Shown here piece after piece: positions 1 to 34,946 of a stretch of 34,946 nt of DNA. The notes beneath the pieces were generated by a model, which made no database searches, was not told the origin of the DNA, and saw only the letters and a list, made by a program, of their open reading frames with translations. How positions within the stretch are numbered: position 1 is the stretch's first letter; each line of letters starts with the position of its first letter. The position numbers were made by a program, and so were the translations under genes. The stretch is from an uncultured Spirochaetia bacterium (lineage in GTDB: Bacteria; Spirochaetota; Brachyspiria; Brachyspirales; Brachyspiraceae), in the NCBI GenBank assembly GCA_947038115.1, contig CAMQVF010000011.1:1-34946 (forward strand), in the 5' to 3' direction.

Positions 1-943
1 TCAAGTATTCACGAGCCTCATTTGGAATTTCATTTTCTTTGAGTAGTTTGAAATATGTATGAACAGGTGAAATATTTGAAATAATACTTTTCGCATGATA
101 TTCATTACCAAATTCATCAACAACACCCACCGCTTTTTCATCTTCAATTATAATACTTTCAATGCCACAATTATATTTCATCTCGCCACCAAGGTCTATA
201 ATTCTATCAGCCAGCGATTGAGATATAACTTGTGATCCCCCTCGAAGATAAAAAGGTTTCTCTTCTGTATAAATATGAAGCACACGAGCGAGAATCGAGA
301 ATGGAAAGCGTTTTGGTGGCATACCCATAAAGCACCAATGGGCTGACAAAACCAATTGCAACTCACGACTTTTAAAGAATTCGTCCAAGACATCTTGTGT
401 GCTACGTACTGCATATTTTGCGAGAGTTGGATATTTTTTAGGAAAACCTATTTTCATAATCATTTTTTTTAGAGAAGAAGCCTCCCCTGTACTACCCGCA
501 CTTGCTGCTAAAAATGAATTTATCTCTTCGTTAAAATTATAAACCATTTTATAATATTCCAAAATAGAATCTTTCTCTTCAGGAAATTCTTTTATCAATG
601 CTTTTTCAGCAAGGTCCCTATTCGCAGGCAACGCTACACCTCTATTTTTTGGTAAATTAACTTTATATAAAGTGTCAATTTCTATCCAGTCAATATTGTC
701 GACTATTCCATATTCCTCAAATAAAGTACGTAAAGGGCCCGGGTTTTCCTTTGTCCCCATACTGCTTAATTGATGGAGTGCAACCTCAAACTCGAAACGA
801 CCACGGCGAAAGCTAGTGCCACACCCCCCAGGTATATTATGTTTTTCAAACACGATAACTTTTTTATTTGCTAGTGCAAGTCTTGTAGCGGCAGCAAGTC
901 CACCATTCCCCGCACCAATTATAATTACATCATAAGCATTCAT
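1..943 (-). CDS. FAD-dependent phytoene desaturase/carotene isomerase-like oxidoreductase (3' end cut by window)
   Basis: The minus-strand frame is open from an ATG at 943 to the window edge, giving about 314 residues without a stop. The N-terminus has a dinucleotide-binding fold (VIIIGAGNGGLAAATRLA, residues 6-23) followed by an acidic residue in VFEKHNIPGGCGTSF. This is the usual start of the CrtI/CrtISO/retinol-saturase flavoprotein family. FRRGRFEFEVALH near residue 46 also fits that family. The ribosome site AAGGGG lies about 7 bases before the ATG. It follows the 260-residue membrane-protein gene by 17 bases and is probably co-transcribed with it. The substrate cannot be named: the family includes carotenoid enzymes, retinol saturases and uncharacterised bacterial members. 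No other carotenoid genes are visible. Confidence 0.8.
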   Translation of the reverse strand, partial: MNAYDVIIIGAGNGGLAAATRLALANKKVIVFEKHNIPGGCGTSFRRGRFEFEVALHQLSSMGTKENPGPLRTLFEEYGIVDNIDWIEIDTLYKVNLPKNRGVALPANRDLAEKALIKEFPEEKDSILEYYKMVYNFNEEINSFLAASAGSTGEASSLKKMIMKIGFPKKYPTLAKYAVRSTQDVLDEFFKSRELQLVLSAHWCFMGMPPKRFPFSILARVLHIYTEEKPFYLRGGSQVISQSLADRIIDLGGEMKYNCGIESIIIEDEKAVGVVDEFGNEYHAKSIISNISPVHTYFKLLKENEIPNEAREYL

Positions 944-960
944 AGACTTATCCCCTTTTA

Positions 961-1743
961 TTATTTTAATATCACCGAGAGCACCATTAATACAATATTG
1001 ACTATCATAAATACTATTTGTGCTCCTCTGGTTTTCGTACAATTTACAAACTTACTGAAGGCATCCGATTTTAACCCAACTTCAATTTCTTGTTTCCCAT
1101 ATATTTGCACACATCCACCAAATGTCAAAGAGTTAGCTCGGAATATAAGCCAATAACCGGGAGTCCATAATAATAGACAACTAGCAATTGGGGCTAACAA
1201 AATTCCTATATGCAGTTTTGCAATAGAATCTGAAAATTCATTAGTTACAAATATCCAATTCCAAATTGTGTATGCAATAATCCAAAATATAGATCCCCAA
1301 ACAGTTAACATATTAGCCTCATAAATATGAGCAAAAGGAGCTAAATCGGTTAGGTCAACCCACTTGGTTTGTAGAAAATACACTGAAATTGTAAGTAGAA
1401 TTCCTGTTATACCATTCCATACTTTTTTGCGTTTAAAGTCTGTAAGTGTTGCTTCGAGGATATTTATAGCTAAAAATATAAGTACTATTTTCATATAGAT
1501 ATCTCGACTTAAAATATTAAAAACTGCAAGCAAAATTGCAGCCCGTAATATTATTAATGTCGAGAGTTTTAACTTTTCGAAAAAAACCATTCTACAAGTA
1601 AACATAATTCCTATAGGTAAAAGTACGTTTATAGGTATGTTAGCAAAAACAGGTAGAAATGACGAGAGCATCGACACTCCCATAATTGAAATAGATAAAA
1701 TTACCCAAAGTATGTTTTGTTCATTTTTGTTTCTAGTTTCCAT
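961..1743 (-). CDS. hypothetical multi-pass membrane protein
   Basis: This 260-residue protein is strongly hydrophobic, with roughly six to eight membrane-spanning stretches; clear ones lie near residues 10-32, 36-50, 62-80, 112-125, 146-165 and 238-258. A charged N-terminal tail (METRNKNEQN) precedes the first. I recognise no family motif. A good promoter lies upstream, and AAGGTG sits about 7 bases before the ATG. The gene is followed after 17 bases by the FAD oxidoreductase, so the two may act on the same lipid-like substrate, but that rests on position alone. Confidence 0.7.
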   Translation of the reverse strand: METRNKNEQNILWVILSISIMGVSMLSSFLPVFANIPINVLLPIGIMFTCRMVFFEKLKLSTLIILRAAILLAVFNILSRDIYMKIVLIFLAINILEATLTDFKRKKVWNGITGILLTISVYFLQTKWVDLTDLAPFAHIYEANMLTVWGSIFWIIAYTIWNWIFVTNEFSDSIAKLHIGILLAPIASCLLLWTPGYWLIFRANSLTFGGCVQIYGKQEIEVGLKSDAFSKFVNCTKTRGAQIVFMIVNIVLMVLSVILK

Positions 1744-1779
1744 AAATATACACCTTTTATAATAGACGTCTTAATTTAA

Positions 1780-1807
1780 AGTTTAGATTTAAAAGCTCAA
1801 TTGTCAA
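1780..1807 (-). promoter_or_regulatory. sigma-70-type promoter for the membrane protein/oxidoreductase pair
   Basis: On the minus strand, TTGACA (1802-1807) is followed after 16 bases by TAAACT (1780-1785), about 40 bases before the ATG at 1743. The -35 is a perfect match; the -10 matches 4 of 6. Confidence 0.55.
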
Positions 1808-1816
1808 GAGATATCT

Positions 1817-1844
1817 TTGCAATTTGATAAAATATTACTATACT
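1817..1844 (+). promoter_or_regulatory. candidate sigma-70-type promoter for hypB
   Basis: TTGCAA (1817-1822), a 16-base spacer and TATACT (1839-1844) lie about 47 bases before the hypB ATG. The -35 sits only 9 bases from the -35 of the divergent promoter, so the two transcription units may compete for polymerase. Confidence 0.45.
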
Positions 1845-1891
1845 TGTATTTAGATAGTAAAAATATATTAGATTTAAAATAGGACATAATA

Positions 1892-2563
1892 ATGGAACAA
1901 TTTAGAGTTATCGAGATTAAAGAAAGTATTTTTAAAGATAATGATGAACAAGCTCATTTACTTAGAGAAAGACTTAGAAATGAAAAAACTTTTCTATTAA
2001 ATTTAATGTCATCACCAGGTTCTGGCAAAACCACTACTGTTCTACAAACTATAAAAGCGTTAAAAGATGAAATGAAAATAGGCGTTGTAGAAGCCGATAT
2101 CGATTCTGATGTTGATGCAAAGTCGGTGGCTAACACTGGCACAAAAGTAATTCAATTACATACAGGTGGAATGTGCCATCTCAATGCGGATATGGCTAAA
2201 CAAGGATTAAATGCACTAGGTACAGAAGAGCTTGATTTCGTTATACTTGAAAATATTGGTAATTTAATTTGCCCAGCAGGATTTGATACAGGGGCATCTA
2301 AAAATGCTATGATTTTGAGTGTGCCTGAAGGTGATGATAAACCACTTAAATACCCTGCAATGTTTTCTGTGGTTGATGTTCTACTCATAAGTAAAATTGA
2401 TGTGCTAGAACATTTCGACTTCGATGCTAATGCTGTAATAAGTATTGCTAAAAAATTAAATCCTAATATCGAAATATTTCAGATTTCATCAAAAACAGGT
2501 GAAGGTATTGAAGAATGGATTAATTGGATACGTATCGAAGAAAAAAAATGGAATAATAAATAA
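1892..2563 (+). CDS. hypB: HypB, GTPase for nickel insertion (hydrogenase/urease maturation type)
   Basis: HypB is a SIMIBI-class GTPase that works with HypA to deliver nickel to the active site of [NiFe] hydrogenase. The 223-residue protein has the P-loop SSPGSGKTT (residues 40-48), the switch region EADIDSDVDA (67-76), the G-domain metal-site pair Cys95-His96 in TGGMCHL, a further Cys127 in ENIGNLICPAG and the base-recognition segment SKID (167-170). The N-terminus lacks both the CxxCGC high-affinity nickel motif and the His-rich stretch found in some homologues, so it is the short form. AGGA lies about 8 bases before the ATG. It is first in a three-gene plus-strand cassette ending with hypA. 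No hydrogenase structural gene is in the window, so the client enzyme is unknown. Confidence 0.92.
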   Translation: MEQFRVIEIKESIFKDNDEQAHLLRERLRNEKTFLLNLMSSPGSGKTTTVLQTIKALKDEMKIGVVEADIDSDVDAKSVANTGTKVIQLHTGGMCHLNADMAKQGLNALGTEELDFVILENIGNLICPAGFDTGASKNAMILSVPEGDDKPLKYPAMFSVVDVLLISKIDVLEHFDFDANAVISIAKKLNPNIEIFQISSKTGEGIEEWINWIRIEEKKWNNK

Positions 2564-2584
2564 ATATAGATAAGGAGAAATACT

Positions 2585-5266
2585 ATGGTAAATGAAAAAA
2601 TTTTAGATCTTGCTAATAAAATTAGTAGAACAAAACGTGGATCAAAGTCAGAAATTAAACCTGAATATCCTGAGTATAAAATTTTAGAACCCGTAGTAAC
2701 AGATGAAATGGCTGATGTCGCTATTTTCCTTGAATTCCATGCTCCACAAAGTGCTGCCGAAGTTTCTGTTTTATGCGGAAAGTCATTAGAAGAAACTAAT
2801 AGAATTCTATGGGAATTAGCAGTTGCAGGTGTTGCTTTAATGGGCGAAAAAGATGGGGTCGATAAATATTGGTTTGAAGTTTGGGTACCAGGCCATATGG
2901 AGATGATTGTTAATCACCCATTCAAAGGAAGCGTAGAAAATTACGAGCAAATAGCAAAGGCATTTGATGATTATGGTAAAAGACGTGGCCCTATGACGGC
3001 TGGTATTTTCCCCGTTGGTATGGGTCCTATGCGAGTAATTCCTATTGAGCAAGCTATTCAAGGCGAGACAAAAAGAGTTTCATATGAAGAAGTTTCAAAA
3101 TACCTTAATGACAATACAATTTTTTCAGTATCCGACTGTTCTTGCCGTACATCAAGAGAGGCTTTAGGTGAAGGTTGCGGACACTTAAAAGAAGACATGT
3201 GTATTCAATTAGGACATGCGGCAGAATACTATATCCGCACAGAGCGTGGTCGTGCTATCACTCGTGAAGAAGCTTTTGAAATTATTAAAAGGGCTGAAGA
3301 AAATGGCTTAATGCATGAGATGCCAAATATGGATGGTGAAGGTAAAACACATGCCATTTGTAATTGCTGTGGATGCTCATGTTATTCCTTGAGAATAGCT
3401 GGTATGTTTCTAAATAATGATATGATACGTTCTAATTATGTATCAAATGTTGATAAAGAAAAATGTGTGGCTTGTGGAGAATGTGCGGCGGTCTGTCCTG
3501 TTAATGCTTTAAAGCTTGGTCAAAAAATATGCTCTAAAGAACCACTAGTAGAAAACAAGAGAAAAGATTTTCCAACCGATACCGAGTGGGGTTCTGACAA
3601 ATGGAATAATGATTATCGTACAAATAGAGAAGATGTTTTGGAAACTGGAACTAGCCCTTGTAAGACAAAATGTCCTGCTCATATATCTGTTCAAGGATAT
3701 ATAAAATTAGCGGCACAAGGTAAATATAAAGAAGCATTACAACTCATAAAAAATGAGAATCCTTTTCCAGCTGTTTGCGGACGAATTTGCCCAAGTGAAT
3801 GCGAATCGGCTTGTACTCGAGGAGACCTCGACTCACCTGTCGCCATAGATGAAATTAAGAAATTTATCGCTGAACAAGACCTTAATATTGAAAATAGATA
3901 TGTTCCAAAAATCATGCATGAATATGATAAAAAAATTGCTGTAATAGGTGGCGGACCATCTGGTTTATCTTGTGCTTATTATTTAGCAATTGATGGTTAT
4001 AAAGTTACAGTATTTGAAAAAGAAAATGTTTTAGGTGGCATGCTCACACTAGGAATACCTTCTTTTCGGCTTGAAAAAAATGTTATTAATGCGGAGATTG
4101 ATATTTTAAGAGAATTGGGAATAGAGTTTAAAACTGGTGTAGAGGTCGGTAAAGATATTAGTTTAGATGAATTAAGAAAACAAGATTACAAAGCATTCTA
4201 TATTGCTATTGGTGCGACATCTGGTAGAAAAATTGGTATTGAAGGTGAGGACGCTGATGGAGTTCTTGTCGGTGTTGATTTTTTGCGTGATGTTAATTTA
4301 GGAAAAGATATTAAATTTGATGGTAAAATTATTGTAATCGGTGGAGGAAATGTCGCTATTGATGTTGCTCGTACGGCTACAAGAGTTGGAAGTTCAAGTG
4401 TCGAATTGTTCTGCCTTGAAAATGCTGAAGAAATGCCTGCTTTACCTGAAGAGCTTGAAGAGGCTTTAACTGAAGATATTTCAATAAACAATTCATGGGG
4501 GCCTAAACGTATAATTGTAGAAAATGGCAAAGTTGTAGGTGTCGAGTTTATTAAATGCCTTTCTGTATTCGATGAAAATGGAAAGTTCAAACCAGTTTAT
4601 GATGAATCTAATATTAAAAAAGTAGCGGCTGATAAAGTATTACTTTCAGTGGGGCAAGCTATAGAATGGGGTAATCTTATAGACGCTAGCAAAATAGTTC
4701 TTAACGCAAACCTTACAGCCAAAGCTGATGCATTTACACTACAAACAAATGAGCCTGATATATTTGTCGGTGGCGATGTTATGACAGGGCCTAAATTTGC
4801 AATTGACGCTATTTCATTGGGAAAAGAAGCTGCCATTTCAATACATCGTTATGTTCAAGTGGGGCAGAGTTTAACTTTTGGTCGAGCTAGAAGAGACTTC
4901 CATTCGCTTGATAAAGATAATTTAAATTTAGCAGGTTATGATGCCATTCCAAGAGAAAAAGCAGGACATGATAAAACAGCTTTTAATAAATCATCATTTA
5001 AAGATATTAGAAATACATTTACAGCCGAACAGATTGCCAAAGAAACCGAACGTTGTCTTGGCTGTGGTGTAACTGTGGTTGATGAATATTTATGTTTAGG
5101 TTGTGGAGCATGCACGACAAGATGTAAATTAGACGCCATCTCTCTTAAAAGAATACATGACTCGGGAGGCAAGGTGTTTGAAGAATTAAAACCTGTAATT
5201 GTTAAGGCTCTTATCAAGCGTAAGGGCAGAATGATTGCTAAAAAAATTAAAAATATATTTAAATAG
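2585..5266 (+). CDS. multidomain iron-sulfur flavoprotein, NAD(P)H oxidoreductase (glutamate-synthase small-subunit-like)
   Basis: This 893-residue soluble protein is a fusion. Residues 1-280 form an uncharacterised module ending in cysteine clusters (C185, C187, C198, C206 and the CNCCGCSC group at 259-266). A ferredoxin motif follows (C294, C297, C300, C304). Next is a GltD/NfnB-like core: Cys pairs at 359/363 and 398/402/406/410 for [4Fe-4S] clusters, an FAD-binding AVIGGGPSG near 452-460, an NAD(P)-binding VIGGGNVAIDVA near 584-595 and an FAD motif FVGGD near 727-731. The C-terminus carries C824/C827 and a CxxCxxCxxxC ferredoxin (C837, C840, C843, C847). It therefore probably moves electrons between NAD(P)H and ferredoxin-like partners. 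It is not ordinary glutamate synthase: no large subunit is present and the flanking Fe-S modules are extra. AAGGAG lies before the ATG. The gene sits 21 bases after hypB and 21 before hypA, which suggests a link to hydrogenase or another nickel enzyme. Confidence 0.85.
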   Translation: MVNEKILDLANKISRTKRGSKSEIKPEYPEYKILEPVVTDEMADVAIFLEFHAPQSAAEVSVLCGKSLEETNRILWELAVAGVALMGEKDGVDKYWFEVWVPGHMEMIVNHPFKGSVENYEQIAKAFDDYGKRRGPMTAGIFPVGMGPMRVIPIEQAIQGETKRVSYEEVSKYLNDNTIFSVSDCSCRTSREALGEGCGHLKEDMCIQLGHAAEYYIRTERGRAITREEAFEIIKRAEENGLMHEMPNMDGEGKTHAICNCCGCSCYSLRIAGMFLNNDMIRSNYVSNVDKEKCVACGECAAVCPVNALKLGQKICSKEPLVENKRKDFPTDTEWGSDKWNNDYRTNREDVLETGTSPCKTKCPAHISVQGYIKLAAQGKYKEALQLIKNENPFPAVCGRICPSECESACTRGDLDSPVAIDEIKKFIAEQDLNIENRYVPKIMHEYDKKIAVIGGGPSGLSCAYYLAIDGYKVTVFEKENVLGGMLTLGIPSFRLEKNVINAEIDILRELGIEFKTGVEVGKDISLDELRKQDYKAFYIAIGATSGRKIGIEGEDADGVLVGVDFLRDVNLGKDIKFDGKIIVIGGGNVAIDVARTATRVGSSSVELFCLENAEEMPALPEELEEALTEDISINNSWGPKRIIVENGKVVGVEFIKCLSVFDENGKFKPVYDESNIKKVAADKVLLSVGQAIEWGNLIDASKIVLNANLTAKADAFTLQTNEPDIFVGGDVMTGPKFAIDAISLGKEAAISIHRYVQVGQSLTFGRARRDFHSLDKDNLNLAGYDAIPREKAGHDKTAFNKSSFKDIRNTFTAEQIAKETERCLGCGVTVVDEYLCLGCGACTTRCKLDAISLKRIHDSGGKVFEELKPVIVKALIKRKGRMIAKKIKNIFK

Positions 5267-5287
5267 TAATAAAATAGGTGGTAAAAA

Positions 5288-5629
5288 TTGCATGAATTAA
5301 GTGTTGTTTTTGAGGTTGTAAAGACAGTGGAGAAATTTGTACAAAGTAACAATTTAGTTAAAGTTGATAAAGTAGTTTTACAGATAGGGGAACTTTCTTC
5401 TATGATTCCAAAATATGTAGAAGCTTGTTACCCTGCTGCTGTGGATGGCACTATATTAGAAAATACGAAACTAGAGATTGAAATATTACCCGGGAATGCT
5501 CTATGCAAGAATTGTGATAAAGTTTTCAATTTGATAAAAAATAATAAGATTTGCCCCAATTGTCAATCTGATTCTTGGGAGTTGCTTGGTGGGCGAGAAT
5601 TTCTTATCAAAGAGATAGTTGCTTGTTGA
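5288..5629 (+). CDS. hypA: HypA, nickel metallochaperone, TTG start
   Basis: HypA binds nickel through its N-terminal Met-His-Glu and passes it to the hydrogenase large subunit with HypB. The start is TTG at 5288, which makes the N-terminus Met-His-Glu-Leu-Ser, exactly the conserved HypA start with nickel ligand His2. An AGGTGG ribosome site at 5276-5281, 6 bases upstream, supports it. The structural zinc site is visible as CKNC and CPNC, separated by 13 residues. The length, 113 residues, is normal for the family. The gene is last in the hypB/oxidoreductase/hypA cassette. Confidence 0.93.
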   Translation: MHELSVVFEVVKTVEKFVQSNNLVKVDKVVLQIGELSSMIPKYVEACYPAAVDGTILENTKLEIEILPGNALCKNCDKVFNLIKNNKICPNCQSDSWELLGGREFLIKEIVAC

Positions 5630-5638
5630 TGCTATAAA

Positions 5639-5682
5639 AAAATAGATTTTATATCGAATAGACTAATTTAAAAATCTATTTT
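5639..5682. terminator. AT-rich hairpin between convergent hypA and smpB, possible bidirectional terminator
   Basis: AAAATAGATTTT (5639-5650) and AAAATCTATTTT (5671-5682) form a perfect 12-base stem with a 20-base loop. The right arm covers the smpB stop codon. The stem has only two G-C pairs, so its strength as a terminator is uncertain. Confidence 0.4.
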
Positions 5683-6140
5683 GTAACATAGCGTTCCATT
5701 TCTCTATCTAATGATTTTTTCTTTAATGTCTCTCTTTTATCATGCAACTTTTTACCACGTGCCAATGCTAGCTCTAATTTAATTTTTCCATTATTGAAAT
5801 AAAGTTTAACTGGAATAAGTGTAAGCCCTTGTTCTTTAACTTTGCCATATAAACGTTTTATTTCCTTTTTTTTCATTAAAAGCTTTCGTATTCTTAAAGG
5901 ATCATGATTATTTATATTTCCAAAATTATAATGTGAAATATGCAAGTTCACTAAAAAAAGTTCACCTTTCTTGAAAGTAGCATAAGACTCGCTAATATTT
6001 ACATTTCTTGCACGTAGCGACTTCACTTCTGTGCCAACGAGGACAATGCCAGCCTCGAATGTGTCAACAAGTTCATAATTAAAAAAAGCTTTTTTATTTT
6101 TTATTATTTCACTACTATTATCATGCTTTTTTTTACTCAT
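5676..6140 (-). CDS. smpB: SmpB, tmRNA-binding protein
   Basis: SmpB binds tmRNA and carries it into stalled ribosomes for trans-translation. The 154-residue product has the family hallmarks: KKAFFNYEL near the start, ETxEAG-like DTFEAGIVLVGTEVKSLR, NISESYA, LFLVNLHI, HDPLRIRKLL, and the basic C-terminal tail (GKKLHDKRETLKKKSLDRE) that enters the empty A site. The tmRNA gene, often adjacent to smpB, is not present in this window. It is the last gene of the recX-alaS unit, 16 bases after the ligase gene. Confidence 0.95.
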   Translation of the reverse strand: MSKKKHDNSSEIIKNKKAFFNYELVDTFEAGIVLVGTEVKSLRARNVNISESYATFKKGELFLVNLHISHYNFGNINNHDPLRIRKLLMKKKEIKRLYGKVKEQGLTLIPVKLYFNNGKIKLELALARGKKLHDKRETLKKKSLDREMERYVTK

Positions 6141-6156
6141 TATATTATTACCTTTT

Positions 6157-7146
6157 TTACTCTATAAGCCCTAATATGTAAAGGACAATATCTCTAAACT
6201 CAATATTTGAAGCCTTAGCCATTTCAGGAATATCCGATGTATTAGTCATCCCGCCTTGCGTATTACATTCAAGCAAATTAATTTCATCTTCACTAACAAT
6301 CGCATCAATACGACAAACTCCACGGCAAGATAAAACATTATAAGCCATAATCGCATTTTTTATAAGTCTTTTTTCTTGTTTTTTATCAAGCAAAGCAGGA
6401 ATTTGAAAGTCTGTCATTTGAGGTGTATATTTAGCTTCATAATCATATATTTCATTTTTAGGATAAATACCTAATATTGGAAATGTAAAAACACCGTCGC
6501 CACTATTTTCATCTTTGACAAGCCCAACTGTAACTTCAGTACCTTTCAAATAATCTTCAATTAAATAGTCATTAGTATTTATAGTATTTTTTACTCTTAA
6601 ATACTGCTCAATATTTTTTATCAAATGAACACCGCAACTTGAACCACTTGCAATAGGCTTGATGATGAATGGAAACTTAAATGATTCATTCGACTTTGAA
6701 TATAAACATTGGTCATTTTCATTTATAATATTGTCAAGCAAATCAAAATTAGAACTCTCAATATTATACGCCTTCCAAATCGTTTTAGTTTTAATTTTAT
6801 CCATACATAAAGCAGAGACTAAAACACTTTCACCCGTATATTTAATTTGAAGCATATCGAGCAAGCCTTGAACCGTTCCGTCTTCGCCATTCTTGCCATG
6901 TAATATATTATAACAAAACTCGATATTTTCTTTTTTAAGCCTATTGACCAAGCTCTCGCCGTCTTGAACATCTATTAATGTAATATTTTCTTTAAGCTCA
7001 TCAAAACTTGTTAAAGCATCATAAATATTAGCACCACTTCTAAGTGAAACCTCTCGCTCTTCATTTGTGCCACCATATAAAACAGCTATTTTTTTCGATT
7101 CAAATCTTTTTAATATCTCTTTTTTTTTATCAGAAGTTATAAACAT
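6157..7146 (-). CDS. ddl: D-alanine--D-alanine ligase
   Basis: An ATP-grasp enzyme that joins two D-alanines for peptidoglycan precursor synthesis in the cytoplasm. The 329-residue product has AVLYGGTNEEREVSLRSG near residues 21-38, the glycine-rich ATP loop GSSCGVHL near 168 and the Mg-binding ECNTQGGMTNTSDIPEMAK near 293-311. The usual last motif reads ENTxPGMTxxSxxP; here the proline is glycine, but the Glu and Asn ligands are kept. A 15-residue basic tail precedes the normal start. The ATG lies 1 base after the stop of the 97-residue gene, so the two are probably translationally coupled. Confidence 0.9.
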   Translation of the reverse strand: MFITSDKKKEILKRFESKKIAVLYGGTNEEREVSLRSGANIYDALTSFDELKENITLIDVQDGESLVNRLKKENIEFCYNILHGKNGEDGTVQGLLDMLQIKYTGESVLVSALCMDKIKTKTIWKAYNIESSNFDLLDNIINENDQCLYSKSNESFKFPFIIKPIASGSSCGVHLIKNIEQYLRVKNTINTNDYLIEDYLKGTEVTVGLVKDENSGDGVFTFPILGIYPKNEIYDYEAKYTPQMTDFQIPALLDKKQEKRLIKNAIMAYNVLSCRGVCRIDAIVSEDEINLLECNTQGGMTNTSDIPEMAKASNIEFRDIVLYILGLIE

Positions 7147-7147
7147 A

Positions 7148-7441
7148 TCAATTCCCTATTTCACAAATCGAACGAATAATATTTAATTTTTTTCTCTCAC
7201 GCTCACTTAAAGGTGCATATTTTGATTTATAAGCTACATCATTAACTAAATCAATAAAAGCCTCTTTTAAAAGCTCTGCCGCCTCATTAACATTTTTACC
7301 AGAAACTTTTAAACCTAAATCTTCATTGCCCATAATAAAATGACTTTCATTAATTTCGACAAGATATCCTTTAAGTGCTGAACGAAAAAACAAATCATCA
7401 GTATTAGTAAGATTCAAATGTAGTATTTTTCTTTCTGCCAT
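7148..7441 (-). CDS. hypothetical small soluble protein
   Basis: This 97-residue protein has no signal peptide or membrane segment and mixed charge; the second half (ELLKEAFIDLVNDV) looks helical. I recognise no family. It is embedded between the lipoprotein gene and the D-Ala ligase gene in the same direction, with GAGG/AGGAG just before the ATG and a 1-base gap to the ligase, which argues that it is really expressed. Position suggests an envelope- or growth-related role, but nothing in the protein confirms it. Confidence 0.7.
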   Translation of the reverse strand: MAERKILHLNLTNTDDLFFRSALKGYLVEINESHFIMGNEDLGLKVSGKNVNEAAELLKEAFIDLVNDVAYKSKYAPLSERERKKLNIIRSICEIGN

Positions 7442-7479
7442 CGCTCCTACCTCACTTTAAGTCATATTTCCAAATCTAT

Positions 7480-8283
7480 TTATTCAGTCAGAATACTATT
7501 CGTATCAACAATATTCGTCGTGTCATTACTCGATATATTTTCATCTGTCATAACAGGAAATGGTTGTATAAAAATTATTTCATTGGTATTAAATGCATAA
7601 GGCACTTTATCTTTTAATTCTATAACAGCATTTGAAACTGCCTGATCTATAATAATATAAAGCTCATTTTTATGTCTTTTTTGATACTCCAAAATATCTG
7701 CTACAATTATATCATAAGCCGTCTGTTTTGTAGGGCCCGCATCACCAATAATATAATAAGAGCTACCCTCAAGTTCATCTTTCCAAATTGGAGAGCCATC
7801 TAAATTAAACATGCTAAAGTCGATAGTAACTTTTTGAGCCCAAAATGACATACTCGCATCAGCAAACATATATCCATCAACTTTGCCTTTAAGCAAATCA
7901 ATAGTACTATTATCTAAAATATTTGTCGCAATAGTTCCCGTTGCCGCCACATAATCGGCACCCAAAATTGAATGATACTTTAATTTAGAAAAATCTTCAT
8001 TACCGATAACACTTTCTAGTGTAACAAGTTTAATAAGTTCGTTTTGACTATTAAAATTACTTATAAAACTATTAAGCACATAGTCAGAATATATTTGAGT
8101 ATTTAAATATTTAAGCCTATCCAAAGTATAATTAGTCATGCTCTTTGGAAATGTGAAAGATGATAATGCTATTGTCTTTTTAGAATAGACTATTTCTTCG
8201 ACTCTAAGAAAAGAATAATTTTGTGCACATGAACTTATTAAAATAGATATCAACACTAACGGAATAATTAAAAACTTTTTCAT
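7480..8283 (-). CDS. hypothetical lipoprotein
   Basis: The 267-residue product starts with a type II signal peptide (MKKFLIIPLVLISILISSC, predicted lipidated Cys19). The middle (HSILGADYVAATGTIATN) resembles the stretch in periplasmic lipoproteins of the CsgG/GNA1162 type, where a nucleotide-like fold senses or assembles envelope parts, but the match is too weak to assign. The C-terminus is rich in Asn, Thr and Ser. Its start overlaps the stop of the HEAT lipoprotein (TAATG), so the two lipoproteins are translated as a pair and may act together. Confidence 0.75.
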   Translation of the reverse strand: MKKFLIIPLVLISILISSCAQNYSFLRVEEIVYSKKTIALSSFTFPKSMTNYTLDRLKYLNTQIYSDYVLNSFISNFNSQNELIKLVTLESVIGNEDFSKLKYHSILGADYVAATGTIATNILDNSTIDLLKGKVDGYMFADASMSFWAQKVTIDFSMFNLDGSPIWKDELEGSSYYIIGDAGPTKQTAYDIIVADILEYQKRHKNELYIIIDQAVSNAVIELKDKVPYAFNTNEIIFIQPFPVMTDENISSNDTTNIVDTNSILTE

Positions 8284-8951
8284 TATACTTCATTTTCCCC
8301 ATAATCTATAATTTCACTTTCTATAATTTCATCTATAACTCTGTTTTTTCTATAATCTATAACTTGAGCTGCCAAACTTCTAACGGCAAAATCTTTATCA
8401 GCTTTACTTATCGCTAAAAGTGATGCCTCAACTCTCGCATCTTCATAGTCTTTAAGAGCTTCAACTGCAGCCATTCTAACCCATTTATTTTTGCTCGATA
8501 AACTTTTAAGAATATGTTTAGTAAGCCTTTCATCTTTAATATAACCTGCGACACTTAAAGCCTCAATTTGAACTTGAACATCAATATCAAAAATAGCAGA
8601 TGCTATATTATTAATAGCCATATCTGTATCGCTACCAAGCTCACCAAGTCCTAAAATCGCCATGGCACGAACATTAAAATCAGGGTCTTCGATACTTAGT
8701 CTTAAAAATTCACTATAAGCAAGCGGTGTTTTTATATTCGCTAAAACCCATAATGCTTCACTTCTTGCTTCTCTATTACCATTTTGAGCAGCATCTATAA
8801 TATATCTTATAACCTCTTCATTGTCAGGGTTTTTATTTAAACTCTTACCAGCACGATTAATCTCATCAAGCCTTCTTAATGTAATAACCTTATTTGAGCA
8901 AGATAAAATAAAAATCGAGAGTATCATTAGTAAAATAAAAGTTTTCTTCAT
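8283..8951 (-). CDS. HEAT-repeat lipoprotein
   Basis: The 222-residue product has a type II signal peptide (ILSC, Cys18). The rest is helical repeats of about 31-36 residues, such as NREARSEALWVLANI, DFNVRAMAILGLGELG, DVQVQIEALSVAGYI, KWVRMAAVEALKDY and DFAVRSLAAQVI. This is the PBS-lyase/HEAT-repeat pattern, a protein-protein binding scaffold. It is probably anchored on the periplasmic face of a membrane. The partner is unknown; the overlapping downstream lipoprotein is the obvious candidate. Confidence 0.85.
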   Translation of the reverse strand: MKKTFILLMILSIFILSCSNKVITLRRLDEINRAGKSLNKNPDNEEVIRYIIDAAQNGNREARSEALWVLANIKTPLAYSEFLRLSIEDPDFNVRAMAILGLGELGSDTDMAINNIASAIFDIDVQVQIEALSVAGYIKDERLTKHILKSLSSKNKWVRMAAVEALKDYEDARVEASLLAISKADKDFAVRSLAAQVIDYRKNRVIDEIIESEIIDYGENEV

Positions 8952-8956
8952 AATTA

Positions 8957-11563
8957 TTATAAAATCTCTTTTTCAATATTTTTTTCGATATATTCTTTAG
9001 CTTTTTCTAAATCTTCCACACTACCTTGAGCAAAAGTATTTTTTCCACCGCCACGTCCATTGGATACCGAAATTATTTTTTTAAGAATATCATTGGCTGA
9101 CATTTTCTTTTCTATCAATGAATTGCCAGCAACTTGAACAATAATCCCATTTGCACCCTCAAAGCTTGATGTAATTATAGCAACATGCTCTTTAACTCTT
9201 TCTTTAAGAACATCCGCATAAACTCTAACCGACTTGGCAGATTCATCAAAATGAAGATAATAGTATTTTATTCCATTAATATCTTTATAGCTATCTAAAA
9301 AATCTTTATTCGATGCCCCAGAAGTTTTGAGTGATTTATTCTCTTTCTGTAGATTTTTTATCTCTTCATTAAGTTTTTCAATTTTCAACTCAATATCTTC
9401 TATCTTGCTCACACCCAAACCACGTTCCAAAAGTTTTAATTTCGCAAGTGTTTCTGTAGCTAGACATGATGACTTTCTACCAGTTACTGCCTCAATTCTT
9501 CTCACCCCACTGGCAATAGAACCTTCACTCACTATATGAAAATAACCAATTTCAGATGTATTAGTTAAATGACTACCTCCGCATAACTCAAATGAAAACC
9601 CGTTTCCAATATTAAGAGTCCTCACTATGTCGCCATATTTTTCGCCAAATAATGCCTTCGCACCAGTTTTTATAGCGTCCTCTTTCGACATGCTCGCAAT
9701 TACTGCAGGCATAGAAGCGCATGATATTTCATTCACTTTGTTTTCTATAATTTTAAGTTCTTCTTCAGTAATAGATTTATTATGCGTGAAGTCGAAACGT
9801 AAATAGTCGGCATTAACTAAACTACCTGCCTGATTAACATGATCACCCAAAGTTAGTTCTAAAACTTTTTGAAGTACATGAGTCGCTGTATGGTTTTTTA
9901 TAATATTTTGTCGTCTTTCTAAGTCGATAAATAAAACGACATCATCATTCACCGATATTTTACTTTCTGCCTCGACAATCAAAATAGTAGTATTATCACT
10001 TTTTTGAGTATCTATAACTTTTATTTTTTCACCATTTTTAAGTTGTATAAATCCACTATCTCCAACTTGCCCACCCATCTCGCCATAAAAAGGAGTTTTG
10101 TCGGTTATAACAATTCCATGTCCATTAATGCTATCAACTTTTTTATCTTCTTTATAAAGAGCAATTATTTTAGTATGAATACCATTTTCAAGTTTGTCAT
10201 ATTCTTCTCCAACATATAAAACATTAACTTTTTCAATATTTTCAAAATATGACTTTTTATTTTTATCGCCACCTCTGCTTCTTTTTTTCTGCTCATTCAT
10301 ACTTTTTTCAAAACCCTGCTTATCGACAGTAAAATTATGATCAGAAGCCTCTTCTACAGTAATTTCAAAAGGCACTCCATAAGTATCAAACAATGTGAAA
10401 GCCTCGAAGCCTGTTATTATACTTTCATTTTTTTCTTTTTTATCGTTCATAATAGAATAAAGCCTGTTTATTCCAACAGAAAGTGTCTGATTAAATTTCA
10501 TCTCTTCTGAATATAAAATTTCTTTAATATTTTTCTCTTCTTGTTCAAGATAAGGATATATAGATTTATATGTATTTACAACACTATAAGTAATGCTCGA
10601 CAAAAAATCACCCTTAAAACCTAAATCATTAGCCGTTTTTATAGCCCTTCTCAAAAGACGTCTAAGCACATATCCTCGTCCCTCATTTGAAGGTGCAATA
10701 TTCTCACTCATGACAAAAACTAATGCTCTTGTATGATCAGCTATAAGATTTATTTTTTGCTTATTTTCATTCTCATAAACAACATTAAGTTTTTCACAAA
10801 TCGCATCAACGATAGGCTTCATAACATCGGTAGCATAATTGCTCTCGACATTTTGAGTAATATAACAAAGCCTCTCAAGCCCCATACCCGTATCGATTCC
10901 AACATTAGGAAGTCTTGTTTGCTTGCCATCAGTATCTTGAAAAAATTCATTAAACACTAAATTCCAAAATTCCAAATAACGTTCGCAATCACATCCAACG
11001 GCACAAGAATCTTTACCGCAACCCTTCTCAACTCCCATGTCGATATAAAGCTCGCTACAAGGCCCGCATGCGCCACTATCACCAGCAGGCCCCCAGAAGT
11101 TGTCAGCCTTGCCCAGACGCACAATTCTTTCTTTTGGCACACCTATATGTTTATTCCAAATTTCGAATGACTCATCATCGCTCTCAAAAATAGATACATA
11201 TATTTTTTCTATTGGCAATTTTATAATTTCAGTAGAAAACTCCCAAGCAAATTCTATAGCTTCTTTTTTAAAATAATCACTTGAAAAACAAAAATTTCCA
11301 AACATCTCGAAGAATGTATGATGCCTTGCTGTTTTACCTATATTTTCTAAATCAGATAATCGAAAACATTTTTGCACACTCGCAGCCCTTGTATAATCTG
11401 CTTTTTTAATTCCCGCATAAAGCGATTTAAATTGAAGCATGCCTGCAGTTGTAAAAAGTAATGAAGGATCTTCAATTGGTATAAGAGATGAAGAGCTTAC
11501 TATTGTATGATTTTTTGACTTAAAATAGTTTAAGAATTTTTCTCTAAGTTCTAAATGTGTCAT
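8957..11563 (-). CDS. alaS: alanyl-tRNA synthetase
   Basis: Class II synthetase that charges tRNA-Ala. The 868-residue product has motif 1/2 signatures (TTAGMLQFK near 38-46, ARHHTFFEMFGNFCF near 79-93), the editing-site metal ligands (HTATH near residue 557 and CGGSH near 661), and the C-terminal DHHA1-type domain ending RGGGKNTFAQG. The middle segment CGKDSCAVGCDCERY is cysteine-rich, as in many bacterial AlaS. Its ATG overlaps the recX stop by 4 bases (ATGA), a recX-alaS pairing known in other bacteria. Confidence 0.97.
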   Translation of the reverse strand: MTHLELREKFLNYFKSKNHTIVSSSSLIPIEDPSLLFTTAGMLQFKSLYAGIKKADYTRAASVQKCFRLSDLENIGKTARHHTFFEMFGNFCFSSDYFKKEAIEFAWEFSTEIIKLPIEKIYVSIFESDDESFEIWNKHIGVPKERIVRLGKADNFWGPAGDSGACGPCSELYIDMGVEKGCGKDSCAVGCDCERYLEFWNLVFNEFFQDTDGKQTRLPNVGIDTGMGLERLCYITQNVESNYATDVMKPIVDAICEKLNVVYENENKQKINLIADHTRALVFVMSENIAPSNEGRGYVLRRLLRRAIKTANDLGFKGDFLSSITYSVVNTYKSIYPYLEQEEKNIKEILYSEEMKFNQTLSVGINRLYSIMNDKKEKNESIITGFEAFTLFDTYGVPFEITVEEASDHNFTVDKQGFEKSMNEQKKRSRGGDKNKKSYFENIEKVNVLYVGEEYDKLENGIHTKIIALYKEDKKVDSINGHGIVITDKTPFYGEMGGQVGDSGFIQLKNGEKIKVIDTQKSDNTTILIVEAESKISVNDDVVLFIDLERRQNIIKNHTATHVLQKVLELTLGDHVNQAGSLVNADYLRFDFTHNKSITEEELKIIENKVNEISCASMPAVIASMSKEDAIKTGAKALFGEKYGDIVRTLNIGNGFSFELCGGSHLTNTSEIGYFHIVSEGSIASGVRRIEAVTGRKSSCLATETLAKLKLLERGLGVSKIEDIELKIEKLNEEIKNLQKENKSLKTSGASNKDFLDSYKDINGIKYYYLHFDESAKSVRVYADVLKERVKEHVAIITSSFEGANGIIVQVAGNSLIEKKMSANDILKKIISVSNGRGGGKNTFAQGSVEDLEKAKEYIEKNIEKEIL

Positions 11564-12192
11564 CTTTCTCCCCTATTTTTTCTTTTAATATTTTTAATAT
11601 ATACTTCTATTAGACGTCTAGTATTCGAATAATCAAAACCTTTTCTAATTAAGGCTTTAATAAATACTTCTTTACAGTCATCTTTATGTTCATAGAGTGG
11701 ATAATATTTTCTTATTGCATCTTTTAATAATTTAGATTCTGTTCCTATACTAATAGATTTTAAAACATTATTGATAATTTTCGACTTAACACCCGCTTTA
11801 TATAAAGACATCTCAATAGCTCTTTTACTTTTACCTTTAAGTCTTAAACTATTTAATAATACTCTTGCAAATCTTTTATCGTCGATGAGTTCATACTCTT
11901 TGCAATATTTGACAGTCGAGTTTATAAAACGCTTTTTATGTTCTCTTTTCATAAGTTTTTGACGCAATTGTTTTTCACTCAAAAAACTTCTTGCAAGTAA
12001 TACTGCAGCGTCCTTATTGGCGGCGATTTCATATGATTTTACTCTTATTGAAGTTATATCATCATAATCAACTTCAAGCCCTTCATAGAGGTCAAGCCCT
12101 GCAAAACCTTTTTTCGCTACTTTAAAAAATCTACCATCTGAAAGATAGATGTATACTAATTTTTTTTTGACAAACATTTTAGTGATATTCAT
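11560..12192 (-). CDS. recX: RecX family regulator of RecA
   Basis: RecX binds in the groove of RecA filaments and limits their extension. The 210-residue product has three-helix repeats typical of the family: LLARSFLSEKQLRQKLMKRE, KRFINSTVKYCKEYELIDDKRFARV and KGKSKRAIEMSLYKAGVKSKII, plus a C-terminal repeat. The N-terminal 60 residues are a beta-rich extension seen in some RecX proteins. It is the first gene of the seven-gene minus-strand unit; recA is not nearby. Confidence 0.88.
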   Translation of the reverse strand: MNITKMFVKKKLVYIYLSDGRFFKVAKKGFAGLDLYEGLEVDYDDITSIRVKSYEIAANKDAAVLLARSFLSEKQLRQKLMKREHKKRFINSTVKYCKEYELIDDKRFARVLLNSLRLKGKSKRAIEMSLYKAGVKSKIINNVLKSISIGTESKLLKDAIRKYYPLYEHKDDCKEVFIKALIRKGFDYSNTRRLIEVYIKNIKRKNRGER

Positions 12193-12205
12193 AAGTTAAC
12201 ACTAT

Positions 12206-12234
12206 ATAGTACAATAAAAGTATTTTTTTTTCAA
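12206..12234 (-). promoter_or_regulatory. candidate promoter of the recX-alaS-smpB unit
   Basis: On the minus strand, TTGAAA (12229-12234), a 17-base spacer and TACTAT (12206-12211) lie just upstream of the recX ATG at 12192, giving a very short leader. The spacer includes an A-tract. Confidence 0.45.
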
Positions 12235-12278
12235 GAATTATTTAGTGCTAAAATAGCAATTAATTCTTAATATAATGA

Positions 12279-12307
12279 TTGCTTAAAATATATATTTATT
12301 ATACAAT
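12279..12307 (+). promoter_or_regulatory. candidate promoter for the cheX-like gene
   Basis: TTGCTT (12279-12284), a 17-base spacer and TACAAT (12302-12307) precede the ATG at 12353 by about 45 bases. Another TATAAT at 12271-12276 has no convincing -35. Confidence 0.4.
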
Positions 12308-12352
12308 TAAAAATATATATCGTATCTAACTTAAGGATTTTTACAAAATACT

Positions 12353-12853
12353 ATGACTGCTTCTTCTTTAAAGTTTATGGATATACGATTTGTTAATCCA
12401 TTTATAATATCTTTAATATCTGTATTCAATGATATGGTTGGAATAAGAATGGAAAAAGGTGCTTTGGTAAAAGGCCAAGGGCGAAAACTATTTTCTGGAT
12501 ATGGTGTGGCTGTTGGAGTTGTTGGTGATGTTTCAGGTCAAATTTTATATGAATTTCCAGAGAGTTTTTCTCAACTTCTAACAGAAATACTTATGAGCAA
12601 GAAAAAATCTGAATATACTTTTGAACAAGAATTTGAAGATATGATGCGTAGTGTGATAAGTGAAATTGGAAATACTATAACCGCTCATGCCGTGACAAGG
12701 CTTGAACAAGATAAAATAGATTGCGATATAAATGCTCCCATACTTTACCATGGTTCAGAAATTCAAGTTATACCAAAAAGTCTTAAAACATTAATAGTTC
12801 CTTTTCAATCTAGCATAGGTTATTTAAGTATAAATATTGCTATGGATATGTAA
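12353..12853 (+). CDS. cheX: CheX-like chemotaxis phosphatase
   Basis: CheX removes phosphate from CheY-P and resets flagellar signalling in spirochaetes and some other bacteria. The 166-residue product shows the CheC/CheX fold: MDIRFVNPFIISLISVF at the start, a glycine-rich GYGVAVGVVGDVSGQIL strand pair (49-65) and the active helix MMRSVISEIGNTITAHA with the catalytic E104-x2-N107 pair. The ribosome site AAGGA lies 15 bases upstream, which is long, but no better in-frame start exists. No other chemotaxis gene is adjacent. It could be a CheX-domain protein with another client. Confidence 0.82.
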   Translation: MTASSLKFMDIRFVNPFIISLISVFNDMVGIRMEKGALVKGQGRKLFSGYGVAVGVVGDVSGQILYEFPESFSQLLTEILMSKKKSEYTFEQEFEDMMRSVISEIGNTITAHAVTRLEQDKIDCDINAPILYHGSEIQVIPKSLKTLIVPFQSSIGYLSINIAMDM

Positions 12854-12879
12854 TATTCTTTAGCAAAAGATTATCTTTA

Positions 12880-13572
12880 ATGAAAAATATGAAAATACTT
12901 TTATGCATCTGTTCCATTTTTTTTATAGTATCATGTAGTAGCACCTCAAAAAAATCTATGACATATGGTGATTTTTATGAAAATGCTCCCTTTATAAATA
13001 GAACTCATGAAAGAATACCATCCGATTATTATAAATATTTAATCAAACAATATACAAAAGAAAATTATGGCAAACCCTCTGTTTATATGCGTTCGCCACA
13101 AGTTTTAGTCATACATTCAACAGCGACATCGACTCTGAAAGGTGCATTAAATGTTTTCAATTCAGACATTCTGCATGGTCGAAAAGATATTAAACTCGGT
13201 GGACTTGTCAATGTTTCTATTCATTTTATTGTAGATAGAAATGGCACTATTTATAGCTTCACCCCACTCCCATTTGTAACAAGGCATGTCATAGGGCTTA
13301 ACTATACTGCAATTGGAATTGAAAATATAGGTTTTCCAGACGATTTAACTGAAAGTCAGTTGGAAGCAAATATAAAATTAATAAATTATCTCACAGGAAA
13401 TATAAAAAGTATTAAATATGTGATAGGGCATTTCGAGTCGAACAATGAAAACTTGCAACATTCTTCATTAATAAAAACAAAAGATGATGATTATAAAACA
13501 AAACACAGAGCTGACCCTAGTTTTGAATTTGTACAGACAGTTAGAAATAATATCGAAATATACAAAAATTAA
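12880..13572 (+). CDS. lipoprotein N-acetylmuramoyl-L-alanine amidase (amidase_2/AmpD type)
   Basis: A predicted zinc amidase that cleaves between muramic acid and the peptide stem, tethered to a membrane by a lipid (IVSC, Cys19). By comparison with AmpD, the zinc ligands are His79 (VIHSTAT), His184 (VIGHFE) and Asp212 (HRADPS), with Glu148 in IGIENIG as a catalytic residue. The substrate is probably cell-wall peptidoglycan in the periplasm, for recycling or daughter-cell separation. The start at 12880 has no clear ribosome site; an ATG at 12889 is an alternative that keeps the signal peptide. It lies 26 bases after the cheX-like gene. Confidence 0.87.
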   Translation: MKNMKILLCICSIFFIVSCSSTSKKSMTYGDFYENAPFINRTHERIPSDYYKYLIKQYTKENYGKPSVYMRSPQVLVIHSTATSTLKGALNVFNSDILHGRKDIKLGGLVNVSIHFIVDRNGTIYSFTPLPFVTRHVIGLNYTAIGIENIGFPDDLTESQLEANIKLINYLTGNIKSIKYVIGHFESNNENLQHSSLIKTKDDDYKTKHRADPSFEFVQTVRNNIEIYKN

Positions 13573-13617
13573 AAATTAATAGAATTTCAAGAGATTTCAA
13601 ATATAAAATTAATATGC

Positions 13618-13646
13618 TTGACTAAAAATATTTATCATGATATTTT
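13618..13646 (+). promoter_or_regulatory. promoter of gap
   Basis: TTGACT (13618-13623), a 17-base spacer and TATTTT (13641-13646) give a leader of about 60 bases before the gap ATG. A TATAAT at 13684-13689 is a possible second -10, but its best -35 (TTGGAT, 13664-13669) is only 14 bases away. Confidence 0.5.
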
Positions 13647-13693
13647 CATATTTGGAAAGTTTTTTGGATCGGTCTGCGGATTGTATAATATAA

Positions 13694-14749
<1,056 letters not shown>

Positions 14750-14764
14750 TAATTTTTTTTAAGT

Positions 14765-14803
14765 AATAAAGGAGCTAATGTTTAATACAAAGGCTCCTTT
14801 ATT
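14765..14803 (+). terminator. hairpin between gap and pgk, terminator or processing/attenuation site
   Basis: AATAAAGGAGC (14765-14775) and GCTCCTTTATT (14793-14803) form a perfect 11-base stem with a 17-base loop, 15 bases after the gap stop. The T-run after it is short (TTTATTTGC), so it may only reduce read-through into pgk or stabilise gap mRNA. The stem's left arm contains an AGGAG-like sequence, but the pgk ribosome site lies further downstream. Confidence 0.55.
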
Positions 14804-14841
14804 TGCATCAATTATATAACTTATAAAAAAGGACTTTTACT

Positions 14842-16041
14842 ATGAAAAAAACTATTTCTGATATTGATATTAATGGAAAAAAAGTAATTGTTCGAGTCGA
14901 CTTCAATGTCCCCCTCGATAAAGAAACTAATACGAAAATAACAGATTCTACAAGAATTGACAGCGCCATGCCAACAATAGAATATATTCTCTCGAACGGT
15001 GCTTCTTTAATACTAATGAGCCACTTGGGTCGCCCAGACGGCAAACCTAATCCTAAATATTCACTAAAACCAGTTTATGAGTATTTAGCAAATAAATTAT
15101 CAAACTATAATGTTTTATTTGCTAATGATTGCATAGGCGATGAAGTTAGTAAACAAGCGAAAAATCTTAAAAGTGGTGACGTTTTACTTTTAGAAAATTT
15201 AAGATTCCATAAAGAAGAAGAAGAAAATGATGCGAATTTCTCGAAAGAGCTTGCTAATTTAGCTGACGTCTATGTTAATGATGCATTCGGCACAGCACAT
15301 AGAGCACATGCCTCAACTGCAGGAATTGCTAAAGCGAAAGCTGGAATGCAAGCGGTCGCTGGATTTTTAATGGAAAAAGAAATTAAATATTTAGGTGAAG
15401 CAGTAGCAAATCCTCAAAAACCTTTCACGGCAATTATTGGTGGTGCTAAAATATCGAGTAAAATATCTGTACTAATAAATTTACTCGACAAGGTTGACAC
15501 TTTAATTGTTGTCGGTGGCATGGCTTATACTTTTCTTAAAGCAAAAGGATTCAGCATTGGTAGCTCTTTATGCGAGGATGATTTTTTGGATACTGCAAAA
15601 GAAATTATGGAAAAAGCCTCATCAATGGGAAAAATGCTTTATCTACCTATCGATAATGTTATTGCCGATAAATTTGACAATAATGCGAATATAAAAACTA
15701 CTGAGGATGCAAATATTCCTGATGGTTGGATGGGTATGGATGTCGGCCCTAAAAGTTTAACTGATATTAAAAATATAATTTCGAAATCAAAAACTATTGT
15801 ATGGAACGGACCTCTTGGTGTTTTTGAAATGGAAAACTTTGCTAAATCTACTTTTGAAGTCGCTAAGTTCATTGCTCAAACCGATGTTGTTAGTGTTATT
15901 GGTGGCGGCGACAGTGTATCAGCCGTAAATAAATCGGGTGTTGCTGACAAGATGACCCATATTTCAACAGGTGGTGGTGCTGCACTCGAGTTTTTAGAAG
16001 GTAAAGATTTACCTGGAATTGAAGTTTTGGAAGATAAATAA
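14842..16041 (+). CDS. pgk: phosphoglycerate kinase
   Basis: Transfers phosphate from 1,3-bisphosphoglycerate to ADP. The 399-residue product has the substrate motifs VIVRVDFNVPLD near residues 16-27 and LMSHLGRPDGK near 58-68, DVYVNDAFGTAHRAHAS in the N-domain, and the nucleotide-binding GGGDSVSAV and STGGGAALEFLEG near the end. AAGGAC precedes the ATG. It follows gap after 92 bases that contain a hairpin, so it may depend on gap transcription with partial termination. Confidence 0.98.
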   Translation: MKKTISDIDINGKKVIVRVDFNVPLDKETNTKITDSTRIDSAMPTIEYILSNGASLILMSHLGRPDGKPNPKYSLKPVYEYLANKLSNYNVLFANDCIGDEVSKQAKNLKSGDVLLLENLRFHKEEEENDANFSKELANLADVYVNDAFGTAHRAHASTAGIAKAKAGMQAVAGFLMEKEIKYLGEAVANPQKPFTAIIGGAKISSKISVLINLLDKVDTLIVVGGMAYTFLKAKGFSIGSSLCEDDFLDTAKEIMEKASSMGKMLYLPIDNVIADKFDNNANIKTTEDANIPDGWMGMDVGPKSLTDIKNIISKSKTIVWNGPLGVFEMENFAKSTFEVAKFIAQTDVVSVIGGGDSVSAVNKSGVADKMTHISTGGGAALEFLEGKDLPGIEVLEDK

Positions 16042-16059
16042 ATTAAATATAGGAATACT

Positions 16060-16512
16060 ATGGAAATTGATGTTAAAGAATTGAGACTTAAATCGGAAGA
16101 ATATTACAGAAGTGGAGCATTTTACTGTTCTGAAGCTATACTAAAAACTCTAAAAGACGGTTTTAATGCACCATTCTCGGATGATATTATAAAATTATCC
16201 TCTGGATTTCCTGTAGGCATGGGCAATGGATGTACATGTGGCGCTATGAATGGCGGAGTTATGGCAATAGGGATGATGTTTGGACGGGACGAGCCTCATG
16301 CTCCTGAAGTTAAGAAAGCTATGAAACTTGCAAAAGAATTACAGCTTGAATTCACTAAAAAGAGAAAATCATGTTGTTGTAAAATTCTCACAAAAGGTTT
16401 AATTAAAGGATTACCACAACAAGTAAATCAGTGTATAGAACTTACTGGAGAACTCACAGAAATGACAGCTAGAATTTTAGCGAGAGAACTTGGATACAAA
16501 ATAATAAATTAA
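16060..16512 (+). CDS. C_GCAxxG_C_C family cysteine-rich protein
   Basis: This 150-residue protein matches the C_GCAxxG_C_C family layout: Cys23 in FYCSEA, the core GCTCGAMNGG (57-66), a triple Cys at 105-107 and Cys125. Members are thought to be redox-active or metal-binding; their biochemical role is not established. AGGA lies 6 bases before the ATG, and the gene sits 18 bases after pgk, so it is probably on the pgk mRNA. A strong hairpin follows it. Confidence 0.85.
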   Translation: MEIDVKELRLKSEEYYRSGAFYCSEAILKTLKDGFNAPFSDDIIKLSSGFPVGMGNGCTCGAMNGGVMAIGMMFGRDEPHAPEVKKAMKLAKELQLEFTKKRKSCCCKILTKGLIKGLPQQVNQCIELTGELTEMTARILARELGYKIIN

Positions 16513-16520
16513 AAAATATA

Positions 16521-16560
16521 AATAATGCGATACTTAATCTAATTAAAATATCGCATTATT
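16521..16560. terminator. bidirectional terminator between convergent genes
   Basis: AATAATGCGATA (16521-16532) and TATCGCATTATT (16549-16560) form a perfect 12-base stem with a 16-base loop. It lies 8 bases after the stop of the cysteine-rich gene and 9 bases after the stop of oppA on the other strand. A T-run follows on the minus side. Confidence 0.7.
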
Positions 16561-16569
16561 AAAATTTAA

Positions 16570-18168
16570 CTACTCAATATAAGCGTAATGGAAACGCATA
16601 TCGCCTAATGGGCTGATAACTACGCCTTTAAGCTTTGGATTCGCAATTACGGCTATCGCCGAATAATGAATAGGAATGAGAACTGCGTCATCACCCGCAA
16701 TAAATAATTTTTCAGCTGCATGTAAAGCTTTAAGTCTTTCTTCTCTATTTGGTGTCGATTTAGCAAACTCGATCAATTTATCAAAATCTTGATTACTATA
16801 ACCAGAATAATTTTGACCACTATCACTTAAGAAAGTTTCTAAAAAAGTCATAGGATCATTATAATCACCAATCCAATTATTTCGCATAAGAATAAAATTC
16901 TTGTCAAGCCGAGCCTGCTGATGCACTGCCCATTCAGTTGCCGCAATACGAAGATTAACACCTAAATTCTTTTTCCACATTTCTTGAACTGCTTCAGCCA
17001 CTTGAATATAAGGCAAATATGTAGTTGTGCTAAACTCAAGAATTGGCGTGTTTTCACCATTAGGATAGCCTGCTTCTGTTAATAATCTTTTAGCCTCTTC
17101 AATATTTTTTTCATAATTTTTCGGGTCGATATCTACATAATCGCCACCCTCTTCTCGAAAGTCGCCATTAATACCTTCAGTTCCATAAGGCACCCAAGCA
17201 CCTGCAGGAGTTTGTCCGCTCATCGCAATATTCTCGATAATAAATTGTCTATCAATTACAAGCGATAAAGCTTTACGAACACGTGGGTCTTTCAAGAATT
17301 CATTTGTATTATTTATAGCGAATGCAAATGTTCCAAAATATGGGCGAGTATATGCTATGCCCTCTTTTATAAGTTTTGAAACGTCTTGCTCTGATGGATT
17401 ATTTGAGAAATCAAGAGAACCTTCTATAACTCCAGACAATGCTAAAGTTTGATCTTTCGACAATATAAAAGTTATTTTTGTAGGTTTTATAGCCTCTTTA
17501 TTCCAATAGTCTTCATTTTTTGTGAATACCATTTTATCATCTAAATTACGTTCAGAAAGTTTGAATGCACCATTACCAATATAGGTATCAACATTTAAAG
17601 TCCAAGCGTCTCCATGCTCTTCGATAATATCCGATCGCACAGGGAAAAATATAGGATAAGTAAGCAAGTCGGTAAAATAAGCCGTTGGATTTTCAAGGAC
17701 AATTTCAAGCGTATAATCATCTAATGCCCGAACACCAAGACTATTAGTGCCCATTTCGCCAGTAAGAATATTATTTCCATTTTTAATATAGCCTATAAAA
17801 GACGTATACTCAGCACCAGAATTAGGGTCGGCTGCTCTTTTTATGCCATATTCAAAGTCATTAGCCGTAACAATTTTACCGTCATTCCATATTGAATTCG
17901 TTCTTAAAGTGAATGTATAAGTTTTTCCATCATCACTTATATTCCAACTTTCAGCAACGCCAGCCGAATTTTTGCCTTCCGCATCCTTTGTTATAAGACC
18001 TTCAAAAGCATGACGAGGATATATAAAATCATTGCCACTAAGAGTTGGATCTATAGTTTTTGGCTCTGAGCTTATATTTACAAATAATTCATTATCTACT
18101 CTCTTTGCCGATGTGCATGAGAAAATAAATATAGATATCAAAACGAGAAGTGTACAATACTTTTTCAT
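16570..18168 (-). CDS. oppA: oligopeptide ABC transporter substrate-binding lipoprotein (OppA-like)
   Basis: A periplasmic, lipid-anchored receptor (FIFSC, Cys18) of the SBP_bac_5 family, which captures peptides or related solutes for an ABC importer. The 532-residue product has NISSEPKTIDPTLSGNDF, the family motif AESWNISDDGKTYTFTLR near 70-87, NDFEYGIKRAADP near 103, RVRKALSLVIDRQFI near 293-307 and a conserved C-terminal half ending HYSAIAVIANPKLKGV. No permease or ATPase genes lie next to it, so it must share a transporter encoded elsewhere. It has its own promoter and a good GGAGG ribosome site. Confidence 0.92.
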   Translation of the reverse strand: MKKYCTLLVLISIFIFSCTSAKRVDNELFVNISSEPKTIDPTLSGNDFIYPRHAFEGLITKDAEGKNSAGVAESWNISDDGKTYTFTLRTNSIWNDGKIVTANDFEYGIKRAADPNSGAEYTSFIGYIKNGNNILTGEMGTNSLGVRALDDYTLEIVLENPTAYFTDLLTYPIFFPVRSDIIEEHGDAWTLNVDTYIGNGAFKLSERNLDDKMVFTKNEDYWNKEAIKPTKITFILSKDQTLALSGVIEGSLDFSNNPSEQDVSKLIKEGIAYTRPYFGTFAFAINNTNEFLKDPRVRKALSLVIDRQFIIENIAMSGQTPAGAWVPYGTEGINGDFREEGGDYVDIDPKNYEKNIEEAKRLLTEAGYPNGENTPILEFSTTTYLPYIQVAEAVQEMWKKNLGVNLRIAATEWAVHQQARLDKNFILMRNNWIGDYNDPMTFLETFLSDSGQNYSGYSNQDFDKLIEFAKSTPNREERLKALHAAEKLFIAGDDAVLIPIHYSAIAVIANPKLKGVVISPLGDMRFHYAYIE

Positions 18169-18180
18169 AAAATAAAACCT

Positions 18181-18208
18181 CCAAATATAATTAATTAATT
18201 CTATTTGG
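18181..18208. promoter_or_regulatory. inverted repeat over the oppA -10, candidate operator
   Basis: CCAAATA (18181-18187) and TATTTGG (18202-18208) are a perfect 7-base inverted repeat 14 bases apart, with an internal TTAATTAATTAA. It covers the oppA -10 and likely start site, where a repressor could block transcription. It could equally form a weak RNA hairpin ahead of the ribosome site. Confidence 0.4.
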
Positions 18209-18226
18209 ATTTCTTACTTATGTCAA
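18198..18226 (-). promoter_or_regulatory. strong sigma-70-type promoter of oppA
   Basis: On the minus strand, TTGACA (18221-18226), a 17-base spacer and TAGAAT (18198-18203) are near-consensus. The ribosome site GGAGG (18178-18182) lies 9 bases before the ATG, so the leader is short. Confidence 0.7.
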
Positions 18227-18273
18227 CTAAAGTATTATAATATCTTTAAAATTGTTTCATATAAAATTGCTAA

Positions 18274-20022
18274 CTATTTAATTTTATTAAAAACAATAGT
18301 TATTTCTGTTCCAACACTCTCATCACTTTTAATCAAAATCGGCACTTTATAGTAATTACAAATATTTTTGACTATTGTAAGCCCGAGCCCTGTGCCATGA
18401 GCAGACAAATGTTTTTCACTATGTATTCTAAAAAATCTCTCAAATATTCTATTAAAATATTTTTGAGAAATTCCATAGCCTGTATCGATTACTTTAAAAA
18501 ATACTTTGTCATCAACATTTTTAATTTCTACTTTAACATCCCCATTTTCAGGTGTATATTTTATGGCATTGCTAATTAAATTAGAAACAACTTGTGTGAT
18601 TTGTTCTTTATTTGCAAATATTATAGCATCATCCAAACTTGTATATATCGTTATATTTTTAGCCTCTGCTTTCATTTTCATACTAGAAACGACATCATTC
18701 ACAATATTATTTATAGAAATATTTTCATCAATAATTTCAGTCCATGAGGCGTCAGTTTTACTTAATGTTAGCATATCAGAAACTAAATCTTTCATTCGTA
18801 AAGCTTCAGAATTTATTTTATCCATAAATTTTATGCTGTCATCACTATTATAATCTTTATTATTTATTAAAATATCAGAATACCCCAATATCGAAGTGAG
18901 TGGAGTGTTTAGTTCATGCGATGCATTGATGAAAAAATCCTGCTTTTCAACCGATAATTTTCTAATATCTGTAACATCGTCAAGCCTTATCAGCGAGAAT
19001 ATCTCATTATTACCTACAATTGGCAAAACCGACAACTCGACTATAGTGCTATTATTTAATATATTAAGATCAAATGTTCGATACTCATTATTTTCAATCG
19101 CTTTTTCTATTTTTTCCAAAATAACATGCTCTCTGATAACCTCAATAATATGACTGGGTTTGGCATATTTACTCCCCGTAAGTGAAGTCGCATATTCATT
19201 AATGAAGACAATATGTTTTTCTTTATCTAAAGCTATAATACCTTGTTTTATATTATCGAGAACATAGCTCAATTTTTCCTTTTCACTTCGATACTTTTTA
19301 CTATTCCTTTTAAGCTTTAATGCTATTTGATTAATCTCATCGAGTAAAATATTAATGTCATCATATTTGGTTATATTTTTATCGATGTTTTTGTTATAAA
19401 GAATATTATCTAAATTCGATTTTATCATATTAAAAGGCGAGAGAATTCTGTCTATAACTAATGGTAAAATATTATATAATAATAAAATAATAGCGATTAT
19501 TATTAATATACCCATAGATAAAAATGCCATAAAAAATGATTTCACAGAATCGATATTAATGGCGACTTTTAATATATAATTTTCAGCACCAAGCGATATT
19601 TTTTTTGCTGAATATATAAAAGTATCACCGAGAATGCCCGACTTCGATGATGACGGTTTAATAATTTCACCGCTCATTAATTTTCTAATTTCAGATTCTG
19701 TAATCTCAACTTTACTAGTAATTTTAGATTTATTAAGCCCCATCACAAAAGAATCGGATAATATATAGCCGTCAAGATCAGTAACTAAAACTCGCAAATT
19801 ACTTTCTTTTATAGTCGACTCTATAAATTCATCAAAACTTTCAAGATCATTTATATTATAATATTTCACTTGGTTTTCTATAATACTTATAATATTTGAC
19901 GCATAAAATTCGATACCCTTCATGCTATAATAACGCACAGCTAAAAGGGAAATCACAAGTATAAGCACACTTGTCGCAGCCACTATCGAAATAATTTTAT
20001 ACAAAATACTTTTTTTTATCAT
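18274..20022 (-). CDS. phoR: PhoR-type sensor histidine kinase
   Basis: Membrane kinase that, under low phosphate, phosphorylates the neighbouring response regulator. The 582-residue product has a membrane segment at about 10-32, an extracytoplasmic domain of about 130 residues, a second membrane segment at about 164-188, a PAS-like domain at about 250-350, the phospho-accepting His369 in SHELNTPLTSILGY, and the ATPase boxes NLISNAIKYTPENG (481-494), DTGYGIS (513-519) and GTGLGL (543-548). The large outer domain resembles Bacillus PhoR more than the Escherichia form. The order phoU-phoB-phoR with short gaps supports the phosphate role. The ATG lies 9 bases after the phoB stop with only a weak ribosome site. 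Confidence 0.92.
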   Translation of the reverse strand: MIKKSILYKIISIVAATSVLILVISLLAVRYYSMKGIEFYASNIISIIENQVKYYNINDLESFDEFIESTIKESNLRVLVTDLDGYILSDSFVMGLNKSKITSKVEITESEIRKLMSGEIIKPSSSKSGILGDTFIYSAKKISLGAENYILKVAINIDSVKSFFMAFLSMGILIIIAIILLLYNILPLVIDRILSPFNMIKSNLDNILYNKNIDKNITKYDDINILLDEINQIALKLKRNSKKYRSEKEKLSYVLDNIKQGIIALDKEKHIVFINEYATSLTGSKYAKPSHIIEVIREHVILEKIEKAIENNEYRTFDLNILNNSTIVELSVLPIVGNNEIFSLIRLDDVTDIRKLSVEKQDFFINASHELNTPLTSILGYSDILINNKDYNSDDSIKFMDKINSEALRMKDLVSDMLTLSKTDASWTEIIDENISINNIVNDVVSSMKMKAEAKNITIYTSLDDAIIFANKEQITQVVSNLISNAIKYTPENGDVKVEIKNVDDKVFFKVIDTGYGISQKYFNRIFERFFRIHSEKHLSAHGTGLGLTIVKNICNYYKVPILIKSDESVGTEITIVFNKIK

Positions 20023-20031
20023 GATAATATT

Positions 20032-20715
20032 TTAAGGATAAACTATTTTATATCCTATTCCTCTCACTGTTATTATATTTTTATTTAAACTCAATTTTTC
20101 ACGTATCGATTTAATATGCATATCAATTGTTCTTGTCTCAATAGCCTTATCTATACCCCAAACACTTTCAAGCATAGTTTCTCTATCAACAACATTATTA
20201 AGATTATTAATTAAAAGATTAAGCAATTCAAATTCTTTTTGAGTAAGGTAAATCTCTTTGCCTTCTCTATATACAATTCTTTTATTTTTAACGATTCTTA
20301 AATTATCAAAAACAACTTCATTATTGTCACCACTAATAACCGACTTTTTTCTTAAATTAGCATGAACACGTGCTATAAACTCTAGAACAGAAAATGGCTT
20401 TGATATATAATCATCAGCCCCATAATTAAGCCCTTGAACAACATTAATCTCATCAGCTTTTGCGGTTAGCATTATAATTTTTATATCGCAACTAGAATAT
20501 GTATCTCGAATATACTTCAAAACTTCAATACCATTTCCATCAGGTAGCATTATATCAAGCGTTATAAGGCTCGGTAGTCTTTGCTTTAAGTTTTCAAGTA
20601 GATCATTTTTACTTTGAAAAGATACACATTCAAAGCCCTCTTTTTCTAAAGCATATTTTATAAGTTCAGATATACTGTTATCATCTTCCAGAGAATATAT
20701 AAGTTCTTTTTTCAT
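20032..20715 (-). CDS. phoB: PhoB-type response regulator (OmpR family)
   Basis: Transcription factor that activates phosphate-starvation genes when phosphorylated. From the ATG at 20715 it is 227 residues, the usual PhoB length. It has a receiver domain with acidic Glu10-Asp11-Asp12, phospho-acceptor Asp54 in LDIMLPDGNG, Thr/Lys switch residues in MLTAK and ISKPFS, and a C-terminal winged helix with YLTQKEFELLNLL and TRTIDMHIKSIREKL. A longer frame opens at 20826, but its first 37 residues have no counterpart in the family and overlap phoU by 101 bases, so I chose 20715, 10 bases after the phoU stop. It probably acts at the repeats before pstS. Confidence 0.93.
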   Translation of the reverse strand: MKKELIYSLEDDNSISELIKYALEKEGFECVSFQSKNDLLENLKQRLPSLITLDIMLPDGNGIEVLKYIRDTYSSCDIKIIMLTAKADEINVVQGLNYGADDYISKPFSVLEFIARVHANLRKKSVISGDNNEVVFDNLRIVKNKRIVYREGKEIYLTQKEFELLNLLINNLNNVVDRETMLESVWGIDKAIETRTIDMHIKSIREKLSLNKNIITVRGIGYKIVYP

Positions 20716-20725
20716 AGGCAAAATA

Positions 20726-21385
20726 TTATAGCAATTTAGTGTCTTTTCTTTTACCAGTCTTAGAAAACTGTATCCACTGTGCGATATTTTCCGCATGGTC
20801 ACCAATTTTCTCAAAATACTTAGCAATCATCATTAAATAAATTGCTTCATCTGCCTTATTCGCATCAGTTTTAATTAATGCAATCATAGAATCCTTAGCC
20901 TCTTGAAACAAAGCGTCAACTTTATTATCCATCTCAACAACTCGCATCGCTAAATCATAATCCTTTTTAACAAATGAATCGACAGCCAAACGAACCATAT
21001 CACTTGTAATATTAGCCATCTGAACAATTAATTTAATATGATCCTCATACTCAATTGTCTCAATCAAAGTTAGAATTTCACAAATATCACTCGACTGGTC
21101 CCCTATACGTTCCATATCGGTAGCTATTTTCAAAGCAGTAGAAACAAGGCGTAAATCGCTTGCAACTGGATGCTCAAGCAAAAGTATTTTCAATGCTTCA
21201 CTTTCAACTTTATGTGCTAAAACATTAATATCTTTATCTTTATCAACAACAGTTCTCGCAATGTTAATATCTTTTCTAACCAATGCTTTTATCGTGATAT
21301 TTATAGCCTCTTCGATGAGACTACCAAGCCTGATGATATCTAAATTAAGATTCTGCATTCCACTATCAAATCTTCTCAATGTCAT
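20726..21385 (-). CDS. phoU: PhoU, phosphate-signalling regulator
   Basis: PhoU couples the Pst transporter to PhoR and keeps the regulon off when phosphate is plentiful. The 219-residue, all-helical product has the two repeated PhoU modules, with DKDINVLAHKVESEALKILL and ATDMERIGDQSSDICE in the first and VVEMDNKVDALFQEAKDSM and AKYFEKIGDHAENIAQW in the second. The ExxxDxxD metal-site pattern is kept in both (MERIGDQ, FEKIGDH). AGGAG lies 6 bases before the ATG, and pstB ends 25 bases upstream. Confidence 0.96.
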   Translation of the reverse strand: MTLRRFDSGMQNLNLDIIRLGSLIEEAINITIKALVRKDINIARTVVDKDKDINVLAHKVESEALKILLLEHPVASDLRLVSTALKIATDMERIGDQSSDICEILTLIETIEYEDHIKLIVQMANITSDMVRLAVDSFVKKDYDLAMRVVEMDNKVDALFQEAKDSMIALIKTDANKADEAIYLMMIAKYFEKIGDHAENIAQWIQFSKTGKRKDTKLL

Positions 21386-21410
21386 AAAAACTCCTTAAAA
21401 TAATTACGGT

Positions 21411-22193
21411 CTAACCAAAACGTCCTGTAATATAATTTTCTGTTTTTTCATGAATAGGGCTAGAAAATATTTGTTCAGTCTTACCAAATTCCAAAATATC
21501 CCCCATAAGAAAAAACGCTGTATAATTTGATATACGTAAAGCCTGTTGCATATTATGTGTAACTATTACTATAGTATAATCATTTTGTATTTCTTCAAGT
21601 AGCTCTTCAATTTTTCCTGTGCTAATTGGATCAAGTGCTGAAGTCGGCTCATCCATCAAAAGTATCTTCGGATTAACAGCCAATGCACGAGCAATACATA
21701 ATCGCTGTTGCTGCCCACCTGAAAGCCCCATGGCATTTCGACTAAGCCTATCTTTCACTTCATCCCATAAAGCAGACTTTGACAAACTATATTCGACAAT
21801 AGCGTCAAGCTCTGACTTCTTTTTAATTCCAAATGTTTTTGGTCCATAGGTAATATTATCATAAATACTCATATTAAATGGATTTGGCTTTTGAAAAACC
21901 ATTCCCACATTTTTACGTAAAAAAGATACATTAACATTTTTATCATAAATATCTTGTCCACCAATTTCTACAAGCCCATCGATATGACAGTTTTCAACCA
22001 AGTCATTCATTCTATTAAATGTTTTAAGAAGCGTAGATTTTCCGCAACCTGAAGGCCCTATAAACGCTGTTATCTTATGTTTTTTTATTTCTATATTAAT
22101 ATCTGTTAATGCTTGAAATTTATCATAATATAGATTTAGACCTTTTACTTTTATAGATTTCTCCATATTAAAGTCGAATTTTAATTCTTTCAA
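21411..22193 (-). CDS. pstB: PstB, phosphate ABC transporter ATPase, TTG start
   Basis: Powers phosphate import. The 260-residue product has the Walker [10 protein letters not shown] (46-54), Q-loop in VFQKPNPF, signature [16 protein letters not shown], Walker [14 protein letters not shown] and switch IVTHNMQQ. The first codon is TTG at 22193, backed by an AGGAG that overlaps the stop of the upstream permease gene and lies 6 bases away. The first ATG, ten codons in at 22166, has no ribosome site. The protein pairs with the fused permease encoded directly upstream. Confidence 0.96.
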
Positions 22194-22202
22194 AAGACAC
22201 TC

Positions 22203-23978
22203 CTAATACACTTTTTTGAATTTAATATCAAGCATAAACAATACAAAATTAAGCACAAGTACAATAATCAATAGTACCGCTGCTGTTGCAAATGCCTGAT
22301 TGACATAAAGCCCCTCACTTGCGAACATCCACATCATAACAGAAAACGAACTTCCAGCACTTAAATAATCTAAAGGCATATATCTCACAGCACCCGCAGT
22401 ATATATCAAAGCCGCACTCTCACCGACTATACGCCCAATACTTAATATGATTGATGTCATAATTCCTGAAAGCCCACATGGTAAAACTACACTAAAAATA
22501 GTCCTCACTTTTGAAGCCCCTAAAGCAAGACTCCCCTCACGCAAACTATTTGGTATCGACATTAAAGTCTCTTCCGTTTGACGAATAATGAGTGGTAAAA
22601 TAATGAGCACCAATGTAAATGACCCTGCCAGTAAACTTCGCCCAAGCCCTAATATATTTGAAAATAAAATCATTCCAAAAAGTCCAAATATTATAGAAGG
22701 TATTCCCGCTAAACTTTCTGTAAATATCCTTACAACTGGTATAAGTCTATTATTACTTTTGGCATATTCTACTATATAAATAGCCGCAAAAACTCCAATA
22801 GGAACTGTTATGGCTAGTGATAAAAAGAGTAACATTGCAGTCGATACTATAGCAGGAAATAAAGTCATTTGAGCATTTCCACTTTTTCCAAATAAAAGAT
22901 TTATACTTATATTAGGCAAGCCCTTAACTAAAATAAATACGGTTATAAAAAGTAATGCGGTTATCGATACTATAGTGCATATAATCGATGTGCTTTTAAG
23001 TATTTGTGATAATAAAACTTTTCTTTTCATTATGACTTTTGAAAACGAAAACGAGTTTACATTAGAATTAGTTATTAAATGTTTTTTAACCATACCACCT
23101 TGATTAGATTTTTTCTTAAGAGTATTAAGAAGTAAATTTAGTACCAAGATAAAGAATAATAATACAACACCCGTGGCTATAAGTGCCGAACGGTGAACGC
23201 CTGTTGCATAGCCCATTTCAAGTGCAACATTAATTGTGAGTGTTCGAAAATAAGAAAACAAACCTTTCGGTATAAATGGAGCATTTCCTGCAATCATAAT
23301 TACAGCCATAGTTTCACCGATTGCTCGTCCAACACCTAAAACAATAGCAGTGAGTATTCCACTATGAGCGGCAGGAACAACTACACCAAAAACAGCTTGA
23401 GAATGAGTGCTACCCAAAGCAACCGCACCATCATAATATGACTTAGGAACTGCCTCGATGCTCGATTTGCAAATTGAAGCTATGGTTGGTAATATCATTA
23501 TACTTAATATTAAACCACTAGCAAGCAACCCCTCACCTCCACCATTTGGTGAAACCGTTTTCAAGAATGGCACTAACACCATCATTCCAAAAAATCCATA
23601 AACAATTGAAGGTATTCCTGCAAGAAGACTTACTATTTGTGTCAGTAAAAATTTAACTTTAGCACCCGCAAACATCGCTAGATATACAGAGGTAAAAAAA
23701 CCAATGCTACCACCAATAGCTATCGCAAGTACTGTAACATAAATAGAGCCTATAATCATTGGCATTATACCATAACTATTTCTACTAGGATCCCACACTT
23801 TGCCTAATAAAAAGTTGATAACGCCGATTTCTCTAAAAGCAGGAATACCTCCAACTAAAATAAATAAGCAGATAATAAATACAGCGAATATCGAAAATAA
23901 TGCACACATAAAGAATATATACTTCATCATCTTCTCTATTAAAGCTTGCTTTTTTATTCTGCTGCTTATATCTGACAT
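22203..23978 (-). CDS. pstCA: fused PstC-PstA phosphate permease
   Basis: Both permease subunits of the phosphate importer lie on one 591-residue chain. Residues 1 to about 290 match PstC, with a WDPSRNSYGIMPMIIGS segment and the ATPase-coupling loop EAVPKSYYDGAVALGST (175-191). A basic linker (about 288-322) follows, and residues about 323-591 match PstA, with MSIPNSLREGSLALGASK (473-490) as the second coupling loop. Each half has about six membrane segments. The reading frame is continuous across the join, with no stop or frame change. A Met297 in the linker (GGMVKKH) could allow a separate start, but no ribosome site is apparent. The gene lies 36 bases after pstS and 9 before pstB, in the place normally held by two genes. 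Confidence 0.95.
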   Translation of the reverse strand: MSDISSRIKKQALIEKMMKYIFFMCALFSIFAVFIICLFILVGGIPAFREIGVINFLLGKVWDPSRNSYGIMPMIIGSIYVTVLAIAIGGSIGFFTSVYLAMFAGAKVKFLLTQIVSLLAGIPSIVYGFFGMMVLVPFLKTVSPNGGGEGLLASGLILSIMILPTIASICKSSIEAVPKSYYDGAVALGSTHSQAVFGVVVPAAHSGILTAIVLGVGRAIGETMAVIMIAGNAPFIPKGLFSYFRTLTINVALEMGYATGVHRSALIATGVVLLFFILVLNLLLNTLKKKSNQGGMVKKHLITNSNVNSFSFSKVIMKRKVLLSQILKSTSIICTIVSITALLFITVFILVKGLPNISINLLFGKSGNAQMTLFPAIVSTAMLLFLSLAITVPIGVFAAIYIVEYAKSNNRLIPVVRIFTESLAGIPSIIFGLFGMILFSNILGLGRSLLAGSFTLVLIILPLIIRQTEETLMSIPNSLREGSLALGASKVRTIFSVVLPCGLSGIMTSIILSIGRIVGESAALIYTAGAVRYMPLDYLSAGSSFSVMMWMFASEGLYVNQAFATAAVLLIIVLVLNFVLFMLDIKFKKVY

Positions 23979-24014
23979 ATTTAATCCTTAAAAATTGATA
24001 AACATTTCAACAAA

Positions 24015-24827
24015 TTAATTTACTGGAATGAAACCATTTTCAATTATTATAGCTTGCCCTTCTTCACTATTAATAAAGTCAAAGAAAGCTTGTACTCCCT
24101 CAGTTCTCTCGGTTCCTTTTTTTGTAACCAAGTTGAAAGGTCTATACAACTTATATTCGCCAGAAGAAATATTTTCAACACTAGGCATAACATAAGCAAC
24201 TTGAGTACCATTATTATAAGCTAAAGTTTTTATAGTGTCGTCAACTGAACCAAGTGATATATAACCTAATTTGTTTTTATCATTAGCTACAGCCGATTTA
24301 ATTTTCCCAGTGCCGTCTAATATCTCAACAGTTTGAGGAAGTGGAGCATCGCCACCAATACCTGTAAGTTCGCCAAATGCCCCTCGAGTACCAGAACCAT
24401 CTTCTCTTGAAACCGATTTAGTTATATCTGCGACAGGAGTATTTTTAATATAAAGGTCAGACAATCCCTGCTTGTTAATTTCTGAAAGTTCAGATTCTTT
24501 ATTGACGATTAAAGCAATTCCATCTTGACATAAAACCGTTGTGTCAACACTTTCAAGTTCATCTGCTTTAACATTTCTTGAAACCATACCAATATGATTT
24601 TTACCGTCTATCGAATCTCTTACACCAATGGTCGAACCAACCGACTCGATAATAACCATATAATTAGCATTCTGTTTTTCAAAAGATTCTGCTAATTTAG
24701 AAACTATAGGTGAAACAGATGTAGAACCAGAAATTCTAATCTCTTCTTTTTTAGTGCCACCACCACATGCAGTCAAACCAACTAAACTTACCAACATCAT
24801 TGCACAAAATAATAATTTTTTTGTCAT
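24015..24827 (-). CDS. pstS: PstS, phosphate-binding lipoprotein
   Basis: Periplasmic receptor that captures phosphate and hands it to PstCA. The 270-residue product has a lipoprotein signal (LVGLTAC, Cys21, then a GGG tract), the phosphate-site motif ISGSTSVSPIVSKLAE near 33-48, a segment with VSREDGSGTRGAFGEL near 140-155 typical of the second binding loop and a C-terminal TEGVQAFFDFINSEEG. A perfect GGAGG lies 7 bases before the ATG. It is first in the phosphate operon, downstream of the direct repeats described separately. Confidence 0.96.
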   Translation of the reverse strand: MTKKLLFCAMMLVSLVGLTACGGGTKKEEIRISGSTSVSPIVSKLAESFEKQNANYMVIIESVGSTIGVRDSIDGKNHIGMVSRNVKADELESVDTTVLCQDGIALIVNKESELSEINKQGLSDLYIKNTPVADITKSVSREDGSGTRGAFGELTGIGGDAPLPQTVEILDGTGKIKSAVANDKNKLGYISLGSVDDTIKTLAYNNGTQVAYVMPSVENISSGEYKLYRPFNLVTKKGTERTEGVQAFFDFINSEEGQAIIIENGFIPVN

Positions 24828-24885
24828 TTTAATTCCTCCGAAATATTCATATTTTTATGATAGCTTCAGTATAAATTATTTTTTA

Positions 24886-24932
24886 ATAATAAAAACCATA
24901 AATCTGTAAAGAAAATGTAAAGAAGCGTAAAG
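24886..24932 (-). promoter_or_regulatory. Pho box (three direct repeats) and candidate promoter of the pst-pho operon
   Basis: On the minus strand, CTTTAC occurs three times (24927-24932, 24917-24922, 24906-24911), with starts 10 and 11 bases apart; the last two read TTTACA in full and the first TTTACG. This is the spacing and near-consensus of PhoP/PhoB sites (TT[A/C/T]ACA in Bacillus). TATTAT (24886-24891) lies 13 bases downstream and is the best-placed -10. TATACT (24868-24873) is an alternative. The box begins 15 bases after the stop of the glycosyltransferase gene. Confidence 0.72.
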
Positions 24933-24946
24933 TCTAGTTTTAAAAC

Positions 24947-25672
24947 CTAATTATTAAAATACTGTTTTTGATTTCTAAACTTAAGTCTTAAAACTCTAAA
25001 TAATGCCTCAAATATAATATTGCCCGACATTTTAGAAGCTCCAAATCTTCTTTCATAAAAAATTATTGGCTCTTCTTTTACTAGCTTTTTATTCTTTTCA
25101 AATGCATTATTAATTTCTATCTGAAATGAGTATCCAGCTGAAAGAATTTTATTAAATTTCATTTTTTCTAAAACACTCACTCTAAAACATTTAAACCCAC
25201 CTGTAAGGTCATTAATTTTCGACCCTAAAACAAAACGAGTATATTTATTCGCATAATATGAAAGTATCAACCTTTTCATCGGCCAATTTACAATACTTAT
25301 GCCATCAGAATATCTCGAACCTATGAGCAAATCAAGATTTTCAGCCTCCATTCGCTCTACAAACTTAATAACAGTCAATGGCGGATGTGAAAAATCGCAG
25401 TCCATTTCAACTACATATTTTGGATTCATCGTGAAAGCATGGCTAAACCCAGCAATATAAGCAGGCCCTAAACCCTCTTTTTTATCTCTTTTTAGCAGAT
25501 GTATTCTCTTATTTTCACTCATCAAACTCTCAACTATTTGAGCCGTTCCATCAGGGCTATTATCGTCAACAATTAAAACTTCTATATAATCGGGCATAGA
25601 AATAACTGTGTTTATCATTTTTTCAATATTATCTTTTTCATTATATGTTGGAATTATTATTATAGTTTTCAT
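24947..25672 (-). CDS. polyprenol-phosphate mannosyltransferase-like glycosyltransferase (GT2)
   Basis: A GT-A enzyme that, by similarity to dolichol-phosphate mannose synthase, moves a sugar from a nucleotide donor to a polyprenyl phosphate at the inner membrane. The 241-residue product has IIIPTYNEKDNIEKMI (4-19), VDDNSPDGT (35-43), the metal-binding DCD (91-93) in VEMDCDFSHPP, GSRYSDG near 118 and INDLTGGFKCFR near 154-165. It lacks the C-terminal membrane helices of some homologues, as in the short DPM1 form. The sugar is not known. It ends the TPR-rsmG unit, with AAAGGTG before the ATG. Confidence 0.88.
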   Translation of the reverse strand: MKTIIIIPTYNEKDNIEKMINTVISMPDYIEVLIVDDNSPDGTAQIVESLMSENKRIHLLKRDKKEGLGPAYIAGFSHAFTMNPKYVVEMDCDFSHPPLTVIKFVERMEAENLDLLIGSRYSDGISIVNWPMKRLILSYYANKYTRFVLGSKINDLTGGFKCFRVSVLEKMKFNKILSAGYSFQIEINNAFEKNKKLVKEEPIIFYERRFGASKMSGNIIFEALFRVLRLKFRNQKQYFNN

Positions 25673-25721
25673 TTTTTTTACACCTTTTTTTTATATATAA
25701 CAATGCAGAATTAAATCTAAT

Positions 25722-26354
25722 TTAGTATTTTTTAAAATTAACATTTTTTATCATCACTAAATTTCGCTCTATTGTCTCATCATAAGAATAAAGTTTTTCC
25801 ACATTAATTTCATACTTATTCAAAGCTTTTATAGCGTAAATCTCATCTTCAATTTTATCCAATTTTCCCTTATAAGCCAAAATTATAGTTTTTCTTTTAC
25901 CAACAGTATTCAAAACTTTAACTAATGTCTGTAAATCGGAAAATGCTTTTGCAGTTATAACATCGTAATATTTATCTTTTATCTCATAAACATTTTTACA
26001 TAAAACTTCAATATTCTTAAGATTAAGCTCATCTTTAAGCGAAACTAAAAAATTACATTTACGCGACTTCGACTCACATAAAGTAAAATGAATTTTGTCA
26101 AAAATAATCGCAAGCGGTATCGAAGGAATGCCAGAACCAGAACCAACATCAAGAACTTTTTTATATTTAGCAAAATACTCATGTGCGATAATACTATCCA
26201 TTACATGATCCATAAAAAAAGAATCAAAATCTTTCGAGCCTGTAATATTCGTATGCTCATTATATTCCATTACAAGCGATGCATATTTCTCAAGCTTTTC
26301 TATTTTCTCAACACTTAAAAATGAATCTAAGTATTCCTTTGTATTACCATCCAA
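25722..26354 (-). CDS. rsmG: RsmG, 16S rRNA G527 methyltransferase, TTG start
   Basis: Methylates N7 of guanine 527 in 16S rRNA with S-adenosylmethionine; loss of RsmG gives low-level streptomycin resistance in known cases. The 210-residue product has YNEHTNITGSKDFDSFFMDHVMDS (residues about 31-54, quoted in part), the SAM loop VLDVGSGSGIPSIPLAI, the acidic residue in LCESKSRKCNFL and VITAKAFSDL. The frame begins with TTG at 26354 and overlaps the upstream gene by 11 bases; AGAGG about 8 bases before it is the only plausible ribosome site, and the next ATG would remove the conserved N-terminal helix. Confidence 0.93.
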   Translation of the reverse strand: MDGNTKEYLDSFLSVEKIEKLEKYASLVMEYNEHTNITGSKDFDSFFMDHVMDSIIAHEYFAKYKKVLDVGSGSGIPSIPLAIIFDKIHFTLCESKSRKCNFLVSLKDELNLKNIEVLCKNVYEIKDKYYDVITAKAFSDLQTLVKVLNTVGKRKTIILAYKGKLDKIEDEIYAIKALNKYEINVEKLYSYDETIERNLVMIKNVNFKKY

Positions 26355-27069
26355 TTTTTTTAGCCTCTTTTATAGCATTATTATTTATCAAAACATTTGT
26401 AACATTAAATCTAATTTCTCTTTTATCGACAGCACTTTCAACCACAAATAACTTAGGATAAGGAATGCCTGACACAACTTCATAAGTACCAAGGTTTATG
26501 CTTATTATGTTATCCAATGCTTTTGTTTTAAATGTACGCACACGCATAGTTTTAGCTGAGAAAATAATTTCATCGACTCTATCTCTATAACCGATTTCAA
26601 GAGTATGCCAATTTTTACCCAAAACAATATTTGTACTTATAATTTTTTTATCTAAATCAATAAACTTATACTGAATTATATCGGCATAAACTTTAGGAAA
26701 ACGCATTATAGGCTCATCAAACTTAAATGACGAGAGTGTCGTTTTATAATTAGTTTGATATTGCGCTATATAAATATCCATATTATTATTTTTAACCGAT
26801 GCTTCAAATATAATAGACCCAAAAAGCCCATCAATAGTTTTTATATTTTGACTATTACCAGAATCTTTCGCGAAATAATCTACCATCATAGGCAACTGAT
26901 CTACGTCATCGCCAGAATAAAAAGCACCACCGCTTAAAAAAAGACTACTAAATGGAGAATAAGAAAACATTTTAAATGCTTTGTCAATCACTTCAATTTG
27001 TTCTTTTGTTTTAGATTGAGAAATTAAAACTGAACCAAAAATTAAAAATAAAACTATAGTTTTTTTCAT
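26344..27069 (-). CDS. hypothetical secreted protein, possibly LolA-like
   Basis: The 241-residue product has a signal peptide (MKKTIVLFLIFGSVLISQS), without a lipobox, so it is probably periplasmic. The remainder is rich in beta strands, and the end (GIPYPKLFVVES, then FNVTNVLINN) has the rhythm of LolA/LolB-like folds that carry lipids or lipoproteins, such as the DUF4292 group. That is a fold-level impression, not an identification. The gene overlaps rsmG by 11 bases and starts 3 bases after the TPR gene. Confidence 0.65.
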   Translation of the reverse strand: MKKTIVLFLIFGSVLISQSKTKEQIEVIDKAFKMFSYSPFSSLFLSGGAFYSGDDVDQLPMMVDYFAKDSGNSQNIKTIDGLFGSIIFEASVKNNNMDIYIAQYQTNYKTTLSSFKFDEPIMRFPKVYADIIQYKFIDLDKKIISTNIVLGKNWHTLEIGYRDRVDEIIFSAKTMRVRTFKTKALDNIISINLGTYEVVSGIPYPKLFVVESAVDKREIRFNVTNVLINNNAIKEAKKIGW

Positions 27070-27072
27070 TAC

Positions 27073-28947
27073 CTATTTTACCCCTGTCAAATATTCGATT
27101 TGCCTGTCCACATGAAAATCTTTAAAGATAGCGTCATTTTCTGTGATAGATCGAGCCATTCGGTAATAATACAAAGCCTTATCCAGAGAACCCAATTTAT
27201 AGTAAACATCAGCAATATGAGTAATAATTTCTACATTGTTATTCTCACTATAAATAGCAGCCTTAAACAACATAGTGAGAGCGTCCCCATATTCGCCTTT
27301 TTTAGAAAGCCCAACAGCTAAAGTATCAAGAAAATATATATTCTTAGGATCTTGTTTCAAGCCTTTTTTAGCAATCTCAATTCCTTTATCGATATCTATG
27401 TCAAGTTCAATTAAAACCCAAGCATAATTATTATGATACATAACATCATCAAGGTATTCATCATATAAATATTTCGTATATTTTATAGCCAAATCTTTAT
27501 CGTCCATTTCTAACACTATAGAAAATGCTTTGTTATAATTATCAAAATCAATATTCGCTAACCTTTCATAATTATACAAATTATCAGTTAATAATTGAGA
27601 CACTTTTTTATAATCATTTTTTTTATAGTATGCAAATGACTCATAAATAATTTTAAATTTATTATCCATGCTATTTATAATTTCTAAAGCTCTATCATAT
27701 TCTTTTGTTTTGTAGATTAAAATAGAAACTAAACTTTCTCTAGCTTTTTCATCAGTGCTATTTATTTTCAAATATTCTTCTAAAACATCCCTCGACTTCT
27801 CATAAAGTCCTTGGTCATAATATCCATAAGCAATGGTTAAGTACAAATTATTATATTTTTCACTATTCTTAAAGCTATCTAAAATTTCAAGATGAGGTTT
27901 TATACTATCAAATATAGCCATTTGAGAGTAAAATATTATAATACCAATTTCCGATTCTTTTTTTTGTTCATCATTGCCAACTTTTTGAACCAAATAATAA
28001 TAAAGTTGTATAAGATCAATATCTGTACTTCCCCTTGAAAACTCTATTTGAAGCATCTCAATTGCCTTTTCATATCCATCATTTTTGGCAATATAAATAA
28101 TATCTATAAATCTGGGTACATTTTGAAAAGTTGAATAGACCTTATCAAAAATCTCTTCCTTATATTCATCTGCCAAAACACTTAAAAGACAAGCATAGAC
28201 TAAAAAATTATCATCATATAAAGAACCCGCAATATAAATACTAGCTTTATAAGCGAGTGAGAATTTTTCCAAAGCTTGAAGCGATTTAACCAAAATATAA
28301 CCTGCAGTAACCCTGTCTTCATGAGATAAATACTCAGAAGATAAATTCTCTATTCTCGCAGCCGCTTCATTATAAAGCCCCAAATAAAACTGACTTACCG
28401 CATAATAAAAATCGTAATAAACTAAATACTTAAGAGAACCACCTCTATTAATATCTACGCGTTCAAAATATTTAACAGCTTTACTATATTCAGCATTTTC
28501 ATAATCAATAACTCCCAATACAATTAAAGCATTATTATTAAAAGGGTTAATTTGTAGTGCCCGAGAAAAATAATATTTCGATTTCTTCACGTCGCCTTTC
28601 AAAAAGAAATAAAGTTCCCCTAAAAGAACATTGACATTATCATTATTAAAATCGAGCAATGCAACTTTTTTATACATTTTAATACTCGATTCATAATCTT
28701 CAAGGCCTTGATATACTTCACCCAAGTCGAAAAATATTTCTGGACTTTGAATTTCATTTGTAATTTTTTCTAAAATAACTTTAGATTTTTCTAAGTTGTT
28801 AAAAATATCTTGTTTATTCGTTGATATCGCCGCAAGGTCTTTATAATGAATTGCTAATGAATAATCTATATTAAATTTCGTAGTATTAGTTTGTGAATAT
28901 ACATTATAAGAAAAGCAAAATAGAAAAAGCAAAATAATAGTTTTCAT
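27073..28947 (-). CDS. secreted TPR-repeat protein
   Basis: From the ATG at 28947 the product has 624 residues: a signal peptide (MKTIILLFLFCFSYNVYSQ) followed by many tetratricopeptide repeats, such as IFFDLGEVYQGLEDYESSI, NNNALIVLGVIDYENAEY, LYLTIAYGYYDQGLYEKS and YFLDTLAVGLSKKGEYGDA. It probably acts as a periplasmic scaffold for protein complexes. The start was moved from an upstream TTG at 28965 because GGAG lies 7 bases before the ATG and the signal peptide begins there. It heads the unit that continues with the LolA-like gene, rsmG and the glycosyltransferase. Confidence 0.85.
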   Translation of the reverse strand: MKTIILLFLFCFSYNVYSQTNTTKFNIDYSLAIHYKDLAAISTNKQDIFNNLEKSKVILEKITNEIQSPEIFFDLGEVYQGLEDYESSIKMYKKVALLDFNNDNVNVLLGELYFFLKGDVKKSKYYFSRALQINPFNNNALIVLGVIDYENAEYSKAVKYFERVDINRGGSLKYLVYYDFYYAVSQFYLGLYNEAAARIENLSSEYLSHEDRVTAGYILVKSLQALEKFSLAYKASIYIAGSLYDDNFLVYACLLSVLADEYKEEIFDKVYSTFQNVPRFIDIIYIAKNDGYEKAIEMLQIEFSRGSTDIDLIQLYYYLVQKVGNDEQKKESEIGIIIFYSQMAIFDSIKPHLEILDSFKNSEKYNNLYLTIAYGYYDQGLYEKSRDVLEEYLKINSTDEKARESLVSILIYKTKEYDRALEIINSMDNKFKIIYESFAYYKKNDYKKVSQLLTDNLYNYERLANIDFDNYNKAFSIVLEMDDKDLAIKYTKYLYDEYLDDVMYHNNYAWVLIELDIDIDKGIEIAKKGLKQDPKNIYFLDTLAVGLSKKGEYGDALTMLFKAAIYSENNNVEIITHIADVYYKLGSLDKALYYYRMARSITENDAIFKDFHVDRQIEYLTGVK

Positions 28948-29010
28948 CAATACTCCAAGTAACAATACTGTTTAAATATAATATACTCTCAATTAAAATA
29001 AAAATCTACT

Positions 29011-29040
29011 ATTCTATAACAAAATATGCCTTAATGTAAA
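29011..29040 (-). promoter_or_regulatory. candidate promoter of the TPR-rsmG unit
   Basis: On the minus strand, TTTACA (29035-29040), an 18-base spacer and TAGAAT (29011-29016) precede the TPR gene by about 64 bases. TATAGA, two bases nearer the -35, is an alternative -10. Confidence 0.45.
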
Positions 29041-29049
29041 AAAGCGACT

Positions 29050-30042
29050 TTATTTTTTCAAGTAACCATTCGGATTATTTTTATGCCAATTCCATGCCGA
29101 CTCAACTATGGTTTCAAGGGAAGTAATTTCTGGCTTCCAACCTAAAATTTTATGAGCAAGTTCACTGCTCGCTATAAGTTCGGACGAATCACCCAAACGT
29201 CTAGGCTCTATAATTGCAGGAATTTCATGCCCTGTAATTTTACGCGAAATTTCTATAACTTCACGAACACTAAAACCTTTGCCATTACCCAAGTTGCAAG
29301 ATACACTAGCACCATTTTTTTGTAAATACTCCATAGCCTTTATATGAGCAAGTGCTAAATCGCAAACATGAATATAATCTCTTAAACAAGTTCCATCAGG
29401 AGTTGGATAATCATCGCCAAAAACTTTTATAGAGTCACGCTGATTCAACGCCACTTGAAGTATTAACGGAATTAAATGCGACTCTGGGTTATGAGCTTCA
29501 CCAATAAGCCCATTAGAATGAGCACCCGAAGCGTTAAAATAACGAAGCGCCACATAATTAATGTCATAAGCATTGCTATACCAATAAAGTATATTTTCTA
29601 GGGCTAATTTACTATCGCCATAAGGATTAGTAGGAATTTTTCTATATTCTTCTTTAAGTGGAATATTTTCAGGCTCGCCATATACGGCAGCTGTTGATGA
29701 AAAAACAAAATTTTTGACGCCGTTTTCTATCATAGAATCGAGTAAAACAATAGAGTTTACTAAATTATTATTATAATATTTGGAAGGATTGACAACACTC
29801 TCCCCCACTTCTATATATGCACAAAGATGAAATACTGTATCGACTTTATGATTTGTAAATATTTTTTTTAATAATTCTTTATCGCCAATACTACCATGAT
29901 AAAAATTTTCAATATAAGGAATTGATTCAATATATCCAGAGTCAAGCGAATCAATTACAACAGTATCGATATTATATTTTTTAAGTTCTTCACAAACATG
30001 AGAACCAATATATCCAGCACCACCACATACTAAAACAGCCAT
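29050..30042 (-). CDS. galE: UDP-glucose 4-epimerase
   Basis: Interconverts UDP-glucose and UDP-galactose with bound NAD, feeding surface polysaccharide or galactose use. The 330-residue product has the Rossmann motif GGAGYIGSH (7-15), SSTAAVYGEP (115-124) and the catalytic Tyr141-x3-Lys145 in NPYGDSKLALE; RYFNASGAH, GTCLRDYIHVCDLA and the C-terminal LGWKPE motif are those of GalE. AGGAG lies before the ATG. It follows the foldase gene by 32 bases and probably shares its mRNA. Confidence 0.96.
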   Translation of the reverse strand: MAVLVCGGAGYIGSHVCEELKKYNIDTVVIDSLDSGYIESIPYIENFYHGSIGDKELLKKIFTNHKVDTVFHLCAYIEVGESVVNPSKYYNNNLVNSIVLLDSMIENGVKNFVFSSTAAVYGEPENIPLKEEYRKIPTNPYGDSKLALENILYWYSNAYDINYVALRYFNASGAHSNGLIGEAHNPESHLIPLILQVALNQRDSIKVFGDDYPTPDGTCLRDYIHVCDLALAHIKAMEYLQKNGASVSCNLGNGKGFSVREVIEISRKITGHEIPAIIEPRRLGDSSELIASSELAHKILGWKPEITSLETIVESAWNWHKNNPNGYLKK

Positions 30043-30074
30043 ATTAAACTCCTCTAAATATATAGCAATACAGA

Positions 30075-31514
30075 TTAATTTAAATCATTACGCTTAACTT
30101 TAGCTTTAGAAATTGCATTATCAGTCCACTGCGACTCAACTCGATTAGCCAAACCTTCAACATCAGCCTTCGTGTCTGCTGCAACCATCAAAGATTCTTT
30201 ACTTGGCTTAATTTCTGAAATAATTTTAATTACTGCAACACCATTGTCAAATTTTATAACATCAGTTGTCGCACCAACTTCAGTAGCGAAAATATAATTA
30301 TAAAAATCAGGATGAGCTAATTCAGGTATTAAATTATTATCAGCATCTAAAATTCTATCTTGTCCATAATAAAAAGGAGATGCATTTTTGTAATACTTAG
30401 CACCGACACCTAAAAGCGAATTGTCCGCCATAGCACTTTTTAATATATTAACTTGATTTTCTTTTTCAGCACTAAGCAAAGTGTCAATATTTTTAGACAA
30501 ATACTCATCCATCAAAACACTAGCAAGAACATTACTTGAAGCATCAGGAACTTTAATGTTATCAAGATGAACAATATAAGCAATATCATTATCATAAATT
30601 ATGTCAAGAAGAATGTTAGTTCTACTTTCAGAAAAAACAATCTCAGAAACTTTAAGGCTTGGAAATTCTGCCTCTGTAATATAACCAAATTTTCCACCCA
30701 TCTCTTTTGAAGGATGAAGACTATTAGTTGTCGCTAAATCGGCAAATAACGCAATATTTGTAGATAATGTCTCATGCAATTCTCGAGCCAAAGCATTTTC
30801 ATCAACAGCAATTAATGATATATTTGCTTGAACAAAATTAGTTTTATTAGCATTAAAAAAGTTCTCCATATCTTCTTGTGGAATTTCTTTATTTGCTACC
30901 ATAGAAGCCACATCAATATAATACATTTCAATATTTCTCTTTGTATTAACTTTAGCAGTTTCACGTATTTTTTCTAAATTAGATGTTTTTACTTTATTAA
31001 AAAGTTCACTTTCAATAGTGCCTATTTGAATAGAGTTTTCAATATCTTTTTGAACTTTTGATTTTTCACTTTGTGTGCTCTGTCTTAAAAAATTATCATA
31101 TTGAGCTTGATTAAAAATACCATTCGTTCCAACAAATTGACTTTTCATAGCATTAACAATAAACTCATCGCTTACATTAATATTCTTTTTAGCCAAATCT
31201 TCAAGCAATATACTTCGCACCGCTGTTCGAAAAGCAAGTGTGTCGATATATTCTAAAACTATTTCATTAGGCTCAATACCAAATGATTTATAATTTTCAA
31301 TAAGTTGCAGATACGAACGTCCATAAACACTATCTCTACTATAATAAATAGGTTTACCATCAACACTACCTATGACAGGAGTGCCTTGAGTTCCAGCGGT
31401 ATCGATTATTAAAAAATATCCTATAAGTAAAATAGAGACAGCACTAATGGCTATCCACTGAAGTGTTTTAACAATTGGGTTTTTCTTTTTAGGCACATAA
31501 TGTGGCTTAGACAT
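30075..31514 (-). CDS. membrane-anchored parvulin-type foldase (SurA/PpiD-like)
   Basis: From the ATG at 31514 the product has 479 residues. It has a basic tail, one membrane helix at about 17-37, a SurA-type chaperone region (VDGKPIYYSRDSVYGRSY through IRETAKVNTKRN) and a PpiC-like domain at about 230-325 with FADLATTNSLHPSKEMGGKFGY, whose GG pair is typical of parvulins. The chain faces the periplasm and should help fold outer-membrane or secreted proteins. An open frame extends 21 codons further up, but GAGGAAATT just before 31514 and the normal basic/helix start there decide for the shorter form. It could lack isomerase activity, because the domain is divergent. Confidence 0.82.
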   Translation of the reverse strand: MSKPHYVPKKKNPIVKTLQWIAISAVSILLIGYFLIIDTAGTQGTPVIGSVDGKPIYYSRDSVYGRSYLQLIENYKSFGIEPNEIVLEYIDTLAFRTAVRSILLEDLAKKNINVSDEFIVNAMKSQFVGTNGIFNQAQYDNFLRQSTQSEKSKVQKDIENSIQIGTIESELFNKVKTSNLEKIRETAKVNTKRNIEMYYIDVASMVANKEIPQEDMENFFNANKTNFVQANISLIAVDENALARELHETLSTNIALFADLATTNSLHPSKEMGGKFGYITEAEFPSLKVSEIVFSESRTNILLDIIYDNDIAYIVHLDNIKVPDASSNVLASVLMDEYLSKNIDTLLSAEKENQVNILKSAMADNSLLGVGAKYYKNASPFYYGQDRILDADNNLIPELAHPDFYNYIFATEVGATTDVIKFDNGVAVIKIISEIKPSKESLMVAADTKADVEGLANRVESQWTDNAISKAKVKRNDLN

Positions 31515-31548
31515 AATTTCCTCACGAGTAAAATATATTTTGTTTGCA

Positions 31549-31577
31549 ACAATATTATGAAAGCAATAAAAAGTCAA
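31549..31577 (-). promoter_or_regulatory. candidate promoter of the foldase-galE unit
   Basis: On the minus strand, TTGACT (31572-31577), a 17-base spacer and TATTGT (31549-31554) lie 35 bases before the foldase ATG. This also argues for the shorter foldase start, since the longer frame would begin inside the promoter. Confidence 0.5.
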
Positions 31578-31706
31578 ATATAGATTTTAATTATTTATTT
31601 AGATATACCTTAAAATAAAAAAAATGTTGAAAAAATAATAATAGCATTATAAAATAATAGTCTCAATAGTGTATAAAAAAAATAACACTTTAATAAGGAA
31701 TACAAT

Positions 31707-32027
31707 ATGACAACTAACAGAGAAGAATTAGCAGCATTGCTTCTTCAAAACAAATTAAATATAACTGAAGAAAACAAAAAAGATGAAATGGTCTCAAGAC
31801 TAAACAAAGACTTAGAATTTATTGAAGGTTTATTTCAAGTGAATACAGATAATATTGAGCCATTATTCCATGTTATCGAATTGCCTGATCTACGTAGAGA
31901 TGACATTGAAGGCGAGACTTTAGACAATGAAACCATCATGAACCTTGCCCGTGCCAGCGAATATGGTTATATTATTGTTCCTGCAGTTCCTGCCGCTCTA
32001 GAGAGTAGTGAACATAAAACTAACTAA
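31707..32027 (+). CDS. gatC: GatC, subunit of Asp/Glu-tRNA amidotransferase
   Basis: Smallest subunit of GatCAB, which converts Glu-tRNA(Gln) and Asp-tRNA(Asn) to the correct amides. The 106-residue product has the LNKDLEFIEGLFQVNTDNIEPLFHV stretch (quoted in part as NKDLEFIEGL and NIEPLFHVIELPDLRRDD), followed by YIIVPAVP near the end where the family has VP. gatA and gatB are not adjacent. AAGGA lies 8 bases before the ATG, in an AT-rich leader with no convincing promoter; TTGAAA (31627-31632) with TATAAA (31648-31653) has a short 15-base spacer. Confidence 0.88.
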   Translation: MTTNREELAALLLQNKLNITEENKKDEMVSRLNKDLEFIEGLFQVNTDNIEPLFHVIELPDLRRDDIEGETLDNETIMNLARASEYGYIIVPAVPAALESSEHKTN

Positions 32028-32047
32028 ATTAAGAAAAATTCAAATAT

Positions 32048-32779
32048 ATGTCACCTAAAAAACATAAAGAATCTAGAAAAAAACATGTAATTGGAATTAT
32101 AGCGTTTTTAATTTTCCCATTAGACTTCTTACTTAAATTTGTAAATATTAGAATTAGAAATATAATTAAAAAAATCGTACTTGGTTTTTTAACTGCTATT
32201 ATATTATACTGCTTAATAACTTTAGTAATAAGATTCGACAGGATGCCAACAAATTCTATGCTCGATACCATAAAAAAAGAGCAATTAGTAATAACATCGA
32301 AACTTCGATATGCAATTACAATTCCCCCATTTGTATCAAAACTTACAAAAAAGACAATAGTATTTTCAAGACCTAAAAGAGGTGATATAGTTTTAATAAA
32401 AAATCCAAGACTTAAAAAGAAAAACTTCTTCGTCAATATTACGGCATATCCGATATATTTTATTACACTTGGAAAAGTTAATAATTTAGAAAATAACTAT
32501 ATAGTAAAAAGAATCATAGGACTTCCGAATGAATCTATAGAAATTAAAGATAAAGTCATATATATAAACAACGAAGAATTGAATGAGCCTTGGCTAAAAA
32601 CACATAATGACAGAAGAGTTCTAGACAAAGATGTGTCGAATCGCGATAATCTCGACTCTTATATAGTAGGCTACAATCAATATTTCGTACTAAGCGACAA
32701 CAGAGACTACGGCTATGACAGCAGAGACTTCGGCGATGTACATTTTGGACTTATCAAAGGCAAAGTCATATCCAAATAG
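32048..32779 (+). CDS. lepB: signal peptidase I
   Basis: Membrane serine protease that removes signal peptides from secreted proteins. The 243-residue product has two hydrophobic segments at about 14-33 and 43-62, catalytic Ser70 in MPTNSMLDTI, RGDIVLIKNP (box C), the catalytic Lys154 in YIVKRIIGLPNE and SDNRDYGYDSRDFG (box E). Box B normally reads SMxPT; here it is SMLDT, and box E starts SDNR rather than GDNR, so it is a divergent member. It follows gatC by 20 bases. Its stop is 1 base from that of the convergent STAS gene. Confidence 0.9.
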   Translation: MSPKKHKESRKKHVIGIIAFLIFPLDFLLKFVNIRIRNIIKKIVLGFLTAIILYCLITLVIRFDRMPTNSMLDTIKKEQLVITSKLRYAITIPPFVSKLTKKTIVFSRPKRGDIVLIKNPRLKKKNFFVNITAYPIYFITLGKVNNLENNYIVKRIIGLPNESIEIKDKVIYINNEELNEPWLKTHNDRRVLDKDVSNRDNLDSYIVGYNQYFVLSDNRDYGYDSRDFGDVHFGLIKGKVISK

Positions 32780-32780
32780 T

Positions 32781-33119
32781 TTAATCCCCAAGTTCCGAAA
32801 CTGCATCTGCTACAGAACCATAAACTGAAAATAAATCTTCAAGCTCTACAGTTTTGAAAATCTTTGTAACTATTTCAGGTACACAAGCAAGCGCAAATTT
32901 TCCGCTTTTATCTTTAAGTTTTCTCATAGAAGATATAAAAACTCTAAGCCCACTTGAACTCAAATACTCCACACTGCTAAGATCTACTACAATAAAAATA
33001 TGCTTAGAATCGATAAGTTTTTCAATTTCTGTCTCTAATGAAATCGACAAACCAACGTCAAGCTTTCCAATTATAGAGATAACTTCTACACCATTTTTTT
33101 CTTCTATATGAACGCTCAT
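32781..33119 (-). CDS. STAS-domain anti-sigma factor antagonist
   Basis: This 112-residue, single-domain STAS protein belongs to the SpoIIAA/RsbV group, which is switched by phosphorylation of a serine and releases a partner from an anti-sigma kinase. VVDLSSVEYLSSSGLRVFI (44-62) holds the switch; by alignment Ser55 is the phospho-site, and the Asp that usually precedes it is Ser54. KLDVGLS and GKFALACV are also family-like. AGGAG lies 7 bases before the ATG. No partner kinase or sigma factor is in the window, so the target is unknown; in spirochaetes such proteins may act in other partner-switching pathways. Confidence 0.9.
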   Translation of the reverse strand: MSVHIEEKNGVEVISIIGKLDVGLSISLETEIEKLIDSKHIFIVVDLSSVEYLSSSGLRVFISSMRKLKDKSGKFALACVPEIVTKIFKTVELEDLFSVYGSVADAVSELGD

Positions 33120-33161
33120 AAAAAATAACTCCTATTTAATTTAAACCATTACTGCATAAGC

Positions 33162-33190
33162 AATATATCAAAAAAAATAATATAAGTCAA
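33162..33190 (-). promoter_or_regulatory. promoter of the STAS gene
   Basis: On the minus strand, TTGACT (33185-33190), a 17-base spacer and TATATT (33162-33167) lie about 43 bases before the ATG. It begins directly downstream of the NhaC terminator. Confidence 0.6.
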
Positions 33191-33209
33191 CTTTATATCA
33201 TTTAAATTC

Positions 33210-33251
33210 AAAAAAAAGAAAGCCGACTCAGTAATTAATCTGAATCGGCTT
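33210..33251 (-). terminator. intrinsic terminator of the NhaC gene
   Basis: AAGCCGA (33220-33226) pairs with TCGGCTT (33245-33251), one mismatch follows, then TCAG pairs with CTGA around an 8-base loop. On the minus strand the stem is followed by a T-rich run (TTCTTTTTTT, 33210-33219). It lies 17 bases after the stop of the antiporter gene. Confidence 0.8.
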
Positions 33252-33268
33252 ATTATAAATATAGTTTT

Positions 33269-34609
33269 TTAAGACTGACTATCCCACTTCCAAGGATTTT
33301 TCTTAATATATCGATTCGCAAAAGGAATAAATATAGAAGAAATAGCCAAAATCGCAAGAAGACCTTGATACCATAAATAAGGGAATACCATAGAAAATCC
33401 TATGCTACCTTCTGTGAATTTTAGCATAATGAGCATTTGTGCCCCATAAGGAATAACTCCTTGCCAAATACAAGCAAAAACATCTAAAAGAGTCGATGTG
33501 CGACGGGGGTCTACTTTATATTTATTGCTGATCTGTTTTGCAATAGAACCATTAACAATAATAGCGACAGTATTATTTGCCACCGCAATATCGGTGAGGC
33601 TTACTAGTGTTGCAATTCCTAGTTCAGCACTTTTTCGACCCTTGATAAGTTTTTGCACTTTTTGAAGAAGCCATTCAATACCACCAGCATTAATTACAAG
33701 CCCAGCAAGTCCGCCAGTAAGAAGAGACAAAATAAATATCTCGTTCATGCTTGTAAAACCTTTGTAGATATTTTGACTATATCCCAAAAATCCAAAATCT
33801 CCAAAAATGAAACCGACAACTCCTGATGCGACAATTCCACTTAATAATACAAGAAATACATTTAGTCCAAATAAAGACATTCCTAAAACTAGAATATAAG
33901 GTAATACTTTAATAATATTATAAGAAAGAGTTTCTATTTGAGGAATTTGAGTTGGTTGTCCAAAGATTAATAATAAAATAATAGTTAAAATAGCAGTAGG
34001 GAGAACAATAGCTAAATTGACACGAAACTTATCTTTCATCTCTACACCTTGAGTACGAGTCGAGGCGATTGTAGTATCAGAAATCATAGAAAGATTATCT
34101 CCAAACATAGCACCACCTATTAAAGCTCCTAATACTAGAGGCAAATACACTCCACTTTTTTCAGCTAATCCTATAGCGATAGGCCCTACAGCGACAATAG
34201 CTCCAACCGAAGTTCCTGTAGCCGTAGAAATAAAAGCAGCAATAATAAAAATTCCAACAGCAATAAATTGAGGCGGTATAAAAGTGAGCCCTAAATTAAC
34301 AGTAGCATCAACACCACCCATTGCACTAGCCACAGTCGCAAAAGCACCAGCTAAAAGATAAACCATGCACATTGTCATGATATCTTCTTGCCCACATCCT
34401 TTTAAGAATATATGAACTTTATGTTTTAAATTGCCGTCAAAAATGAGAAAAGCAACAATGATGCCCACAAAAGCTGCAACTGGAGACGGTAATTGATAGA
34501 ATGCCATATCAGTACCAATCATTTGTAAGAAAATTCCTGCTCCCAAATAAAGTCCTATAAAAACAATAAACGGGATAAGCCCCTTAAAACTGGCTTTAGG
34601 TTGTATCAT
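33269..34609 (-). CDS. nhaC: NhaC-family Na+/H+ antiporter
   Basis: Inner-membrane exchanger of about 11-12 segments that moves sodium out against protons, for pH and salt control. The 446-residue product has the NhaC-family signatures GTSVGAIVAVGPIAIG near 127-142, GALIGGAMFGDNLSMISDTT near 161-180 and SLTDIAVANNTVAIIV near 339-354. Some members exchange malate and lactate or other solutes, so the substrate is by family only. GGAG lies 8 bases before the ATG, it has its own promoter and a terminator, and it is a single-gene unit. Confidence 0.9.
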   Translation of the reverse strand: MIQPKASFKGLIPFIVFIGLYLGAGIFLQMIGTDMAFYQLPSPVAAFVGIIVAFLIFDGNLKHKVHIFLKGCGQEDIMTMCMVYLLAGAFATVASAMGGVDATVNLGLTFIPPQFIAVGIFIIAAFISTATGTSVGAIVAVGPIAIGLAEKSGVYLPLVLGALIGGAMFGDNLSMISDTTIASTRTQGVEMKDKFRVNLAIVLPTAILTIILLLIFGQPTQIPQIETLSYNIIKVLPYILVLGMSLFGLNVFLVLLSGIVASGVVGFIFGDFGFLGYSQNIYKGFTSMNEIFILSLLTGGLAGLVINAGGIEWLLQKVQKLIKGRKSAELGIATLVSLTDIAVANNTVAIIVNGSIAKQISNKYKVDPRRTSTLLDVFACIWQGVIPYGAQMLIMLKFTEGSIGFSMVFPYLWYQGLLAILAISSIFIPFANRYIKKNPWKWDSQS

Positions 34610-34640
34610 AGAGAAACTCCTTTATTATATATATCAACCC

Positions 34641-34669
34641 ATTATACTACATATTCATCATAAAAACAA
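34641..34669 (-). promoter_or_regulatory. promoter of nhaC
   Basis: On the minus strand, TTGTTT (34664-34669), a 17-base spacer and a perfect TATAAT (34641-34646) lie about 32 bases before the ATG at 34609. Confidence 0.6.
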
Positions 34670-34708
34670 GAATATAAAGAAATAAATACTAAAAATAGTT
34701 ATCTAGCA

Positions 34709-34737
34709 TTTACAATATTTAGTAGAAAATGTATAAT
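34709..34737 (+). promoter_or_regulatory. promoter of the lipoprotein at the window end
   Basis: TTTACA (34709-34714), a 17-base spacer and TATAAT (34732-34737) lie about 32 bases before the GTG at 34769, divergent from the nhaC promoter. Confidence 0.65.
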
Positions 34738-34768
34738 CTAAATGAAGAATTAAGGAGTAAAATATATC

Positions 34769-34946
34769 GTGAAAGCATTATCCAAAATTACACTATTAAG
34801 CATATTATTAATTACAGGAGCTTGTAGCAAAGGTTCTAGAAGTTCTGCTGAAGAAGGAGCAAATATTGCTCTCAAAAGATTAGGGAACACATCTAGTATG
34901 ACTTTATGGGACAGCAGAGTCTCATTCCATGTTGATGCCTTACTCA
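34769..34946 (+). CDS. putative lipoprotein (5' part only, cut by window)
   Basis: A frame opens with GTG at 34769 and runs to the window end without a stop, 59 codons. It starts MKALSKITLLSILLITGAC, a type II signal peptide with Cys19 and a loose lipobox as in spirochaetes, then a Ser-rich stretch and a short segment with RLGNTSSMTLWDSRVSFHV. AGGAG at 34753-34757 lies 11 bases before the GTG, slightly long but with no better start. Promoter, ribosome site and signal peptide agree, so the gene is real; its function cannot be read from this part. Confidence 0.7.
   Translation, partial: MKALSKITLLSILLITGACSKGSRSSAEEGANIALKRLGNTSSMTLWDSRVSFHVDALL

Follow-up and report, generated by a model that had tools for sequence, protein, structure and literature searches.

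A hypB–oxidoreductase–hypA cassette of an uncultured spirochaete and its proposed role in nickel-dependent hydrogenation of C=C double bonds

In this study, we asked which enzyme is served by two proteins of the nickel-insertion families, HypB and HypA, that are encoded on either side of a large Fe–S/FAD oxidoreductase (OX) in the genome of an anaerobic spirochaete. Within the window, by which we mean the whole stretch of 34,946 nucleotides that was analysed, neither hypC, hypD, hypE or hypF nor any hydrogenase gene is found. We suggest that the cassette is not a leftover or orphan fragment of a hydrogenase but probably a nickel-dependent system for the hydrogenation of C=C double bonds.

Layout and conservation of the cassette

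The genes and protein regions discussed here are collected in Table 1. Gaps of 21 bases each separate hypB from OX and OX from hypA, which bears out the view, taken in an earlier sequence-only reading of this DNA, that the three genes form one mRNA. Each of them is preceded by a purine-rich ribosome-binding site (aggtgg in the case of hypA), and the cassette is flanked by a divergent DUF5692 gene on one side and a convergent smpB gene on the other. A promoter scan returned no greater number of hits than shuffled sequence did, and the terminator hits are located inside OX.

Table 1. Genes of the cassette, its upstream neighbours and regions of OX (positions in the window)
Feature	Position	Strand	Description
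CrtI/phytoene-desaturase-like FAD protein, partial	1-943	-	gene cut by window start; Pfam Amino_oxidase, NAD_binding_8
DUF5692 predicted membrane protein, divergent neighbour	961-1743	-	PF18948 27.8 bits, cut-off 27
hypB	1892-2563	+	223 aa; TIGR00073 (HypB) 246.6 bits, cut-off 121.2; cobW Pfam
OX (Fe–S/FAD oxidoreductase, IsrA-like)	2585-5266	+	893 aa
OX residues 1-345, N-terminal domain	2585-3619	+	winged-helix-like start and Cys/His-rich core
OX residues 185-266, candidate cluster V/nickel site	3137-3382	+	C185xC187, C198, H200, C206, H244, H256, C259xC261, C262, C264, C266
OX residues 294-316	3464-3532	+	[4Fe-4S] ferredoxin motif CxxCxxCxxxCP plus C316
OX residues 355-744, GltD/NfnA-like electron input module	3647-4816	+	PF14691, PF07992
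OX residues 824-847, C-terminal ferredoxin-type cysteine cluster	5054-5125	+	invariant in 52/53 rows, remaining row truncated
hypA	5288-5629	+	113 aa, TTG start; PF01155 109.3 bits, cut-off 28.9

The genes hypB, OX and hypA are found together in most of 61 related loci, which belong to Clostridia, Spirochaetota, Gammaproteobacteria and one Bacteroidota MAG, and this conservation is far above chance. The cassette is conserved across genomes, a point that the sequence-only reading had asked to be tested, but its genes do not always stand in one order; in Treponema-type genomes it is OX–hypA–hypB. In one locus (L079) OX is present and hypA and hypB are absent within the fetched stretch. Human faecal contigs without annotation also harbour the cassette, and Clostridium sp. 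CS001 is among its cultured carriers; a search for it on plasmids gave no match.

The oxidoreductase and its kinship with IsrA

Based on the published landmarks of IsrA rather than on a direct alignment, we assign OX to the ‘clade 9’ family of IsrA (VUZ27132.1), a protein of Acetobacterium wieringae ISORED-2 that is a putative isoprene reductase (Kronen et al., 2023; PMC10134865). The family is already known and OX is a new member of it; the system is therefore poorly described, as had been noted from the sequence, but not undescribed. In the literature we found no biochemistry of OX or of any IsrA homolog, nor a report of their nickel content. The two proteins share a length of about 900 residues, a cysteine-rich N-terminal domain without a family, a Fer4_20 domain, an FAD/NAD(P) domain and a C-terminal ferredoxin, and the CxC motifs Cys180–Cys182 and Cys254–Cys256 of IsrA have their counterparts in the invariant C185–C187 and C259–C261 of OX, with a spacing of 74 in both. 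Adjoining hypA and hypB genes and the absence of a [NiFe] hydrogenase from the genome are also common to both, as is DUF5692 as a frequent, though not universal, neighbour: hypA, hypB and DUF5692 have neighbour frequencies of 0.73, 0.56 and 0.4 in the IsrA family (PMC10134865), and DUF5692 homologs lie near the cassette in about 15 of our other loci. However, the isr operon consists of five genes, which include a pair of hypA genes, hypB and the gene of a 4Fe-4S ferredoxin, whereas the cassette has three, with one hypA and no separate ferredoxin, and it differs further in its spirochaete host and its CrtI-like FAD neighbour. Compared without direct alignment, the ferredoxin motifs of OX are offset from those of IsrA by +5 on the N-terminal side and by about -21 on the C-terminal side, which points to a missing insert; by this offset, OX apparently lacks the 26-residue insert (IsrA 756–782) common to the isoprene subgroup.

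At least four cysteine clusters together with FAD and NAD(P) sites had been read from the sequence of OX, and this was confirmed: a Pyr_redox_2 domain (PF07992, residues 450–744) is present, and five clusters (residues 185–206, 259–266, 294–316, 359–410 and 824–847) are invariant among 52–53 aligned relatives. Pfam also places Fer4_20 (PF14691), with two [4Fe-4S] clusters, at residues 355–432 and detects Fer4 sites. The AF2 model of OX has a pLDDT of 83, and the nearest solved structures are those of NfnABC/StnABC, which cover residues ~360–830. In the N-terminal domain, Pfam recognises only Fer4, and likeness to solved structures does not extend past the ferredoxin motif; a fold search with a low-confidence model of the domain (pLDDT 65.9) returned no match at an E value of 0.001, only a weak winged-helix likeness. 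We propose that this is the catalytic, nickel-bearing domain. Its candidate nickel-site residues are invariant in 53 cassette OX proteins; standalone N-domain proteins are without H200, H211 and H256, and in a second type of protein, which lacks HypB, C262, C264 and H200 are substituted. In locus L115, a second OX copy that is accompanied by both HypB and HypA carries F and D in place of H256 and H211, and after this finding a strict tie of the histidines to HypB was given up for H256 and H211.

We consider it fairly likely that the cassette makes and loads a single nickel-dependent reductase and that OX hydrogenates C=C double bonds with electrons passing from NAD(P)H through FAD and Fe–S clusters to a Ni/Fe–S centre. 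In the C-terminal half, which resembles GltD and NfnA, NAD(P)H would reduce the FAD. A series of [4Fe-4S] clusters would then relay the electrons to the Cys/His-rich centre of the N-terminal domain, and a C=C bond, most likely a conjugated and unactivated one, would be hydrogenated there. Nickel would be passed from the GTPase HypB to HypA and on to a site in OX around C185–C206, H200, H256 and C259–C266. Conjugated lipids or fatty acids are possible substrates. That OX holds nickel, which way the electrons run and which class of substrate is reduced are what we infer here.

Neighbouring genes and possible substrates

The CrtI-like FAD protein at the start of the window matches the PDB entries 4rep and 4dgk (~3e-11). 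It occupies the place that in five relatives is held by a homolog of 2b9w, the fatty-acid isomerase PAI of P. acnes, which converts linoleate to conjugated linoleate (CLA). The 2b9w homolog adjoins the cassette in these five loci, and every strong 2b9w homolog among 69 genomes lies beside a cassette, a neighbourhood that is new in this analysis. It is possible that the CrtI-like protein is a double-bond isomerase partner of OX. Points against our proposal are that this neighbour is CrtI-like instead of PAI-like and that genes for a PAI-like protein and for oleate hydratase are both absent from the genome that carries the cassette. An iterated search for CrtI-like neighbours drifted into OX through the shared FAD fold, and its result was not used. 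A full-length oleate hydratase was found in 9 of 32 cassette genomes; as all nine are Bacillota and the spirochaete ones have none, it is uninformative here and was dropped as a general partner of the cassette.

Hydrogenation of unsaturated fatty acids has been reported for a rumen Treponema (Yokoyama and Davis 1971, as cited in PMC9533493), and the isomerase neighbours raise the question whether OX is the reduction step in the biohydrogenation of fat in gut and rumen. The proposed type of reaction and the isomerase homologs beside relatives of the cassette are points of likeness to the CLA reductase of rumen bacteria, for which no sequence was found in the literature examined. Among strains of Butyrivibrio fibrisolvens, TH1 has a CLA reductase and MDT-5 reportedly does not (PMC12254105). 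Purely as a hypothesis, OX might be such an enzyme, reducing conjugated linoleate to a monoenoic acid. We also put forward, tentatively, a wider proposal, according to which OX would stand for a class of nickel enzymes that is new: it would be a Ni/Fe–S alkene hydrogenase with an N-terminal domain of no known fold family that is loaded by HypB and HypA without HypCDEF, and in some bacteria would act as CLA reductase after a PAI-type isomerase in the biohydrogenation of polyunsaturated fats.

OX might instead be an alkene reductase for isoprene or terpenes and not for fatty-acid dienes. Its homolog IsrA, which is ~10.7 log2 units up with isoprene, acts on isoprene as judged by proteomics, and strain N, which has a similar cluster, reduces butadiene. 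Nevertheless, OX seemingly lacks the insert, its genes do not form the isr operon of five, fatty-acid isomerase homologs lie beside its relatives and an oleate hydratase gene adjoins two Acetobacterium homologs (PMC10134865), so that we regard isoprene or terpenes as possible but rather doubtful substrates.

The client of HypA and HypB

HypB belongs to the family of nickel-binding GTPases; by its sequence, it is without an N-terminal CxxCGC or His-rich region and retains the metal residues of the G domain (GGMCHL and NLICPA). HypA, a nickel metallochaperone by family and the only HypA of the genome, has the MHEL nickel site and two CxxC zinc motifs. Both families and their nickel residues are shared with the maturation of [NiFe] hydrogenase, but the cassette's genome has no match to the large subunit (PF00374) and the client would be another one. 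The picture of a nickel-protein pair without a hydrogenase therefore extends from the window to the genome as far as [NiFe] hydrogenase is concerned. To our knowledge, few nickel enzymes are known. Family searches of the same genome for CO dehydrogenase (CODH), lactate racemase (LarA) and urease, part of which had been called for by the sequence-only reading, found none (CODH matches under the family cut-off resemble hybrid-cluster proteins and were left uncounted), and the genome searches exclude these enzymes and hydrogenase as the common client of the cassettes. That reading had held that the lack of every nickel enzyme would speak against its proposal; for all known nickel enzymes tested this lack is indeed what we found, and we take it to strengthen the view that the nickel enzyme is OX.

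HypA is paired with OX also in its copy numbers. All 12 [NiFe]-hydrogenase genomes among the 32 cassette genomes have at least two strong HypA, while 16 of the 20 others have a single one and in the remaining four (G062, G075, G076 and G082) the second HypA sits beside a second OX. In some relatives, Ni/Co transporter genes are part of the cassette: CbiM-PDGLE, CbiQ and ABC-ATPase genes lie directly 3' of hypA in L055, and in the identical order in L056. Because of these genes, the HypA copy numbers and the absence of a known nickel client from the genome, the client of HypA and HypB is most likely OX itself; the transporters and the pairing with both proteins also suggest that OX may bind nickel at its active site. 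If OX carries nickel, it would be a widespread addition to the classes of nickel enzyme, hydrogenating unactivated double bonds with HypA and HypB only, and ‘orphan’ hypAB pairs would be explained in anaerobes without [NiFe] hydrogenase.

It had been considered that OX merely donates the electrons of NAD(P)H, with ferredoxin or a nickel enzyme from another part of the genome as the acceptor, and that HypA and HypB serve this other enzyme. The C-terminal half of OX is indeed closest to electron-bifurcating NfnABC/StnABC subunits, and [NiFe] hydrogenases are present in some cassette genomes and CODH in three. However, the cassette's own genome is missing a known client, hydrogenase-bearing genomes have a further HypA, elsewhere an extra HypA tracks an extra OX, and no second Nfn subunit is conserved beside OX, which makes such an accessory role unlikely.

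Closely related is the idea that OX is itself an Nfn-type flavin-based bifurcating NAD(P)H:ferredoxin oxidoreductase and that the nickel proteins are its neighbours for regulatory or historical reasons. OX is 36% identical to the large subunits of Nfn-ABC and StnABC over ~475 residues, and [FeFe] hydrogenases, which commonly use ferredoxin, are encoded in the host and in 23 other cassette genomes. The likeness to NfnABC, StnABC and NfnI bifurcating transhydrogenases and to GltD-type proteins lies in residues ~355–760 (Fer4_20, FAD and NAD(P)), with a TM-score of ~0.5 over the query; the N-terminal domain is a different one, its 345 residues being without an Nfn counterpart, and the strict coupling to HypA and HypB, a further difference, would be left unexplained. 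In addition, the gammaproteobacterial cassette genomes tested have no [FeFe] hydrogenase, and no partner flavin/NAD subunit of the Nfn/Stn kind recurs among the 61 loci. We therefore regard this reading as quite improbable.

It seems very improbable that HypA and HypB deliver another metal such as cobalt or zinc or serve the maturation of [FeFe] hydrogenase, for while the host encodes three [FeFe] hydrogenases, CbiM-type transporters are able to carry cobalt and zinc is an established ligand of the HypA family, eight cassette genomes lack [FeFe] hydrogenase, the nickel residues MHE and CH...C are retained, and one cassette (L058) has a gene for a HupE-type permease 5' of hypB.

Conservation of the cassette and its relationship to IsrA

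The sequence-only reading had singled out hypB, an 893-aa Fe-S/FAD oxidoreductase (OX) and hypA as one cassette, and our scan of genome contigs shows that this arrangement is conserved: OX is flanked by hypB and hypA in most loci with sufficient contig reach. Of 61 loci found, 59 are OX relatives, full-length or contig-cut, with 59-94% identity, and in two the match is confined to the GltD-like half. The gene order is OX-hypA-hypB in genomes G048 and G059, and about 20 loci have a GntR/FCD regulator gene that points away from hypB on the opposite strand. The carriers comprise Clostridia, Spirochaetota, Shewanella, Vibrio, Ferrimonas, Hahella and a single Bacteroidota MAG. A quick tree places the window OX in an eight-member set (support 96), whose other members are one further spirochaete and six Bacillota; judging from this position and from its best identity, 74% to Clostridium sulfidigenes versus 62-63% to the G048 group, transfer between phyla is likely. 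Human faecal records labelled 'Bacteriophage sp.' (MT835493, MT835472, MT835711 and MT835522; L126-L129), which hold OX with hypA and/or hypB, look like pieces of bacterial chromosome.

Genes of the cassette, its borders and a further redox gene in the window
Feature	Position	Orientation	Remarks
hypB	1892-2563	+	full TIGR00073 member
OX, 893 aa	2585-5266	+	Fer4_20, Pyr_redox_2 domains
hypA	5288-5629	+	full PF01155 member; TTG start preceded by aggtgg
DUF5692 membrane-protein gene	961-1743	divergent from cassette	borders cassette
smpB	5676-6140	convergent to cassette	borders cassette
C_GCAxxG_C_C putative redox protein	16060-16512		directly after gap-pgk glycolytic pair

OX is separated from hypB and from hypA by 21 bases each, and a CrtI-like FAD protein gene, incomplete at the window edge, lies beyond the DUF5692 gene. 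The two OX domains are common to NfnA, GltD and dihydropyrimidine dehydrogenase; the N-terminal 345 residues gave no family or structure match beyond one ferredoxin motif. By the landmarks compared, OX belongs to the family of IsrA, the putative isoprene reductase of Acetobacterium wieringae ISORED-2 (901 aa; CxC motifs 180/182 and 254/256; PMC10134865). The domains and the spacing between the two CxC motifs are the same in both, whereas motif offsets indicate that OX lacks the 26-residue insert found in the isoprene subgroup, whose five-gene operon is absent from the window; the system is therefore known in kind and the window cassette is a new member. The operon encoding IsrA is isoprene-induced and also includes genes for HypB and for two HypA proteins, and its genome has no [NiFe] hydrogenase; nickel insertion at 'cluster V' of IsrA was already suggested in that study, which reported 988 homologs, with hypA (0.73), hypB (0.56) and DUF5692 (0.4) as neighbours (PMC10134865).

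HypA copy number and the nickel client

The only HypA in the host genome (1.77 Mb, 99% complete; the window is its contig 11) is that of the cassette. Three [FeFe] hydrogenases, which do not require nickel, are present, and a search of this genome for [NiFe] hydrogenase, CODH, LarA and urease found none. In congener G001 and the other listed family members except G002, the match to OX is to the GltD-like half only. G002, from a sister genus, has a syntenic copy (C4; L005/L036) in which frame changes break hypB, OX, DUF5692 and the FAD gene, through either assembly error or decay.

Among 32 cassette genomes, [NiFe] hydrogenase was found in 12, LarA in six, CODH (counted above a cut-off) in three and urease in one; Shewanella sp. 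SR44-3 (G069) and Vibrio tapetis (G070) are without these four and without [FeFe] hydrogenase. The most informative figure is the copy number of HypA, which tracks OX. All 12 genomes with [NiFe] hydrogenase have at least two strong HypA, one of which, in several, plainly adjoins the hydrogenase (e.g. G061 C39, G065 C56). Of the 20 without it, 16 have a single strong HypA, and in all four exceptions, whose loci were fetched, the second HypA adjoins a second OX. CbiM-PDGLE, CbiQ and ABC-ATPase genes lie directly 3' of hypA in L055, and clustering indicates a similar arrangement in L056; in L058 a HupE permease gene is upstream of hypB. The simplest reading is that nickel would go to OX itself; the transporter genes and the pairing of HypA with OX provide new, independent support for this.

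A membrane protein of 215-245 aa, forming one cluster, adjoins the cassette in L053, L061 and L097 and is possibly a metal permease; the L061 and L097 copies, the two scanned, are of the DsbD_2 family. In Ferrimonas G072 a HypA gene directly adjoins a CODH gene (C11:218331-221166), which suggests that HypA is used for CODH there.

Candidate ligands and proposed electron path

C185, C187, C198, H200, C206, H244, H256, C259, C261, C262, C264 and C266 are invariant in 53 OX proteins. Standalone proteins of ~350 aa from other spirochaetes, which have the N-terminal domain in common with OX, keep C185, C187, C198, C206, C259, C261, C262 and C266 and are without H200, H211 and H256. In the second OX type, from Eubacterium L113 and L114, no hypB adjoins and H200, C262 and C264 are replaced by D, N and N; in this small sample these three residues therefore track HypB, and H256 and H211 do not (L115). 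The tracked residues are only candidate ligands; the full-length AlphaFold model of OX (pLDDT 83) is usable. Beyond the observed domains, conserved residues and gene associations, we infer a path in which electrons would pass from NAD(P)H to FAD, to the two Fer4_20 clusters, to ferredoxin-type clusters and to a Cys/His Ni-Fe-S centre, which would reduce a conjugated C=C.

The second-type Eubacterium locus (L113, L114, L117; G075 C7, G076 C2), where HypB is not adjoining, encodes a CooC-like ATPase (by eye), HGD-D of the double-cubane type with a second related gene (the latter by eye), a BadF-type activase, a 240-aa protein weakly like acetyl-CoA synthase (CdhC) and a 965-aa OX with HypA. The locus has the look of a nickel system in its own right.

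FAD neighbours and a fatty-acid hypothesis

A FAD protein adjoins the cassette in five relatives (L045, L061, L076, L079, L087). The best match of the L087 and L061 proteins among solved structures is, at full length, 2b9w, the P. acnes fatty-acid isomerase converting linoleate to CLA (E 1.9e-59 and 5e-26, respectively), and the remaining three share 58-63% identity with the L087 protein. In a search of 69 genomes, strong homologs were confined to those five, where they lie at the cassette, and two weaker paralogs lie away from it in two of the five; three of the five genomes entered the sample on account of this neighbour, so the rate of association is biased upward. The 2b9w-like neighbour is the second new addition to the published IsrA work, in which two Acetobacterium homologs adjoin oleate hydratase and linoleate is unmentioned (PMC10134865). 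Together, the 2b9w-like neighbours, the oleate hydratase, the CrtI-like protein and the GntR/FCD regulator suggest the hypothesis that part of the family may reduce conjugated fatty acids or similar lipids.
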